From assembly GCA_026712715.1 (NCBI GenBank), contig JAPOPW010000030.1, forward strand, positions 62,001 through 126,000: a stretch of 64,000 bases of DNA, written 5' to 3'. The position numbers were made by a program, and so were the translations under genes. Each line of letters opens with the position of its first letter. Positions within the stretch are counted from its first letter, which is position 1. The notes below the pieces were generated by a model. That model saw only the letters and a program-made list of their open reading frames with translations. It did not search any database and was not told the origin of the DNA. Positions 1 through 64,000 of this stretch are shown here, piece after piece. Origin of the DNA: Immundisolibacterales bacterium (GTDB taxonomy: Bacteria > Pseudomonadota > Gammaproteobacteria > HK1).

Positions 1-872
1 GGAACCGTGCGATCGTCGCGCTGCTGCGGATCCTCGCCGGGTGCCCGGCGCGGTGGAGGGCGGGGGTGGCGGGATCGATGGGTGCGGTGTGGCGGCGCAC
101 CGCCCGGCGTCGGCGGCGGATCGCCGGCGCGAACCTCGCGTACTGCTTTCCCGAGCTGGACGCCGCGCGGCGCGACGCGCTCGTCGCGGGTCACTTCCAA
201 TCCCTCGGCTACGCGCTCCTGGAGGTCGCGCTCGCCTGGTACGCCGACCCCGCGCGGCTGCGCGATCTGGTCCGGGTGGACGGACGCGAGCACCTCGAGG
301 CGGCGCTCGCCCGCGGGCGCGGAGCGCTCCTCCTCGCCGGTCATTTCACGACTCTCGAGATCGGCGCCGCCCGGCTGGGAATCGATGCTCCGGTGGACGG
401 TGTGTACCGCCCCCACGCCGATCCTTCGATGGAGCGGGCGTCGCGCGACGGGCGCCAGCGTTTCGGGGGCCGGCTCCTCGACCGGACGGACGTACGCGGG
501 ATGCTCCGCCGTCTCCGGGCCAACCGGGCCGTGTGGTACGCTCCGGACCAGGATCCGGGGCCCCGGAACGGCGTGTTCGCGCCGTTCTTCGGGCGGCCGG
601 CGGCGACCGTGACCGCCACCGCCCGCATCGCCCGGGCGAGCGGCGCCCCGGTGCTGCCGTTCCGGGTGGAACGCTCCGCCGGAGGGCGCGCGTACCGGGT
701 GGTCATCGAGCCCGCGCTCACCGGGTTCCCGAGCGGAGACGTGCAAGCCGACGCGGCGCAGGTGAATGCGGTCATCGAGCGGTGGGCGCGCGCGCGTCCG
801 GAGCAGTACCTCTGGGTGCATCGCCGGTTCAAGACGCGCCCGCCCGGTGAGCCGGACGTGTACGGAGGCTGA
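1..872 (+). CDS. LpxL/HtrB-family lipid A acyltransferase (5' end outside window)
   Basis: This enzyme family transfers a fatty acyl chain from acyl-ACP to a lipid A precursor at the inner membrane. The frame is open from base 3, and the upstream residues (AIVALLRILAG) look like the usual N-terminal membrane segment, so the true start is probably before the window. The GTG at 66 is only an internal candidate. Visible family features are the NLAYCFPEL block, the catalytic HFTTLE motif (H-x4-E) about 114 residues into the visible part, and a C-terminal YLWVHRRFKTRP block. The family is clear. Which acylation step it performs (LpxL, LpxM or LpxP type) cannot be told from this sequence. Confidence 0.85.
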   Translation, partial: NRAIVALLRILAGCPARWRAGVAGSMGAVWRRTARRRRRIAGANLAYCFPELDAARRDALVAGHFQSLGYALLEVALAWYADPARLRDLVRVDGREHLEAALARGRGALLLAGHFTTLEIGAARLGIDAPVDGVYRPHADPSMERASRDGRQRFGGRLLDRTDVRGMLRRLRANRAVWYAPDQDPGPRNGVFAPFFGRPAATVTATARIARASGAPVLPFRVERSAGGRAYRVVIEPALTGFPSGDVQADAAQVNAVIERWARARPEQYLWVHRRFKTRPPGEPDVYGG

Positions 873-875
873 ACG

Positions 876-2459
876 TTGAGACCGAAGCTGCGCGAGACCT
901 GGGAGGTGCGCAAGCCGCTCGTGCGGTCCGCCGGCGGTGTCGTCTCCTCCCAGCACTACCTGGCGTCCGAGGCGGGCGCGCGGGTGCTCGCCGAGGGCGG
1001 CAACGCGGTGGATGCGGCGGTCACCGCCGGGCTCGCGCTCGGCACCGTGGAGCCCTGGATGAGCGGGCTCGGCGGCTGCGGGCAGATGATCGTGCGCCTT
1101 GCCCGGGAGCCCCGCGCGTGGTCGGTCGACTTCGGGCTGGTCGCGTCGCGGAGCCTCGACCCCGCCGACTATCCCCTGGAGGAAGGCCGCGGGTCCGATC
1201 TTTTCCACTGGCCGGCCGTCGAGGGGGATCGGAACGTGATGGGGCCGCTCTCGATCGCGGTGCCCACCTACGCGGCCGGCGTGGCGGCGGCTCTCGAACG
1301 ATTCGGAACCCGTTCCTGGGCGGAGTGTCTCGCCCCCGCAATCGAGCTCGCGGAGCGCGGACTCGACGCCGACTGGTACGCCACGCTCAAGATCGCGTCC
1401 ACCGCCGCGCACCTCGCCCGTGACGAGGAGGCCCGCCGGGTCTTCCTCCCGGGCGGCTTCCCGCCCTGCTCGGAGTGGAGCGGACCGCCTCCCCGGCTCC
1501 GGCTCGGGAAGCTCGCGCAGACCCTGCGCCGGCTTGGCGAGGCCGGTCCCCGGGATTTCTACGAAGGGGCGATCGCCCGTTCGCTGGTCGCCGACGCGAG
1601 GAGGCTCGGGGCGCGTATCGAACCCGAGGATCTCGCCGGGGTGGAGGTCCGCATCCGCGAGTCGCTGGCCGTCGGCTACGCCGGCGCCACGGTCCGCGCG
1701 GCGCCCGGGCTCACCGGAGGACCGAGCCTGGAGCGCACGCTCGGCCTCCTCTCCGAGCGACGCGCCGCGGCGGCGCACGCCTGGCCCGGCTCCGAGTCCG
1801 ACCTTGCCGTCGCGTACGCGGATGCTCTTTCCACCGCCTACGCGGAGCGCCTCGCCGCGGCGGGCCACGATGCGGAGGCCGCGATGCCCGCCTGCACCAC
1901 GCACCTCAGCGTGGTCGACCGCGACGGCAACCTCGTCGCGCTCACCCAGACCCTGCTCTCGCTGTTCGGGTCCCGGGTGATGTTCCCCGGGACCGGGGTG
2001 CTCATGAACAACGGCGTGATGTGGTTCGATCCGCGCCCCGGCCGGCCCAACTCGATCGCGGCGGGTCGCCGGCCGATGTCCAACATGTGCCCGGTGGTGG
2101 TGGAGCGGTCCGGCGGAGAACGCTTCGCCCTCGGCGCGTCCGGAGGGCGGCGGATCATGCCCGCGGTGATGCAGCTCGTCTCGTTTCTCACGGACTTGGG
2201 CCTCGATCTGGAGGCGGCGTTCCATGCCCCGCGCATCGACGCGAGCGGCGCCGACTTCGTGACCGTCGACCCTCGGTTTGCGCCGGAGGTCGCCGCCGCC
2301 CTCGGCGAACGGCACGTGGTGGAGGTCTGGCCGAACGCCGTGTATCCGGCGATGTATGCTTGCCCGAACGCGGCCGGGGCGTTGCCGGACGGAGATCGGG
2401 TGGGAGCGGCCTACGTCATGTCGCCATGGGCGCTCGCGGCCCCGGTGGAGCCGAAGTGA
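876..2459 (+). CDS. gamma-glutamyltransferase (GGT family)
   Basis: The 527-residue protein belongs to the Ntn-hydrolase gamma-glutamyltranspeptidase family, which hydrolyses or transfers gamma-glutamyl groups of glutathione and related peptides after self-cleavage. The cleavage nucleophile should be Thr341 in ACTTHLSVVD. The N-terminal GGNAVDAAVTAGLALGTVEP and the MNNGVMWFDP and RRPMSNMCP blocks also fit. I chose the TTG at 876 because it follows a good GGAGG ribosome-binding site at 864-868, three bases after the preceding stop. No signal peptide is visible, unlike the periplasmic E. coli enzyme, so it may act in the cytoplasm. It lies near the D-glutamate genes dgcN-dgcA. Confidence 0.88.
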   Translation: MRPKLRETWEVRKPLVRSAGGVVSSQHYLASEAGARVLAEGGNAVDAAVTAGLALGTVEPWMSGLGGCGQMIVRLAREPRAWSVDFGLVASRSLDPADYPLEEGRGSDLFHWPAVEGDRNVMGPLSIAVPTYAAGVAAALERFGTRSWAECLAPAIELAERGLDADWYATLKIASTAAHLARDEEARRVFLPGGFPPCSEWSGPPPRLRLGKLAQTLRRLGEAGPRDFYEGAIARSLVADARRLGARIEPEDLAGVEVRIRESLAVGYAGATVRAAPGLTGGPSLERTLGLLSERRAAAAHAWPGSESDLAVAYADALSTAYAERLAAAGHDAEAAMPACTTHLSVVDRDGNLVALTQTLLSLFGSRVMFPGTGVLMNNGVMWFDPRPGRPNSIAAGRRPMSNMCPVVVERSGGERFALGASGGRRIMPAVMQLVSFLTDLGLDLEAAFHAPRIDASGADFVTVDPRFAPEVAAALGERHVVEVWPNAVYPAMYACPNAAGALPDGDRVGAAYVMSPWALAAPVEPK

Positions 2460-2607
2460 CAATTCGACGGACCGCGTGCCGGGCGGTTCACGACGAGCGG
2501 GCGAGGGCCGTACGGCTCCGGGCTCGCACGACCGCGGCGCGGAACGCGCCGGGGAGCTTCGGGCCGCGGCCCGGAGCGCCCGCAGGCCCGAACAGGAGAA
2601 GCGCGGA

Positions 2608-3201
2608 ATGAACGAGGTGCTCGAGGTCCCGGAGTCGCGGCTGGCGGAGGGCGACGGTGCGGTGGCCGACCTGATTCGCTCGCGGCGGACCATCCACGAT
2701 TTCCGCGAGGAGTCCGCCCCGGTGGAGCTCGCCCGCACGGCTCTCGATCTTGCCCGGTGGGCACCGAACCACCACCTCACCGAGCCCTGGCGCTTCTATC
2801 TGCTCGGTCCGGAGACGGCGGCCGCGATCGCGCACCTCAACGCCGAGATCGTCACCGCGAAGAACGGAACCGAGGCGGGGGCGGCGAAGCTCGACCGGTG
2901 GAGCCGGATCCCGGGCTGGGTCGTGGTCACCTGCGAGAACACCGACGATCCGCTGCGCGCGCGCGAGGACTACGCGGCGTGCGCTTGCGCGATCCACAAC
3001 TTCTCGCTCTTCCTGTGGAGCCGGGGGGTCGGCGTCAAGTGGACGACGGGAGCGGTGACCCGCGACCCGCGCTTCTACGATCTCGTGTGGATCGACCCGG
3101 ATGCGGAGACGGTCGTGGGGCTCGTCTGGTACGGCTACCCGGCGGAGGTCCCGACCCCCGCCCGCCGCCCCCTCGAGGAGGTCTCCGTCATCCTCCCCTG
3201 A
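2608..3201 (+). CDS. nitroreductase family FMN oxidoreductase
   Basis: A 197-residue protein of the nitroreductase fold (FMN-dependent, usually a homodimer using NAD(P)H). The N-terminal RSRRTIHDF block and the APNHHLTEPWRF block are the flavin-binding signatures of the YdjA-like branch, and the C-terminal VVGLVWYGYP segment is also typical. The ATG at 2608 is preceded by AGGAGAA at 2593-2599. The 148 bases before it hold no gene. The substrate is not predictable. It could instead be one of the flavin-processing members of this fold. Confidence 0.85.
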   Translation: MNEVLEVPESRLAEGDGAVADLIRSRRTIHDFREESAPVELARTALDLARWAPNHHLTEPWRFYLLGPETAAAIAHLNAEIVTAKNGTEAGAAKLDRWSRIPGWVVVTCENTDDPLRAREDYAACACAIHNFSLFLWSRGVGVKWTTGAVTRDPRFYDLVWIDPDAETVVGLVWYGYPAEVPTPARRPLEEVSVILP

Positions 3202-3261
3202 CCCCTGCCTCGGCCGCGTGCCGGGGCCCCGACGTCACCCGGGCGGAGTGCGTCCTGGAGG

Positions 3262-4245
3262 TCAGCCCCAGAGGTCGGAGGAGGGCGGCTCCACGCGGCC
3301 GTCGGGGTGGTACTCGAGGCCGGGCTCGCGGTCCCCGGCGAGGAGGAGGGGGCCGTCGAGGTCCACGAAACGCGCGCCCTGGGCCACGAGGAGCGCAGGG
3401 GCCATCGCGAGCGACGTGCCGAGCATGCATCCCACCATGATCCCGAACCCCGCGGCCACCGCGGCGTCGCGCAGCGCGAGGGCCTCGGTGAGGCCGCCCG
3501 TCTTGTCGAGCTTGATGTTCACGATGTCGTAGCGACCGCCGAGCGCGGGCAGCTCGGCTCGCGTGTGGCACGACTCGTCGGCGGCGATCGGGACCGTTCG
3601 CTCGACCTCCGCGAGCGCCCCGTCGTCGCCCGCCGGAAGCGGCTGCTCCACGAGGTCGACCCCGAGCCGGGCGAGCTCGGGGAGGGCGCCGGCCAGGGTC
3701 TCCGGCGACCACGCCTCGTTCGCGTCCACGATGATGCGGGCCGCCGGGGCTCCGGACCGCACCGCGGCGACCCGCTCGGTGACCCGGTCGTCGTCGAGCT
3801 TCACCTTGAGGAGGGGGCGCGAGGCATGACGCGCGGCGGCCTCGCGCATCGCCTCGGGCTCGTCGATGCTCAGGGTGTACGCGGTGACCACCGCTTCCGG
3901 AGGAGGTCCCCTGCGGGCCGCCCATGCCCGCTGGCCGCTGCGCTTCGCCTCGAGGTCCCACAGGGCGCAGTCGAGGGCGTTTCGGGCCGCCCCCGGGGGC
4001 ATCGCGCCCGCGAGCCCGTCGCGGGCCAGGCCGCGTTCGATGTCGTCGCGCAGACCCTCGATGGATTCGACCACGCTCTCGACCGTCTCGCCGTAGCGGG
4101 CATAGGGAACGCACTCGCCGCGGCCGGCGACCGCGCCGTCGCGAATCTCCACGAGAACGGTATGGGCGACGGTGCGCGCCCCCCGTGAAATTCGGAACAC
4201 CCCGGCGAGCGGCCAGGACTCTCGACGGACCGCCAGGGTGGGCAT
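3262..4245 (-). CDS. dgcA: DgcA-like N-acetyl-D-glutamate racemase / dipeptide epimerase, enolase superfamily
   Basis: A 327-residue muconate-lactonizing-type member of the enolase superfamily. Visible catalytic features are the LLKVKLDDD segment (the Lys-x-Lys base), the metal ligands in IIVDANEAW and DLVEQPLP, AADESC, and the second lysine in NIKLDKTGGL. Taken alone the sequence would be called an L-Ala-D/L-Glu epimerase. Directly upstream on the same strand is a DUF1611 gene four bases away, and that pair is the DgcN-DgcA system described for D-glutamate use: DgcN acetylates D-glutamate and DgcA converts the product to the L form. The start is the ATG at 4245. Longer frames upstream overlap dgcN. 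Confidence 0.8.
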   Translation of the reverse strand: MPTLAVRRESWPLAGVFRISRGARTVAHTVLVEIRDGAVAGRGECVPYARYGETVESVVESIEGLRDDIERGLARDGLAGAMPPGAARNALDCALWDLEAKRSGQRAWAARRGPPPEAVVTAYTLSIDEPEAMREAAARHASRPLLKVKLDDDRVTERVAAVRSGAPAARIIVDANEAWSPETLAGALPELARLGVDLVEQPLPAGDDGALAEVERTVPIAADESCHTRAELPALGGRYDIVNIKLDKTGGLTEALALRDAAVAAGFGIMVGCMLGTSLAMAPALLVAQGARFVDLDGPLLLAGDREPGLEYHPDGRVEPPSSDLWG

Positions 4246-4249
4246 GGGG

Positions 4250-5248
4250 TCAGAGGATCGCGTCGACGATGCGGTCCGCGCCGTCCCGGGCGGGGTCGAT
4301 GCACGGAAGCCCCAGCTCCTTCTCGCACGATTCGAGCAGCGTACGCGCCGCCTTCTCCTCGAGGTCCTTCGTGTTGATGGAGACACCGGCGAAGCGAACG
4401 TCGCCGCTCACCACCCGGGCGGCCGCGAGATTGGCTTCGATGCAGCTCGCGAGATCCGGAAGCGCGCGACCGGGAAGTCCGCGCATGTGGGTGCGGGTCG
4501 GCTCGTGGCACAGCACCAGGGTGTCGGGCTGGGCGCCGTGCAGGAGCCCGAGGCTCACCCCCGCGTAGGAGGGATGGAAGAGCGAGCCCTGGCCCTCGAT
4601 GAGGTCCCAGTGATCGTGGTCCGCGGCCGGGCATAGCTGCTCGATCGCCCCCGACATGAAGTCCGAGACGATCGCGTCCACCGCGACCCCGGATCCCTCG
4701 ATGAAGATGCCGGTCTGGCCGGTCGCCCGGAAGTCGGAGTCGACGCCGCGCGCCGCGAACGCGCGGTGCAGGCAAAGGGTCGTGTACATCTTGCCCACCG
4801 AGCAGTCGGTGCCCACGGTAAGCAACCGCCGGCCGTTTCTCGGTGCCCCGCTGCCGATGGGAAAATCGCCTTCCGGGTGCCTCACGTCGTGCAGGCGCCG
4901 GCCGCAACGGCGGGCGGTTTCCGCGACGGCCGGAATGTCGCCGAGGCGGGCATGGAGCCCGCTCGCGATGTCCATGCCCGCCTCGAGCGCGGCGACCATG
5001 GTGTCGATCCAGGCCTGCGAGAACACTCCTCCCCGGTTGACCACGCCCACGAGCAGGGTGCGGGCGCCCCGCTCGCGACCCTCCGCGATCGTGAGCTCGG
5101 GCAGGTCGACGGACGGGACGCAGCCGGGGAGCCGTAGCTGCCCGACGCATGCGTCCGGGCGCCACTGGTAGACGCCGATGGCGGTCTTCGCGGAGAGGTC
5201 GTCCCAAGCGTCTCCGAGGAACAGGAGATAGGGGAGATTGATGCTCAT
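4250..5248 (-). CDS. dgcN: DgcN-like protein (DUF1611; proposed D-glutamate N-acetyltransferase)
   Basis: A protein of about 332 residues with a Rossmann-like N-terminal half (DUF1611_N) and a P-loop C-terminal half. The P-loop reads GTDCSVGKMYT, followed by the DFRATGQTGIFIEGSG and DLIEGQGSLFHPSYAG blocks diagnostic of the family. It is the first gene of a two-gene operon with the enolase-superfamily gene, which supports the DgcN role in D-glutamate catabolism; that role comes from family knowledge. The start is either ATG 5248 or GTG 5257. I prefer 5248. No Shine-Dalgarno sequence precedes either, and a TATATT box lies at 5258-5263. Confidence 0.8.
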   Translation of the reverse strand: MSINLPYLLFLGDAWDDLSAKTAIGVYQWRPDACVGQLRLPGCVPSVDLPELTIAEGRERGARTLLVGVVNRGGVFSQAWIDTMVAALEAGMDIASGLHARLGDIPAVAETARRCGRRLHDVRHPEGDFPIGSGAPRNGRRLLTVGTDCSVGKMYTTLCLHRAFAARGVDSDFRATGQTGIFIEGSGVAVDAIVSDFMSGAIEQLCPAADHDHWDLIEGQGSLFHPSYAGVSLGLLHGAQPDTLVLCHEPTRTHMRGLPGRALPDLASCIEANLAAARVVSGDVRFAGVSINTKDLEEKAARTLLESCEKELGLPCIDPARDGADRIVDAIL

Positions 5249-5257
5249 GGGATGCAC

Positions 5258-5263
5258 AATATA
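5258..5263 (-). promoter_or_regulatory. candidate -10 box of the dgcN-dgcA operon
   Basis: On the minus strand TATATT stands ten bases before the ATG at 5248. A transcript starting about seven bases downstream of this box would have almost no 5' untranslated region. No good -35 hexamer is visible. The region also serves as the upstream side of the divergent thiD gene. Confidence 0.35.
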
Positions 5264-5310
5264 GCCTGTCGCCGCGGCGGGTGCGCACCAGGGTGGCGGG
5301 GGAAGCTTCG

Positions 5311-6156
5311 ATGGCGGCGGATTGCGCGGCAGGCTCGACGGCGGTGCCGAACGTGCTGTCCGTCGCCGGTTCCGACAGCGGCGCGGGTGCGGGCATGCAG
5401 GCCGACCTCAAGACGTTCGCCGCCCTCGGCGTGTACGGCTGCACGGCGGTCACCGCGATCACCGCCCAGAACACCGTTTCCGTGCAACGCATCGTCCCGG
5501 TCGCCGCCGCCATGGTCGAGGCGCAGATGGAGGCGGTGCTCGGAGACGTCCGGATCGCGGCGATCAAGCTGGGGCTGCTGCCGACTGCGAGCGTCGTGCG
5601 CGCGGTGGCGAGGGTGCTCGCCCGCCACCCGGCTCCGGACGTGGTGTACGACCCGGTGATGGCCGCGAGCACCGGCCGCTCGCTTCACTCGGATTCCGCG
5701 CTGGCCGCGGTACGAAACGTCCTGCTGGCGCGGGTGACCGTGGTCACTCCGAACGTCGCCGAGCTCGTGCGACTTACCGGAATGCTTCCCGTCCGCACGG
5801 ACGACGACCTCGACCGGGCCGCGCGGCGGCTCCTCGACGCGGGTCCCGAGTGGGTTCTGGTCACCGGGGGGGATCGCCCCGGCCGTTTCAGTCGCGATCG
5901 CTTGCACGGGCCGCGCGGGTCCGGGACCGCGCGGTGGTATCGTGCGCGCCGTATCGCGACCCGCCACGGCCACGGCACGGGCTGCACGCTCTCGTCCGCG
6001 ATCGCGGCCCGGCTCGCGCGCGGCGACGCGGTTCCGACCGCGGTGGAAGCGGCCAAGTCCTACCTCGGAGGCGCTCTCGCCGCGGCGGACGAGCTGGACG
6101 CGGGAACCGGCGCCGGCCCTCTCAACCACTTCCATGCGATGTGGAGGCAGACATGA
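5311..6156 (+). CDS. thiD: hydroxymethylpyrimidine/phosphomethylpyrimidine kinase ThiD
   Basis: A 281-residue ribokinase-fold enzyme that phosphorylates HMP and HMP-phosphate for thiamine synthesis. The N-terminal block (SVAGSDSGAGAG, then QADLKTFAALGVYG) is characteristic of ThiD, as are VVYDPVMAAS, TPNVAEL and the C-terminal anion-hole segment HGTGCTLSSAIAARLARG. The ATG at 5311 follows GGGGGAAG. A GTG at 5281 would add ten residues. The gene runs divergently from dgcN, and its stop overlaps the start of the next gene (ATGA), so the two are probably translationally coupled. No other thiamine gene is in the window. Confidence 0.92.
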   Translation: MAADCAAGSTAVPNVLSVAGSDSGAGAGMQADLKTFAALGVYGCTAVTAITAQNTVSVQRIVPVAAAMVEAQMEAVLGDVRIAAIKLGLLPTASVVRAVARVLARHPAPDVVYDPVMAASTGRSLHSDSALAAVRNVLLARVTVVTPNVAELVRLTGMLPVRTDDDLDRAARRLLDAGPEWVLVTGGDRPGRFSRDRLHGPRGSGTARWYRARRIATRHGHGTGCTLSSAIAARLARGDAVPTAVEAAKSYLGGALAAADELDAGTGAGPLNHFHAMWRQT

Positions 6157-6965
6157 ACCCGGCATCTCCCTGGCCGGACGACGGACCGGACCGCGCTCCG
6201 CTGGTCGCCTTCGCCGGGACCCTGGCCGATGCGGCCCGGGCCGTAGCCCGCCGCCATTTCCGGGCGTCGGTCGAGGTCGAGTACAAGGCCGACGGATCAC
6301 CGGTCACCCGCGCCGATCGGGAGGTGGAGGAGACCCTGAGCGGCCTGATTCACGAGCGCTTCGCCGAGCATGCGGTCACCGGCGAGGAGCTCGGCCGCAC
6401 CGGCCCGTCCGACGCCCGCTGGCGCTGGGTGCTGGACCCCATCGACGGGACCAAGAACTTCGTGACCGGCCGTCCCCTGTTCGGATCGCTGATCGCGTTT
6501 CTCGACGGCGACCGACCCATTCTCGGCGTGATCGAGTCCCCCGCCCTCGGGGAGCGGTACGTCGGCGCGGCGGGCGACGTGACCCGCTTCGACGGGCGCC
6601 CCTGCCGCACGAGCGGGTGTACGCGGCTCGGTGACGCGCGGATGAGCGCCACCACTCCGGACCTCTTCGATTCCGACGAGCTGGTCGCGTTCGACGACGT
6701 GAGCTTCGCCGCCCGGATCCGGACCTTCGGGGGCGACTGCTACCAGTATGCGCAGCTCGCCGCCGGCCACCTCGACCTGGTGGTGGAGGCGGAGCTGGCT
6801 CCCTACGATCTGCTCGCTCTCGCACCCGTGGTCACGGGCGCGGGCGGCGTAATCACCGACTGGCAGGGGGAGGCGCTGACCGCCGCCTCCGGTGGCCGGA
6901 TTCTGGCCGCGGCGACCCCGGAGCTCCACGCGGAGGTGCTCGTCAGGCTGCAGGACGTCGTTTGA
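6153..6965 (+). CDS. inositol-monophosphatase-family phosphatase, HisN-like
   Basis: A 270-residue member of the Mg-dependent, Li-sensitive phosphatase family. The metal site is visible as GEELG, DPIDGTKNF and, near the C terminus, a GDCYQYAQLAAGHLDL segment followed by LAPYDLLALAPVV. The GDCY form of the last motif matches histidinol-phosphatases of the HisN type, which would place it at the penultimate step of histidine synthesis. A general inositol-phosphatase role cannot be excluded. It starts inside the thiD stop codon and its own stop overlaps the next start. A second, SuhB-like member of the family lies at 37798-38556. Confidence 0.78.
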   Translation: MNPASPWPDDGPDRAPLVAFAGTLADAARAVARRHFRASVEVEYKADGSPVTRADREVEETLSGLIHERFAEHAVTGEELGRTGPSDARWRWVLDPIDGTKNFVTGRPLFGSLIAFLDGDRPILGVIESPALGERYVGAAGDVTRFDGRPCRTSGCTRLGDARMSATTPDLFDSDELVAFDDVSFAARIRTFGGDCYQYAQLAAGHLDLVVEAELAPYDLLALAPVVTGAGGVITDWQGEALTAASGGRILAAATPELHAEVLVRLQDVV

Positions 6966-7423
6966 AGCGTCTGCTCGTCGTCTACCACACGCAGACGGGG
7001 CACACGGAGGCGATGGCCCGCGCGGTCGTGCGCGGCGCGCGGCATCCCGAGGTCGCCGGAGTCGAAGTTCGTCTCCGCCGTGCCATCGAGGCCGGCCTCG
7101 GCGACCTCCTCGAGGCGGACGCGGTGGCGATCGGCACGCCCGAGAACTTCGGCCAGCTCTCCGGCGGCATGAAGGATTTTTTCGACCGCACCTACTATCC
7201 CGCCCAGGGGAAGCTCGAAGGGCTCGCGTACGCGGCGTTCATCAGCGCGGGAAACGACGGACGGGGGGCGCTCGAGGGGCTTCGTCGAATCGTTCGCGGA
7301 TACCCGCTGCGAGAGGTGCGCGAGCCGATCATTGCCCGCGGGGGGATCGATGCCGGGGTCCTGGAACGATGCGAGGAGTTGGGCCTCGCGCTTGCCGCCG
7401 GCCTCGAAGCGGGCATCTACTAG
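6962..7423 (+). CDS. flavodoxin-like FMN-binding protein
   Basis: A 153-residue flavodoxin-fold protein. The phosphate-binding loop is HTQTGHTEAMA at residues 9-19. The second flavin loop is GTPENFGQLSGGMKDFFDR, a pattern of the NAD(P)H-dependent oxidoreductase branch. The start is a TTG at 6962 overlapping the stop of the previous gene, and no other start fits the conserved N-terminal strand LLVVYHT. It is the last gene of the thiD-hisN-like-flavodoxin operon. It presumably carries electrons; the partner is not visible here. Confidence 0.78.
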   Translation: MKRLLVVYHTQTGHTEAMARAVVRGARHPEVAGVEVRLRRAIEAGLGDLLEADAVAIGTPENFGQLSGGMKDFFDRTYYPAQGKLEGLAYAAFISAGNDGRGALEGLRRIVRGYPLREVREPIIARGGIDAGVLERCEELGLALAAGLEAGIY

Positions 7424-7453
7424 CCCGGAAATCTACCCAACTTTCGTCGCATA

Positions 7454-7480
7454 CTCGAATAACTCTGCGAGTTATTCGAG
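7454..7480 (+). repeat. tandem hairpin 1 (12-bp perfect stem, 3-nt loop)
   Basis: The arm CTCGAATAACTC (7454-7465) pairs without a mismatch with GAGTTATTCGAG (7469-7480) around the loop TGC. It is noticeably more AT-rich than its surroundings. It has the same skeleton as hairpin 2, ten bases downstream. The four stem pairs that differ between the two are all compensated. No run of T follows, so a plain intrinsic terminator is not a good explanation. Confidence 0.9.
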
Positions 7481-7490
7481 ATGGCTGTTT

Positions 7491-7519
7491 ACCCGAAAAG
7501 TTCTCCGAACTTTTCGGGT
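7491..7519 (+). repeat. tandem hairpin 2 (13-bp perfect stem, 3-nt loop)
   Basis: The arm ACCCGAAAAGTTC (7491-7503) pairs perfectly with GAACTTTTCGGGT (7507-7519) around the loop TCC. Aligned with hairpin 1 over 27 bases, the stem differs at pairs 2/26, 7/21, 9/19 and 10/18, and in each case both partners have changed so that pairing is kept. Confidence 0.9.
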
Positions 7520-7523
7520 TTGG

Positions 7524-7680
7524 GCGTCGAGACGGCGCTGTGACAGGCCGCACGGACCGAGAGACGCTGAAGGCGTAGTCGACACTAGCGCTACGCGCTG
7601 TCGAAGCGGCTTGAGGGAGTACGGCCAGTCACAGCGCATGGATCGGCGTCCGCAGCAGGAAGTTGGTGAGATTTGCGGGC
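7524..7680 (+). repeat. dispersed repeat family 1, copy 1
   Basis: About 150 bases resembling 26941-27090 (inverted) and, in its last 80 bases, 63155-63250 (inverted). It has imperfect inverted arms at 7535-7549 and 7623-7637 (14 of 15 pairs). These enclose a conserved GAGGGAGTACGGC core and are followed by a conserved tail: GATCGGCGTCCGCAGCAGG, then GGTGAGATTTGCGGG. This copy is intergenic. Confidence 0.78.
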
Positions 7681-7872
7681 TAGCGGCGAATCGCGGCCGG
7701 TTCCGGCCTCGTGTCCTGCAGGTGCGGGACCGGTGCCCGGACTCGGCGGGCCGGCATCACCGGGACCGGTGACGTTCGGGTGCGGCGGGTGCCGGGCGAG
7801 GGCTGCCGAACCGCGCCCGAGCCCGGCGTGCCCGCCTCGACGCCGCCGCACGACGCGCGGGGAAGCGCACGC

Positions 7873-10047
7873 TCAGTTCGCGGCGCTCGCCCGGGCGTGC
7901 CCCGGGCGGTAGGAAGCGAAGTCGGCGATCACCCGCGCCGCTTCGGCGAGGAAGAACTCGTCCCGGAGATCGGGGAGCTCCTCGACCTCCGCGGGCCGCT
8001 CCTCCCCGTTTCCTTCCTCGATTGCCCGGCTCAGCGCCTTCGCGATGCGCAGGCGCTGCGCCTCGAGCTCGGCGTGCTCGGCCTCGCGCCGCGCCCGGTT
8101 CAGGCTGACGGCTCCGGATTCGCGCCACCGGCGTCGCTCCTCGATCTCCTCGCGCAGCACGTGCGCCGGTCCGCCCGCCTGAAGCCGCTCGCGGCTGAGA
8201 TCGCGTGCCGCAGCGAGCGCCTCGTCATTCCGGGGCTTGGCCCGCCACCTCGCGACCGCGTTTATCTTCGCCCAGGGCAGGGCGTTGTCGAGCTCGCCCT
8301 CGCCGCCGCCGGCCTCGGTGGTGACCGGTGCGAAATTGACGTCGGGCTCGATTCCTCGTCTCTGAACCCCGGCCCCGTTCACGCGGAAATACTCCGAGAT
8401 CGTCAGCTTGAGCCGCCCGGTGCCGCCGTAGGCGGGCAGATCGACGAGATTCTGCACGGTGCCCTTTCCGTAGGTGCGCGTCCCGATCACGAGACCCCTG
8501 CCATAGTCCTGGATCGCGCCGGCGAGAATCTCCGAGGCCGACGCGCTGCTCCGGTTGACGAGAATTCCGAGCGGCCCGTCCCAGGCGACCGAAGGGTCCT
8601 TGTCCCATCGCACCCGGGCGCCTCCCGAGGGTTTTCGGATCTGGACGATGGGACCGGAATCGATGAACAGGCCGGCCACCAGCAGCGCTTCGTCGAGCGA
8701 CCCACCCTGGTTGTCGCGCAGATCCACGACGATTCCGTCGATGCCGTCGCCGCTCAGCTCCTCGATGAGGCGCCGGACGTCCCGGCTCGTGCTGCGATAG
8801 TCGTCGCGTCCGGCGCTCCGGCCCGCGATGTCCAGGTAGAAGGAGGGAATGTCGATGATTCCGACCCGAGCGGCTGCGCCGTCGCTGGCCCGTGTCTCCA
8901 GTATCCGGCTGGATGCGGACTGGTCGTCCAGGTCGATCCGGTCGCGCACGAGCGCGAGCGTGCGCGGCGGCCCGGAAGGGTTCTCGGCCGGCAGGATCTG
9001 GAGGTGGACCGTGCTTCCCTTCGGTCCGCGGATGAGGTTGACCACATCCTCTATGCGCCAGCTCACGACGTCCGTCATCTCCTCCTCGTCGGCCTGACGC
9101 ACCCCGATGATCCGGTCGTCGACCCCGAGCTGACCGCTGCGGTCCGCGGGGCCTCCCACGATGATGCGGCGAACCACCGTGTGCTCGCCGACCGTCTGCA
9201 GGGCCGCGCCGATCCCTTCGAGCGACAGGCTCATGCGGATCCGGAAGTTCTCCGAGCTTCGCGGCGAGAAGTAGGAGCTGTGGGGATCGATCGACTGGGT
9301 ATAGGCGTTGAGGAAGAACTGCACCACGTCGTCGGCGTTGATCTGGCGCGCCCGCCGGGCCATGCGGGAATAGCGCGCCTTGAGCGCTTCCGGAATCTCC
9401 TCGAGCTCGTGCCCTGCGAGCTCGAGCTCGAGGATGTCGTTCTTGACCCGCCGCCGCCAGTAGTCGTCGAGGTCCGCCAGGGATGTCGCCCAGGGCGCGT
9501 CGGAGCGATCGAGCTCGAGATGCTCGTCGCGAGCGAAGTCGAAATCGCGCCCGGCAAGCGCGGATGCGGTGCCCGCTCTCTCCGCCATGCGAGTGCGGTA
9601 CCGGTCGAACACCTCGAACGCGATGCCGAGCCGGCCGCTGCGCAGAGCGTCGTCGACCTTCGTCCGGTGGTCGTCGAACTCCTCGACATCGCTTGCGAGG
9701 AAGACGCTGTGCCCCGGATCGAAGATGTCGAGGTAACGGTCGAGAACCGTCGATCCGAGCGCGTCGTCGAGGGGCACCTTGCGATAGTGGTAGCGGCTCA
9801 TGAGCTCGACGACCACCCGGGCCGAGCGGACGTGCGCGGCGGAAGGCCGGAGCTCCTCCGCCGGGGACGAGTCCCCCTGCGCGGAGTACGCGTCCGGGCT
9901 CGACGCAACGGCGACGACGAGCGCCGCCGCCATCGCGTACCGGTTGGTCCAAGCCGTCGTCCGGCGTCGAGGCCGATCGGGCCGCGGGCCGGATCGACCC
10001 CGCCGACCGTGCCCGCCGCCGGGGAATTCCGGGCCGCTGCACATCAT
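7873..10047 (-). CDS. prc: carboxy-terminal (tail-specific) processing protease, S41 family
   Basis: About 724 residues, close to the 682 of E. coli Prc. It has an export-type hydrophobic stretch (MAAALVVAVASS), an N-terminal helical domain, a PDZ domain (GIGAALQTVGE to PADRSGQLGVDDRIIGV) and the S41 peptidase domain. The catalytic serine is in RSSASASEI near residue 500 and the lysine in YGKGTVQ near residue 527. The long charged C-terminal tail is typical of Prc. It degrades or trims periplasmic and lipoprotein substrates. The ATG at 10047 overlaps the pntB stop (TGATG). An ATG at 9933, just before the hydrophobic stretch, is an alternative start. Confidence 0.88.
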   Translation of the reverse strand: MMCSGPEFPGGGHGRRGRSGPRPDRPRRRTTAWTNRYAMAAALVVAVASSPDAYSAQGDSSPAEELRPSAAHVRSARVVVELMSRYHYRKVPLDDALGSTVLDRYLDIFDPGHSVFLASDVEEFDDHRTKVDDALRSGRLGIAFEVFDRYRTRMAERAGTASALAGRDFDFARDEHLELDRSDAPWATSLADLDDYWRRRVKNDILELELAGHELEEIPEALKARYSRMARRARQINADDVVQFFLNAYTQSIDPHSSYFSPRSSENFRIRMSLSLEGIGAALQTVGEHTVVRRIIVGGPADRSGQLGVDDRIIGVRQADEEEMTDVVSWRIEDVVNLIRGPKGSTVHLQILPAENPSGPPRTLALVRDRIDLDDQSASSRILETRASDGAAARVGIIDIPSFYLDIAGRSAGRDDYRSTSRDVRRLIEELSGDGIDGIVVDLRDNQGGSLDEALLVAGLFIDSGPIVQIRKPSGGARVRWDKDPSVAWDGPLGILVNRSSASASEILAGAIQDYGRGLVIGTRTYGKGTVQNLVDLPAYGGTGRLKLTISEYFRVNGAGVQRRGIEPDVNFAPVTTEAGGGEGELDNALPWAKINAVARWRAKPRNDEALAAARDLSRERLQAGGPAHVLREEIEERRRWRESGAVSLNRARREAEHAELEAQRLRIAKALSRAIEEGNGEERPAEVEELPDLRDEFFLAEAARVIADFASYRPGHARASAAN

Positions 10048-11447
10048 CAGAAAGCCTTTAGCACGTCCTCGACCATTTGCTTCGCGTCGCCGAAGAGCAT
10101 CATCGTGTTGTCGCGGAAGAAAAGCTCGTTCTCCACCCCGGCGTAGCCGGCACCCATGCCCCGTTTGACGAACAATACGGTACGCGAGCGCTCCACGTCC
10201 AGGATCGGCATGCCGTAGATCGGGCTCTGCGGATCGGTCTTGGCCGCCGGATTGGTGACGTCGTTCGCGCCGATTACCAGGGCGACGTCGGTTCCGGGGA
10301 AGTCGTTGTTGATGTCGTCGAGCTCGAATACCTCGCCGTAGGGAACGTTGGCTTCCGCGAGGAGCACGTTCATGTGCCCCGGCATCCGGCCGGCCACCGG
10401 GTGGATGGCGTAGCGAACGCGTGCGCCGTGCGTCTTCGACCGGTCCGCGAGCTCCCGCAGCGCGTGCTGCGCCTGGGCCACCGCCATTCCGTAGCCGGGG
10501 ACGATCACGAGCGAGTCGGCGTTCTTCAGGATGAACGCCGCGTCCTCCGCGCTGCCCTGTTTGACCGGACGCGTCTCGCGTGCCGATACCCCGGCCACGC
10601 CTTCCGACTCCGTTCCGAAGCCCCCGAGGATGACGCTCAGGAACGAGCGGTTCATCCCCTTGCACATGATGTAGGAGAGGATTGCGCCCGACGCGCCGAC
10701 CAGGGCGCCGGTGATGATGAGGGCGGTGTTCTCCAGGGTGAACCCGATTCCCGCCGCCGCCCATCCGGAGTACGAGTTGAGCATCGATACCACGACCGGC
10801 ATGTCCGCTCCGCCGATCGGGATGATGATGAGCACGCCGACGAGCAGGGCGAGGCCGGTGAGGAGCCAGAACGCCTCGTGCGCTTCGCTGCGGCAGAACC
10901 AGACCGCGATGACCACCAGGGCGATTCCGAGAGCCGCGTTCAGCGGGTGCTGGAAGGGAAACACGGTCGGCGCGCCGGAGACGAGGCCCTGCAGCTTCAC
11001 GAACGCGACGATCGAGCCCGTGAACGTGATGGCGCCGATCGCGACGCCGATCGACATCTCGACGAGGCTTGCCGCGCCGATCCCGCCCGGCTCCCCGATG
11101 CCGAACGCCTGCGGGGCGTACAGAGCCGCCGCGGCCACCAGCACCGCGGCAAGCCCGACGAGGCTGTGGAAGGCGGCCACGAGCTGCGGCATTGCGGTCA
11201 TCGCGATGCGGCGCGCCGAGAAAGCGCCGATCGAGCCACCCACCGCGATGCCGAGCACGATGACGAAGGCGGTGGTTGCGTCCGCGATCCCCGCCACGCT
11301 CAGGGTGGTCGCGATCGCGATCGCCATGCCGGCCATGCCGAGCAGGTTCCCGCGCCGCGAGGTCGCCGGGGACGAGAGCCCCCGCAGGGTGAGGATGAAC
11401 AGAATCCCGGAAAGGAGATACGCGAGAGCGGCGAGGCTCGGGGTCAC
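10047..11447 (-). CDS. pntB: NAD(P) transhydrogenase subunit beta
   Basis: A 466-residue membrane protein with about nine hydrophobic segments (proton channel, domain II) followed by the NADP-binding domain III. The latter shows [33 protein letters not shown], the [12 protein letters not shown] block and [16 protein letters not shown]. It couples hydride transfer between NADH and NADP+ to proton movement. The GTG start at 11447 overlaps the pntAB stop (GTGA). The start of ctp in turn overlaps this stop, so the four genes form one coupled transcript. Confidence 0.95.
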
Positions 11448-11836
11448 TGACCCGAATCCTTGCGATCCTGGCGCCGGTACATCGCGAGCATGCGCTGGGT
11501 GACCAGAAAGCCGCCGAAGATGTTCACCGAGGCGAGGACGAGGGCGATGAAGCCGAGGGTCTTGGCCACGATGCCGGCGGACCCGGCCGCCTCGACCCCG
11601 ACCGCGAGCAGGGCCCCGACCACGATGACGGAGGACACCGCGTTGGTGACCGACATCAGCGGCGTGTGCAGCGCGGGGGTCACGCTCCACACGACGTAGT
11701 ACCCGACGAAGATGGCGAGGACGAAGATGGAAAGTCGAAATACGAAGGGGTCGATCTCGGGCGCGACGAGCGCCGCCGCGCCGGCCGCGGTCTCGGCCGC
11801 GACGGCCGCCGCGCCGGTGGCTCCCGACTCCGCCAT
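11444..11836 (-). CDS. pntAB: NAD(P) transhydrogenase subunit alpha, membrane part
   Basis: A 130-residue protein corresponding to the membrane portion of PntA in organisms where alpha is split. An Ala-rich leader of about 30 residues is followed by three or four hydrophobic helices with [25 protein letters not shown], written here only to mark the conserved ALHTPLMS motif, and [13 protein letters not shown]. The ATG at 11836 overlaps the stop of the upstream soluble subunit gene. It assembles with PntAA and PntB in the inner membrane. Confidence 0.93.
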
Positions 11837-13011
11837 CAGGCGTTGCCGCCCGCACCGTCGTCCGACGGCGCGGGGCGGAACCTGGGATGCACCACCGCCC
11901 CGTCTCGGGTGAGGACGGTCGCGGCGAGGATCTCGTCGTCCCAGTCGAAGCGAAGTCCCTTTTCGCCGATGAGCGGCGTCACGAACGCGAGCAGGTTGCG
12001 GGCGTAGAGCGCGCTCGCGCTCGCCGCGAGGCGGCCCGGGACGTTGCGGTGGGCGAGGATGGTCACCCCGTGCGCGACCACCCGTTCTCCGGGGCGCGAG
12101 AGCTCGCAGTTGCCGCCGTGCTCGGCCGCGAGGTCGACCACCACGGAGCCCTTGCGCATGGTCGCGACCATGTCCGCGTCGATCAGGCGAGGGGCCGGCC
12201 GCCCCGGGACGAGCGCGGTGCCGATGACGATGTCCTGGCGCCTGAGCTCCGTGGCGAACAGCTCGGCCTGCCGACGGCGGTAGCTCTCGCTCATCTCGCG
12301 CGCATAACCCCCCTCGGTCTCCGCGTTCTCGGCCTCCGGGCCGTCGACCCCGATGAAGGTCGCGCCGAGGCTCTCCACCTGTTCACGCGCGGCCGGGCGC
12401 ACGTCCGTCGCGCTCACGATCGCGCCGAGCCGCCGCGCGGTGGCGATGGCCTGGAGCCCCGCCACTCCCGCCCCCATCACGAGCACCCGGGCGGGCGGCA
12501 CGGTCCCGGCCGCGGTCATCATCATCGGCATGGCCCGCTCGAACTCGGCCGCCGCGTCGATGACCGCCTTGTATCCCGCGAGGTTCGACTGCGAGGAGAG
12601 CACGTCCATCGCCTGGGCGCGGGTCACGCGGGGGAGGAGCTCGAGCGAGAAAGTCGTGAGTCCGGCGCTCGCATAAGTCTCCAGCACGCCGTTCAGGCGG
12701 TAGGGATCGAGCATTCCCACGAGCACCGCGTCGCGCGGGAGGTACGGGATCGCATCGTCCGGCGGGGCCCGCACCGCGAACTGGATGGCCGCGCCGTCGA
12801 GCACGGCGGCGGTTTCGGGCAGCACGCTCGCCCCGGCCGCTTCGTACTCGGTGTCGACGATGCCCGCAGCGTACCCGGCGCCGCGCTCGACGCACACCTC
12901 CACGCCGGGCGCGGTGCGCAGGAGCTTGGCGACGGTCTCGGGAGTAGCAGCGACGCGCGGTTCGTCTTCCCGGCGTTCCCTGCTGATGGCGATCTTGAGT
13001 CGGCCGCTCAT
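11836..13011 (-). CDS. pntAA: NAD(P) transhydrogenase subunit alpha, soluble NAD-binding part
   Basis: A 391-residue protein homologous to alanine dehydrogenase and to domain I of transhydrogenase. It shows [18 protein letters not shown] at the N terminus, the mobile RQ-type region near [14 protein letters not shown], the Rossmann motif [20 protein letters not shown], and [15 protein letters not shown]. It binds NAD(H) on the cytoplasmic face and passes hydride to domain III of PntB. The ATG at 13011 fits the conserved first strand (LKIAISRE). Longer frames run into the promoter region shared with the divergent dehydrogenase gene. Confidence 0.95.
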
Positions 13012-13063
13012 TCCGTGTGTCGGTTCGGGCGGTCTCGCGAAGGGGTGAGGAGAGCGGGCACGG

Positions 13064-13092
13064 AGTCTATCATTCCGCCTTCGGGCCACCAA
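13064..13092 (-). promoter_or_regulatory. candidate sigma-70 promoter for pntAA-pntAB-pntB-ctp
   Basis: On the minus strand TTGGTG (13087-13092) and TAGACT (13064-13069) are separated by 17 bases. The match is three of six at -35 and four of six at -10. It lies 53 bases before the pntAA start, in the divergent gap with the dehydrogenase gene at 13202. Confidence 0.4.
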
Positions 13093-13201
13093 CCGTCTTG
13101 ACCGGCCGCCGCGCCGTGTCGGCGGCACGGGCCGGGCGCCACGAGCGACGGATTGGTCGTTCCGCGCGCGCAACGAGTGAACCAACCGCGAGGACTTCGC
13201 A

Positions 13202-14266
13202 ATGAGTCGATACCGCATCGCCGCAATCCCCGGAGACGGGATCGGCCGGGAAGTCGTTCCGGAGGGGATCCGGGTGGCCGACGCGGCGGCCCGCCGGCAC
13301 GGGATCGAGCTCGAGTGGGAGCACTTCCCCTGGAGCTGCGAGACCTATCGGAGCGAAGGCTGGATGATGCCGCCCGACGGCCTCGAGCGCCTTGCCGGTT
13401 TCGATGCGATCTTTCTCGGAGCGGTGGGCTTCCCCGGGGTGCCGGACCACGTGTCGCTGTGGGGTCTGCTCATTCCCATCCGGCGCAAGTTCCGCCAGTA
13501 CGTCAACCTGCGCCCGGTCCGGGTGCTGGCGGGGATGGTGTCGCCACTGCGTGATCGGGGTCCGGAGGACATCGACTTCTACGTGGTGCGCGAGAACAAC
13601 GAGGGCGAGTACTCCGAGATCGGAGGGCGGCTCTACGAGGGTACCGACCGCGAGATGGCGATGCAGGAGAGCATCTTCACCCGTCGCGGGGTCGACCAGG
13701 TCCTCGAGTACGCGTTCGAGCTCGCGCGGTCGCGCGAAGCGAAGCATCTGACGTCGGCCACCAAGTCGAACGGCATCATTCACACCATGCCGTACTGGGA
13801 CGAGCGCTTCGCCGCGATGGCGGAGCGCTACGCGGACGTGCGGACGTCCCAGTACCACGTCGACATCCTCGCGGCCAACTTCGTCCTTCATCCCGACTGG
13901 TTCGACGTGGTGGTGGGCAGCAATCTCTTCGGCGACATCCTGTCCGATCTCGGTCCCGCGATCGCGGGCACGATCGGCATCGCTCCTTCGGCGAACATCA
14001 ATCCGGAGCGGGACCATCCGTCGATGTTCGAGCCCGTTCACGGGTCCGCCCCGGACATTGCGGGGAAGGGAATCGCCAACCCCATCGGGCAGATCTGGTC
14101 GGGGGCGATGATGCTCGAGCACCTCGGCCACCCGCAGGCGGCGGCGGATGTCGTCGCGGCCATCGAGGCGGTGCTCGCCGGCGGGGGGCCGAAGACCCCG
14201 GACCTCGGCGGGCAGGCGCGAACGGCCGACCTCGGCCGCGCCGTCGAGGAAGCGATCGGGGACTGA
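13202..14266 (+). CDS. tartrate/D-malate dehydrogenase-type beta-decarboxylating dehydrogenase
   Basis: A 354-residue member of the isocitrate/isopropylmalate dehydrogenase family. It opens with IAAIPGDGIGREVVPEG, has the substrate-binding VNLRPVR segment and YVVRENNEGEYS, and ends with the GSAPDIAGKGIANPI block. The LWGLLIPIRRKFRQ segment replaces the LeuB-type motif and is the pattern seen in TtuC/YeaU (tartrate dehydrogenase, D-malate dehydrogenase). It therefore probably oxidises a C4 hydroxy acid with NAD and divalent metal. The exact substrate is not certain. It has its own ribosome-binding site (GAGGAC) and runs divergently from pnt. Confidence 0.85.
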   Translation: MSRYRIAAIPGDGIGREVVPEGIRVADAAARRHGIELEWEHFPWSCETYRSEGWMMPPDGLERLAGFDAIFLGAVGFPGVPDHVSLWGLLIPIRRKFRQYVNLRPVRVLAGMVSPLRDRGPEDIDFYVVRENNEGEYSEIGGRLYEGTDREMAMQESIFTRRGVDQVLEYAFELARSREAKHLTSATKSNGIIHTMPYWDERFAAMAERYADVRTSQYHVDILAANFVLHPDWFDVVVGSNLFGDILSDLGPAIAGTIGIAPSANINPERDHPSMFEPVHGSAPDIAGKGIANPIGQIWSGAMMLEHLGHPQAAADVVAAIEAVLAGGGPKTPDLGGQARTADLGRAVEEAIGD

Positions 14267-14368
14267 CCGGGCCGCCGGAGCCGCCCGCCGCCGCCGCGCG
14301 GACCCCCGGAACCGGGGGCGTGACGGAGCTTCGGCGGGCGCCCCGGGGGCGGGTCGCCGGTCGAATCG

Positions 14369-15460
14369 ATGCGGAGCTCGTCGCCCCGGGAACGGTACGC
14401 GGCCGCCATCGCCCGCGGAACCCTGCGACCCGATCCGGGCCAGGCGCGCGCCGTCGATGCCTTCGACGCCCTTCACCGCGCGCTCGACGAGCCCGTCCGG
14501 CGGCCTCGCCGGAGGTTCTTCCGGCGGCGCCCCGTGAGCGTCCCGGGGCTCTACCTGTGGGGTGGGGTGGGACGCGGAAAGACCCTGCTCATGGACGACT
14601 TCCACGCGGGTCTCGGCGCCGTACCGAAGCGCCGGGCGCACTTCTACCGCTTCATGAGCAGCGTCCACTCGGAGCTCAAGCGGCTGCGCACCGAACGAGC
14701 CGAGGATCCCCTCGGGATCGTCGCCGCGGACTGGGCGGCCGAGGTGCGGGTGCTGTGCCTCGACGAGTTCCACGTACGCGACATCGCGGACGCCATGCTG
14801 CTCGGACGCCTCCTGAAGGGCCTCTTCGCGCAGGGGGTGACCCTGGTCACGACTTCCAACGTACCGCCGGCCCGGCTCTACGAGGGGGGGCTTCAGCGCG
14901 ATCGCTTCCTGCCCGCGATCGCGGAGCTCGAGGCCCGGCTCCGGGTGCTCGAGCTCGCCGGGAGCGAGGATCATCGCCTGCGCGCCCTCGAGCGGGCGGA
15001 CGTCTACCATACCCCCCTCGGCCCGGCGGCCGCCGCGAGCATCGAGGCCTGCTTCGCGACCCTGGTGCCGGACGGCCGCACGGAGGACGGCCCCCTCACG
15101 GTTCTCGGCCGGTCCATCGAGGCGGTGCGGCGCGCGGAGGGAATCGCGTGGTTCGAGTTCGGTCAGCTCTGCGACGGCCCCCGGGGGGCCGCGGACTACA
15201 TCGAGATTGCCCGCTGCTTCCACACCGTGCTCCTGTCCGACGTCCCGGTGATCGGGCCCCGCGACCGGAACCGGGCGCGGCGCTTCATCAGCCTCGTCGA
15301 CGAGTTCTACGATCGGCAGGTGAACCTCGTGGTGTCGGCGGCCGCCCCACCGGCCGGAATCTACCCGGACGGTCCCGATGCGTTCGAGTTCCGGCGCACC
15401 CGCAGCCGGCTCGAGGAGATGCAGACGCGGGACTACCTTCACCGCGAGCACCTCGGCTGA
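14369..15460 (+). CDS. zapE: cell division ATPase ZapE (AFG1-like)
   Basis: A 363-residue AFG1/ZapE-type ATPase. The Walker A motif is LWGGVGRGKTLLMDDF, preceded by the family block PGLY. Walker B is VLCLDEFHVRDIADAMLLGRLL, of which the DEF core is the key part. VTLVTTSNVPPARLY and the C-terminal RTRSRLEEMQTRDY are also family-specific. ZapE associates with the division ring in E. coli under stress. The N-terminal RYAAAIARGTLRPDPGQ segment is the conserved beginning, so the ATG at 14369 is a sensible start although the ribosome-binding site is weak. It stands alone between the dehydrogenase and the EF-G-like gene. Confidence 0.9.
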   Translation: MRSSSPRERYAAAIARGTLRPDPGQARAVDAFDALHRALDEPVRRPRRRFFRRRPVSVPGLYLWGGVGRGKTLLMDDFHAGLGAVPKRRAHFYRFMSSVHSELKRLRTERAEDPLGIVAADWAAEVRVLCLDEFHVRDIADAMLLGRLLKGLFAQGVTLVTTSNVPPARLYEGGLQRDRFLPAIAELEARLRVLELAGSEDHRLRALERADVYHTPLGPAAAASIEACFATLVPDGRTEDGPLTVLGRSIEAVRRAEGIAWFEFGQLCDGPRGAADYIEIARCFHTVLLSDVPVIGPRDRNRARRFISLVDEFYDRQVNLVVSAAAPPAGIYPDGPDAFEFRRTRSRLEEMQTRDYLHREHLG

Positions 15461-15503
15461 AGCGCTGCGCGGCGCGTGCTCCGGTTCCCGCCGGGACCGC
15501 AGC

Positions 15504-15531
15504 TTGCGCCGGTACGGGTCGCGAATATACT
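15504..15531 (+). promoter_or_regulatory. candidate sigma-70 promoter of the EF-G-like gene
   Basis: TTGCGC (15504-15509) and TATACT (15526-15531) are separated by 16 bases and lie 38 bases before the ATG at 15569. The -10 box matches five of six consensus positions. The spot is a short GC-poor island just after zapE. Confidence 0.5.
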
Positions 15532-15568
15532 CAACCGTTCTTCGGGTCGAACCTACGGGAGAACATGG

Positions 15569-17611
15569 ATGGCGAATCAGGCCACGCGGGAGATTCGCAA
15601 CATCGCGGTCGTCGGGCACGGTGGCGGCGGCAAGACCACGCTCGTCGAGTCGCTGCTGGTGGCGGCGGGGGCCATCGGAGCCGCGGGCTCGGTGGAGAAG
15701 GGCACCGCGGTGTGCGACTACGAGCCGGAAGAGCGCGCGCACCAGCAGTCGCTGTGGAGCGCGGTCGCGAGTCTCGAACACGGTTCGGCCCACGTCAGCT
15801 TCATCGACACGCCGGGTTATCCCGACTTTCTCGGGCGGGCGCTCCCCTCGCTGGCCGCGGTGGAAGCGGTCGCGGTGGTCGTCGACGCGCGCTCCGGCAT
15901 TCAGACCACCACGCGGCGGATGATGGAAGCGGCGGCGGCGCGCGGACTCGCCCGTCTCGTCATCGTGAACAAGATCGACGCGCCGGATCTCGACCTCGGG
16001 GCGCTCGTCGAGAGCCTGCGGGAGGTGTTCGGCTCCGAGTGTCTTCCCGTCAACCTTCCCGCGCCGGGACGGGAGCGGGTGGTGGACTGCTTCTTCGAAC
16101 CCGACCCGTCGGCGGCCACCGAATTCTCGTCGGTCGAGGAGGCGCAGAGCCGGGTCGTGGACCAGGCGGTGGAGATGGACGAGGAGCTCATGGAGACCTT
16201 CCTCGAGCAGGGGGAAGTCTCTGCCGAAGAGCTCCACGGCGCGTTCCGGTCCGCCCTCGTGGCCGGGCACCTCGTGCCCGTGTGCTTCGCCTCCGCGGCC
16301 TCCGGCGCCGGCATCGATCTCCTGCTCGACGTGCTGGCGCGGCTGATGCCGGGCCCGGCGGACGTCGATCCGCGCGCGTTCTCGGCCCCGGACGGCTCCG
16401 CGGTCGAGGTGGCCCCCGATCCGTCCGCGGATGTGCTGGCGGACGTGTTCCGGGTGACCATCGACCCCTTCGTGGGCCGGCTCTCCGCGTTCCGCATCCA
16501 CTCCGGGACGATCACGCGCGACACCCAGCTCCACGTCGACGACGGGCGCAAGCCCTTCAAGGTGGGGCACCTCTTTCGCCTCCAGGGCAAGGAGCACGTG
16601 GAGATCGAAGCAGGCCTCCCGGGCGACATCTGCGCGGTTGCGAAGGTGGACGAGATCGGCTACGGAGCGGTTCTGCACGCCGCGGGCGGCCCCGACGCCC
16701 CCCGCCCCGATTCGGTCCCGCTTCCCGATGCGATGTACGGGCTCGCGGTCCAGGCCAAGACCCGCGGCGACGAGCAGAAGCTGTCCGATACCCTCTCGAA
16801 GCTCGCCGCGGAAGACCCGAGCTTCCACGTCGAGCACAGCACCGCGACCCGCGAGACGGTGATCCGCGGGCTCGGCGAGCTCCATCTGCGGATGATGCTG
16901 GAGCGGATGAAGGAGCGCTACCACGTCGAGGTGGAGACGCGGCCGCCCCGCATTCCCTATCGCGAGACCATCACCGCTCCGGCCGAAGGACACCATCGCC
17001 ACAAGAAGCAGACCGGCGGGGCCGGGCAGTTCGGCGAAGTGTTCCTTCGGGTCGAGCCGATGGGGCGCGGCGGAGGCTTCGAGTTCGTCGACAACATCGT
17101 CGGCGGGGTCATTCCCTCCCAGTTCGTGCCGGCGGTCGAGAAGGGCATCCGCCAGGTCCTCGAGACGGGAGCGATCGCGGGCTACCGGATGGACGACGTC
17201 AAGGTGACGGTCTACGACGGGAAGCACCATCCGGTGGACTCGAAGGAGATCGCCTTCGTCACCGCCGGCAAGAAGGCGTTCCTGGATGCGGTGAGCAGGG
17301 CGCGTCCCATCGTTCTCGAGCCCGTCGTGGACCTCGAGGTGACGATCCCGCAGGACAAGATGGGGGACATCGCCGGCGATCTTTCCGGCAAGCGCGGGCG
17401 GGTCGGCGGGACGGAGAGTCTCGCCGGCGGCTACGTGGCGATTTCCGGCCAGGCGCCCCTGAGCGAGCTGACCCGTTACCAGACCGAGCTCAAGTCGGTC
17501 ACTGCGGGAGCGGGCAGCTACACCATGGGGTTCAGCCACTACGACCCCGTTCCCCGCCCCATCCAGGAGAAGCTGATGGCGGAATTCAAGCCGGTGGCGG
17601 ACGAGGACTGA
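15569..17611 (+). CDS. elongation factor G-like GTPase (EF-G2 type)
   Basis: A 680-residue translational GTPase with the full EF-G domain order. G motifs are GHGGGGKTT (P-loop, where canonical EF-G has GHIDAGKTT), DTPGYPDF and VNKID. Domain II follows, then domain III with GLGELHLRMMLERM, domain IV with GAGQFGEV and GYRMDDVKVTVYDGKHHPVDS, and domain V with GGYVAISGQAPL. The altered P-loop and the missing classical switch I region mark the EF-G-like paralogue group rather than the FusA elongation factor. Its role is unsettled in the family. The ATG at 15569 follows GGGAGA; a frame extended upstream has no conserved residues. Confidence 0.88.
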   Translation: MANQATREIRNIAVVGHGGGGKTTLVESLLVAAGAIGAAGSVEKGTAVCDYEPEERAHQQSLWSAVASLEHGSAHVSFIDTPGYPDFLGRALPSLAAVEAVAVVVDARSGIQTTTRRMMEAAAARGLARLVIVNKIDAPDLDLGALVESLREVFGSECLPVNLPAPGRERVVDCFFEPDPSAATEFSSVEEAQSRVVDQAVEMDEELMETFLEQGEVSAEELHGAFRSALVAGHLVPVCFASAASGAGIDLLLDVLARLMPGPADVDPRAFSAPDGSAVEVAPDPSADVLADVFRVTIDPFVGRLSAFRIHSGTITRDTQLHVDDGRKPFKVGHLFRLQGKEHVEIEAGLPGDICAVAKVDEIGYGAVLHAAGGPDAPRPDSVPLPDAMYGLAVQAKTRGDEQKLSDTLSKLAAEDPSFHVEHSTATRETVIRGLGELHLRMMLERMKERYHVEVETRPPRIPYRETITAPAEGHHRHKKQTGGAGQFGEVFLRVEPMGRGGGFEFVDNIVGGVIPSQFVPAVEKGIRQVLETGAIAGYRMDDVKVTVYDGKHHPVDSKEIAFVTAGKKAFLDAVSRARPIVLEPVVDLEVTIPQDKMGDIAGDLSGKRGRVGGTESLAGGYVAISGQAPLSELTRYQTELKSVTAGAGSYTMGFSHYDPVPRPIQEKLMAEFKPVADED

Positions 17612-17695
17612 GGGCCGGGAACCGCGTCGCCCGGGCGTTCGCCGGGGCCGACTTCCGGTCCGCCACGGGTCGCCGGCGGGGGCGGGTCGGACCAG

Positions 17696-19168
17696 CTAGA
17701 CGGCCGGCGGCGGGCTGCTCCGCCGCTCCGCGAGGCGATCGCGAAGGGTGCGGTTCGCCTGCCGCGGATCCGCCTTGCCCCGCGAGCGCTTCATCACCTG
17801 CCCGACGAGGAACCCGAGGACCTTCTCCGCGCCCTCGAGATACTGCCCGACCTGCGCCGGGTGCGCGGCGAGAACCGCGTCCACGAGCTGCTCGATCTCC
17901 GCCGTGTCCGTCACCTGGCGAAGCCCGCGGATCTCGATGATCGCGTCCGGCTCCCCGTCCGACCCCCACATCTCCTCGAACACGGTCTTGGCCATGCGGC
18001 CCGATATCGTGCCGTCCGCGATCCGGCGCACGAGCCGGCCGAGCCGTCCGGCATCGACGGGAGCGGACTCGATGCGAAGGCCCTCGCGGTTGAGCGCTCC
18101 GGTCAGCTCGCCGATGACCCAGTTCGCGGCGAGCCGCGCCGTGCCCGGACCCCCCGCCTCCTCCACCACCGCTTCGAAGTAGTCGGCCGCTTCGCGGTAG
18201 CTCACGAGCTGCGCCGCCTCCGCCGCCCCCACCGCGTACTCGCGTACCAGGCGCTCGCGCCGCGCGTCGGGAAGCTCGGGAAGGCCGTCGCGCACCTCGG
18301 CGACGAACGCGTCGTCCACGATGACCGGCAGCAGGTCCGGATCGGGGAAGTACCGATAGTCGTCAGCCTCTTCCTTGTCGCGCATCGGGCGGGTTTCGTG
18401 ACGGTCCGGATCGTAGAGCCGGGTTTCCTGGACCACTTCGCCGCCGGACTCGACGAGGTCGATCTGACGGTCGATTTCGTAGCCGATGGCCCGTTCGACG
18501 AACCGGAACGAGTTGACGTTCTTGATCTCGGTGCGGGTACCGAGGGCTCCGGAACCGGCCCGCCGCACGGACACGTTGGCGTCGCAGCGGAACGAACCCT
18601 CCTGCATGTTTCCGTCGCAGATGCCGAGCCAGCGGACCAGGGTGTGGATCGTGCGCATGCATTGCGCCGCGTCGGCCGCGCTGTTGATGACCGGCTCGGT
18701 CACGATCTCGAGGAGCGGGGTGCCCGCCCGGTTGAGGTCGATCCCGCTGGCGCCTCCGAATCCCTCGTGCACCGATCGTCCGGCGTCTTCTTCGAGGTGG
18801 GCGCGGGTGAGCCTCACTTCGCGCCGTTCGGCGCCGCCGGACTCGATGCCGATCGTGCCGCCGGCGGTTATCGGTTCCTCGTACTGGCTGATCTGATAGC
18901 CCTTGGGCAGGTCGGGGTAGAAGTAGTTCTTGCGCGCGAAGATGCACCGTGATGCGATGCGTGCGCCGACCGCGAGGCCGAAGCGGACCGCCATGCGCAC
19001 CGCCTCGCGGTTCAGGACCGGGAGCACCCCGGGGAGGCCGAGGTCCACCGCGCACGCCCGGGTGTTCGGCGCCGCCCCGTAGCTCGCGGAAGCCCCGGAG
19101 AAGAGCTTGCTCCGGGTGAGGAGGCGGGCGTGCACCTCGAGACCGATGACCGGCTGCCAGCCGTTCAT
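17696..19168 (-). CDS. gatB: aspartyl/glutamyl-tRNA amidotransferase subunit B
   Basis: A 490-residue GatB that converts Glu-tRNA(Gln) or Asp-tRNA(Asn) to the amide form with ammonia supplied by GatA. The start is unmistakable ([13 protein letters not shown]). The catalytic cradle shows [21 protein letters not shown], of which [13 protein letters not shown] is the diagnostic core, and [11 protein letters not shown] and EIKNVNSF follow. The C-terminal YqeY-like tail ends in the [19 protein letters not shown] region. It is the last gene of gatC-gatA-gatB and is separated from gatA by 124 bases with no gene. The ATG at 19168 gives the standard length. Confidence 0.96.
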
Positions 19169-19292
19169 GGACGGGCCTCGCAACCGCAGTGGCAAGCGGC
19201 CCGCCCCGCTTCGGGGGGTCGCCCGCGGGCGGCCGGCGGCGGCCGGATTCCGGCCCGGCCGGGCGCCGGGCCCCCGGAGTCGCCCGCGAGGG

Positions 19293-20776
19293 TCACTCCG
19301 GCGACTCCGGCGCCCGCCCGTGCTCGACCGGAGGGCGTGCGAGGTGCCACTCGGTCGCCTGCTGGAAACGGTGGGCGACGTTCAGCAGCCGCGCCTCGTC
19401 GAGGTGGTTCCCGGTGAGGTGCAGGCCGACGGGAAGCCCGTCCGAGAACCCGGACGGGACGGACACCGCGCACAGTCCCGCGAGGTTCACCCCCACGGTG
19501 AACACGTCGGCGAGATACATGGCGATGGGGTCGTCGAGACGGTCGCCGAGCCGGAACGCGGGGGCCGGAGTGGTGGGCCCCGCGATGACGTCCACCTCCT
19601 CGAACGCTCGCCGGTAGTCGTCCGCGATGAGGCGCCGCAGCCGCTGCGCCTTTCCGTAGTAGGCGTCGTAATACCCCTTGCTGAGGGCGTAGGTGCCGGC
19701 GAGGATGCGCCGCTTGACCTCCAGCCCGAAGCCTTCGGTACGCGATTGCACGTACAGCTCCTCGATGCTCGCCGCCCCTTGCGCGCGATGGCCGTAGCGC
19801 ACCCCGTCGAATCGTGAGAGGTTCGAAGAGCACTCGGCCGGGGCCAGCATGTAGTAGGTGGGAATGCCGACGTCGGCGTGCTCGAGGCGGATCGGACGGA
19901 CCCTCGCCCCGAGCCCCTCGAGCTCGCGGATCGCGGCCGCGGTGGCATCCGCCACCCCGGGGTCCACGCCGTGCGCGAGCTGGTCTTCCTGAACCCCGAT
20001 CCGAAGTCCCGCGATCGGTGCCTCCAGGGCCGCCGGGTAGTCGTCCACCGGCGCGTCGAGGCTGGTGGAATCGCGCTCGTCGAATCCCGCCATCGCGCCG
20101 AACACGAGCGCGATGTCCTCGGCGGTCCGGGCGAGCAGCCCACCCTGATCGAAGCTCGACGCGAAGGCCACGAGCCCGTGCCGGGAGACCCGTCCGTAGG
20201 TCGGCTTGAGTCCGGTGAGGCCGGTGAGGGCCGCCGGCTGGCGGATGGATCCGCCGGTATCGGTGGCGGTGGCGACGGGGGCGAGGCCGGCTGCGACCGC
20301 CGCCGCCGAGCCTCCCGAAGAGCCGCCGGCCACGCGCTCGAGGTCCCACGGATTGTGCGTCGGGCCGAAGTGGCTCGATTCGGTCGAGGAACCCATCGCG
20401 AACTCGTCGAGATTGGTCTTGCCCAGGGTCACCATTCCGCTTTCGCGCAGGCGCTCCACCGCGGTGGCGTCGTATGCGGCGACGTGGTCGGCGAGCATGC
20501 GCGAGCCGCAGGTGGTGCGCACCCCGCTCGTGCTGAAGATGTCCTTGTGCGCGACCGGTACGCCGGTGAGGGGCCCCGCTTCCCCGCGCCGCCTCGCGTC
20601 GTCCGCGCGGCGCGCCTGTGCAATCGCGAGCTCCGCGGTCACCGTGACGTACGCGTTGATCGTCGCGTCCAGCGCCTCGATCCGGGCGAGGAAGTGCCGC
20701 GCAATCTCCTCGGCGCTGAACTCGCTGCGCGCAAGACCGGCCGAGATTCCGGCTACCGTGTACGGGTCGGGGCCGC

Positions 20777-20780
<4 letters not shown>
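19293..20780 (-). CDS. gatA: aspartyl/glutamyl-tRNA amidotransferase subunit A
   Basis: A 495-residue amidase-signature protein that releases ammonia from glutamine for GatB. The Ser-cisSer-Lys triad is visible as Lys79 (VPVAHKD), Ser154 in the [10 protein letters not shown] motif and Ser178 in [23 protein letters not shown] is another family block. The start overlaps the gatC stop by four bases (ATGA), so the two subunits are translationally coupled. The presence of GatCAB implies that at least one of tRNA(Gln) or tRNA(Asn) is charged by the indirect route. Confidence 0.96.
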
Positions 20781-22296
<1,516 letters not shown>

Positions 22297-22378
22297 GGGC
22301 AATGACGGGCGGCCATCCGAGGCGATGGCCGGGTGTCGGCGGATACGCGCCCGGCAATGAATGGCGGTGCGCTCGGCC

Positions 22379-23227
22379 ATGAATTTCTTCACCCGATCCT
22401 CCTCTCCCACCCTGCGCCTCGGAATCTGCGCCGTCCTTTCTCTCGCCCTCATGGTGTCGGACCACCACCGCCAGCACGCGGTGCTGATTCGCAGCGCGCT
22501 CTCCGTCGTGGTCTACCCGCTCCAGCTCGTGGTGAGCACGATCTTCGTGGACCTTCCGCGCGAGACCATCTCCTGGCTCTCCACGCGCCGGTCCCTCATC
22601 CGCGAGAGCGAGGAGCTTCGCCATGAGCTGCTCGTGCTCGGGTCGCGGATCGAGCGGCTTCAGGAGCTCGAGGGCGAGAACCGTCGCCTGCGCCGGCTCC
22701 TCGAGTCCTCCGCCCGCATCGACGACCGGGTGCTGGTGGCGAGCGTGCTCGGGGTGGACATCGACCCCGCCTCGAGCGGCCTCGTCCTCAACAAGGGCAC
22801 CCAGCACGGCATCCGCCGCGGGCAGTCGGTGATCGATGCGAACGGAATCCTGGGCCAGGTGGACCACGCGGGGCCGATCTCGAGCACCGTGGTGCTCATC
22901 ACCGACGCCAGCCACGCATTGCCCGTGGTCCTGTCCCGCAACGGACTTCGCAGCATCGCGGTCGGGGGCGGTCCGACCGGCGAGCTCGACCTCGCCTACG
23001 TGCCCAAGGACGCCGATATCGAGGTGGGCGACCTCCTCGTCTCCTCCGGGCTCGGCGGGCGGTTCCCGGCCGGCTATCCGGCCGCCACCGTCGTCAGGGT
23101 GGAGACGGCACGGGCCGGAAGCTATGCCGAGGTTCGCCTCCGTCCCCTGGCGGACCTCAGGCGCGCGCGCGAGGTTCTGGTGGTTTTCCCGTCCGACGGG
23201 GACGCCGAAGGCACCGATGCCGGCTGA
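22379..23227 (+). CDS. mreC: rod shape-determining protein MreC
   Basis: A 282-residue inner-membrane protein with one N-terminal transmembrane helix (LGICAVLSLALMV), a coiled coil (residues 65-110, rich in Arg, Glu and Leu), and the beta-barrel domain with VLNKGTQHGIRRGQSVI and DLLVSSGLGGRFPAGYP. It scaffolds the elongasome in the periplasm. The N terminus MNFFTRSSSPTLRL matches the usual short cytoplasmic tail. An in-frame ATG at 22361 is an alternative. Its stop overlaps the mreD start. Confidence 0.93.
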   Translation: MNFFTRSSSPTLRLGICAVLSLALMVSDHHRQHAVLIRSALSVVVYPLQLVVSTIFVDLPRETISWLSTRRSLIRESEELRHELLVLGSRIERLQELEGENRRLRRLLESSARIDDRVLVASVLGVDIDPASSGLVLNKGTQHGIRRGQSVIDANGILGQVDHAGPISSTVVLITDASHALPVVLSRNGLRSIAVGGGPTGELDLAYVPKDADIEVGDLLVSSGLGGRFPAGYPAATVVRVETARAGSYAEVRLRPLADLRRAREVLVVFPSDGDAEGTDAG

Positions 23228-23715
23228 TGGACCGGCCGCCTGTCGTACCGGTCGGCGTCATCGTCGCGAGCTTCGCCGCGGCCTTCGCCCTCACCGCGCT
23301 GCCCATGGCGGACTGGGCGGCACCGTGGCGGCCGCCCTGGGTGACTCTGGTGCTCCTGTACTGGTGCTTCGCCGTGCCGGAGCGGGTGGGAGTCCTCGTC
23401 GGATGGATTTGCGGACTCATTCTGGACGTGCACCTCGGCACCCTCGTCGGCCAGCATGCACTCGGCCTGGGCGTCGTCGCATGGCTCGCGCGGCGCATCT
23501 ACCGGCGGGTGCGGCTGCTTCCCTTGTGGCAGCAGGGTCTGAGCGTCTTCGGGGTGGTGATGGTCGACCAGCTCATCGTCTCGTGGGTCACGGGAATGCG
23601 CGGACATCCGGTGGATGCGCTGACGCACGTTTCGGTGCCTCTCGCGGGAGCGGTGCTGTGGCCGTGGATCTTTCTCATCTTGCGGCGTGTGCGCCGCCGG
23701 TACCAGAGCGAATGA
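23227..23715 (+). CDS. mreD: rod shape-determining protein MreD
   Basis: A 162-residue, almost wholly hydrophobic protein with five or six membrane helices, the normal size for MreD. The central segment WICGLILDVHLGTLVGQHALG contains the family's conserved GLxxDxxxGxxxGxxAL pattern. It starts on the last base of the mreC stop codon. It acts with MreC, RodA and PBP2 in lateral wall growth. Confidence 0.9.
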   Translation: MDRPPVVPVGVIVASFAAAFALTALPMADWAAPWRPPWVTLVLLYWCFAVPERVGVLVGWICGLILDVHLGTLVGQHALGLGVVAWLARRIYRRVRLLPLWQQGLSVFGVVMVDQLIVSWVTGMRGHPVDALTHVSVPLAGAVLWPWIFLILRRVRRRYQSE

Positions 23716-23749
23716 GGGTTCGGGCGATCCTGGCCGGCCGGGGCTCGCA

Positions 23750-25660
23750 ATGAGCCTGCACCCGCTTCGCCGGGATGCGGAGCGCGAGCGGCGGCGGTAC
23801 CGCTCGCGCGTCATCGTCGGAGCCGCGTTCGCCGGCGCGGGGCTTCTCGCGCTCTTCCTCCGGGCCGGGTACCTGCAGGTCGTGCAGCACGAACACTACA
23901 CGACGCTGTCGCACGAGAACCGGATTCGGATCCGTCCCGTGCCACCGGCCCGCGGGCTCGTCCGGGACCGGGCCGGAGTGGTGCTGGCCCGCAATTTCTC
24001 GGTCTTCAGCCTCGAGGTGGTTCCCGAGCAGACCGGTGATGTCGAGAGCACGCTCAGGCACCTGCGCGAAATCCTCAGCATCGACGACGCCGAAGAAGAG
24101 AAGTTCCGGCAACAGCTTCGCCACATGCCCGCGTTCGAGAGCATTCCGCTCAAGACACGTCTCGATGAACGGGAGGTCGCGATCTTCTCCGTGAACCGGC
24201 ACCGGTTTCCCGGGGTCGACATTCACACCCGGCTCGTGCGGGAGTATCCCTTCGGTGAGGCGCTCGCCCACGTCGTCGGCTACGTGGGCCGGATCAATAC
24301 CGCCGAGCAGCGCCGCCTGGCGGACGATCCCAACTACCGGGGCACCCGCTACATCGGCAAGACCGGAGTGGAGCATTCCTGGGAGCGGACCCTTCACGGA
24401 TATGCCGGCATCGAGCAGGTGGAGGTGGACGCCCGGGGAAGGGTGGTCAGGACGATCGATTCGACCGATCCCGCGCCGGGGGCGGACGTAACCATCGGAC
24501 TGGACGTCGACCTGCAGCTTCGCGCCCATGCTGCGCTGGCCGGCCAGGTCGGCGCGATCGTCGCCATCGATCCGCGCGACGGCGCGCTGCTCGCATTCGC
24601 GAGCGCTCCGTCCTTCGACCCGAACCTCCTGGTGCTCGGGATCGACCGGCGCGGCTACGCAAGGCTGAGCGGTGCGCGGGCTCGCCCCATGTTCAACCGA
24701 GCGCTCCATGGGCAGTACCCTCCCGGCTCGGTCGCCAAGATATTTCTCGCCTTCGCCGGGCTCGACCAGTCCGTGGACCTCGTCCGGGGTCATGTCCAGT
24801 GCGGCGGGCGCTACCGGCTCGCGGGCACCTCCTATGAGTACCGGGACTGGAAGGCGGGCGGGCACGGCCGGGTGAATCTCGAGCACGGTCTCGCCGAGAG
24901 CTGCGACGTCTTCTTCTACGAGCTCGCGTACAAGCTCGGAATCAACCGTATTCACCAGTACCTCACCAGCTTCGGATTCGGCAGTCCGACCGGGGTGGAC
25001 CTGCCGCGCGAAGCGCCCGGGCTGGTCCCGTCGCGCGAGTGGAAGCTCGCCGCCCTCGGCCGTCCCTGGACGGCCGGAGAGACGATCATTGCCGGAATCG
25101 GCCAGGGGTACATGCTCGCCACCCCCTTGCAGATTGCGAGCGCGACCGCGACGGTGGCCGGCCGCGGAATCCGGCTTCGGCCGCGCGCCGCGGTGCGGAT
25201 CGACGCAAACGGCGCCGGGTCCGGCGAGGAGGTGCCGCCCGAGCAGCTGCCCGCGGTGGCCGCGGAGGACGCGGACGCCTGGACGCGGATCATCGAAGGC
25301 ATGGAAGGCGTCGTGCATGCCGAGTACGGCACGGCGCGCCGGATCGGCGGGGGTCTCGCCTACCGGATGGCCGGGAAGACGGGGACGGCCCAGGTGGTCC
25401 ACCAGGCGACTCGAACGTCGTACGAGGACCTCGAGTCCATCCCCTGGGAGCGACGCGATCACGCGTTGTTCGCGGCGTTCGCGCCGAGCGAGGACCCGCG
25501 GATCGCGGTGGCGGTGGTGATCGAGCACGGAGGCTCGGGGAGCCGCACCGCCGCCCCGATCGCGCGCGACATCATCGACCACTACCTGAACCGCGCCGCC
25601 CCCGGGCCGGCCGGATTGATCGCCGACCGCGCCGGTCTCCCTGGAGCGCCGCAACCTTGA
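23750..25660 (+). CDS. mrdA: penicillin-binding protein 2 (transpeptidase of the elongasome)
   Basis: A 636-residue class B PBP with one N-terminal anchor (VIVGAAFAGAGLLALFLRAGY). The dimerisation domain carries PPARGLVRDRAGVVLARN and IGKTGVEHSWE. The transpeptidase motifs are SxxK at Ser327 (PPGSVAK), SxD in AESCDVFFYE, and KTG at Lys543 (AGKTGTAQV). It cross-links peptidoglycan during elongation. The ATG at 23750 is the best of several starts, as the adjacent Arg-rich tail is short and precedes the anchor. A non-coding stretch with a repeat remnant separates it from rodA. Confidence 0.96.
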   Translation: MSLHPLRRDAERERRRYRSRVIVGAAFAGAGLLALFLRAGYLQVVQHEHYTTLSHENRIRIRPVPPARGLVRDRAGVVLARNFSVFSLEVVPEQTGDVESTLRHLREILSIDDAEEEKFRQQLRHMPAFESIPLKTRLDEREVAIFSVNRHRFPGVDIHTRLVREYPFGEALAHVVGYVGRINTAEQRRLADDPNYRGTRYIGKTGVEHSWERTLHGYAGIEQVEVDARGRVVRTIDSTDPAPGADVTIGLDVDLQLRAHAALAGQVGAIVAIDPRDGALLAFASAPSFDPNLLVLGIDRRGYARLSGARARPMFNRALHGQYPPGSVAKIFLAFAGLDQSVDLVRGHVQCGGRYRLAGTSYEYRDWKAGGHGRVNLEHGLAESCDVFFYELAYKLGINRIHQYLTSFGFGSPTGVDLPREAPGLVPSREWKLAALGRPWTAGETIIAGIGQGYMLATPLQIASATATVAGRGIRLRPRAAVRIDANGAGSGEEVPPEQLPAVAAEDADAWTRIIEGMEGVVHAEYGTARRIGGGLAYRMAGKTGTAQVVHQATRTSYEDLESIPWERRDHALFAAFAPSEDPRIAVAVVIEHGGSGSRTAAPIARDIIDHYLNRAAPGPAGLIADRAGLPGAPQP

Positions 25661-25667
25661 CCATCGA

Positions 25668-25800
25668 CTCGGGATTGCAAGGGCGTCGCGTGGATGAAGC
25701 GTACCGGGCTGCCGGCGGAACGGCGCGCCGGGGGATGTCGAACCGCCGAATGGCTTCGAACCCGTCCCGCCGGCCCCGGGCGCAGGCCCGCGCGGTGAGG
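25668..25800 (+). repeat. dispersed repeat family 2, degenerate copy
   Basis: Most of the mrdA-rodA gap resembles the repeat at 41406-41665. Shared stretches include CGGCGCGCCGGGGG (25721-25734) and AACCG-C-G-ATGGCTTCG (25741-25758). The internal hairpin seen in the other copies is missing here. The copy is diverged and ends just before the rodA ribosome-binding site. Confidence 0.6.
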
Positions 25801-25807
25801 TGAGCGG

Positions 25808-26896
25808 ATGGACCTGCGCAGCCTGCGACCGAGCCTTGCGCGGTTCGACGTGACCCTGGTGTGCACCGTGGTCCTGCTGGCCGGGGTCGGGCTGCTCGGG
25901 GCGTACTCGACGGGTGGAGAACCCTTGCTCTACCGCCAGCTCGCGAGGGTCGTGGTCGGCTGCGCGGTGATGATTGCTCTCGCCCACGTGGAGCCCGGCC
26001 ACTTCGCCCGGTGGGCGCCGTGGTTCTACGCCGCGACCGTGGCGGCGCTCGTCGCGGTGCTCGTGGTCGGGTCGTCCGCCAAGGGTGCGCAGCGATGGCT
26101 CGCGGCCGGCGGGTTCCAGTTCCAGCCCGCCGAAGTGGCCAAGATCGCCACCCCGTTGATGGTGGCCGCCTTCCTGGCCAAGCGGCGAGGGGTTCCGCGG
26201 CTGTCCGTCGTCATCGGGGCGGCCGCGTTCATCGTGCTCCCCGTCGTCCTGATCGGATACCAGCCGGATCTCGGTACCGCGGTGATCATCGCGGTAGCCG
26301 GAGCGGGCCTTCTGTTCATCGCCGGCACGAGCTGGCGTCTCGTCATCTCGTCCGCCGTCGTGGGCGTCGCATCGCTTCCGTTCGCGTGGTTCCTGATGAA
26401 GGACTACCAGCGCGAGCGGGTCGTCACCTTTCTCGATCCCGAGAAGTACCCGCTCGGCGCCGGATACCAGGTGGTCCAGTCGAAGATCGCCATCGGTTCG
26501 GGCGGTCTCTACGGCAAGGGCTGGCTCAGCGGAACGCAGTCCCAGCTCGATTTCCTGCCGGAGCGCTCCACGGACTTCGTCTTCGCGGTGCTCGCCGAGG
26601 AGTTCGGCCTGATCGGGGTCCTGATGCTGCTCGTGCTGGCCGGCATCGCCATATTCCGCGGATTCTGGATCGCGGGACAGTCCCAGGAACCCTTCGGGCG
26701 TCTCGTGGCGGCCGGTCTCGTGCTCTCGTTCTTCATGCACGTGTTCGTGAACGTGGGCATGGTGAGCGGCGTACTGCCGGTGGTTGGACTCCCGCTCCCG
26801 CTGATAAGCTACGGCGGGACTTCCCTCGTCACCACCATGGCGGCGTTCGGGATCGTGATGTCCATGTTCTCGCACCGGCGATTGCTGGCGGACTAG
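25808..26896 (+). CDS. rodA: peptidoglycan glycosyltransferase RodA (SEDS family)
   Basis: A 362-residue polytopic protein with about ten hydrophobic helices. SEDS family blocks are visible: AAGGFQFQPAEVAKI, DLGTAVII, FLDPEKYPLGAGYQVVQSKIAIGSGG (of which the GYQVVQSKIAIGSGG core is diagnostic), GLIGVLMLL and PLPLISYGGTS. RodA polymerises glycan strands together with PBP2. The ATG at 25808 follows GAGGTGAGCGG. It ends 28 bases before the mltB start. Confidence 0.96.
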   Translation: MDLRSLRPSLARFDVTLVCTVVLLAGVGLLGAYSTGGEPLLYRQLARVVVGCAVMIALAHVEPGHFARWAPWFYAATVAALVAVLVVGSSAKGAQRWLAAGGFQFQPAEVAKIATPLMVAAFLAKRRGVPRLSVVIGAAAFIVLPVVLIGYQPDLGTAVIIAVAGAGLLFIAGTSWRLVISSAVVGVASLPFAWFLMKDYQRERVVTFLDPEKYPLGAGYQVVQSKIAIGSGGLYGKGWLSGTQSQLDFLPERSTDFVFAVLAEEFGLIGVLMLLVLAGIAIFRGFWIAGQSQEPFGRLVAAGLVLSFFMHVFVNVGMVSGVLPVVGLPLPLISYGGTSLVTTMAAFGIVMSMFSHRRLLAD

Positions 26897-26924
26897 GGCC
26901 GGTCGGGTGGAGAGGAGGAGACGC

Positions 26925-28100
26925 ATGCGGACACGGGGGTGGTTTGCCCACATATTCCACCGGTTTCCTGCTTCGGCCGCCGATGCACGGGCAGCGACGC
27001 GCCGTACTCCCTCGAGTCGCTTCGACGCCGAGTCGATCGCGCCTTCGACGACTTGCGGCCCGCGCGGCCCGTCACTGCCGCGCCTCGGCGTCTTCGCGAC
27101 GACGATTGCCGGGGTATGCGCGCTTGCCGGTACGCTGTGGGTGATTGCGCCCGCGGCGTGGTCCGCCGACGGGCCGCTGGACGAAGTGCCCGCGGTACGG
27201 TCTTTCCTGCGCGAGGTCGAGTCCCGGCACGGACTGGACCGTGCCTGGCTGCAGGGGCTCTTTCGGGAGGCTCGCCGGCAGCAGTCGATTCTGGACGCGT
27301 TCAGCCGGCCGGCCGAGGCGAAGCCGTGGCATGCCTACCGCAAGATCTTCGTGACCCCGGACCGCATTCGTCGCGGAGTGGAATTCGCCCGCGAGCACCG
27401 GGCGGTGCTGGAACGGGTGACGGCGCGGTTCGGGGTGCCGGCCGAGACCGTGGCCGCGATCATCGGGGTCGAGACCTTCTACGGGCGGTACACCGGCCGC
27501 TACCGCGTCATCGATGCCCTGTCGACACTCGCGTTCTTCGCGCCCCGTCGGGGCTCGTTCTTCCGCCGCGAGCTCGAGGAGTTCCTGCTGATGCTCAACG
27601 AGGAGGATCGGGCGAGCGCCGACCTCAAGGGCTCCTACGCCGGGGCGATCGGAGTCCCGCAATTCATCCCGAGCAGCTATCGGGAGTACGCGGTCGACTT
27701 CGATGGAGACGGTCGTCGAGACCTCGTGGGAAGCGTGGACGACGCGATGGGGAGCGTCGGTTCCTACCTCCATCGTCACGGGTGGCGTGAAGGGGAGCCG
27801 GTCGCGTTTCGCCTGGCCGCGACGGACCCGGGACGCGCGGACCCGCTCGCCGGGGGGCTTCGGCCGGAGCGGGTCTGGGGGGACCTCGAGGAGGTCGGCC
27901 TCAGCGTTGCCGAGGCGGACCCGAAGCCGCTTCCGGACACCCCGGTCACTCTGGTGCGTCTCGACGGCGCGCGAGGGACGGAGTACTGGGTCGGCCTTCC
28001 CAACTTCTACGTGATCACGCGGTACAACCACAGCGCGCTGTATGCGATGGCCGTCCATCAGCTCGCGGTCGAGATCCGGCGGGGCGGCGAATCGGGGTGA
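26925..28100 (+). CDS. mltB: lytic murein transglycosylase B with a repeat-encoded N-terminal extension
   Basis: A 391-residue enzyme that cleaves the glycan backbone with formation of anhydromuramic ends. It carries ETVAAIIGVETFYGRYTGRY, whose IIGVETFYG holds the catalytic Glu, as well as GSYAGAIGVPQFIPSSY and the DFDGDGRRDL calcium-site segment. The signal-like helix (LGVFATTIAGVCALAGTLW) begins only at about residue 60. The preceding Arg-rich residues are encoded by family 1 repeat copy 2 read in antisense. A strong GAGGAGG site (26912-26918) fixes the ATG at 26925, and no usable start lies between the repeat and the signal helix. Confidence 0.9.
   Translation: MRTRGWFAHIFHRFPASAADARAATRRTPSSRFDAESIAPSTTCGPRGPSLPRLGVFATTIAGVCALAGTLWVIAPAAWSADGPLDEVPAVRSFLREVESRHGLDRAWLQGLFREARRQQSILDAFSRPAEAKPWHAYRKIFVTPDRIRRGVEFAREHRAVLERVTARFGVPAETVAAIIGVETFYGRYTGRYRVIDALSTLAFFAPRRGSFFRRELEEFLLMLNEEDRASADLKGSYAGAIGVPQFIPSSYREYAVDFDGDGRRDLVGSVDDAMGSVGSYLHRHGWREGEPVAFRLAATDPGRADPLAGGLRPERVWGDLEEVGLSVAEADPKPLPDTPVTLVRLDGARGTEYWVGLPNFYVITRYNHSALYAMAVHQLAVEIRRGGESG
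26941..27090 (-). repeat. dispersed repeat family 1, copy 2 (inside the mltB frame)
   Basis: Read on the minus strand this is the counterpart of 7524-7680: arms at 27066-27079 and 26990-27003 (12 of 14 pairs), then GAGGGAGTACGGC, CATCGGCGGCCGAAGCAGG, and GGTGGAATATGTGGGCAAACC at the end. It lies between the ribosome-binding site/start codon and the signal sequence of mltB and keeps that frame open. Confidence 0.78.
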
Positions 28101-29038
28101 TGCGGGCGGTTCGGCTTCTTTGCGTCGGGGCGCTGGCGGTGGCCGCGGGTTGCGCGTCCACCGGCGAGCCCGCGCCGGGTGCCGGGGAGGGCGCCGTCTC
28201 CCCCACGGGCACGCCGGCCGAGGCGCTCTTCGCAAAGCGGAGCGCGGGACCGGGCGCCGATCGATTCCCCGTCGAGGACGGCCCCCCCATCGGCGGGCCG
28301 TCCCGGGCAGAGCTGATGCGCACGCCCGATGCGGTCCCGGCGTCCGAACCGTTGAGCCCGCACGGCAACCCGCAAGCCTACGTGGTTTACGGAAAGACCT
28401 ATCGAACGATGCCGTCCAGCCGCGGATACGTCGAGCGCGGAGTCGCTTCCTGGTACGGGCGCAAGTTTCACGAGCGTCCGACGAGCAGCCGCGAACCCTA
28501 CGACATGTTCGCCATGACCGCCGCGCACCGGAGTCTGCCGCTGCCCACGTACGTGCGGGTCACGCATCTCGAGAACGGTCGCAGCGCCGTCGTACGGGTC
28601 AACGACCGGGGTCCGTTCCACCCCGGCCGCATCATCGACCTGTCCTATGCGGCCGCGGTCAAGCTGGGAATCGCCGACCCCGGCTCCGGGCCGGTGGAGG
28701 TCCGGGCCGTCGACTCCGACGGGGGAGGCGGCGCCGCGCTCCCGGACCCGCGAAGCGCGGCGGCACCCCTGCGGTACTTTGTGCAGGTCGGCGCCTACTC
28801 GGATGAACGCAACGCCGCCAGGGCTTTCGCGCTGGCGGAGCGCGTGCGGCCGGGTCTTGCGTCGCTGCGCTCGATGCGCGCCGAGGAGCGCACCCTCCAT
28901 CGGGTCCGCATCGGACCGCTGGCGGGACTGGACGAAGCGCACCGGGTGCTGGCCGGCCTCGACGAGGCGGGGCTGGGGAGCGCACGGTTGGTCATCGAGA
29001 CACGGAGCCACGACACGGCAGAGGACGACAATGCGTAA
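28100..29038 (+). CDS. rlpA: septal ring lytic transglycosylase RlpA (lipoprotein)
   Basis: A 312-residue lipoprotein. The lipobox VAAGC puts the acylated cysteine at residue 18. A low-complexity Pro/Gly/Ala linker leads to the double-psi beta-barrel domain (ERGVASWYGRKFHERPTSSREPYD, with the catalytic-type ASWYG and the RVNDRGPFHPGRIIDLS block). A C-terminal SPOR domain follows (YFVQVGAYSDERNA to HRVRIGPL) and should bind denuded glycan at the septum. The ATG at 28100 shares its A with the mltB stop. A GTG three bases earlier is possible. The stop overlaps the dacC start by eight bases. Confidence 0.92.
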   Translation: MRAVRLLCVGALAVAAGCASTGEPAPGAGEGAVSPTGTPAEALFAKRSAGPGADRFPVEDGPPIGGPSRAELMRTPDAVPASEPLSPHGNPQAYVVYGKTYRTMPSSRGYVERGVASWYGRKFHERPTSSREPYDMFAMTAAHRSLPLPTYVRVTHLENGRSAVVRVNDRGPFHPGRIIDLSYAAAVKLGIADPGSGPVEVRAVDSDGGGGAALPDPRSAAAPLRYFVQVGAYSDERNAARAFALAERVRPGLASLRSMRAEERTLHRVRIGPLAGLDEAHRVLAGLDEAGLGSARLVIETRSHDTAEDDNA

Positions 29039-30197
29039 GGAGAGAGTTGAACGGCGGCGGGTCGGTCTAGAGGTCCGGCGATGGCAGTGGCCGGCGGCGG
29101 CCATGCTGCTCGCATTCGCGGCCTTCGCCTCGGCCGCAGACCCGGTGAAGCTCAATGCGGAATCCTGGCTGCTCCAGGACCTGCATACCGGAACGGTGCT
29201 GGCGGCGGAGAACGCGGACCAGCGGATGGAGCCCGCGAGTCTGGTCAAGCTGATGACGTCGTACGTGGCGTTCGCCCAGATCGCTTCCGGCGACATCGCC
29301 CTCGACGAACCCGTCACGGTAAGCCGCAAGGCGTGGAGGATGGGCGGCTCGCAGATGTTCATCGAGGTCGGCACCCGGGTATCCGTGGAGGACCTCCTCA
29401 AGGGAATCATCGTCCAGTCCGGCAACGACTCGAGCGTCGCGATCGCGGAGCATGTCGCCGGGACGGAGGAGGCCTTCGTCCAGCTCATGAACGAGCATGC
29501 GGAGCGCCTCGGCATGACGGGGACCAGCTTCGCGAACTCGCACGGGCTTCCCGACGAGCTCAACTACACGACCGCGCGCGACGTTTCGACCATGATGCGC
29601 GCGCTCATCGCGGACTTTCCCGCGGAGTACCGCTGGTACGAGCTCGAGTCCTTCACCTACAACGGAATCACCCAGCCCAATCGCAACCGGCTGCTGAAGC
29701 GGGACCCTTCGGTGGACGGCGGCAAGACCGGCTATACGAAAGCGGCGGGATACTGTCTTTCCGTATCCGCGAACCGGGAGGGAATGCGGGTCATCGCCGT
29801 CGTCATGGGCGCTCCCCGATCGTCGGAGCGTTTCCGCGGCGCGCAGACCCTCCTCAACTTCGGCTATCGCAACTACCGGACCAGCCTCCTGTATGCCGCG
29901 GGGGAGCCGGTCGGGACGATCAAGGTCTGGTCGGGGGATCGCCCGACGGTGCAGGCGGGCATTGCCGAGGACCTGTGGCTGACCGTCGCGCGGCGCAAGT
30001 CGGATGACCTGGGGACGAAGATCGTGTTCGACGACCCGATCATCGCTCCCGTTCCCGATGCGGGGCGGCTCGGAACCCTTTCGGTATCGCTCGGCGACGA
30101 GACGCTCCTGGAGCGCGATCTCATCGCTCTCGGGGGAGTCCCGCTGGGCTCGTACTATCGCCGGGCGATGGACTGGTTCTGGCTGTTCTGGCGCTGA
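29031..30197 (+). CDS. dacC: D-alanyl-D-alanine carboxypeptidase (PBP5/6 type)
   Basis: A 388-residue low-molecular-weight PBP that trims the terminal D-Ala of stem peptides. A signal peptide (MLLAFAAFASA, residues 25-35) is followed by SxxK at Ser70 (EPASLVKLMT), SGN at residues 130-132 and the KTG triad in VDGGKTGYTKAAGYC. The C-terminal beta domain and the final amphipathic WFWLFWR anchor are present. It is called dacC for the dacA/dacC pair; the exact paralogue cannot be assigned. It starts inside the end of rlpA, and lipB follows after six bases. The small ybeD gene often found between dacA and lipB is absent. Confidence 0.94.
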   Translation: MRKERVERRRVGLEVRRWQWPAAAMLLAFAAFASAADPVKLNAESWLLQDLHTGTVLAAENADQRMEPASLVKLMTSYVAFAQIASGDIALDEPVTVSRKAWRMGGSQMFIEVGTRVSVEDLLKGIIVQSGNDSSVAIAEHVAGTEEAFVQLMNEHAERLGMTGTSFANSHGLPDELNYTTARDVSTMMRALIADFPAEYRWYELESFTYNGITQPNRNRLLKRDPSVDGGKTGYTKAAGYCLSVSANREGMRVIAVVMGAPRSSERFRGAQTLLNFGYRNYRTSLLYAAGEPVGTIKVWSGDRPTVQAGIAEDLWLTVARRKSDDLGTKIVFDDPIIAPVPDAGRLGTLSVSLGDETLLERDLIALGGVPLGSYYRRAMDWFWLFWR

Positions 30198-30203
30198 GGG
30201 GCC

Positions 30204-30884
30204 GTGCGGCGCGCGTTCGGGCCGCCCGGGATTGCGGTCCGGCGGCTGGGCCGCCGGGACTGCGAGCGGACGATCCGCGAGATGCGCGAGTACACCGCAT
30301 CGCGCACGGCCGACTCCGCGGACGAGATCTGGCTGGTGGAACACCCACCCGTTTACACCCTTGGACAGGCGGGACGGCGCGAACATGTGCATGCCCCGGG
30401 CCGAATTCCCGTCGTCACCACGGACCGCGGAGGCCAGGTGACCTACCACGGACCGGGCCAGGCGGTCGTCTACGTGCTGCTCGACCTTCGCCGGCTCGTC
30501 CTCGGGGTGCGCGGCATCGTCCGCGACCTGGAGCAGGCCGTGATCGACACGGTGGGGCGCGCGGGGGTGGCCGCCACCCGGCGTCCGGGGGCCCCGGGGG
30601 TGTACGTGAACGGCGCCAAGCTCGCCGCGGTCGGACTGCGCGTGCGGCGGGGCTGCACCTACCACGGCATCGCGGTCAACGTCGATCTCGACCCGGCCCC
30701 GTTCCGGGGAATCGATCCGTGCGGGTACGCGGACCTTGCGGTGGTCCGCCTTCGCGATCTGGGGGTCGACTGGACGGCCGAAGAGACCGGGGAGCGGGTC
30801 GCCGAGGCGCTGAAGGGGCTGGTCGCGCGCCACCGGGCGCCGCCAACGAGAGCGGGTGCCCGGCCGTCCGGGCAGACGGCGTGA
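30204..30884 (+). CDS. lipB: lipoyl(octanoyl) transferase
   Basis: A 226-residue LipB that moves octanoyl groups from ACP to lipoate-dependent enzymes. Visible are EHPPVYTLGQAG, TDRGGQVTYHGPGQ, the conserved lysine in GAKLAAVGLRVRRG and the catalytic cysteine in GIDPCGYAD. It starts with GTG at 30204, six bases after dacC. A C-terminal tail of about 20 residues is unconserved. lipA, the usual partner, is not next to it; nagZ overlaps its stop instead. Confidence 0.93.
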   Translation: MRRAFGPPGIAVRRLGRRDCERTIREMREYTASRTADSADEIWLVEHPPVYTLGQAGRREHVHAPGRIPVVTTDRGGQVTYHGPGQAVVYVLLDLRRLVLGVRGIVRDLEQAVIDTVGRAGVAATRRPGAPGVYVNGAKLAAVGLRVRRGCTYHGIAVNVDLDPAPFRGIDPCGYADLAVVRLRDLGVDWTAEETGERVAEALKGLVARHRAPPTRAGARPSGQTA

Positions 30885-31954
30885 ACGGCCGGGGGAGAGG
30901 GCCGGGGGGGCTCGGCCCGCTCATGATGGACCTCGCCGGCACCGGGCTCGACGGCGAGGATCGCGAGATTGCGTCGCACCCCGCGATCGGGGGCGTGGTT
31001 CTCTTCGACCGCAACTTCGAGGACCTCGGTCAGCTTGCCGATCTGACGTCCGCGCTGCACCGCCTTCGTTCGCCGCCGCTTCTCATCGCGGTGGACCACG
31101 AGGGCGGTCGGGTGCAGCGGTTTCGAAACGGATTCACCCGGCTGCCCGCCGCGCGGCGGATAGGGGCCCGGTTCGCCCGCGACCCCGAGATCGCCCGCTC
31201 GCTCGCCCGTGCCGCCGGACTCGTCGCGGCCGCCGAGCTGCGGCGCGCCGGGATCGATCTCGCCTTTGCGCCGGTCGTCGATCTGTCGCGAGGCAACGAG
31301 GAGACGATCGGAGAGAGGGCATTTCACGCCGATCCGGCTCCGGTGATCGACCTCGCCGGAGGCTGGCTCGAGGGGGCGGGGCGGGCCGGCTTCTCGGGGG
31401 TCGGCAAGCACTTTCCCGGGCACGGGACGGCGCGCGGCGATACCCATCTCGTCGAAGTCGTGGACGAGCGCCCGCTCGCGCGCATGCGCGAGAGCGATCT
31501 GGCCCCGTTCGCCGCGCTGGCGGGTTCGCTCGGAGGGGTGATGACGAGCCACGTCCGGTTTCCGGCGGTCGACGCGCAAGCTGCGGTGACTTTCTCCGAG
31601 ACCTGGATTCGCGGCGTGTTGCGAAGGGACCTCGGCTTTGCTGGTATCGTGTTCAGCGACGATCTCTCGATGGAGGCGGCCCGGGGAGAACGGGGCGCCG
31701 AGGAGGCGAGAGTGGCCGCGGCGCTGGCGGCCGGCTGCGACGCCGCGCTCGTGATGAACGACCGCGCGGCGCTCGTGCGCGTGCTGGATGGCTGGCGTCC
31801 GGACGAGGTGCCGGCAACCCGCGACCTCGGCGTGCTGCGGCCCGACGGTCGGGCGAGCGTGCCGGCGCATCGATACCATGAAGCGGCGGAGCTGCTCCGG
31901 CGGCACCTGGGTCCGGAACCGGAACCTGCACCGCCGCCCCACCGAGGAGGTTGA
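30881..31954 (+). CDS. nagZ: beta-N-acetylglucosaminidase NagZ
   Basis: A 357-residue family 3 glycoside hydrolase that removes GlcNAc from muropeptides during cell wall recycling in the cytoplasm. It shows GPLMMDLAGTGLDGED, IAVDHEGGRVQRFR, the mobile loop GKHFPGHGTARGDTH with the catalytic His/Asp dyad, and the nucleophile in VFSDDLSMEA. It starts with GTG at 30881 overlapping the lipB stop, so it continues the murein operon. The C-terminal RRHLGPEPEPAPPPHRGG tail is Pro-rich and probably disordered. Confidence 0.93.
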   Translation: MNGRGRGPGGLGPLMMDLAGTGLDGEDREIASHPAIGGVVLFDRNFEDLGQLADLTSALHRLRSPPLLIAVDHEGGRVQRFRNGFTRLPAARRIGARFARDPEIARSLARAAGLVAAAELRRAGIDLAFAPVVDLSRGNEETIGERAFHADPAPVIDLAGGWLEGAGRAGFSGVGKHFPGHGTARGDTHLVEVVDERPLARMRESDLAPFAALAGSLGGVMTSHVRFPAVDAQAAVTFSETWIRGVLRRDLGFAGIVFSDDLSMEAARGERGAEEARVAAALAAGCDAALVMNDRAALVRVLDGWRPDEVPATRDLGVLRPDGRASVPAHRYHEAAELLRRHLGPEPEPAPPPHRGG

Positions 31955-31961
31955 AGCTCGA

Positions 31962-33179
31962 ATGGAACGAAACGATTCGAAGGCGCTCGCCGGTGTGCGC
32001 GTGCTGGACCTCACGCAGTTCGAGGCGGGGCCGTCCTGCACGGAGGCGCTCGCCTGGCTCGGCGCGGACGTGGTCAAGGTCGAGAATCCGGCCGGCGGCG
32101 ACCAGGGCCGGCAGGCGTCCACCGACACGCCCGGGCTCGATTCCCACTACTTCCTGCTGCTCAACGCGAACAAGCGCAGCATCACCTGCGACCTCAAGTC
32201 GAAGGACGGACGGGAGCGCCTCGAGGCTCTGATCCCGAAAGCGGACGTGATTATCGAGAACTTCGGGCCGGGTGTCATCGAGAGGCTCGGTTTCGGCTGG
32301 GAACGGGTGCGGGATCTCAATCCGCGCATCGTCTACGCGAGCGTCAAGGGGTTCTCGCCGGAGAGTCGGTACGCGGACTTCCTGAGCTTCGACATGATCG
32401 GCCAGGCGGCCGGGGGGGCCCTGTCCATCACCGGGGAGGAGGGCGGCCGGCCCCTTCGGCCCGGACCCACGATCGGCGACACGGGGACGGGGCTGCACTG
32501 CGCGATCGGAATCCTCGGGGCGCTCATGCAGCGCCACCGCACCGGGCGCGGCCAGCGGGTGGAGGTCGCGATGCAGGACGCGGTGACGAACTACTGCCGG
32601 GTTTCCTATGCGCACGTGTTGTCCCGGGGCACGGCGCCGCAACGGAGCGGAAACCGGGTGGGCCTCGGTCTCACCGCTCCGATGGACGTGTTCCCGTGCA
32701 AGGGCGGAGGCCCGGACGACTATTGCTACGTCTACACGACCCGCGCCCACAACGGCCACTGGGAGCGGCTGCTTCGGGTGATCGGCCGTGAGGACCGCCT
32801 GGACGACCCCCGGTTCGCCACCCCGGCGCTGCGCGGGCAGCACCGCGAAGAGGTCGATGCCCTGGTCGCGGCATGGACCAGGACCCGCACCAAGGAGGAC
32901 GTCATGCGGACCCTCGGGGCGGCCGGCGTGCCGGCCGGTGCGGTGTTCGGCACCAAGGAGCTCTGGGAGGACGAGAACATGCGCGCGCGCGGGCTGTTCG
33001 CCACCGTCGACCATCCCACCCGGGGGGAGGTCACGATTCCCGGATGGCCGGTCAGGATGTCCGAATCGGACGTTCCCGTGACCGCGGCGCCCCTCCTCGG
33101 GGCCGACACCGAAGCGGTCCTCGCGGAGTGGCTCGAACCCGCGCGGGATCCGGCGGATCCCGGTCGGGAGGCGGCCTGA
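31962..33179 (+). CDS. class III CoA-transferase (CaiB/BaiF, formyl-CoA transferase-like)
   Basis: A 405-residue class III CoA-transferase. The catalytic aspartate is Asp173 in TIGDTGTG, and the N-terminal LAGVRVLDLTQFEAGPSC, the VKVENPAGGDQGR block and DVIIENFGPGV are typical. The glycine-rich GGALSITGEEGGRP loop resembles formyl-CoA:oxalate CoA-transferase. The oxalyl-CoA decarboxylase that would support an oxalate role is not in the window, so the substrate is open. The ribosome-binding site GAGGAGG (31944-31950) lies across the nagZ stop. Confidence 0.83.
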   Translation: MERNDSKALAGVRVLDLTQFEAGPSCTEALAWLGADVVKVENPAGGDQGRQASTDTPGLDSHYFLLLNANKRSITCDLKSKDGRERLEALIPKADVIIENFGPGVIERLGFGWERVRDLNPRIVYASVKGFSPESRYADFLSFDMIGQAAGGALSITGEEGGRPLRPGPTIGDTGTGLHCAIGILGALMQRHRTGRGQRVEVAMQDAVTNYCRVSYAHVLSRGTAPQRSGNRVGLGLTAPMDVFPCKGGGPDDYCYVYTTRAHNGHWERLLRVIGREDRLDDPRFATPALRGQHREEVDALVAAWTRTRTKEDVMRTLGAAGVPAGAVFGTKELWEDENMRARGLFATVDHPTRGEVTIPGWPVRMSESDVPVTAAPLLGADTEAVLAEWLEPARDPADPGREAA

Positions 33180-33236
33180 TTCGGAGCCGGGCGTTCGGGT
33201 CCGGGCTCGCGCGCGCGGGGGCGGCTCGAGGGCGGC

Positions 33237-34040
33237 TCAGGTGAAGAGGAAGCCGCCCGCGCGCGCAGCCGCGTCACGGAGTATCAGCGCGAGCCACCCG
33301 GCGAGGGCGAGCCACGGACCGAAGGCGAAGGGGCCGCGCTTCACCAGCCCCGTCGCCACGCCACCGAGCGATGCGAGGAACACGACGCCCGGGAGCGCCT
33401 CCCAGCCGAGCCATGCGCCGATCATCGCGGTCAGCTTGAGATCGCCCGAACCGAGGCCTTCGTGGCCTCGGACGAGGCGGAAGGAGCGTTGCACGATCCA
33501 CAGGACCCCGTAGCCCGACATCGCTCCCAGCACCGCCTGCGGCAGGGTCGCGAGGTGCGCGCCGGCCAGGTTGAAGCCGATGCCCGCCCAGAGCATGGGG
33601 AGGGTGATCGCGTCCGGCAGCAGCCGGGACTCGAGGTCGATGAAGGCGAGCGCGATCAATGCCCAGGTGAAGGCGACGGCCCCCGCCGCGGGCCATCCTG
33701 CGCCGAAACGCCAGGCGCACAGCGCGGCCCCCGCCGCGCACAGGATTTCGATCAGCGGGTAGCGGACGGGAATCGGGACGCGGCACCGTGCGCAACGGCC
33801 GCGGAGCAGCGCGAAGCCTGCGAGGGGGATGAGTCCGTGCCACGGGATCGGCTCCCGGCAGCGCGGGCAGTGCGAGCGCGGGAGCGCGATGCCCGGGTGG
33901 CCGGCGGTGCCGGGGCTAGCGTCGTCCTCGTCCGATCGCCGGCTCCATTGCGCCTCCAGCATGAGCGGGAGCCGGTGCACGACGACGGTGAGGAAGCTTC
34001 CGGCCGCGAGTCCCGCCGCGGCCGCCAGGAGCACGAACAC
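33237..34040 (-). CDS. pilD: prepilin peptidase / N-methyltransferase PilD
   Basis: A 267-residue A24-type aspartic peptidase. It has two CxxC pairs (CPRCREPI and CARCRVPI) in the cytoplasmic domain and catalytic aspartates in FIDLESRLLPD and GSGDLKL. About seven membrane helices follow. It cleaves and N-methylates type IV prepilins; a pilin gene lies at 37314. No pilB or pilC is near. It is convergent with the CoA-transferase gene and is preceded on its strand by pgeF, one base away. Confidence 0.93.
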   Translation of the reverse strand: MFVLLAAAAGLAAGSFLTVVVHRLPLMLEAQWSRRSDEDDASPGTAGHPGIALPRSHCPRCREPIPWHGLIPLAGFALLRGRCARCRVPIPVRYPLIEILCAAGAALCAWRFGAGWPAAGAVAFTWALIALAFIDLESRLLPDAITLPMLWAGIGFNLAGAHLATLPQAVLGAMSGYGVLWIVQRSFRLVRGHEGLGSGDLKLTAMIGAWLGWEALPGVVFLASLGGVATGLVKRGPFAFGPWLALAGWLALILRDAAARAGGFLFT

Positions 34041-34041
34041 C

Positions 34042-34788
34042 TCAGGCGAGCCAGATGAGGGTTGCCATCCGGCCCGTCACCCCGTCGCGCCGATGGGAGA
34101 AGAACCGATCCGGGTCGCTCGCCGTGCACCGCCCCCCCCCGTGCACGGAGCGGACGCCGCTGCGCTCGAGGCGCCGGCGGACGATCCCTTCGAGGTCGGC
34201 GTGCCATTTGCCGGGAGAGGAGGCGGGCCGAAAGGCATCGCCGGTGCCGGGGTCGCCCGCGAGGATGGCGTCGCGCACGTCCGGGCCGACCTCGTAGCGG
34301 TCGGGTCCGATGGCGGGTCCGAGCCATGCAATCAGTCTCGCGGCCGGACCGGCCGCGTGTACCCCCGCCTCGACGATTCCGGCCGCAATCCCCCGCCAGC
34401 CGGCGTGCAGGGCCGCCACGACCGTGGCGTCCCGGTCGCAGAGGAGGATCGGCATGCAGTCGGCCGTCAATATCGCGCAGACGGTCCCGGCCGCTCGGGC
34501 CACGATGCCGTCCGCCGCCGCGCCGGCGGCTCCGTCATCGGCCGTCACCACCCGACGGCCGTGGCGCTGGACGAGCCATCGCGGCTCCTCGGGAAGGCCG
34601 AGAGCCTGGCGCAGGTGCGATCGGTTCCGGCGTACCGCCGCGCCCTCGTCCGCCACGTGGTCCGCGAGGTTGAGAGAAGCCCACGGCCCGGCGCTCGCAC
34701 CGCCCGTGCGGGTGGTCGAGGCCGCGCGCACGCGCCCCGGCGCCGGCCACTGCGGGATGATCGGGAGAAGCCTCCCCGGTCGGGTCAC
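34042..34788 (-). CDS. pgeF: YfiH/PgeF (LACC1-like) purine nucleoside phosphorylase, peptidoglycan editing factor
   Basis: A 248-residue protein of the DUF152 (Cu-oxidase_4) family, known for purine nucleoside phosphorylase/adenosine deaminase activity and for keeping L-Ser out of peptidoglycan stems. The metal site is visible as QRHG, TADCMPILL and AALHAGWRGIAAGIV. The GTG at 34788 overlaps the rluD stop (GTGA) and precedes the conserved LLPIIPQWPAPGRVRA beginning. The rluD-pgeF pairing is the usual gammaproteobacterial arrangement. Confidence 0.9.
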   Translation of the reverse strand: MTRPGRLLPIIPQWPAPGRVRAASTTRTGGASAGPWASLNLADHVADEGAAVRRNRSHLRQALGLPEEPRWLVQRHGRRVVTADDGAAGAAADGIVARAAGTVCAILTADCMPILLCDRDATVVAALHAGWRGIAAGIVEAGVHAAGPAARLIAWLGPAIGPDRYEVGPDVRDAILAGDPGTGDAFRPASSPGKWHADLEGIVRRRLERSGVRSVHGGGRCTASDPDRFFSHRRDGVTGRMATLIWLA

Positions 34789-35783
34789 GCCGTCTCCGTC
34801 CGGTTCCCGCGGTCCGGCGCCGCATCGCCGGCGAGCGCCGCGAGCAGCGCCTTGAGGTCGTCGGGCGGCGGGGCCGTCCATTCGCGATCCTCTCCGGTGA
34901 TCGGGTGACGCAGGGTCAGCCGGCGAGCGTGGAGCGCCTGGCGCGTGAATCGGCGCAGCACCGTTTCCAGGGCCGGCGACGCTCCGGCCGAGGTCACGGC
35001 GCGCCGGCCGTAATCGGGGTCCCCCACCACCGGGAACCCCCGATGCGCGAGGTGGACCCGAATCTGGTGGGTGCGACCGGTGTCGAGGCGCACCGCGAGC
35101 GCGGTGTGGGCGCGGAAGCGGGTCTCGACCCGATAGTGGGTGATGGCCCGGCGCCCGCCGCTGCGCACCACCGCCATGCGGGTTCGATGGCCGGAATGGC
35201 GTCCGACGGGCTCGTCGATGGTGCCGCCCGCGATCACCCGGCCGCGCACCACCGCGAGGTACTCGCGGCCGATCGTCCGGGCGGCGAGCTGGTCGACGAG
35301 TGACTTGTGGGCAGCCAGGGTGCGTGCGACGACGAGGAGCCCGGTCGTGTCCTTGTCGAGGCGATGCACGAGGCCGGCCCGGGGGATGGCGGCGAGCCGG
35401 GGCTCGTGGTGAAGGAGGGCGTTGACCAGGGTCCCGTCCGGGCGGCCGGCCCCCGGATGGACGACCATCCCGGCCGGCTTGTCGATGACGATGACGGCGT
35501 CGTCTTCATGCCGGATGGTGAGGTCGATGCACTGGGGCGGAAACGGGGCGGGGGTCGGGATCTGCGCCGGGGCGTCCAGCTCGATGAGGTCGCCGGCCTC
35601 GACCGGGTCGCGGGGCCGCCGGGTCCGCTGCTCCACGGTGGCCCGACCGTCTCGAATCCATCGCTGGAGGCGCGCCCGGGAGTACTCGGGGGCGAGCGCG
35701 GCCAGCACCACGTCGAAGCGCTTTCCCGCCATGTCTTCGGGAACCGTGAACCGCAATGGCGGTTCGGTTACCCTATCGGACAT
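34785..35783 (-). CDS. rluD: 23S rRNA pseudouridine synthase RluD
   Basis: A 332-residue RluA-family enzyme with an N-terminal S4 domain (LAPEYSRARLQRWIRDGRATV) and the catalytic domain. The catalytic aspartate is in VHRLDKDTTGLLVVART. VIDKPAGMVVHPGAG and LDTGRTHQIRVH also fit. RluD modifies 1911, 1915 and 1917 of helix 69. The ATG at 35783 overlaps the divergent bamD ATG (CATG at 35781-35784). A TTG at 35756 is an alternative that would separate the two genes. Confidence 0.93.
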   Translation of the reverse strand: MSDRVTEPPLRFTVPEDMAGKRFDVVLAALAPEYSRARLQRWIRDGRATVEQRTRRPRDPVEAGDLIELDAPAQIPTPAPFPPQCIDLTIRHEDDAVIVIDKPAGMVVHPGAGRPDGTLVNALLHHEPRLAAIPRAGLVHRLDKDTTGLLVVARTLAAHKSLVDQLAARTIGREYLAVVRGRVIAGGTIDEPVGRHSGHRTRMAVVRSGGRRAITHYRVETRFRAHTALAVRLDTGRTHQIRVHLAHRGFPVVGDPDYGRRAVTSAGASPALETVLRRFTRQALHARRLTLRHPITGEDREWTAPPPDDLKALLAALAGDAAPDRGNRTETA

Positions 35784-36555
35784 GAAGATGCATGCGGGCT
35801 GGTCCGTCGCCTTTGCGCTGGTCGTTGCGTTCCTGCTCGCTGCCTGCACGGGCGGCGGCGATTCGGCCGATCCCACGCGGAACTGGTCGGAGGCGCGATT
35901 GTACCGCGAGGCGAGGGCGGCGCTCGACGACGGCGATTTCGAGACCGCGATCGACTATTACGGAAAGCTGGGCGCGCGGTTCCCGTTCGGCAGCCATGCC
36001 CCGCAGGGACAGCTCGATCTCGTGTATGCGTACTACCGGTTCAGGGAGCCGGACTCCGCAATCGAGGAGGCGGAGCGCTTCATCGAGTTTCACCCCCGGC
36101 ATCCGGAAGCCGCATATGCCCACTACATCAAGGGGTTGACCAACTACGGCCGGCGCTACGGGTGGTTCGATCGCTTTCTTCGCACGGATCGGGCGGAGCG
36201 CGACACGTCGGAGTTCGCGGCCGCCTTCGAAGACTTCAAGGCGGTAGCGGAGCGGTTCCCGGACTCGCGCTACGCGGCCGACGCGACCGACCGGATGGTG
36301 GAGCTCCGGGACCCCCTGGCCCGCCACGAGCTCGTCGTCGCGCAGTACTACCTCGAGCGCGAGACCTGGGTGGCGGCCGCGAACCGCGCGCAGTACGTCG
36401 TACGCAACTTCCCGACCTCTCCGTCTTCCGGACCGGCGCTTGCCATCATGGTCCAGGCGTACCGGGCGATCGGTCTGGACGGACTGGCCGCCGATTCGCT
36501 TCGCGTGCTGCGAGCCAACCACCCGGGCGCTCCCGATCCGAGCCGGACTCCTTGA
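35782..36555 (+). CDS. bamD: outer membrane assembly lipoprotein BamD
   Basis: A 257-residue lipoprotein of the BAM complex. The signal peptide ends with LLAAC (acylated Cys22), and the body is a set of TPR-like helices. Family blocks are LYREARAALDDGDFETAIDYY, HPRHPEAAYAHYIKGLTNY and the RFPDSRYAADATDRMVELRD segment. It contacts BamA in the periplasm. The ATG at 35782 is preferred; one at 35788 is also possible. Its upstream region is the beginning of rluD, so its promoter must lie inside or across that gene. Confidence 0.93.
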   Translation: MKMHAGWSVAFALVVAFLLAACTGGGDSADPTRNWSEARLYREARAALDDGDFETAIDYYGKLGARFPFGSHAPQGQLDLVYAYYRFREPDSAIEEAERFIEFHPRHPEAAYAHYIKGLTNYGRRYGWFDRFLRTDRAERDTSEFAAAFEDFKAVAERFPDSRYAADATDRMVELRDPLARHELVVAQYYLERETWVAAANRAQYVVRNFPTSPSSGPALAIMVQAYRAIGLDGLAADSLRVLRANHPGAPDPSRTP

Positions 36556-36770
36556 GGGGTCCCGATCCTTGCAGACAGGTCAAGTCTGCAAATCGGATTC
36601 AGGAACGAAACGTACGAGGCTGCCACCAAGAGAAATGCTTGCATTTCTCCCTGTACGCAGCGGCCGGGTCTCGAACCAGGATGGGTGTCTTCGAGAACCG
36701 GGATGGGTGGCTTCGAACAGGTCTCGTCGGTCCGGGGCGCAGCCTCGCTGGCGCTGCGTCGTTGAATCGC
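36545..36770 (+). repeat. dispersed repeat family 2, copy A
   Basis: This is most similar to 41406-41665. Shared blocks are CTTGCAGAC followed by GTCAAGT and TGCAAA, the AGAAATG hairpin region, and near the end TCTCGTCGGTCCGGGGCGCAG (one base over twenty if joined to its neighbour, so read it as two blocks split after TCTCGTCGG). The hairpin has an inner stem GAGAAATG/CATTTCTC (36630-36637, 36642-36649) and an outer stem GCTGC/GCAGC (36619-36623, 36657-36661). Confidence 0.78.
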
Positions 36771-36906
36771 CCTGCGATGAATCGCCGGTCCGAAGCAACC
36801 GCGGGCCGGTCCCGCGCATGCCGCCGGGGGGAACGGCGGGCCGTCGCGCGGTGCGCGGGCGGTCGCAGCGGGACATCCACGGGACGTTGCAGGCCGGATG
36901 GCCCGG
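36556..36906. other. 351-base gap between bamD and glnB
   Basis: It lies between two convergent genes. The first two-thirds are family 2 copy A. From about 36771 to the glnB stop nothing recognisable was found beyond GC-rich sequence. Short open frames here do not resemble known proteins. Confidence 0.8.
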
Positions 36907-37745
<839 letters not shown>

Positions 37746-37797
37746 TTCGCCCGGCGGGTCGCGCCTCGGGATCGCCGGCCGGAACCTCGTCGCGGCC

Positions 37798-38556
37798 TCA
37801 GGGCTGGATGCCGCGCAACGTTTCCCGGAAGAGCCGGCGGTTGGTCGCCACGATGTTGCCCCTTTCCATGAAGTCTTCGCCTCCGTCGGGGGCGGAAATG
37901 AGTCCGCCCGCCTCGCGGACCAGCAGCACCCCGCCGGCGAGATCCCAGGGTTGCAGGCCGGTTCCCCAGAATCCGTCGAAACGACCGGCCGCGACGTAGG
38001 CGAGGTCGAGCGCCGCCGATCCCATGCGCCGGCGCGTCACCCCGCGGTGAGCGAGCTGCCCTCCGGTTCGATCGTCGAGACTCTGCGGCACGGAAAGGGC
38101 GAGCACCGCCTCGGCGAGGGTGTCGTGCCGACTCACCCGGATCCGCCGGTTGTCGAGCTGAGCCCCCCAGCCCCGGGTGGCGGTGAAGAGCTCGTTTCGG
38201 CGCGGGTCGTAGATCACGGCGTGCTCCAGCCGTCCCTTGAGGCGCACCGCGATCGAGACCGCGTAGTGCGGGATCTGGCGCACATAGTTGGCCGTGCCGT
38301 CGAGCGGGTCGACGATCCAGGTCGCCTCCTCCTTGCCCGGCCGGCTGCCGCTTTCCTCGGCGAGCAGTCCGTGGTCGGGATAGAACTCGCGAATCGTCGA
38401 GATGATCGCCCGCTCGGCGGCGCGGTCCACCTCGGTCACGAAGTCCCCCTGTCCCTTTCGGGACATTTCCAGATCCGCCACCCGCGTGTGATAGCGCAAA
38501 ATGATGTCGCCGGCCCGGCGCGCTGCCCGGACCGCGACGTTTACTATGGGGTGCAC
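37798..38556 (-). CDS. suhB: inositol-1-monophosphatase SuhB
   Basis: A 252-residue member of the inositol monophosphatase family. It shows the metal-binding EESG, WIVDPLDGTANYV and the C-terminal PWDLAGGVLLVREAGG block, with the family start MHPIVNVAVRAARRAG. In gammaproteobacteria SuhB is also a transcription/ribosome-biogenesis factor. The pairing with the divergent trmJ is conserved in the class and supports the name over a generic phosphatase. The ATG at 38556 gives the standard N terminus. Confidence 0.92.
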   Translation of the reverse strand: MHPIVNVAVRAARRAGDIILRYHTRVADLEMSRKGQGDFVTEVDRAAERAIISTIREFYPDHGLLAEESGSRPGKEEATWIVDPLDGTANYVRQIPHYAVSIAVRLKGRLEHAVIYDPRRNELFTATRGWGAQLDNRRIRVSRHDTLAEAVLALSVPQSLDDRTGGQLAHRGVTRRRMGSAALDLAYVAAGRFDGFWGTGLQPWDLAGGVLLVREAGGLISAPDGGEDFMERGNIVATNRRLFRETLRGIQP

Positions 38557-38645
38557 GAGATGACTGCCGCGTTTAAACGGTGCCCATTCTATCGTTCGTT
38601 CGCGCCTATCCCCGGCCAGGACGTGCCGAACGGCGTGGCAATGTA

Positions 38646-39488
38646 GTGAAGGGGTCCCGGGAATTGCTCGAGAACGTCCGGATCGTGCTGGTATCGCCTA
38701 CCCATCCGGGAAACATCGGCGCCACCGCCCGCGCCATGCGGACGATGGGCATTCGCGACCTGAGACTCGTCCGCCCGCGCCGGTTTCCCTGCGCGGAGGC
38801 GACGGAGCGGGCGGCCGGGGCGTTCGACGTGCTGGACCGTGCGCGGGTGGTGGGCGATCTGACCGAGGCGCTCGCCGACTGCCGGTGGGCGGTGGCGGCG
38901 ACCGCCCGGCCGCGGCGCCTCGAGTGGGAGCGGCTCGATCCGGAGAAAGCCGGCCGTGAGCTCGTCGCGCGTGCGGCGACCGGGGCGGTCGCCGCGGTGT
39001 TCGGACGCGAGAGCGCCGGGCTCACGAACGAGGAGATCGACCGGTGCCAGGCGGTGCTCAGAATCCCGACCGATCCCGAGTTCCGATCCCTGAACATTGC
39101 CGCCGCGGTTCAGATCACGGCGTACGAAATCGCCCGGGCCGCGGCCCGGGCCGATCCCGCAGGGGTCGGTCGGGGGGACGCTTCGTCCTCGCGCCGGGAC
39201 GCGGGCGACCGCGCCGCCGGTGGCGATGGCGATGGTCCGGAGGCGAATGCGGACCGGGCCGGCGAGGTGACGGCCGCCGAGCTCGAAGGGTTGCATGCTC
39301 ATTTCGAGAGCGCGCTCGTGGACATCGGCTATCTCGATCCCGAGCGCCCGCGGCTGCTCATGCGACGGGTTCGGCGCCTCGTCGCCCGGGCGGACATCGA
39401 CCGGGCGGAGCTCAACATCCTGCGCGGCATCCTCGGCGCCGCACAGCGGGCCGCCAGCCCGGGCGGCGGGCGCAACCACGACGACTGA
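38646..39488 (+). CDS. trmJ: tRNA (cytidine/uridine-2'-O)-methyltransferase TrmJ
   Basis: A SpoU-family (SPOUT) enzyme that methylates the 2'-OH of tRNA position 32. It has VRIVLVSPTHPGNIGATARAM near the N terminus, FGRESAGLTNEEI and SLNIAAAVQITAYEI, the knotted SAM site. An Ala/Gly/Asp-rich insert of roughly 40 residues (about 170-210) before the C-terminal helices makes it longer than E. coli TrmJ. The start is uncertain: GTG 38646 is closest to the conserved beginning, and GTG 38580 would add 22 residues. Confidence 0.9.
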   Translation: MKGSRELLENVRIVLVSPTHPGNIGATARAMRTMGIRDLRLVRPRRFPCAEATERAAGAFDVLDRARVVGDLTEALADCRWAVAATARPRRLEWERLDPEKAGRELVARAATGAVAAVFGRESAGLTNEEIDRCQAVLRIPTDPEFRSLNIAAAVQITAYEIARAAARADPAGVGRGDASSSRRDAGDRAAGGDGDGPEANADRAGEVTAAELEGLHAHFESALVDIGYLDPERPRLLMRRVRRLVARADIDRAELNILRGILGAAQRAASPGGGRNHDD

Positions 39489-39544
39489 ACCGGAGTGACG
39501 ACGGAGCGCACACCCGTTGCCGGCGTGCGGGCGGGCGGGCGCGC

Positions 39545-40228
39545 TCAGTCGTCACCGATGCGCCGGCCGTCGAGCCGGGCTTCCCCGTCGTGAAGACGCA
39601 GCCGCCCGGTCACGAACCAATGGACGGCGCGGGTCAGGATCCGGTGCTCGCGCTCGAGCACGCGCGCCGCGAGGGACGCGGCGGAATCGTTCGGCCGGAC
39701 GGGAACCCGGGCCCTCGCGATCACGGGTCCCGCGTCGAGCTCCTGAGTGACGAAATGGATGGTGCACCCGTGCGTCGCCGCCCCGGCCGCAAGTGCTCTC
39801 TCATGGGTCCGGAGCCCGGGAAACGCGGGCAGGAGGGAGGGGTGAACGTTGATCATCCGACCGGCGAAACGGTCCGTGAAATCGCCCCCGAGCACCCGCA
39901 TGAACCCGGCCAGGACGACGAGATCCGCCCGTTCGGGCCGGTCAATGCGCTCGGCGAGCGCCGCGTCGAACGCGGCTCGAGAGGGAAACGCCCGATGGTC
40001 GATCACGTGCGTCGGAATTCCCGCCGCGCGCGCCCGGCGCAGTGCGGGAGTGTCCGGAACGTTGCTCAGGGCCAACGCGATCGGGCACCGCGCGTCGATG
40101 AGCGACTGGAGGTTGCTGCCGCGTCCGGACACGAGGACGACGACCCGCGCCCGCCGCGGCCACGCGTAGTCCCGATCCGCCGGGTCCGGCTGCGCGTCCG
40201 GGTCGCAGGTCGGGGGTTTGCCGCCCAT
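39545..40228 (-). CDS. purN: phosphoribosylglycinamide formyltransferase (GAR transformylase)
   Basis: A 227-residue PurN that uses 10-formyl-tetrahydrofolate in purine synthesis. It has VLVSGRGSNLQSLI, the catalytic Asn/His in RMINVHPSLLPAFPG and the aspartate in VTQELDAGPVIARA. About 25 residues precede the first conserved strand, more than usual. Starts inside that stretch are lacking, so the ATG at 40228 is kept. It follows purM by 23 bases, as is standard, and is convergent with trmJ. Confidence 0.93.
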   Translation of the reverse strand: MGGKPPTCDPDAQPDPADRDYAWPRRARVVVLVSGRGSNLQSLIDARCPIALALSNVPDTPALRRARAAGIPTHVIDHRAFPSRAAFDAALAERIDRPERADLVVLAGFMRVLGGDFTDRFAGRMINVHPSLLPAFPGLRTHERALAAGAATHGCTIHFVTQELDAGPVIARARVPVRPNDSAASLAARVLEREHRILTRAVHWFVTGRLRLHDGEARLDGRRIGDD

Positions 40229-40251
40229 GCCGGATCGAATCGGCCGCCGGG

Positions 40252-41304
40252 TCAGTCGATGAGCACCCGTTCGGGGCGGCGGCCGTCGGCGTGGAGCACC
40301 TCCCCGATGACCGCCGGGCGCTCACCCGCCTCTTCGAGCAGACGCACCGCGTCGCCGGCATGGTGGGCGGACACGTAGAGCGCCATCCCGATCCCGCAAT
40401 TGAAGGTCCGGTGCATCTCGTCATCCGCAATGCCCCCGGTGTCCCGGACCCAGCGGACGATGGGCGGCACCGGCCAGGTCTGCCGGTCGAGCCTGGCGCA
40501 CAGTCCCGCCGGGATGCTCCTCCCCAGATTGAGGGCAAGACCGCCGCCGGTCACGTGCGCGATGCCCTTTACCGGAACCGCGTCCATCAGCGCGCGCACG
40601 GCCCGAACGTAGATCCGGGTAGGGGTCATCAGGCGGGCTCCGAGGGAGTCTCCGCCGTCGAACGGGGCGGAGAGGGAGGCGCCGGACGTTTCGATGACCT
40701 TGCGCACGAGGGAGAATCCGTTCGAGTGCAGGCCGCTCGATGCGAGGCCGATGATCCGATCGCCGGGATGTACGTCGCGACCGTCCACGATGCGATCCTC
40801 CTCGACGATTCCGAGGCAGAATCCGGCCAGGTCGAAGTCCTCGCTCGCATAGACCCCGGGCATTTCCGCGCACTCGCCTCCGACCAGCGACGCGCCCGCG
40901 ATATCGCAGCCACGGGCGATTCCCTCGATCACGATCTGGGCCGTCGTCAGCTCGAGCCGACCCATGGCCAGGTAGTCCAGGAACAGGACCGGCTCGGCGC
41001 CTTGCGCGAGTACGTCGTTCGCGCACATTGCCACCAGGTCGATCCCGACCGTGTCGTAGCTCGACGTCTCCACCGCCAGTCGAAGCTTGGTGCCGACGCC
41101 GTCCGCCGCGCTGACCAGCACCGGGCTTCGGTAACGGTCCACCGGCAGCCGGTACAGCGACGCGAATCCGCCGACACCGCCGATCACGCCCGGCCGGTAG
41201 GTACGGCTCGCGATTGCGCGGATCCGGTCCACGAGCCGGCTGCCCCGGTCGATGTCGACTCCCGCGTCCCGGTAGCGCAGTGAGGGCGTGTCCCGCTCGG
41301 CCAT
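40252..41304 (-). CDS. purM: phosphoribosylformylglycinamidine cyclo-ligase (AIR synthetase)
   Basis: A 350-residue PurM that closes the imidazole ring in purine synthesis. Family blocks are SLRYRDAGVDIDRG, GGFASLYRLP, AADGVGTKLRLA, DLVAMCANDVLAQGAEPVLFLDY (core CANDVLAQGAEP), LVGGECAEMPG and HVTGGGLALNL. The ATG at 41304 sits just before the conserved start. An ATG at 41349 would add 15 residues reaching into repeat sequence. It is divergent from the DUF2066 gene across a gap filled with family 2 repeats. Confidence 0.96.
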   Translation of the reverse strand: MAERDTPSLRYRDAGVDIDRGSRLVDRIRAIASRTYRPGVIGGVGGFASLYRLPVDRYRSPVLVSAADGVGTKLRLAVETSSYDTVGIDLVAMCANDVLAQGAEPVLFLDYLAMGRLELTTAQIVIEGIARGCDIAGASLVGGECAEMPGVYASEDFDLAGFCLGIVEEDRIVDGRDVHPGDRIIGLASSGLHSNGFSLVRKVIETSGASLSAPFDGGDSLGARLMTPTRIYVRAVRALMDAVPVKGIAHVTGGGLALNLGRSIPAGLCARLDRQTWPVPPIVRWVRDTGGIADDEMHRTFNCGIGMALYVSAHHAGDAVRLLEEAGERPAVIGEVLHADGRRPERVLID

Positions 41305-41309
41305 GTCGT

Positions 41310-41400
41310 CCGGACTCCTCAAGGCGCGATGATCTTCACTTCGAGTCATGTCTGCAAAGCGGTCTCACGCATGATGGGCACGAGGCGGCCGGCACAACGA
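41310..41400 (+). repeat. dispersed repeat family 2, 5' partial copy
   Basis: GTCATGTCTGCAAAGCGGTC (41345-41364) and GGGCACGAGGCGGCCGG correspond to GTCAAGTATGCAAAGCGGTT and GAAGCACGAGGCCGC in the next copy. The similarity stops before the hairpin, so this is a truncated left half in tandem with the full copy. Confidence 0.65.
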
Positions 41401-41405
41401 CGTGT

Positions 41406-41665
41406 CCGGACCCCTCGAGGGCCCCGGGCCTTGCAGACGAGTCAAGTATGCAAAGCGGTTTCCCGGATGGGAAGCACGAGGCCGCTACCAGGAGAAATGC
41501 CGGCGATTCTCCCCGTGCGGCGCGCCGGGGGGTTGCAGAACCGTCGGATGGCTTCGGTGCCGTCTCGTCGGTCCGAGGCGCAGCGCCGCCAGGATTCGAA
41601 CGCAGAGTGATGACTTCGAACATGTCTCGTCGGTCCGGGGCGCAGTCTTGCCGGCATTCGGTTCA
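41406..41665 (+). repeat. dispersed repeat family 2, copy B (full length)
   Basis: The longest copy. It contains CCTTGCAGACGAGTCAAGT, then a hairpin with outer stem GCCGC/GCGGC (41481-41485, 41517-41521) and inner arms GGAGAAATG/CGATTCTCC. Two internal half-repeats follow, each ending in GTCTCGTCGGTCCG (41561-41574 and 41624-41637). Relative to copy A the outer stem has exchanged a T-A for a C-G pair. Confidence 0.78.
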
Positions 41666-41696
41666 GTCGGGCTCGCGCCTATTGTAAATTGGCGCG

Positions 41697-42797
41697 ATGA
41701 ATCATCGGGATCGGAAACGGACGGTCGGCCCGCGGCGTCGACGGCGGCTCGCCTGCGTGGTGCTGGCGATGGCCGGCCTCGCGTGGTTCGGGCGGGCCGC
41801 GCCGGACGATACTCCCGGGGAACGCCACGAGCTCTACCCCGATCTCTATGCCGCCCGGGTCGTCGCGGAGGACCGCAGCTCTCCCGATCCGGCTCTCGCG
41901 CGGGCAATGCGCTCGATGCTGGTGCGCCTGACCGGATTGCGGAAACCGGAGGACGCACCGGGGGTGAAGGACGCACTCGCGGACCCCGAGCGATTCGTCC
42001 AGCAGTACCGCTTCGAGACCGGCCCCGACCACGGCCTCGCCGTGAAGTTCGATCAGGCTGCGGTCGACGATCTCGTCGAGCGGCTCGGTCTCGGCCGGTG
42101 GAGCCGGGTTCGCCCGCGGGTGATCGTGTGGCTGGTCGTCGAGGACGAGCGGGGGCGCAAGTCGTACGTGGAGTCCGCTTCGCCGGCGGCGGCGGCGATC
42201 GGCGGGCCCGCGCACGAGCGCGGAGTGCCGTTCATCCTGCCGCTGTTCGACATCGAGGATCGGGTGACCCTGCCCGTGTCCACGCTCTGGGGCGGCTTCG
42301 CGGAGCCCATCGAGCGTGCATCGCGCCGCTACGCGGCCGATGCAGTCCTCGCCGGCCGGGCCTACCGCGACGAGACCGGGTTCTGGAAGGCGCGCTGGAC
42401 CCTGTTCGGCGAGCTGGCGCGAGAGTTCCGCACCGACGGCGACCGCCTGGAATCGGCGATCGCGGAGGGCGTGCACCAGGTGGCGGACCGGTTTGCGGCA
42501 CGGTTCGCGCGCCGTGGCGCCGACGCCGTCTCGGCCCGGGCCGCGATCACCGTCGCCGGGGTCGAGCGTCTCGAGGACTACGCGCGGCTCCTTCGCTATC
42601 TCGCCTCGATCGACATCGTGGAGAACGTGCACGTCGCGCGGGTCGACACCACGCGGGTGAGGCTCGCGGTGCGGGCCGAGGGCGGCCTGGCCGCGCTCGA
42701 AGAGCTGATCGCCCTTGGCCGGACCCTCGTCCCCGATCCGCAGCCCGAAGCCCGGTCCGGGGAAAGGGAGATTGCGCTCGCCTACCGACTCCAATGA
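41697..42797 (+). CDS. DUF2066 domain-containing exported protein
   Basis: A 366-residue protein of unknown function from the DUF2066 family, which in gammaproteobacteria usually lies next to purM and hda. After a basic N terminus a hydrophobic stretch (LACVVLAMAGLAWFG, residues 18-32) looks like a signal sequence or anchor. Family blocks are MLVRLTGLR near the start, VWLVVEDERGR, ILPLFDIEDR, and a second half ending with LEDYARLLRYLASIDIVENV. No catalytic motif is evident. hda follows after about 100 bases. Confidence 0.83.
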   Translation: MNHRDRKRTVGPRRRRRLACVVLAMAGLAWFGRAAPDDTPGERHELYPDLYAARVVAEDRSSPDPALARAMRSMLVRLTGLRKPEDAPGVKDALADPERFVQQYRFETGPDHGLAVKFDQAAVDDLVERLGLGRWSRVRPRVIVWLVVEDERGRKSYVESASPAAAAIGGPAHERGVPFILPLFDIEDRVTLPVSTLWGGFAEPIERASRRYAADAVLAGRAYRDETGFWKARWTLFGELAREFRTDGDRLESAIAEGVHQVADRFAARFARRGADAVSARAAITVAGVERLEDYARLLRYLASIDIVENVHVARVDTTRVRLAVRAEGGLAALEELIALGRTLVPDPQPEARSGEREIALAYRLQ

Positions 42798-42905
42798 GTG
42801 GCCGGGAGTCCGACTCCGTACGTGCGCTTCCCGTCCTCGGCCGGCTCCGATGACCCGCCGGGGGAACCGTTCCGCTCGGGCGATCCTCCTTTCCGGCCGG
42901 GCGGG

Positions 42906-43607
42906 ATGAATCCGGAAGTTCGCCAGTACCCGCTCGCGTTCGCGACCGGCGACCCGCCGTCGTTCGACAACTTCGTGACCGGGCGGAACGAGGCCGCGGT
43001 GGACGCGGTGCGCGCGGCGGCGGCCGGTCGCGGCGACCGGTACCTCTACCTCTCCGGCCCGGGCGGCACGGGGAAGACCCACCTGCTGATCGCCGCCGCG
43101 CGGGCGGCGGCGGGGTTCTATCTCGATCCCGGCGAGCCCGGGGTCGGACCGGAGGTCACCGAGCGTCTGGAAGACACGTGCCTCGTCTGCCTCGACGGAA
43201 TCGGGGCGGCCGCCGGTCGTCCGGAATGGGAGCGGGCCCTGTTCCGGATGTTCAACGCGCTGGAGAACGCCGGCACGCCGCTCTTCGTGTCCGACCGCCT
43301 GCCTCCCGGACGTCTCGGCCTCGACCTGCCGGACCTCGCCTCGCGGCTTGCCTCCGGCCTCGTGCTTCGCCTTGCCGTGCTCGGTGAGGACGAGCTCGAA
43401 CGGGTGCTCGTCACGCGCGCCCGCGAGCGGGGCTTCGAGCTCTCGCGGCAGGTGGCGAGCTACCTCGTGACCCGCGAGCGTCGCGACGTGCGCCACCTGC
43501 TCGCGCTCCTCGACCGGCTGGACCACCACTCGCTGGCCGCCCGGCGGCCGGTGACGATCCCCTTCGTGCGCGCCATGCTCGAGAAGGCCGGGCAACCCCG
43601 GTCCTGA
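42906..43607 (+). CDS. hda: DnaA inactivator Hda
   Basis: A 233-residue AAA+ protein, the same length as E. coli Hda. The N-terminal RQYPLAF is a sliding-clamp-binding type motif. Walker A is SGPGGTGKTHLL, with LVCLDGIGAAAG in the Walker B place and SDRLPPGRLGLDLPDLASRLASG as the sensor 1 region (core LPDLASRLASG). With the beta clamp it stimulates ATP hydrolysis by DnaA after initiation. A GTG at 42798 would add 36 unconserved residues. Confidence 0.92.
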   Translation: MNPEVRQYPLAFATGDPPSFDNFVTGRNEAAVDAVRAAAAGRGDRYLYLSGPGGTGKTHLLIAAARAAAGFYLDPGEPGVGPEVTERLEDTCLVCLDGIGAAAGRPEWERALFRMFNALENAGTPLFVSDRLPPGRLGLDLPDLASRLASGLVLRLAVLGEDELERVLVTRARERGFELSRQVASYLVTRERRDVRHLLALLDRLDHHSLAARRPVTIPFVRAMLEKAGQPRS

Positions 43608-43738
43608 CGATCCGCCACCACCTCGACCCCGACCGCGGAGCGGATGGAAACCGAGGGAGTGTTCCGGGGGTTCGTCCGCCGGAAGATGGCCTGAACGGGG
43701 ATCGGGCGCCGGCCGGCGCGAGCGCGACCGGCGCGGGA

Positions 43739-45457
43739 TCAGATGCTGCCGGGGCGCCGGTCCAGGCGGGCCGCGACGAAGGCCGCCGCGTCATCGATGG
43801 GAACGAGCTCGGTCTCGCCGCTGCGCCGGCTCCGGTACTCGATCGTGCCCTTGTCGAGCCCCCGCTCCCCGAGCACGAACCGGTGCGGGATCCCGACGAG
43901 GTCCATCTCCGAGAACATCACCCCGGGCCGGACCGTCCGATCGTCGAGCAGCACCTCGATCCCGGCCGCCCGCAGCTCTTCGTGGAGCGCATCCGCGCGG
44001 TCCCGCACCCGGCCCGAGCGGTGCGCGTTCATCGGCAGCAGCGCCACCTCGAAGGGCGCGATCGCATCCGGCCAGATGATCCCGTTCTCGTCGTGGTTCT
44101 GCTCGATGGCGGCCGCCGCGATGCGGCTCACCCCGATCCCGTAGCAGCCCATCTCCAGGGTTCGCGCCCGCCCGTCCTCGTCGAGGCAGACGGCATGCAT
44201 CGACTCGCTGTACTTGCGTCCGAGCTGGAACACGTGGCCGACCTCGATGCCGCGACGGATGGAAATGGCCCCCCGGCCGTCCGGGCTCGGGTCCCCTTCG
44301 ACCGCGTTGCGGAGATCCGCCGTCGCCGGCTCGGGGGTGTCGCGTCCCCAGTTGACGCCGGCGAGGTGGGCGTCGTCACGGTTCGCGCCGCACACGAAGT
44401 CCGCGGCCGCCGCGGCCCAGTGGTCGACGACGACGGGAATCGGGAGACCGACCGGTCCGACCGCCCCCGGTCCCGCCCCGGCCGCTTCCCGGACCGCCTC
44501 CGGCGCAGCCAGGGCGACGGGCGTGCGCACCCCCTCGAGCCGGCTCGCCTTGACCAGGTTGAGGTCGTGGTCGCCGCGCAGGACGAGCGCGACCGGCCCC
44601 GCCTCGCCCTCCACGAAGAGGGTCTTGAGGCATCTCTCGGGCGGAACCCCGAGCAGCCGGCTCACGTCCCCGATGGTGCGCACGTCCGGGGTCGAGACCT
44701 CGCGCATCGCTTCCGCGGCATCCGCGCGTTCCGGCGGCGGCGGCGCGGGGGTGAGCTCGAGGTTGGCCGCGTAGGAGCCCGCGTCGTTGAACGCGATGTC
44801 GTCCTCCCCGGAGTCCGCAAGCACGTGGAACTCCTCCGAGCGGCTGCCTCCGATGGCCCCCGAGTCCGCCTCCACCACGCGGAAGTCGAGGCCCGTGCGG
44901 GTGAAGATGCGCCGGTACGCGGCGCGCATCGCGTCGTAGCTGCGCCGGCTGCCCGCCTCGTCGAGATCGAACGAGTAGGCGTCCTTCATGATGAACTCTC
45001 GCGCCCGCATGACCCCGAAACGAGGGCGCACCTCGTCCCGGAACTTGGTCTGGATCTGGTACAGGTTGAGGGGGAGCTGGCGATAGCTCCGGACTTCGCG
45101 GCGGACGATGTCGGTAATCACCTCCTCGTGGGTCGGACCGACGCAGAAATCGCGATCGTGGCGGTCGCGAAGGCGAAGGAGCTCCGGTCCGAACTGGTCC
45201 CAGCGGCCCGACTCCACCCACAGCTCGGCGGGCTGCACCGCGGGCATGAGGACCTCCTGGGCCCCGGAACGGTCCATCTCTTCGCGCACGATGCCCTCGA
45301 TCTTTCGCAGTACCCTCAAGCCGAGCGGAAGCCAGGTGTACAGTCCGGCCGCAAGGCGGCGGACCATGCCGGCCCGTATCATGAGCCGGTGGCTGACGAT
45401 CTCGGCGTCGGACGGGTCTTCCCGTTCCGTGGCGAGGAGAATCCGGGAGGTTCTCAT
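43739..45457 (-). CDS. proS: prolyl-tRNA synthetase (bacterial type with editing domain)
   Basis: A 572-residue class II synthetase, the same length as E. coli ProS. Motif 1 lies around [16 protein letters not shown], motif 2 is [17 protein letters not shown], and motif 3 is [16 protein letters not shown]. Between motifs 2 and 3 the YbaK-type insertion domain ([14 protein letters not shown] to [17 protein letters not shown]) clears mischarged Ala-tRNA(Pro). The ATG at 45457 precedes RTSRILLAT; a frame extended upstream is unconserved. It is divergent from ilvB. The 131 bases between hda and the proS stop hold no gene. Confidence 0.96.
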
Positions 45458-45549
45458 CGTGGGCGCGTTCCTGGTGCCGACACTGCCCGCGATCATATCC
45501 CGAACCCGTTTCCCCTTGAATGGCGAGGGTTTCCGGACCGTGCCGGCGG

Positions 45550-45578
45550 TTGACGGACGAGCCCGTTGCGGCTACCTT
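45550..45578 (+). promoter_or_regulatory. candidate sigma-70 promoter of ilvB-ilvN
   Basis: TTGACG (45550-45555, five of six) is followed after exactly 17 bases by TACCTT (45573-45578, three of six). The start codon is about 110 bases further on. No leader peptide rich in Ile, Val or Leu could be recognised in the leader, so there is no sign of classical attenuation. Confidence 0.5.
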
Positions 45579-45686
45579 GCCGCGCCACTCGCGGGCGCTG
45601 ACGCAGGGCTGGCCGGGCGCCCCGCCACGACCGGCGATTGCCGGACCCGTTCCCGGCCGGCGGGCCGCACTCGAGAGGTGAGCCAG

Positions 45687-47390
45687 GTGGAGCTGACAGG
45701 CGCGGAGATCGTCGTCCGATTTCTCAAGGACCACGGGGTTCGGTACATATTCGGGTATCCCGGGGGCGCGGTCCTTCACATCTACGACGCGCTGTACAAG
45801 CAGAAGGACGTCGAGCACATCCTGGTGCGCCACGAACAGGGCGCGACCCACATGGCGGACGGCTACGCGCGGGTGACGGGCCGGGCCGGCGTCGTGCTCG
45901 TCACCTCCGGCCCGGGCGCGACCAACGCGGTGACCGGCATCGCCACCGCCCACATGGACTCCGCACCGATGGTGGTCATCACCGGTCAGGTGCCGCGTCA
46001 CGCGATCGGGAGCGACGCGTTCCAGGAAGTCGACTGCGTGGGCATCACCCGGCCCTGCGTCAAGCACAACTACCTCGTGAAGGACGCCGGCTCGCTCGCG
46101 CGCACGCTTCGCGAGGCGTTCTATGTCGCCGAGAGCGGCCGGCCGGGCCCGGTGGTCGTGGACATCCCCAAGGACGTGACCGCGGACCGCGCGTGGTACG
46201 AGTATCCGGCCGAGGTCGCGTTGCGTTCGTACAACCCGGTCTCGCGCGGCCATCCGAACCAGATCCGCCAGGCGGCGGACCTCATCGCGTCCGCCCGGCG
46301 GCCGATGATCTATACCGGCGGCGGAGTGGTGCTCGGCGATGCTTCGGAGCCGCTGGTCGAGCTCACCCGGATGCTCGGCTACCCCATCACCAATACGCTG
46401 ATGGGTCTTGGCGCGTACCCCGGCACGGACCCGCAGTTCGTCGGCATGCTGGGCATGCACGGAACCTACGAGGCCAACATGGCGATGCACGAGTGCGACG
46501 TGCTGATCGCCGTCGGTGCGCGCTTCGACGACCGGGTGGTGGGCGATCCGAAGAAGTTCTGTCCGCACGCCCGGATCGTGCACATCGACATCGATCCGTC
46601 GTCGATCTCGAAGACCATCCAGGTCGACGTTCCCATCGTGGGTCCCGTACGGAGCATCCTCGAGGATCTGCTCGTGGCGGTTCGCGAGAGCAACTCGCGC
46701 CCGGACGAGGCGGCCCTCGGCGCGTGGTGGAAGCGGATCGAAGGGTGGCGGGCGAACGACTGCCTGCGCTATGAGCGCGGGAGCGAGCTCATCAAGCCCC
46801 AGTACGTCATCGAGAAGCTCTACGAAGTGACCGGCGGCGAAGCGTTCGTCACCTCCGACGTCGGCCAGCACCAGATGTGGGCGGCGCAGTTCTACCCGTT
46901 CGACCGGCCCCGGCGCTGGGTGAACTCGGGAGGGCTCGGAACGATGGGGTTCGGCCTCCCGGCCGCGATGGGCGTCCAGTTCGCCTACCCGGATGCGCCG
47001 GTCGCGTGCATCACCGGGGAAGGGAGCATCGTGATGTGCATCCAGGAGCTTTCCTGCGCCAAGCAGTACCGGCTCCCGGTCAAGGTGGTGAACCTCAACA
47101 ACCGCTATCTCGGCATGGTGCGCCAGTGGCAGGAGGTCATGTACGAGAACCGCGAGTCGGAGTCCTATCTCGATTCGCTCCCCGACTTCGTCAAGCTCGC
47201 CGAGAGCTTCGGCCATGTCGGGATGCTGGTCGAGAGGCCGGGCGACGTCGAGGGGGCGCTGCGCGAGGCATTCGCGCTCGAGGACCGGCTCGTGTTCATG
47301 GACTTCATCACCGACCAGTCGGAGAACGTGTATCCGATGATGATGGCGGGGAAGGGCCAGACCGACATGGTCCTTCGCGAGCTCGCCTGA
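45687..47390 (+). CDS. ilvB: acetolactate synthase, large (catalytic) subunit
   Basis: A 567-residue thiamine-diphosphate enzyme that makes acetolactate and acetohydroxybutyrate for valine, leucine and isoleucine. It has the catalytic Glu in VRHEQGATHMADGYAR, the FAD-type central domain (GARFDDRVVGDPKKF), and the ThDP motif from GEGSIVMCIQEL to NLNNRYLGMVRQWQ. GTG 45687 is preferred because GAGAGG lies seven bases before it and VELTGAEI is the normal beginning; GTG 45678 is the alternative. ilvN follows after three bases. Confidence 0.95.
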   Translation: MELTGAEIVVRFLKDHGVRYIFGYPGGAVLHIYDALYKQKDVEHILVRHEQGATHMADGYARVTGRAGVVLVTSGPGATNAVTGIATAHMDSAPMVVITGQVPRHAIGSDAFQEVDCVGITRPCVKHNYLVKDAGSLARTLREAFYVAESGRPGPVVVDIPKDVTADRAWYEYPAEVALRSYNPVSRGHPNQIRQAADLIASARRPMIYTGGGVVLGDASEPLVELTRMLGYPITNTLMGLGAYPGTDPQFVGMLGMHGTYEANMAMHECDVLIAVGARFDDRVVGDPKKFCPHARIVHIDIDPSSISKTIQVDVPIVGPVRSILEDLLVAVRESNSRPDEAALGAWWKRIEGWRANDCLRYERGSELIKPQYVIEKLYEVTGGEAFVTSDVGQHQMWAAQFYPFDRPRRWVNSGGLGTMGFGLPAAMGVQFAYPDAPVACITGEGSIVMCIQELSCAKQYRLPVKVVNLNNRYLGMVRQWQEVMYENRESESYLDSLPDFVKLAESFGHVGMLVERPGDVEGALREAFALEDRLVFMDFITDQSENVYPMMMAGKGQTDMVLRELA

Positions 47391-47393
47391 ACC

Positions 47394-47885
47394 ATGCAGC
47401 GTCTCATTTCGATGCTCCTCGAGAACGAGCCGGGCGCGCTCGCCCGGGTCGCGGGGCTGTTCTCGGCCCGGGGCTACAACATCGAGTCGCTGAGCGTCGC
47501 GCCGACCGAAGACTCCACGATGTCGCGCCTCACCCTCGCAACGAGCGGCGACGACGCCGTGATCGAGCAGATCACCAAGCAGCTTCACAAGCTCGTCGAC
47601 GTCATCAAGCTGGTGGACCTCACCGACGGCCCCTTCGTCGAACGCGAGCTGATGCTCATCAAGGTTCGGGCGAGCGATCCCTGGCGCAACGAAGTGCGGC
47701 ACCTGACCGAGATATTCCGCGGCCGGATCCTCGACGTGGCCGGCGGGAGCTTCGTCATCGAGCTCACCGGGGCCCGGCAGAAGCTCGATGCGTTCGTCGA
47801 TGCGCTCGACGAGAAATGCATACTGGAGGTGGTGCGCTCCGGCGCCATGGGCGTCGGCCGCGGTGACCGGAGCCTGCGCGCCTGA
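47394..47885 (+). CDS. ilvN: acetolactate synthase, small (regulatory) subunit
   Basis: A 163-residue regulatory subunit with an N-terminal ACT domain (LLENEPGALARVAGLFSARGYNIESLSV, of which ENEPGALARV and GYNIESL are diagnostic) and the C-terminal domain from ERELMLIKV to ARQKLDAFVDAL. It activates the large subunit and confers valine feedback inhibition. It is also called ilvH in enterobacteria. After its stop 133 bases with no gene lead to the ilvC remnant. Confidence 0.95.
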   Translation: MQRLISMLLENEPGALARVAGLFSARGYNIESLSVAPTEDSTMSRLTLATSGDDAVIEQITKQLHKLVDVIKLVDLTDGPFVERELMLIKVRASDPWRNEVRHLTEIFRGRILDVAGGSFVIELTGARQKLDAFVDALDEKCILEVVRSGAMGVGRGDRSLRA

Positions 47886-48018
47886 TGGGGCGCGGAAGCC
47901 CCGCGCACGGCACCTCCCTACTCCGGCGCACCATCACCACCCGGCGCGGCGGCAAGGCCGCGGGCACCGTGCCCCGCTGCATGAACGCTCCGTGCCATCC
48001 TCCGGAGACTCGGACACG

Positions 48019-48426
48019 ATGAACATCCACTACGAGAAGGACGCCGATACCTCGGTCGTGCAGGGGCGCAAGGTCGCGGTCGCCGGCTACGGCTCCACGG
48101 GCCATGCGCACGCCGACGACCTGCGCGAGTCCCGAGTCGAGGTGGTGGTCGGGCTGTGCACCGGACCGGGCTCGGCCACGAAGGCGGAGGCGGCGGGCCC
48201 CGAGGTGGATGCGGTCGCGGAGGCGGCGGCGGCGAGCGACATCGTGATGATGCTCGCGCCCGACGAGCACCAGGCGCGGATCTGCGCCGAGAGCGTGGCC
48301 GGCCATGCCCGCGGGGGAGCGGCGCTCGCCTTCGCCCACGGCTTCGACCATGATCCGGCGGCCGGATCAGGCTATCTTTGGAGGTTCTCGCGGGAACCGG
48401 ACCGACCGTCTTCCAGGAGCGCATGA
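48019..48426 (+). pseudogene. ilvC: truncated ketol-acid reductoisomerase (ilvC, N-terminal third only)
   Basis: The first about 109 residues are clearly IlvC: MNIHYEKDAD, VAVAGYGSTGHAHADDLRES (Rossmann loop, where Gln normally follows GYGS), DIVMMLAPDEHQA and GGAALAFAHGF. After 48345 similarity ends abruptly. The frame runs on for 26 unrelated residues into the start of pssA. The normal protein has about 338 residues; the rest of the Rossmann domain and the whole knotted C-terminal domain with the Mg ligands are absent, so it cannot be active. The position between ilvN and pssA is the normal place of ilvC. A 17-base palindrome (48352-48368) lies just after the break. Confidence 0.85.
48352..48368. 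repeat. palindrome at the ilvC truncation point
   Basis: GATCCGGC-G-GCCGGATC is a perfect 8-bp inverted repeat around one base, located seven bases beyond the last codon that matches IlvC. It may be a mark of the deletion or chance in GC-rich DNA. Confidence 0.6.
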
Positions 48427-49190
48427 ACACGCACGGAAAGAAGCGCAGGGGCATCTACCTCCTGCCGAACCTGCTCACCACCGCCGCGCTGCTGAGCGGC
48501 TTCTACGCTATCTTCCTCGCGTTCCAGGGGCGATTCGAGGCGGGGGCGGTGGCGATCTTCGTCGCGATGGCGTTCGACTGGGCGGACGGCCGGATAGCGC
48601 GCATCACCGGTACGGAGAGCGCGTTCGGGGCCGAGTACGACAGCCTGTCCGACATGGTGGCGTTCGGAATCGCGCCGGTCGTGCTCGCGGCCGCGTGGTC
48701 GCTGGACTCGCTCGGCCGGGCGGGGTGGCTCGCGGGCTTCTGCTTCACCGCCGCGACCGCCCTTCGCCTCGCGCGGTTCAACACCCAGGTCGGCGTCGCG
48801 GACAAGCGCTATTTCCAGGGCCTGCCGTGCCCGGCCGCGGCCGCGGTGGTGGCGGGCCTGGTGTGGGTCGGGGTCGATCGGAGCTTCTCCGTCGGGAGCC
48901 TGGCGTGGGAGACCTTCGTCACGGTCATCCTGGCGAGCGTCCTCATGGTGAGCAAGATCCGCTATCGAAGCTTCAAGGAAGTCGACATCCGCGAGCGGAT
49001 CCACTTCGTGACCGTGCTCGCGCTGGTGCTCGCGCTCGCCCTGGTCGCGACCGATCCGGCCCTGCTGCTGTTCATGGGATTCACCTTGTACGCGTTGTCC
49101 GGCCCCGTCGAGACGCTGATTCAGGTACGACGGGCCCGCCGCCGCCGGAGGCTCGGCTCCGGCGGAAGGGTCCGCCGCCCGGACGCGTGA
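48423..49190 (+). CDS. pssA: CDP-diacylglycerol-serine O-phosphatidyltransferase
   Basis: A 255-residue membrane enzyme that makes phosphatidylserine, the precursor of phosphatidylethanolamine. The CDP-alcohol phosphotransferase motif is complete: DWADGRIAR, eight residues, G-x3-D-x3-D (in FGAEYDSLSDMVAFG). RGIYLLPNLLTTAALLSGFYA is the usual start and about seven helices follow. The ATG at 48423 follows CCAGGAGCGC. The ilvC remnant overlaps its first codons by four bases. In related genomes leuA often follows; here it is a uracil-DNA glycosylase gene. Confidence 0.93.
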   Translation: MNTHGKKRRGIYLLPNLLTTAALLSGFYAIFLAFQGRFEAGAVAIFVAMAFDWADGRIARITGTESAFGAEYDSLSDMVAFGIAPVVLAAAWSLDSLGRAGWLAGFCFTAATALRLARFNTQVGVADKRYFQGLPCPAAAAVVAGLVWVGVDRSFSVGSLAWETFVTVILASVLMVSKIRYRSFKEVDIRERIHFVTVLALVLALALVATDPALLLFMGFTLYALSGPVETLIQVRRARRRRRLGSGGRVRRPDA

Positions 49191-50062
49191 TCTCCGGCGC
49201 GGAGCGCCGCCGACTGCTCGCCCGGATGGGGATCGCGGTCTTCGTTCCGCGCGGCACCCCGGCACCTCCTCCGGCAAGCCTTCCTCCCGGTACGAGGGAG
49301 AGCGAGGGACACGTTGCGGCGACGGCCGCGGTCGATGAGGGCGAAGCCGCGGTCGCGGGTTCCGCCCCGGCGACCATGCCGGTCCCCGCCGGGGCGGGAA
49401 GCCTCGCCGGGGGGGATGCTCCGGCTCCGATCTCTCCCATTTCGACCCGGGCGCCGACACTGGCCGCGGGTCCGGGCGGACTTCCTTCGGTGTCCGCTCT
49501 CGGCTGGCCCGAGCTCGAGGCGGCGGTGACGAGCTGCGTCGCCTGTCCGCTGCACCTCGAGCGCCGGCGCACGGTGTTCGGCACCGGTGCGCGCGATGCC
49601 GACTGGCTGGTGATCGGGGAGGCGCCCGGGGCGAACGAGGACCGCCAGGGCGAACCCTTCGTGGGGCGTGCCGGGCGGCTCCTCAATGCCATGCTCCACG
49701 CCATCGGGCTCGCCCGCGAAGAGGTGTTCATCACCAATACGGTCAAGTGCCGCCCGCCCGGCAACCGCGATCCCCAGCCCGCGGAATCCGGGCGGTGCGG
49801 CCCGTACCTCGACCGGCAGATCGAGCTTCTCGCGCCACGGGTCATCCTCGCGGCGGGAAGGATCGCGGCGCAGACCCTCCTCGAGACCGATGCCCCCCTC
49901 GCCCGACTGCGGGGGCGCGAGCATTCCTGTCTGCGGGGCGGGCGTCGCGTTCCGGTCGTCGCCACCTACCATCCCGCCTATCTGCTGCGAAAGCCGATCG
50001 ACAAGCGCGCCGCCTGGGAGGACCTCTGTCTCGCACGTTCGATCGCGGCCCGGGCGTCGTAG
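49187..50062 (+). CDS. uracil-DNA glycosylase, family 4/5 type (Fe-S)
   Basis: A 291-residue protein. An N-terminal helix (RRRLLARMGIAVFVPRG) is followed by about 85 Pro/Ala/Gly-rich residues and then the catalytic domain. That has the iron-sulphur cysteines (CVACPLH, CRPPGNRDP, and a further Cys before GPYLDRQ), motif GEAPGANEDRQGEPFVGRAG (core GEAPGANED) and the HPAYLLR motif. It removes uracil from DNA. The GTG at 49187 overlaps the pssA stop. The long linker is unusual but open and rich in the local codons. Confidence 0.88.
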   Translation: MISGAERRRLLARMGIAVFVPRGTPAPPPASLPPGTRESEGHVAATAAVDEGEAAVAGSAPATMPVPAGAGSLAGGDAPAPISPISTRAPTLAAGPGGLPSVSALGWPELEAAVTSCVACPLHLERRRTVFGTGARDADWLVIGEAPGANEDRQGEPFVGRAGRLLNAMLHAIGLAREEVFITNTVKCRPPGNRDPQPAESGRCGPYLDRQIELLAPRVILAAGRIAAQTLLETDAPLARLRGREHSCLRGGRRVPVVATYHPAYLLRKPIDKRAAWEDLCLARSIAARAS

Positions 50063-50082
50063 GGCGCGCGTCCGCGCGTCCG

Positions 50083-50535
50083 ATGACCGCGGAGGATCTT
50101 CCGGCGGTGGTGGGAATCGAGTCCGCGGCCTACCCCTTTCCCTGGTCGGAACAGGTGTTCCGGAGCTGTCTGCGGGCCGGCTACGCGTGCCGGGTGGCGG
50201 CGGACGGCAGGTGCGTCCGGGGGTACGGGATCCTCTCCCTCGCGGCGAACGAGGCCCACCTCCTCAACCTTTGCATCGAACCCGCCGAGCATCGCCGCGG
50301 GTGGGGCGGGTGGCTCCTGCGCCATCTCCTCGGCGTGGCCCGGATTCGGCACGCGGAACGGATGTTCCTCGAGGTGCGGCCGTCGAACCGGGCGGCCGTG
50401 CGGCTGTACGAGAGCCATGGTTTCGTGCAGGTGGGGACCCGGCGGGGCTACTATCCGGCCGCGGAGGGAGGACGCGAGGATGCCCGTGTCTACGCGCTCT
50501 CGCTCCGGCCCGAAGCCTGGGCAACGGGATCATGA
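50083..50535 (+). CDS. rimI: ribosomal protein S18-alanine N-acetyltransferase RimI
   Basis: A 150-residue GNAT acetyltransferase. It has IESAAYPFPWSEQVFRSC at the start, the acetyl-CoA loop HRRGWGGWLLRHLL (R/Q-x-x-G-x-G/A pattern), EVRPSNRAAVRLYESHGF and the RRGYYPA tail, all RimI-specific. It acetylates the N terminus of S18. The ATG at 50083 is the only good start. The exonuclease gene that follows begins four bases before its stop. tsaB, the common partner, is not present. Confidence 0.9.
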   Translation: MTAEDLPAVVGIESAAYPFPWSEQVFRSCLRAGYACRVAADGRCVRGYGILSLAANEAHLLNLCIEPAEHRRGWGGWLLRHLLGVARIRHAERMFLEVRPSNRAAVRLYESHGFVQVGTRRGYYPAAEGGREDARVYALSLRPEAWATGS

Positions 50536-51332
50536 ACCAAGATCGGGACGGCGACTACTTCTTCGCGTTCGACGTCGAGACGGTCCCCGACGTCGACGCG
50601 GGCCGGCGGCTGTACGGTCTCGACGGCCTCGACGATACGGACGTCGCCAAGGCGATGCGCCACCTGCGCATGCAGGAGAGTGGCCGTGACTTCCTGCGCC
50701 TGTACCTGCACCGGGTGGTGGCGGTGTCGGGCGTGCTGCGCCTGCGATCGAGGTCCCGCGAGAACGACCGGATCCGGATCTGGTCCCTCGGCTCGCCGGA
50801 GTCGAGCGAGAAGAGGCTCATCGAATCCTTCTTCCAGATCGTGGACTCGCGCGCGCCGACCCTCATCACCTGGAACGGCGGCGGGTTCGATCTCCCGGTC
50901 CTGGTCTACCGAGCGCTTCATCACGGCGTCGGTTCGAAACGATACTTCGAGACCCGGGAGCCGGACTTTCGTTTCAACAACTACCTCAACCGCTACCACG
51001 AACGGCACACCGACCTCATGGACGTGTTCTCGGGGCACCAGGCCCGGGCCGCCGCCCCGCTCGACGAGCTGGCCCGCTTCCTCGGCCTGCCGGGCAAAGT
51101 CGGGATGCGGGGCGCGGACGTGGAAGGGCGGTACTTCGCCGGCGATCTGGACGCGATTCGCGCCTATTGCGAAGGGGACGCCCTCCTGACCTGGCTCGTC
51201 CACCTTCGGTTCGACCGGATCCGGGGCCGGCTCGACGACGAGGGGCTGGCCCACGAGCTGGCCCTCGTGCGCGAGGCGGTGCGGGATCGCGGCCATCTCG
51301 AGGCATTCGCGAACGTCGGTGAGCAGGGCTAG
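50532..51332 (+). CDS. predicted 3'-5' exonuclease related to PolB exonuclease domain
   Basis: A 266-residue DEDD-superfamily nuclease. The acidic residues appear in FAFDVETVPDVD (Exo I), TWNGGGFDLPVL (Exo II) and YCEGDALLTWLVHLRF (Exo III). It matches the stand-alone family annotated as predicted exonuclease similar to that of DNA polymerase B. Its cellular role is not established. It is part of a repair/RNA-modification run (udg, rimI, this gene, rlmD, mutL). The start overlaps rimI and its end overlaps rlmD by 14 bases. Confidence 0.85.
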   Translation: MNQDRDGDYFFAFDVETVPDVDAGRRLYGLDGLDDTDVAKAMRHLRMQESGRDFLRLYLHRVVAVSGVLRLRSRSRENDRIRIWSLGSPESSEKRLIESFFQIVDSRAPTLITWNGGGFDLPVLVYRALHHGVGSKRYFETREPDFRFNNYLNRYHERHTDLMDVFSGHQARAAAPLDELARFLGLPGKVGMRGADVEGRYFAGDLDAIRAYCEGDALLTWLVHLRFDRIRGRLDDEGLAHELALVREAVRDRGHLEAFANVGEQG

Positions 51333-52683
51333 GCGCCTTCCGCTGCCGCCGGAGCCGGTCGAGGTGGAGATCCGGCAGGTGGACGGGCGTGGGCGCGGGG
51401 TCGCGGACACCGGGGGACGGCGGCTGCGGGTGCCGGGAACGATTGCCGGCGAGCGGGTGCGGGTCCGCTATCGCCGGCGCACCAAGCGCGAGGACGAGGG
51501 CGAGCTGGTGGAGGTGCTCGCCCCGGCTCCGGAGCGGGTGGCGCCGCGCTGTCCGCACTTCCACGCGTGCGGAGGCTGCGATCGGCAGCATCTCGACCCG
51601 GACGCGGACCTCGAGGCGAAGGAGGCCGGGGTGCTTGCCGCTCTCGCCGCCGAAGGGGTGGTTCCCGAAAGGGTCGACCCCGCGATTCGGGGCCCGCGCT
51701 TCGGGTATCGGCGAAAGGCCCGGCTCGGCGTGCGCTTCGTGCCGGGAAAGGGAGGCGCGCTCGTCGGCTTCCGCGAGAAGTTCGGGAACCGGCTCGCCAT
51801 TCTCGACTCGTGCGCCGTGCTGCACCCTGCGGTGGGGCCGCGGGTGGGCGAGCTGCGGGCGCTCGTCGACTCGCTGGACGCGCGCGAGCGGATCCCCCAG
51901 ATCGAGTTCGCGGCGGGAGACGAGGCGGCGGTGCTCGTGTTCCGGCACCTCGACCCGCTCGGCGCCGCGGACACGAGCCGCCTGCGAAGCTTCGCGGCGG
52001 CGAGCGGTCTTCGCGTCGCGCTTCAGCCGGCGGGACCGGAGTCGGTCGTGCCGCTCGTCGGAGGACTCGACCTCTCCTATCGTCTCGACCGATTCGGGAT
52101 CGAGCTCGGATTCCATCCCCTCGACTTCGTGCAGGTGAACGCCGAGGTGAACGCCGCCCTCGTCGAACGGGCGGTCGCGGAGCTCCGGCCCGCGGGAAGG
52201 GTGCTGGACCTCTTCTCGGGAATCGGCAACTTCACCCTCGCGATCGCGTCCCGAGGGACGGCGGCAGGGGAGGAGCGAGCGGATCCCCTGCGCGTGACGG
52301 GGATCGAGGGAGATGCGAGGCTCGTCGAGCGGGCCCGGGCGAACGCGCGGCGCAACCGGCTCCGGAACGTGGACTTCGACGCGCTCGACCTCGCCGGCCC
52401 CGGTGCGCTCGCGGCCCGGCTCGCACGGGGGGTGGACCGGCTCCTGCTCGATCCCCCGCGAAGCGGAGCGGAAGAGGTCCTGGACGCGCTCGCGCCGCCG
52501 GGACCGGAGCGGATCGTCTACGTCTCGTGCCATCCTCCATCCCTCGCCCGCGACCTTGGCCGGCTCGTGCACGGACTCGGCTACCGGCTGAGCGCGCTCG
52601 CCCTCGCCGACATGTTTCCGCATACCTCCCACGTCGAGTCCGTCGCCACCCTGGTGCGCGGTTGCGGAGAGTCGTCCGGATGA
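51319..52683 (+). CDS. rlmD: 23S rRNA (uracil-1939-C5)-methyltransferase RlmD
   Basis: A 454-residue m5U methyltransferase. A TRAM domain (VEVEIRQVDGRGRGVAD) is followed by four iron-sulphur cysteines (C78, C84, C87 and C165, in CPHFHACGGCDRQ and LDSCAVLHP). The SAM site is RVLDLFSGIGNFTLAIA. The catalytic cysteine is in YVSCHPPSLARDL and the general base in HTSHVESVATL. The GTG start at 51319 lies within the end of the exonuclease gene, and the stop overlaps the mutL ATG. Confidence 0.94.
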   Translation: MSRARRLPLPPEPVEVEIRQVDGRGRGVADTGGRRLRVPGTIAGERVRVRYRRRTKREDEGELVEVLAPAPERVAPRCPHFHACGGCDRQHLDPDADLEAKEAGVLAALAAEGVVPERVDPAIRGPRFGYRRKARLGVRFVPGKGGALVGFREKFGNRLAILDSCAVLHPAVGPRVGELRALVDSLDARERIPQIEFAAGDEAAVLVFRHLDPLGAADTSRLRSFAAASGLRVALQPAGPESVVPLVGGLDLSYRLDRFGIELGFHPLDFVQVNAEVNAALVERAVAELRPAGRVLDLFSGIGNFTLAIASRGTAAGEERADPLRVTGIEGDARLVERARANARRNRLRNVDFDALDLAGPGALAARLARGVDRLLLDPPRSGAEEVLDALAPPGPERIVYVSCHPPSLARDLGRLVHGLGYRLSALALADMFPHTSHVESVATLVRGCGESSG

Positions 52684-54509
52684 GCGACCCCCCTGTCGAA
52701 CCTGCGGGCGATGCCCTCGCGACGGGCGCGGACCGCCCCGCGCTGCCCGCCGCGCCCATCGCGCGCCTTTCGCCGGAAGTGGCGAGCCGGCTTGCGGCCG
52801 GAGAAGTCGTCGAGCGCCCGGCATCGGTGATCAAGGAGCTCCTCGAGAACAGTCTGGATGCGGGGGCGAGCTCGGTGACGATCGAGCTCGAGGCGGGCGG
52901 GGCGCGCACCGTGCAGGTAGCCGACGACGGGGGCGGGATCCGGCGCGAGGACCTCGCCCTTGCGCTCGAGCGCCACACGACGAGCAAGATCGAGTCCGCG
53001 GAAGATCTCTTCCGGATCGCGAGCCTCGGGTTCCGGGGGGAGGCGCTCGCCAGCATCGCCGCGGTGTCCAGGCTCTCCATCACGACCCGCGCGGGTGACG
53101 AGGCGTCCGGCTGGCGGATCCGGGGGGATGGTGACGGTCCGGAGCCCGTCCGCCATCCGCTCGGGACCACCGTCGAGGTCCGGGACCTCTTCTACAACGT
53201 CCCGGCGCGGCGGCGGTTCCTGCGCACGGAGCGTACCGAGCTCCAGCATGCGCTCGAGACGGTCCGCCGGCTCGCTCTCGCCCGCCCCGACGTCTCGTTC
53301 AGCCTGCGCCACGAGGGGCGTACCGTCTTTCGGACGAGGCGCGGCGCGCAACGCGCCGACGAGGTCGTGGGACGCGGCTTCACCGTGGCGGCGGCCCCGG
53401 TTGACGCGACGGCGGACGGGATGCACCTGCGCGGCTGGATCGGCACGGGGAGCTCGTCCCGGCAGTACTTCTTCCTCAACGGACGCACGGTCCGGGACCG
53501 CGCGCTCGGGCACGCGATGCGGATCGCGCTGGAGGGCCGGTTCCCCGCGGGGCGCGACGCGGTCTGCGTCCTGTTCCTCGCCATGGACCCGGCCCAGGTG
53601 GACGTCAATGTCCACCCCGGCAAGCACGAGGTCCGGTTCCGGGAGCCGCGGGCCGTGCACGACTTCCTCGTGACCGGAATCCGGCACGCGCTCGGCGGCG
53701 GGTTCTCGGGGCTCGGGGTGCGGGAGACGGAGGCGCCCGGGGACGGCCGCTCCGCCCCCCGGGAGCCGCCGGACGGACTGTTCGGAGCGACCCCGGGTGC
53801 GGGCGGGCGCCCCCCGGGAGAGTCCCCGAGGGAAGAGTCGCCGCAGGAACCGCCGGCCGCGCGGGGCGCCGCGACCCCGGGCGATGCCCCCGAAGACGCG
53901 CGGGAGGCGGCCGGCCGCCTCGATGCCGAGCGCCACCCGCGGGCGACCTCCCGACCCCCGGCGCCGGGACGGGCGGCGGGCCGCCTGCCGCGGGCGGAGC
54001 CCCCGGTGTACGGTTGGATTGCCGATCGCTACGCGGTCGCCGGCCTCGCGGGCCGGGTTCTCGTCATCGACGTCCCGCGCGCGCTCGAGCTCGCGGTTCG
54101 CGCGGCCTGCGCCGGCGCGAGCGAGACGCGCCCGATGCCCTCCATTCCGCTGCTCGTCCCGGCCCGGGTCAAGGTCGCGGCGGCGCGGCTGGACGGCTTC
54201 GAGCCCGGCTCGGTGGAGCGGTACGGCATCGCCGTTCGCCGGGTCGGACCGGACCTCGCGAGCATTCTCGAGGTCCCGCGGGAGCTTCGCTACTGCGACC
54301 CGGGTACGCTCGCGCGCGCCGTCATCGAGGCAGGCGAGGGGGCCGTCGCGGCCGCCCTCGGTCGCGCGGCGTCGAGCGCGCTTCCGGCCGAGCCGGCCGA
54401 ACGCGACGTCCTGGTCCGCGAGCTCCTCGCCCGGCCGGAGGCGGGGCTCGCGCCCGCCGTGGCGCGCGAGCTCGACGACCGGGCGGTCGCGGGACTCTTC
54501 TCCCGGTGA
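52680..54509 (+). CDS. mutL: DNA mismatch repair protein MutL
   Basis: A 609-residue MutL. The GHKL ATPase domain has the catalytic Glu53 and Asn57 (IKELLENSLDAGAS), DDGGGIRREDL, TTSKI and FRGEALASIA, and VNVHPGKHEVRF ends the domain. A Pro/Arg/Ala-rich linker of about 100 residues leads to the C-terminal dimerisation domain. The metal-binding DQHAxxE motif of endonuclease-active MutL is absent (the matching place reads LVIDVPRALEL), as in E. coli-type MutL, which works with MutH. It overlaps rlmD and miaA by four bases each. Confidence 0.94.
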   Translation: MSDPPVEPAGDALATGADRPALPAAPIARLSPEVASRLAAGEVVERPASVIKELLENSLDAGASSVTIELEAGGARTVQVADDGGGIRREDLALALERHTTSKIESAEDLFRIASLGFRGEALASIAAVSRLSITTRAGDEASGWRIRGDGDGPEPVRHPLGTTVEVRDLFYNVPARRRFLRTERTELQHALETVRRLALARPDVSFSLRHEGRTVFRTRRGAQRADEVVGRGFTVAAAPVDATADGMHLRGWIGTGSSSRQYFFLNGRTVRDRALGHAMRIALEGRFPAGRDAVCVLFLAMDPAQVDVNVHPGKHEVRFREPRAVHDFLVTGIRHALGGGFSGLGVRETEAPGDGRSAPREPPDGLFGATPGAGGRPPGESPREESPQEPPAARGAATPGDAPEDAREAAGRLDAERHPRATSRPPAPGRAAGRLPRAEPPVYGWIADRYAVAGLAGRVLVIDVPRALELAVRAACAGASETRPMPSIPLLVPARVKVAAARLDGFEPGSVERYGIAVRRVGPDLASILEVPRELRYCDPGTLARAVIEAGEGAVAAALGRAASSALPAEPAERDVLVRELLARPEAGLAPAVARELDDRAVAGLFSR

Positions 54510-55498
54510 CCCCGATCGTTTTCCTGATGGGCCCGACCGCCGCCGGCAAGACCGACCTCGCGGTGCGGCTCGTCGCGCGGCTGCCGGCCGACATCGTGAG
54601 CGTGGACTCCGCCATGGTCTACCGGGGCATGGACGTCGGGACGGGCAAGCCGCCGCCCGCCCTCCTCGCCCGGGCCCCGCACCGGTTGATCGACATCCGC
54701 GAGGTGACCGACCCCTACTCGGCCGGGGATTTCCGGCGCGACGCGATGCGGGAGATCGAGGCGATTCGCGCCCGCGGACGGATCCCCCTCCTGGTCGGCG
54801 GCACGTTCCTGTACTTCCGGGCCCTCGAACGAGGCATCGCGCCCCTGCCGCGTGCCGATCCGGCCGTGCGGACACGGCTCGCGGGCGAAGGCGAGCGCCG
54901 TGGCTGGCCGGCGCTCCACGCCCGTCTCGCGGCTGTCGATCCGTTGTCGTCTCGCCGGATCCATCCCAACGATGCGCAACGCATCCAGCGGGCGCTCGAG
55001 GTATTCGAGGTCTCGGGGCGGCCCTTGAGCGAGTGGCACGGCACCGAGCCGGCTTCCGGCGCCCTGGAAGGACCGGTCGTGCGACTCGCCCTGGCGCCCG
55101 CCGATCGGGCGGAGCTCCACCGGGCGATCCGGACTCGCTTCCGGGCGATGGTCGAACGCGGCCTCGTGGAGGAGGTGCGGGGACTCGCCGGACGTCCGGG
55201 GGTCGGGCCGCACCTGCCCTCGATGCGCGCCGTTGGGTACCGGCAGGTCTGGGATCACCTGGACGGCCGAACGGACCATGCGGCGATGGTGGAGCGGGCG
55301 GTCGCGGCGACCCGGCAGCTCGCCCGCCGCCAGCTCACCTGGCTGCGCTCGCTGTCCGGGGTCCGGTGGATCGATTCCACCGGAAACGCCGAGGCGAAGG
55401 CGCTTGACAGCGTATTGTGCAGCCCAATGAAAGAACCCTCTACCCTCCGCGATAGCCTACAATGGACGGCCAGTCGCCTTTCGGAGAAAATGGAGTGA
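54506..55498 (+). CDS. miaA: tRNA dimethylallyltransferase MiaA
   Basis: A 330-residue enzyme that prenylates adenosine 37 of tRNAs reading U-starting codons. It has [34 protein letters not shown] (core [13 protein letters not shown]), [11 protein letters not shown] and [13 protein letters not shown]. The GTG at 54506 overlaps the mutL stop. The last 30 residues, after the point where MiaA usually ends, are unconserved and overlap the upstream control region of hfq; the stop overlaps the hfq start codon (GTGA). Confidence 0.95.
55403..55429 (+). promoter_or_regulatory. candidate heat-shock (sigma-32) promoter of hfq
   Basis: CTTGACA (55403-55409), 13 bases, then CCCAATG (55423-55429) closely follow the sigma-32 pattern CTTGAAA-N13-15-CCCCAT. 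The site is inside the 3' end of miaA, 66 bases before the hfq start. E. coli hfq also has heat-shock promoters at and inside miaA. Confidence 0.45.
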
Positions 55499-55734
55499 AC
55501 GAAGGTCGTCCCCTGCAGGAACCGTTCCTGAATGCGTTGCGTCTGGAGAGCGTGCCGGTATCCATCTTCCTCATCAACGGCATCAAGCTGCAGGGCACCA
55601 TCGAATCGTTCGATCGCTTCGCGGTCCTGCTCAAGAATTCGGTGAGCCAGATGATCTACAAGCACGCGATCTCCTCCATCGTGCCGGCGCGGAACGTGCA
55701 GATCGTCGAGAGCTCCGAGGAGCCGGCTTCATAA
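55495..55734 (+). CDS. hfq: RNA chaperone Hfq
   Basis: A 79-residue Sm-like hexameric protein that pairs small RNAs with mRNAs. Nearly invariant blocks are [31 protein letters not shown] (core [13 protein letters not shown]) and the Sm2 motif [10 protein letters not shown]. The GTG at 55495 follows CGGAGA at 55481-55486 and gives the standard N terminus; an ATG at 55462 would add 11 residues. The C-terminal tail is short, ending soon after the Sm fold. Confidence 0.95.
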
Positions 55735-55798
55735 CGCCGGCCACGAAGCGCGAGTTCTTCCCCCGGCGGGAGCTTCGGCCGGGCGCGCGCGGCCGGTC

Positions 55799-57163
55799 AT
55801 GAAGAGCGGGATCGCGGACCTTTTCGAACGGCCGTCGTCCGGGACCCGGGCGCTCCTCGTGCATGCGGGAGCGCGGGGAGAGGATCCGGAACGCGAGGTG
55901 GAGGAGTTCGTCGAGCTCGTCCGCGCGACGGGGGCGGAGCCGGCGGAGCTGGTGACCGCCGCCGTGCGCCGCCGCGACCCGCGGTACTTCGTCGGCGCCG
56001 GAAAGGCCGAGGAGCTGCGGGGTCACGTGGAGGCGGGCGCGATCGAGCTCGCCATCTTCAACCATCGCCTGACCCCCGCCCAGGAGCGCAACCTCGAAGC
56101 GCTGCTGAAGTGCCGGGTGCTGGACCGGATCGGCCTCATCCTCGACATCTTCGCCCAGCGCGCGACCTCGTTCGAAGGCCGGCTGCAGGTCGAGCTCGCC
56201 CAGCTCCGCCACCTGTCGACCCGGCTCGTGCGTGGCTGGACCCACCTCGAGCGGCAGCGTGGGGGCATCGGTCTTCGCGGTCCGGGCGAGACCCAGCTCG
56301 AGACCGACCGGCGCCTCGTCGGCAAGCGTATCGAGCGGATCGGCCGGCAGCTCGACGCCGTTCAGCGCCGCCGGGAGGTCAACCGCCGTCCCCGCCGTCG
56401 CTCCGGCGTCCCGGTGGTGTCGCTCGTCGGTTACACGAATGCCGGAAAGTCTACCCTCTTCAATCGGTTGACGGGCGCGGGAGTGCATGCGGCGGACCAG
56501 CTCTTCGCGACCCTCGACCCGACCCTGCGGCGAATGCCCCTTCCGGCCGGAAGCCACCTGGTGCTCGTGGATACGGTCGGCTTCGTGGGAGACCTGCCGC
56601 ACGAGCTGGTCGCCGCGTTTCGCGCGACCCTCGAGGAGACCCGGCAGGCGGACCTGCTGCTGCACGTGATCGATGCGAGCGGCCCGGACGGGCTCGAGCG
56701 GGCCGCGCGGGTGAACGAGGTGCTGTCCGGGATCGACGCCGGGGACCTCCCCCAGGTCGAGGTCATGAACAAGGTCGACCGGCGCGCCGGCCCGACCCCC
56801 GGCATCGAACGGGACGACGCCGGCGTGGTGCGCCGCGTGTGGGTCTCCGCGCGTACCGGCGCGGGCATCGAGGCCCTGGCCGCCGCCCTCGGGGAGCGCT
56901 TCGAGGCGGCCGCGAGGAGCCGCGAGCTGCACCTGCCGCCCGGGAGCGGCCGGCTGCGCGCGCGTCTCTACTCGCTGGGGGCGGTGCTCGGCGAGCGCCC
57001 TCGGGACGACGGAGGCTCGGTCGTCGAAGTCCGCATCGCGGATCGGGACCTCGTTCGCCTGGAGGCCGAGGCGAACGCCGGGCGCCCGTGCGAGGAGGCG
57101 GGGGCCGCGGGCCGGCGCCGCCGCGGGCGGATCCCGCGCCGGCCACGGGTCCGAGTTTCCTGA
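55799..57163 (+). CDS. hflX: ribosome-associated GTPase HflX
   Basis: A 454-residue GTPase that rescues or splits stressed ribosomes. The N-terminal HflX domain has FVGAGKAEEL and NHRLTPAQERNLE, then the coiled-coil/glycine part IGLRGPGETQLETDRRL. The G domain shows GYTNAGKSTLFN (G1), DTVGFVGDLPHELVAAF (G3), NKVD (G4) and SARTGAG (G5). The C-terminal domain ends in a basic tail. It lies in its usual place between hfq and hflK. Confidence 0.95.
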   Translation: MKSGIADLFERPSSGTRALLVHAGARGEDPEREVEEFVELVRATGAEPAELVTAAVRRRDPRYFVGAGKAEELRGHVEAGAIELAIFNHRLTPAQERNLEALLKCRVLDRIGLILDIFAQRATSFEGRLQVELAQLRHLSTRLVRGWTHLERQRGGIGLRGPGETQLETDRRLVGKRIERIGRQLDAVQRRREVNRRPRRRSGVPVVSLVGYTNAGKSTLFNRLTGAGVHAADQLFATLDPTLRRMPLPAGSHLVLVDTVGFVGDLPHELVAAFRATLEETRQADLLLHVIDASGPDGLERAARVNEVLSGIDAGDLPQVEVMNKVDRRAGPTPGIERDDAGVVRRVWVSARTGAGIEALAAALGERFEAAARSRELHLPPGSGRLRARLYSLGAVLGERPRDDGGSVVEVRIADRDLVRLEAEANAGRPCEEAGAAGRRRRGRIPRRPRVRVS

Positions 57164-57333
57164 CGAGGGGCGGAACCCGCGCCGGGAGCCGCCCGCCGCC
57201 GCCGCGGGTCGTCGCCCGTTCGCGAATTGCGGCGCACGTGCCGGTGGCTTTCCGGGACGGGCACAGGCAGAATTGCTCCTTTCGCGGCTTCGCTGCGGAA
57301 TGTCCGCGAGCCGGCAGGAAAGGGCAGCATTCA

Positions 57334-58560
57334 ATGGCGTGGAATCAACCGGACGGCAACGGCGGCGGCCGCGACCGTGACCCGTGGGGGAATCGCGGAG
57401 GGAAGCAGTCGGGGCCGCCGGATCTCGATGAGCTTCTCGGCAACCTGCAGCGCCGCCTGCAGGGACTCTTCCGCGGTGGCGGCAGCGGAAGCGGCGGCGG
57501 CCGGACCGGCGGCGGCGGCGGCGGCGGAAAGGGACTTCGTTCGCTCGGCACCCGCGGTCTTGGCATCATCGTCGCCCTCGTCGTCGTCGGCTGGGGGCTC
57601 GCCGGAATCTACATCGTCGAGCCGGCCGAGGAAGGGGTGGTCCTTCGCTTCGGCCGCTATCTCGAGACCACCGGCTCCGGACCTCACTGGGTGCCGTACC
57701 TGATCGACACGGTGGAGAAGGTCAACGTGGAGGAGATCCGGCGCGCCGAGATCGGATACCGCAGCGACGGAGGCGAACGGCCCGTTCCCCCCGAATCGCT
57801 GATGCTGACCCGCGACGAGAACATCGTCGACGTCCAGTTCGCGGTGCACTACCGCATCAAGGACGCGCGCAACTACCGGTTCCGGGTGCGCGACCCCGAC
57901 CTGACCCTCCGCCAGGCGACGGAGAGCGCCATCCGCGAGGTGGTGGGCCGCAACATCATGGACTTCGTGCTGACAGACGGACGGGCGGTCGTCGCGGAGC
58001 AGGTCCGCGAGCTGACCCAGGATATCCTCGATCGCTACGAGACCGGCCTGCTGGTGACGAGCGTCAACATGCAAAGAGCGCAGCCGCCCAACCAGGTGCG
58101 CGACGCCTTCTCCGACGCCGTAAAGGCGCGCGAGGACGAGGAGCGGTACAAGAACGAGGCGCGAGCCTATGCGGCGGAGATCCTGCCGCGGGCGCGCGGC
58201 GAGGCGAACGCCATGCTCGAGCGGTCCGAGGGTTACAAGCAGCGGGTGATCAACGAGGCGCAGGGCGACGCGTCCCGGTTCACCAGCGTCCTCACCGAGT
58301 ACAGCAAGTCGCCCGAAGTGACGCGCCAGCGGCTCTATATCGATGCCATGGAGGACGTTCTCAGCAACTCGACGAAGGTCCTGCTCGACGTCGAGGGCGG
58401 CAACAACCTGTTGTACGTTCCACTGGACAAGCTGCTTACCGGCGTAACCGGAGATCGGAGCGCGGACGATTCGGCTTCGTCGTTCGACAGCTCCGGGTCG
58501 GGGACCGGCGGCACGTCTTCAGGGCAGACGGCCAGGAGCCGGGGGAGGTCGCGGCAGTGA
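57334..58560 (+). CDS. hflK: FtsH protease modulator HflK
   Basis: A 408-residue band-7/SPFH protein. The N-terminal third is Gly-rich (MAWNQPDGNGGG, PPDLDELLGNLQRRL and a poly-Gly run), followed by one membrane helix (LGIIVALVVVGWGLAGIYIV, just within twenty residues) and the SPFH domain (EEGVVLRFGRYLETTGSGPHW). A long coiled coil covers about residues 265-335. The complex HflKC surrounds FtsH in the inner membrane. The ATG at 57334 follows AGGAAAGGG. Its stop overlaps the hflC GTG. Confidence 0.94.
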   Translation: MAWNQPDGNGGGRDRDPWGNRGGKQSGPPDLDELLGNLQRRLQGLFRGGGSGSGGGRTGGGGGGGKGLRSLGTRGLGIIVALVVVGWGLAGIYIVEPAEEGVVLRFGRYLETTGSGPHWVPYLIDTVEKVNVEEIRRAEIGYRSDGGERPVPPESLMLTRDENIVDVQFAVHYRIKDARNYRFRVRDPDLTLRQATESAIREVVGRNIMDFVLTDGRAVVAEQVRELTQDILDRYETGLLVTSVNMQRAQPPNQVRDAFSDAVKAREDEERYKNEARAYAAEILPRARGEANAMLERSEGYKQRVINEAQGDASRFTSVLTEYSKSPEVTRQRLYIDAMEDVLSNSTKVLLDVEGGNNLLYVPLDKLLTGVTGDRSADDSASSFDSSGSGTGGTSSGQTARSRGRSRQ

Positions 58561-59444
58561 GCGCTCGCATCGGAATCGTAATCCTCGTCGTCGCGTTGAT
58601 CGTCGCGAGCTTCTCGGTGTTCGTGGTCAACGAGCGCGAGCGCGCAATCCTGTTCCAGCTCGGGAAGATCGTGCGCGACGACTACCGCCCGGGGCTCCAC
58701 TTCAAGATGCCGTTCTTCCAGGACGTGCGCAAGTTCGACGCGCGCATCCAGACCCTGGATACCGCCCCGGAGCTCTATCTCACCAAGGAGAAGAAGAACG
58801 TCAACGTCGATTCCTACGTCAAGTGGCGGATCTCGGACGTCCAGCGGTTCTTCATCGCGACCGGCGGCAGCCCGCGCCCCGGCGCGGCCCGCCTCCACGC
58901 CCTCAACCAGACCGACCTCAAGGAAGCGTTCGGGCGGCGCACGATCCCCGAGGTGGTGGCCGAGGATCGGGCCGAGATCATGACCGAGCTCACCATTTCG
59001 CTCAACGAGAAGGCCGTGGGCCTCGGAATGGAGGTCATCGACGTTCGGATCAAGCGCATCGATCTCGAGGATGCGGTCAGCAACTCGGTGTACCAGCGCA
59101 TGGCCGCGGAACGCAAGGAGGTCGCGAAGGACCGCCGGTCCCGGGGCGAGGAGGAGGCGAAGAAGATCCGGGCGGTGGCCGAGCGCGAGCGCGAGGTGCT
59201 TCTCGCCGAGGCCACCCGGGAGGCGGAGCGGACACGCGGGGAAGGCGACGGCACGGCGACGGAGATCTACGCCGGCGCGTACAACGCCGATCCGGAGTTC
59301 TACCGCTTCTACCGCAGCCTCAATGCCTATACCGGAGCCTTTCGCAACAAGTCCGACGTGATACTCCTGCATCCCGGCTCGGAATTCTGGGACGTCTTCA
59401 ACGACCCCGGGGGTCCCGGCGCGGCGCGCGGCGGCGATCGCTAG
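58557..59444 (+). CDS. hflC: FtsH protease modulator HflC
   Basis: A 295-residue partner of HflK. A single N-terminal helix (IGIVILVVALIVASFSVFVV, twenty residues) precedes the SPFH domain with NERERAILFQLGKI, PGLHFKMPF and YVKWRISD. The coiled coil holds RSRGEEEAKKIRAVAERERE, and the C-terminal YRSLNAYTGAF segment is HflC-specific. The GTG at 58557 overlaps the hflK stop. Confidence 0.95.
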   Translation: MSARIGIVILVVALIVASFSVFVVNERERAILFQLGKIVRDDYRPGLHFKMPFFQDVRKFDARIQTLDTAPELYLTKEKKNVNVDSYVKWRISDVQRFFIATGGSPRPGAARLHALNQTDLKEAFGRRTIPEVVAEDRAEIMTELTISLNEKAVGLGMEVIDVRIKRIDLEDAVSNSVYQRMAAERKEVAKDRRSRGEEEAKKIRAVAEREREVLLAEATREAERTRGEGDGTATEIYAGAYNADPEFYRFYRSLNAYTGAFRNKSDVILLHPGSEFWDVFNDPGGPGAARGGDR

Positions 59445-59450
59445 GCCAAG

Positions 59451-59636
59451 ATGTGGGGCGATCTGCTCGCGGCGGTCGCGCTCCTGCTCGTCCTCGAAGG
59501 CATCATGCCCTTCCTCAGCCCGTCTTCGGTCCGCCGCCTGCTTGCGCGCCTGGATGAGCTCGGCGACAACGCGCTCAGGCTCGGAGGGCTCGCGAGCATG
59601 GTGGCGGGGGTCGTCCTTCTCTACCTGAGCCGCTGA
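59451..59636 (+). CDS. small membrane protein YjeT (DUF2065)
   Basis: A 61-residue protein with two hydrophobic helices (LLAAVALLLVLEGIMPFL and ASMVAGVVLLYL) and the conserved LEGIMPFLSP block of DUF2065. The family sits right after hflC across gammaproteobacteria, which confirms it as a real gene in spite of its size. Its function is unknown. It lies six bases after hflC and three before hisZ. Confidence 0.85.
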   Translation: MWGDLLAAVALLLVLEGIMPFLSPSSVRRLLARLDELGDNALRLGGLASMVAGVVLLYLSR

Positions 59637-59639
59637 TCG

Positions 59640-62127
<2,488 letters not shown>

Positions 62128-62155
62128 CCCGCTCCGGCGCCACCGCAGTGCGGTA

Positions 62156-63160
62156 CTACTCGCCCGTCAGAGTCGCGATCATCAGCGCCTTGATGGTGTG
62201 CATCCGGTTCTCGGCCTGATCGAAGACGATGGAAGCGTCGGAATCGAACACTTCGTCGGTGACCTCCATCGCGTCGAGGCCGAAGCGTTCATGAATGTCG
62301 CGCCCGACGGCAGTCTCGAGGTCGTGAAATGCCGGAAGGCAGTGCAGGAAGCGGGTTCGTGGGTTCCCCGTCGCGGCCATCACGGATCGGTTCACCTGGT
62401 AGGGCCGCAGCTGTTCGATGCGCTCCGCCCAGATCTTCTCCGGCTCGCCGAGGGACACCCACACGTCGGTATAGACGAAGTCACAGCCCGCGACCGCATC
62501 CGCGATCCCCTCGTCCACCGACACCCGCCCGCCCGCGGCCGCGGCGGCCGCTTCGGCCTCCGCCCGGTTGGACGGCCCGGGCCAGCACGCGCGCGGGGCC
62601 GCGACCCTGACGTCCATGCCCATCGTGGCCGCGGCCATCACCAGGGAGGCGGCGGTGTTGTTCGATGCGTCACCAAGGAATGCGAGGCGAACGCCCGCGA
62701 GGTCCCCGGAGCCGTGCTCGCGCATCGTCATGAGATCGGCGAGCGCCTGCGTCGGGTGGTGCTCGTCGGTGAGGCCGTTCCACACCGGAACCCCCGAGTG
62801 AAGGGCAAGCTCCTGCACGGATCGGTGGGCGTGACCCCGGTACTCGATGCCGTCATAGAGCCGGCCGAGCACCCGGGCCGTGTCGCGCATCGATTCCTTC
62901 GCGCCGAGATGGGTGCCGGAGCTGTCGATATTGGTCGTGTGCGCCCCCTGATCCGCGGCCGCGACCTCGAATGCGCAGCGCGTGCGGGTGGAGCTCTTCT
63001 CGAAGATGAGCGCGATGTTGCGCCCCTCGAGACGCCGGTCTTCTGCTCCCGCGCGCTTCTCGCGCTTGAGCCGTTCGGAAAGATCGAGGACGTGCAGGAT
63101 CTCCGCCGGCGCGAAGTCGCCGATACGAAGGAGGCTGCGCCCCTGAAGGTTGACCCGCAT
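62156..63160 (-). CDS. argF: ornithine carbamoyltransferase
   Basis: A 334-residue OTCase that makes citrulline in arginine synthesis. The carbamoyl-phosphate site is EKSSTRTRCAFEVA, then HLGAKESMRDTARVLGRLYD (core KESMRDTARV), DEHHPTQALADLMT, and the ornithine/Cys loop FLHCLPAFHD. The ATG at 63160 and the AGGGAG ribosome-binding site at 63172-63177 lie inside repeat family 1 copy 3. The conserved protein begins within ten residues of the start, so the start is secure. Confidence 0.95.
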   Translation of the reverse strand: MRVNLQGRSLLRIGDFAPAEILHVLDLSERLKREKRAGAEDRRLEGRNIALIFEKSSTRTRCAFEVAAADQGAHTTNIDSSGTHLGAKESMRDTARVLGRLYDGIEYRGHAHRSVQELALHSGVPVWNGLTDEHHPTQALADLMTMREHGSGDLAGVRLAFLGDASNNTAASLVMAAATMGMDVRVAAPRACWPGPSNRAEAEAAAAAAGGRVSVDEGIADAVAGCDFVYTDVWVSLGEPEKIWAERIEQLRPYQVNRSVMAATGNPRTRFLHCLPAFHDLETAVGRDIHERFGLDAMEVTDEVFDSDASIVFDQAENRMHTIKALMIATLTGE

Positions 63161-63250
63161 GTTTCACCATTCTCCCTTTGCGGCCGCCGATTCACGCTCG
63201 GTGGCGGTCCGTGCTCCCTCGAGCCGCCGCGACGGCGCAGCACGAAGCCG
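63155..63250 (-). repeat. dispersed repeat family 1, copy 3 (overlapping the argF start)
   Basis: On the minus strand it reads GGCTCGAGGGAGCACGG, then AATCGGCGGCCGCAAAGGG, then GGTGAAACATGCGGGTCAACC at the end (twenty-one letters only if the first G is counted). These correspond block by block to copies 1 and 2. The ATG of argF is the ATG in this last block. The outer half seen in copies 1 and 2 is not clear here. Confidence 0.7.
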
Positions 63251-63433
63251 GGTGCCGAGGGCCGCTTGACGCGTGCCCGGCGAAGGTCCCGCTCCGCCGC
63301 TTCGGCGTATCGTCCCTCGCGGCGAAGTCCGGCGCGAAGGGCGCGTCGATGGACAAGGCGCTTTTGCGCGATGGCCGGGGCGCGCGATGTTTAGCACAGT
63401 TGCCGGGCGGCACCAAGGCCGGGCGGGTTATCG
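63251..63433. other. gap between argF upstream repeat and the PGPGW gene
   Basis: About 180 bases with no gene. It must hold the argF promoter on the minus strand and that of the PGPGW gene on the plus strand. Neither could be identified with confidence, and no ARG-box-like AT-rich palindrome was seen. Confidence 0.6.
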
Positions 63434-63877
63434 ATGATCGAGATTCTCGGCGCCGCCTGGTCGTGGAGCGAGGCCCACCAGTGGGTGGTCTGGGCGGTCG
63501 CGGCCGGCTCGCTCGGGAGTCTCGTGCTGTCCGTCGTGCTCGTGAGCATGGTCCTCATCCACCTACCCGCGGACCACTACTCGAAGCCGCGGGCCGCCCT
63601 CTTTGCACCGTCGAACGGCGGCGGACTGGTCTCGCTCCTTGCCGGCGGTGCGATGCTCGTCGTCCGCAACGTGCTCGGATGGATGTTCGTGCTGGCCGGC
63701 TTCGCGATGCTCGTGCTGCCGGGCCAGGGCCTTCTCTCGATACTCGCCGGGCTCGTCCTCATCGATTTTCCCGGCAAGCGGCGGTTCGAGCTCCGGCTGC
63801 TCGCGAGCCCGGTCGTGCGCGACGCGATGAACTGGCTGCGGCGCCGGGCCGGACGGCCGCCCTTCGACTTCACCTGA
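63434..63877 (+). CDS. PGPGW-family inner membrane protein
   Basis: A 147-residue protein with about three membrane helices: VVWAVAAGSLGSLVLSVVLV (residues 18-37), a segment around 66-80, and AGFAMLVLPGQGLLSILAGL. The last contains the LPGQG-x-LxIxxGLxLxDFPGK pattern of the PGPGW (putative transmembrane) family, and LIDFPGKRRFE follows it. The function is unknown. The start at ATG 63434 has only a weak ribosome-binding site. Confidence 0.78.
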   Translation: MIEILGAAWSWSEAHQWVVWAVAAGSLGSLVLSVVLVSMVLIHLPADHYSKPRAALFAPSNGGGLVSLLAGGAMLVVRNVLGWMFVLAGFAMLVLPGQGLLSILAGLVLIDFPGKRRFELRLLASPVVRDAMNWLRRRAGRPPFDFT

Positions 63878-63969
63878 TCGGCTTTACGAGACTTTACGTT
63901 GGCGCAGCATTCGAGCAAGCCGGGCGTCCCAAACTGGCCGCGCTTGGCAAACCTTGAGGAGATGGCTCG

Positions 63970-64000
63970 ATGAGCACGCAGAAGGACGATACGCAGATGA
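63970..64000 (+). CDS. start of an unidentified gene, cut by the window end
   Basis: An ATG at 63970 is preceded by GAGGAG at 63956-63961, and the frame reads MSTQKDDTQM before the window ends. Upstream there is an AT-richer stretch with a direct repeat of CTTTACG (63884 and 63894). Ten residues are too few to name the product. Confidence 0.5.
   Translation, partial: MSTQKDDTQM

Follow-up and report, generated by a model that had tools for sequence, protein, structure and literature searches.

Bacterial MITEs are usually regarded as deletion relics without a conserved interior. One of them, ERIC, is palindromic, differs from the element described here in sequence and in its ends, and has, to our knowledge, no known link to IS1380. 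ERIC is a MITE of many copies that occurs in two gammaproteobacterial families (PMC10969869), and the present element is likewise spread over several families. Bacterial MITEs in general (PMC10969869) and the TIMEs of Pseudomonas (PMC4133298) are, like our element, short, free of a transposase gene and bounded by inverted termini, and the likeness extends to flanking direct repeats, an intergenic position and stable predicted stem-loop transcripts (PMC10969869, PMC4133298). TIMEs differ, however, in having Tn3-type ends and in usually being present as a single copy (PMC4133298), and the MITE review mentions neither IS1380 nor covariation (PMC10969869). The QMITEs of Coxiella burnetii are also gammaproteobacterial and have long palindromic transcripts, some of which are transcribed as sRNAs; unlike the present element, QMITE1 is a sequence for which BLASTn recovered no orthologue elsewhere, and QMITE2 has direct repeats of 7-9 bp (PMC5896051). 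The intergenic structured repeats of Borrelia resemble our element in lying beside gene ends and in showing many compensatory changes, but they are plasmid stem-loops of one genus, lack a long interior and are said to be unlike MITEs (PMC2674063).

The insertion sequences (ISs) of the IS1380 type (PF13701 / NF033539) are also close to the present element, as a CTAG-type site and the terminal TAGCCCGCATTTCTCACC are common to the element and to two such sequences, L184 and L185. The element differs from these ISs in lacking a transposase gene, and a word-7 blastn comparison of its interior with L184 and L185 gave nothing beyond the ends except a few matches of 11-18 nt at chance level. A partial literature search found no paper on an IS1380-type MITE of this sequence. 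The element probably represents a new MITE family of a kind that is already known, and the unusual part is the depth to which the fold of its interior is conserved.

The locus lies in a window of 64,000 nucleotides (the whole stretch of DNA that was analysed) from an Immundisolibacterales bacterium, in which an earlier note had described two perfect 27-base hairpins. These were found at 7454-7480 (CTCGAATAACTC-TGC-GAGTTATTCGAG) and 7492-7518 (CCCGAAAAGTTC-TCC-GAACTTTTCGGG), each with 12 pairs and a three-base loop, and a base-by-base comparison returned the compensated pairs that had been claimed (2/26, 7/21, 9/19 and 10/18), together with one loop base and nothing else. The gap between them, given as ten bases, is 10 or 11 by count, H2 having one extra pair (7491/7519). 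None of 100 dinucleotide-preserving shuffles of the window contained the joint twin-hairpin pattern. H2 is a diverged tandem copy of H1. The hairpins very probably belong to a transposable element that is non-autonomous (a MITE) and has ends of the IS1380 type, for which inverted termini, CTAG-like 4-bp end sites, dispersed copies and a covarying branched fold were observed. The features in the window are as follows.

6962-7423, + strand: flavodoxin-like gene directly upstream of the element (PF00258, E 2.5e-11)
7420-7683, + strand: whole MITE-like element, 264 bp, recognised from repeats in its own genome and relatives and bounded by copy alignment
7420-7443, + strand: left terminal inverted repeat, CTAGCCCGGAAATCTACCCAACTT; the flavodoxin stop codon TAG (7421-7423) is part of its CTAG
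7454-7480, + strand: hairpin H1, 12-bp stem and 3-nt loop, optional module
7491-7519, + strand: hairpin H2, 13-bp stem and 3-nt loop, optional module
7522-7652, + strand: structured core, conserved among copies, scoring 127 bits with covariance model R1
7522-7530, + strand: helix P1, 5' arm (partner 7643-7651)
7536-7553, + strand: helix P2, 5' arm (partner 7619-7636)
7619-7636, + strand: helix P2, 3' arm (partner 7536-7553)
7643-7651, + strand: helix P1, 3' arm (partner 7522-7530)
7660-7683, + strand: right terminal inverted repeat, AAGTTGGTGAGATTTGCGGGCTAG
26943-27126, - strand: second, decayed element copy of 184 bp without the hairpin module (88.6 bits)

The unit runs from the CTAG at 7420 to the CTAG at 7683 (CTAGCCCGGAAATCTACCCAACTTTCGTCGC ... 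GCAGCAGGAAGTTGGTGAGATTTGCGGGCTAG), its terminal inverted repeats being 24 bp long, as in most copies, with CTAG at either end. Its interior is a non-coding repeat without a transposase gene, and the whole element constitutes one long imperfect palindrome. The second copy corresponds to a covariance-model match on the minus strand (G000:C6:88974-89093), with boundaries taken from locus L026. Well-bounded copies span 172-322 bp. In relatives, the plain unit is most often 184 bp long; to this, the first window copy adds a 69-bp hairpin module and a hairpin in the core that is extended by 11 bp. L046 (G000:C4:64899), an element of 115 bp, shares these ends but has nearly no core.

A search of the genome with H1 returned five places at which similarity extends well past the hairpins, and a search with a 303-bp copy returned many full and partial copies. 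The end sequence alone occurs at 18 places with at most 3 mismatches, and its reversed control at 0. A covariance model built from 25 cores found 18 copies in the genome itself (G000) and 2-37 in four relatives of its family: 36 in G001 and 13 in G002, both of the same genus, and 37 in G004 and 2 in G013, both of the same family. The copy number in the genome itself is a lower bound, because several contigs of its assembly end within the element. The element is multicopy and dispersed. The covariance model matches 21 of 369 genomes of the class Gammaproteobacteria (the present one included), in 19 genera. In a phylum sample of 398 genomes, an uncounted part of which lies outside the class, only the present genome matched; plasmids and phages, considered as carriers, gave no DNA-level match to the element, and viral contigs no exact match to one element pattern.

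Two complete ISs with matching ends were found by scanning IS1380 transposases in other element-bearing genomes of the class. L185 (1746 bp) encodes a 486-aa transposase (PF13701, E 1.5e-156; IS1380 equivalog, E 1.9e-121), and L184 (1756 bp) likewise encodes one of 486 aa (PF13701, E 3.5e-158). Both lie in other families of the class, and their ends, CTAGCCCGCATTTCTCACC, are the same as those of the MITE over 19-20 bp; the MITE ends of L153 and L127 are identical to those of L185 over 21-22 bp. Because complete IS1380 ISs share these 19-20-bp ends, an IS1380-type MITE is the best reading of the element. The genome itself yielded no intact IS1380 element whose ends match, only transposase fragments, two of them at contig ends and a third a decayed copy followed by a similar end. 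Since the genome holds such fragments only, it is from the ends that we infer mobilisation in trans by an IS1380 enzyme, which would cut at the TAGCCCG.../...CGGGCTA ends and insert the element at CTAG. The end (TTAGCCCGCATCCGTCACCGATTT) of the decayed IS1380 remnant L113 (G000:C13:87780-88300) resembles the MITE end, and this remnant is possibly a relic of a local autonomous partner. In another genome, a 524-aa transposase gene has a 43-bp copy of one MITE end on each side, the two being inverted (L193, G174, 1240-3012), an arrangement that resembles the nesting of another IS within a palindrome derived from a MITE.

The sites of insertion are consistent with this assignment. Among 59 copies with both ends recognisable, CTAG stands at both ends in 19, and identical direct 4-mers other than CTAG (CCAG, CTGG, CCGG, TTAG or CAAG) flank five, while inverted pairs occur in none. 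Target-site duplication was therefore observed, although most copies are ambiguous, since CTAG is self-complementary and a duplication cannot be separated in them from a longer inverted repeat. The complete IS1380 elements in G002 have duplicated CTAG or CTAA sites. Neither G001 nor G002 has the element at the orthologous site: the flavodoxin gene of G001 has TGA as its stop codon (...ATCTACTGA) and is followed by the next gene, and that of G002 closes with one CTAG (...ATCTACTAG). This comparison, in which the flanks are only 78-83% identical and the genomes are not near-identical strains, agrees with an insertion at the flavodoxin stop codon, into its CTAG, that duplicated four bases. Where the target is a stop codon, insertion at CTAG would regenerate the TAG stop. 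A preference for stop codons was considered and rejected, as an open frame of at least 100 codons is closed by the CTAG end in 21 of 39 cases, just weakly above the 41% found for all CTAG sites at the same loci; insertion at stops is mostly explained by the scarcity of CTAG outside them.

The earlier note had also suggested a processing or stability element at the end of the thiD-hisN-flavodoxin transcript. The element does start within the stop codon of the last gene and lies in sense orientation; however, this operon ends without it in G001 and G002, and copies adjoin unrelated genes in both orientations. Genes predicted by codon usage around 74 copies place 73 of them between genes; of those in co-directional gaps, 19 are sense and 20 antisense, and the numbers for convergent and divergent gaps are 13 and 14. 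This random orientation argues against a cis role in a 3'-UTR or at transcript ends. No T-tract was detected near the hairpins, as had been claimed, and a search for terminator-like or sigma-70-like sites near them found none. An intrinsic terminator was rejected, there being no stem followed by a T-tract. A role in processing, stability or termination specific to this transcript is hence very unlikely. In G002, a response-regulator-like gene seems to start within the right end of one copy (GCAGGAGATTGGTGAAACATGAG; L058, G002:C1:1418052), and this end may supply the ribosome-binding site of that gene.

Covariation in the core goes well beyond the controls. The sense strand of the window element folds at -152.7 kcal/mol (z = -12.8). 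For 25 near-copy cores, RNAalifold gave 39 pairs, 16 of them with double-sided change, and 91 double-sided cells were counted against 31.5 in shuffled and at most 17 in slid alignments. In 31 more distant matches (one from the family and the others from outside it, two being antisense readings of the same copies), double-sided change affects 35 of the 39 pairs; the 246 double-sided cells, against 79.6 in shuffled alignments (reached in 0 of 500 shuffles), and the score of 0.628, against 0.223 shuffled and at most 0.101 slid, lean to the model to which this alignment was fitted, yet they lie very far from both controls. Under this model, the core (~120 nt) is a long branched fold kept by paired base changes. 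Its apical hairpin, CGTAG/CTACG, has the variants CATAG/CTATG, TGTAG/CTACA and CGTAC/GTACG. A candidate H-type pseudoknot between UCGA in the apical loop and UCGA just 3' of the hairpin gave 76 paired cells against 66.4 shuffled, a value reached in 52 of 2000 shuffles; single cases covary (L133, L137), but the set as a whole does not stand clearly above the shuffles. A correlation of fold decay with end decay (rho = -0.50 over all copies) was dropped, because it is confounded by genome and is not significant within any one of them.

The fold also shows a strand. The sense strand folds better than the antisense strand both in the alignment (-72 against -47) and in the window copy (-152.7 against -130.1), and departures from pairing in the core are G.U rather than A.C in ratios of 72:17 in near and 137:25 in far copies, compared with 103:50 and 159:70 after shuffling (2.1-2.3 to 1). 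The terminal repeats are nearly even (G.U 21, A.C 13). The G.U excess in the core and the better sense fold suggest that the molecule which folds is strand-specific, RNA being the simplest candidate. The core may accordingly be viewed as a functional RNA, acting in trans or needed for transposition, that rides on the MITE, with selection seeing the sense-strand fold. Class-wide covariation in nearly every pair and the insertion of hairpins where the fold tolerates them favor this reading; nevertheless, a promoter was searched for and not found, there is no Rfam match, orientation to genes is random, and the covariance-model alignment itself leans to sense-strand pairs. Judged by the gathering cut-offs of its families, Rfam 15 gave no match in the window and, for L006, L013, L048 and L053, two weak matches only (E up to 2), both outside the element. 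On balance, a functional RNA is a possible but doubtful reading, and the more specific proposal of a class-wide, strand-specific structured RNA of ~120 nt, which a non-autonomous transposon would encode and would need in order to spread or be retained, is a conjecture to which we give still less credence.

Strand-asymmetric folding would also suit a substrate for single-strand recombination of the integron-like or IS200/IS605-like type. Such a substrate is highly improbable, given the long terminal inverted repeats, the duplications of 4 bp and the occurrence of identical ends on an element with a DDE transposase.

Compensation might alternatively arise from DNA events, namely template switching or gene conversion between the arms of a quasi-palindrome, with no selection on the fold. 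The element is, after all, palindromic throughout, and departures from pairing in H1 and H2 are symmetric (G.U 9, A.C 10). In the core, however, departures are strand-asymmetric, and specific unpaired bases as well as a G.U pair in P1 (in 23 of 25 near copies) have been kept rather than repaired. As a general explanation, this appears tentative at best, about on a par with a functional RNA; for H1 and H2 alone, which show no strand because their G.U and A.C departures are about equal, arm-to-arm repair at the DNA level may apply.

Returning to the MITE, in which H1 and H2 are contained, these hairpins would constitute an optional tandem-hairpin module, added where the terminal stem meets the core, in a subfamily amplified in the genus. 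In the predicted fold of the window copy, the terminal repeats close a four-way junction, and the hairpins provide two of its arms. This optional module is frequent in the present genome: 11 of 13 copies with a recognised left end carry an insert at this place, two of them (L010, L016) as a single hairpin. Few copies in G001 have the insert (L089, L048), and among copies whose left end could be recognised in G002 and G004, none has it. The view that the compensation is no accident is borne out, as hairpin copies in this and one same-genus genome also vary with compensation, 18 hairpins giving 27 cells of double-sided change against 9.2 shuffled, and the compensatory signal is much stronger in the rest of the element. 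Pair 2/26 is kept as T-A in H1 and C-G in H2 in nearly all copies, so the duplication of the hairpin predates the spread of its subfamily; pairs 9/19 and 10/18 changed again inside that subfamily. The matched differences between H1 and H2 could reflect the same constraint as in the core or arm-to-arm copying of palindromes. The idea of copied palindromic units in the earlier note pointed in the right direction, but the unit is the whole transposon-like element and not the hairpin pair.

Other inserts occur elsewhere. Two G001 copies (L080, L090) have a block of ~108 bp in the core, itself with strong hairpins (GGGCAATCCATGGACGGATTGCCC), and a related block stands at the same place in a G002 copy (L064). 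Other optional short-loop hairpin modules lie near the base of P2 in L013, L057 and L006 (ATGAGGAAACATC/GATGTTTCCTCAT, ACGGAAAAATC/GATTTTTCCGT and GCGCGAAGACC/GGTCTTCGCGC).

Overall, one branched fold is kept by this MITE family in 19 genera of a single class, almost all of its pairs showing compensatory change, and whole hairpin arms are gained and lost at places compatible with the fold. The fold may be kept because source copies need a strand-specific RNA, or folded DNA, to spread or to be tolerated. CTAG often comes from stop codons in GC-rich genomes, and insertion there lets the element abut a gene that remains unbroken. With this family, it becomes testable which features a transposon without genes requires in addition to its ends. 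Finally, if the functional-RNA reading is true, this would be a gene-less mobile element whose "product" is a folded RNA.

Follow-up and report, generated by a model that had tools for sequence, protein, structure and literature searches.

The repeat found three times in the 64,000-nucleotide stretch analyzed here (the window, from an Immundisolibacterales bacterium) belongs to a real and apparently undescribed family of miniature inverted-repeat transposable elements (MITEs), whose ends are of IS1380 type and whose structured interior is conserved to an unusual degree. Judging from the sequences, these non-autonomous elements are very probably mobilized in trans by IS1380-family transposases. 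They are small, carry terminal inverted repeats (TIRs), show a target-site duplication, and are dispersed with empty orthologous sites, as is typical of MITEs. The sequence-only reading of the window had proposed a new-looking dispersed structured repeat family without transposon features. Its first part holds: the copies are many, covariation is strong, no Rfam family matched at or above the gathering threshold, and no published description naming the element or its TIR was found in the literature searched. The absence of transposon features does not.

The ordered blocks shared by copies 1–3 lie where that reading had placed them, and perfect matches to GAGGGAGYACGG in the window are confined to the three copy sites. 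However, the spans assigned to the copies (7524-7680, 26941-27090, and 63155-63250) are too short and comprise only the element core. Inverted repeats of 24 bp, CTAGCCCGGAAATCTCACCAACTT ... AAGTTGGTGAGATTTCCGGGCTAG, delimit the full copies, and copy 1 therefore extends from 7420 to 7683. Contrary to the remark that no TIRs were seen, those of copy 1 are 24 bp long and near-perfect, with CTAG at the start and end. The copies and their parts are as follows.

7420-7683, plus strand: copy 1, complete 264-bp element whose 5′ part carries two extra hairpins (fuzzy TIR match; fold z -11.2; empty site in the same-genus genome G002)
7420-7443, plus strand: 5′ TIR of copy 1, CTAGCCCGGAAATCTACCCAACTT, including the left target duplicate CTAG at 7420-7423
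7454-7480, plus strand: extra hairpin 1 of copy 1, CTCGAATAACT-CTG-CGAGTTATTCGAG type with a 3-base loop (folds of full copies)
7491-7519, plus strand: extra hairpin 2 of copy 1, ACCCGAAAAGTTC-TCC-GAACTTTTCGGGT (folds of full copies)
7535-7637, plus strand: core stem 7535-7549/7623-7637 around conserved purine-rich loops and GAGGGAGTACGG (helix 4 in alignment A2, covarying)
7660-7683, plus strand: 3′ TIR of copy 1, AAGTTGGTGAGATTTGCGGGCTAG, including the right target duplicate CTAG at 7680-7683
26943-27126, minus strand: copy 2, decayed 184-bp element in the mltB signal-peptide region (covariance-model match G000:C6:88943-89126)
~63150-63347, minus strand: copy 3, more decayed, in front of argF; 5′ boundary approximate (BLASTN)

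The two extra hairpins of copy 1 are missing in 184-bp elements. The TIRs of copy 2 are partly decayed, with CAAG and CAAA as its outermost bases. Copies 2 and 3 are old, with fold z-scores of -2.2 and 0.0, as compared with -11.2 for copy 1.

The sequence-only reading had named absence from orthologous loci as a sign of mobility, and the element is indeed absent at all three window sites in the same-genus genomes (G001 and G002), so that the three copies represent insertions. Its placement of copies 2 and 3 at mltB and argF is correct. The genes concerned are listed below.

6962-7423, plus strand: flavodoxin-like gene (Pfam Flavodoxin_1), ending ...EAGIY*, with its stop codon within the CTAG target of copy 1
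26907-28100, plus strand: mltB-like lytic transglycosylase gene (Pfam SLT_2, E 1.9e-98), the 5′ part of which holds copy 2
62156-63160, minus strand: argF-like ornithine carbamoyltransferase gene (Pfam OTCace, OTCace_N), downstream of copy 3
63158-63160, minus strand: apparent argF start ATG within the 3′ TIR of copy 3, GGTGAAAC-ATG-CGGG (compared with the G001 and G002 leaders)

The flavodoxin-like gene ends in ...GGCATCTACTAG, and copy 1 starts exactly after its CTAG, which contains the stop codon. The empty site in G002 reads ...ATCTACTAG, where the gene ends in ...GGGATCTACTAG and is followed by unrelated sequence. In G001, 39 bp separate the gene from the next aligned block, as opposed to approximately 440 bp in the window. 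Since G001 also lacks another 176 bp or so to the right of copy 1, only the left junction is clean. At the copy 2 locus, a stretch of 225 bp in the window is matched by 31 bp in G002 and by 51 bp in G001. The mltB reading frame is unbroken across the insertion, and the element-encoded residues precede a new hydrophobic stretch, which could still be usable as a signal peptide.

Copy 3 is missing at argF in both G002 and G001, whose native leaders read CTTCTTCC-ATG-TCC-GTCAACC and CTTCTTCC-ATG-CCT-GTAAACC, respectively. The window leader instead reads GGTGAAAC-ATG-CGG-GTCAACC. Because this ATG sits inside the 3′ TIR, copy 3 appears to supply the argF start codon together with the upstream GGGAG stretch, and the element would thereby provide both the start codon and the ribosome-binding region. 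The reading frame and the conserved VNL that follows suggest that this ATG is the start in use. The 3′ TIR consensus, GGTGAGATATGCGGG, also contains ATG; insertion can therefore give a downstream gene a start codon.

Copies exist well beyond these three. In the 5.05-Mb genome to which the window belongs (82 contigs), BLASTN with copy 2 retrieved copy 1 (E 2.4e-13), copy 3 (E 4e-7), and more than 10 further dispersed copies, while a covariance model returned 28 rows, or approximately 27 loci, at E <=0.01. Five contigs of this assembly (C10, C34, C50, C55, and C74) end within or beside near-identical copies, so that contig-edge copies are truncated, and recent copies are probably under-counted. 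One-ended fragments with only about 50 bp of the element 3′ end were also observed (L033:1501-1560, equivalent to G000:C69:71135-71186, L043, and L058), which may originate from deletion or an assembly break.

The wider census combined covariance-model and BLAST searches, both of which limit how many candidates are scored in each genome. The covariance model detected the element in 29 of 369 sampled genomes of the class Gammaproteobacteria, representing approximately 19 families; 22 genomes from 16 families scored below 1e-10, these E-values being rough. The exact core pattern was found in 104 stretches of genome contigs, with hosts including Sedimenticola, Chromatiaceae, Ectothiorhodospiraceae, Lysobacterales, Rhodanobacteraceae, Methylocaldum, Thioalkalivibrio, Thauera, and Azoarcus, as well as metagenome-assembled genomes nominally from Deltaproteobacteria and Gemmatimonadetes. 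Exact-pattern searches of IMG/VR and BLASTN searches of phage and plasmid records gave no match, and a phage or plasmid origin was set aside on that ground. In Sedimenticola (e.g., L158, L192, L203, and L212), many copies adjoin a palindromic repeat, TTTTTCAACATCCTGC / GTTGAAAAATGCCATTTTTCAAC, which is perhaps a preferred target.

The TIR has the form YTAR|CCCGSAWWTCTCACM, in which the first four bases are the target duplication. The sequence-only reading had seen no such duplication, but a 4-bp YTAR duplication has statistical support. In a collection of 147 TIR-bounded elements of 49-322 bp, the left and right 4-mers agreed in direct orientation at 444 positions, as compared with 413.6 +/- 5.6 after shuffling (0 of 2000 shuffles reached this value), and in inverted orientation at 431 positions, as compared with 417.1 +/- 5.8 (31 of 2000); because the collection includes related copies, these shuffle counts are not strict probabilities. 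The direct signal exceeds the inverted one, although the palindromic CTAG raises both, and the non-palindromic flank pair TTAG/TTAG occurs in four cases. The palindromic nature of CTAG makes the duplication only weakly provable for any single copy, and copy 2 is a further difficulty, as its flanks are CAAG and CAAA. At two loci (L209 and L210), the element adjoins a second element through one shared CTAG, the arrangement that insertion of one copy into the CTAG of an older copy would produce.

The link to IS1380 is provided by Azoarcus taiwanensis, which carries a complete 1720-bp IS1380 element (L272; NF033539 transpos_IS1380, 391.9 bits, the cut-off being 180). Over 20/20 bp, its ends are identical to those of the 184-bp element that this genome also carries, and both show the local CACAC variant. 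Furthermore, among the PF13701 matches in G002 are complete 1639-bp copies of a related insertion sequence, whose ends read CTAG|CCCGGATATTGCAYGAA and whose duplications are CTAG or CTAA, and 12-13 positions are common to the element TIR and this insertion sequence. Some findings speak against the link: the IS1380 copies seen in the window's own genome are partial, G025 had no PF13701 match although it is rich in TIRs (95 pattern matches), and a PF13701 search of 14 further element hosts found none in 7. In such hosts, the partner may have been lost, may be unassembled, or may be too divergent. Two other leads were rejected: the other DDE transposases found in the own genome lie at contig ends, and G013 and G015 contain IS1380-like elements whose ends are unrelated. 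The TIR identity suggests a mechanism in which an IS1380-type transposase would recognize CCCGSAWWTCTCACM, insert the element at YTAR (mostly CTAG), and duplicate this 4-bp target. The interior is not an internal-deletion derivative of IS1380, as only the TIRs align with L272. It would rather be a module that is conserved in its own right and forms, together with the TIRs, one long hairpin in which conserved purine-rich internal loops are kept while lineages gain or lose hairpins at fixed points.

The fold of the interior is supported by covariation. Both the enclosing stem of copy 1 (7535-7549/7623-7637) and the corresponding stem of copy 2, described from the sequence alone, are present, and so are the two compensated exchanges: 7536/7636 C-G corresponds to G-C at 27079/26990, and 7539/7633 T-A to A-T at 27076/26993. 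An alignment of 27 sequences from many hosts (A2), with pairs assigned by RNAalifold, contains 57 pairs; 91.4% of the cells pair, and two-sided (compensatory) changes occur in 39 of the 57. The covariation value of 0.433 exceeds those obtained when the 3′ letters were shuffled (0.18) or the partners were slid (0.05-0.08). Together with the own-genome E-values, these controls rule out an artefact of G+C content or chance. Two-sided change affects 20 of 24 pairs in the interior helix, and 90-95% of the cells are paired in the TIR helices. The unpaired interior columns are purine-rich, with a mean identity of 0.80, as compared with 0.77 for paired columns. This equal conservation indicates a conserved fold rather than a mere palindrome. 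The structure is likely maintained by selection acting on one folded strand, to judge from these alignments; the selected strand could be RNA, or single-stranded DNA during transposition or replication.

The commonest length across genomes is 184 bp, found in 67 of the 147 TIR-bounded elements. In the own genome, copies have additional hairpins at fixed points, each near-perfect and closed by a 3-base loop, and the inner arm is missing in L100. The same TIRs also bound a second core type of 168 bp and several forms of 56-115 bp. The 168-bp type (L096, L097, and L210) forms a conserved, nearly continuous long hairpin, and L101 looks like an internal-deletion form of it. Further interiors of 70-305 bp with CCCGCATTTCTCACC ends occur among L069-L118, such as L115-L118 of G013 and G015; the ends of the IS1380-like elements resident in these two genomes are unrelated to these CCCGCATTTCTCACC ends.

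The main neutral rival to selection on the fold is quasi-palindrome correction. In E. coli mutagenesis, template switching during replication copies changes between the arms of long imperfect palindromes; compensatory changes would then be unselected, and the element would be an ordinary MITE with a passive interior. Consistent with correction, several interiors that are unrelated to one another but share the TIRs all show strong self-complementarity, in some cases nearly perfect, and in the own genome the extra hairpins have perfect stems and loops of 3 bases. However, correction would erase interior loops, yet the loops remain unpaired and as conserved as the paired columns, and the conserved loop sequence is found across many families. 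The persistence of these loops disfavors correction as the sole cause, and we regard this explanation as rather unlikely. Another possibility, which we entertain tentatively, is that the interior acts chiefly as RNA of the GAGGGAG strand, as an mRNA stabilizer or RNase III substrate like Correia/NEMIS, with insertions being tolerable or useful. In 93 of 95 copies, the listed strand folds more stably than the complementary one, the mean difference being 19 kcal/mol, and the conserved internal loops are rich in purines. According to crude gene calls on the 95 copies, 7 overlap predicted genes, and copies prefer gene 3′ ends, with 17 lying between convergent and 4 between divergent gene pairs. 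By the same calls, however, orientation relative to codirectional genes is unbiased (10 sense and 13 antisense). Composition explains part of the strand difference (-7 in shuffles), and G-U and A-C are about equal (48 and 38) among strand-neutral pairs.

Two further explanations place the repeat in other classes. A REPIN/RAYT-type system, in which inverted REP pairs are moved single-stranded by a Y1 tyrosine transposase, would fit a dispersed, intergenic, hairpin-forming element, some copies of which are just 56-115 bp long. It is nevertheless very improbable, considering that the ends match IS1380 TIRs, that 4-bp target duplications are supported whereas Y1 transposition makes none, and that one TIR by itself is not palindromic. 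The position of copy 3 immediately at the argF start would suit a cis-regulatory, riboswitch-like leader RNA of argF and other genes, but the sites of the copies are unrelated to each other, argF of the same-genus genomes lacks the element, and the element is TIR-bounded without an Rfam match. The empty sites exclude a leader RNA as a general explanation, and we consider it extremely improbable. Returning to the IS1380-mobilized MITE, its interior might be a selfish structured RNA or single-stranded DNA module, selected for its fold across repeated host transfer and wearing local IS1380 ends, a proposal that we put forward with considerable reserve. If true, it would describe a parasite of a transposon whose spread is driven by shape, not protein.

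The interiors of classical bacterial MITEs are usually treated as passive. Here, a covarying architecture is kept over approximately 19 gammaproteobacterial families as well as Azoarcus and Thauera and is linked to a named transposase family, making it testable whether, and why, the fold of a non-coding transposon is under selection. In one case, at argF, a transposon end appears to have been turned into the start codon of a biosynthetic gene. The covariance model can also be used to annotate many unexplained intergenic repeats.

Among known systems, the bacterial MITEs Correia/NEMIS, ERIC, RUP, YPAL, and RPE are likewise short, non-coding, and TIR-bounded, with target duplications and high copy numbers; their transcripts are predicted to form long stem-loops, and in-frame gene fusions have been reported (PMC2229807). 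The descriptions of these classical families come from single genera or from groups that are closely related (PMC2229807), and their target is TA, whereas the present element is G+C-rich, typically 184 bp long (range 56-322 bp), has IS1380-type ends and a YTAR target, and is set apart by its modular hairpins and by a strongly covarying interior kept over approximately 19 families and into Rhodocyclales, a broad host range. CREE, known from Neisseria only, resembles it in its inverted ends, conserved core, and length variants, and affects neighboring genes, with a core role through IHF and RNase III (PMC2649163); its ends, however, differ. The piggyBac elements have CCC-starting ends and TTAA-like 4-bp duplications, also CTAA and TTAG, with IS1380 as the outgroup (PMC10813416). 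They share such ends and 4-bp duplications with our element by way of IS1380 but are eukaryotic and mostly autonomous. The closest likeness is to the IS1380-family insertion sequences themselves (NF033539, PF13701), whose TIR (identical at 20/20 bp in A. taiwanensis) and 4-bp YTAR duplication the element shares; unlike them, it has no transposase gene, and its interior is unrelated.
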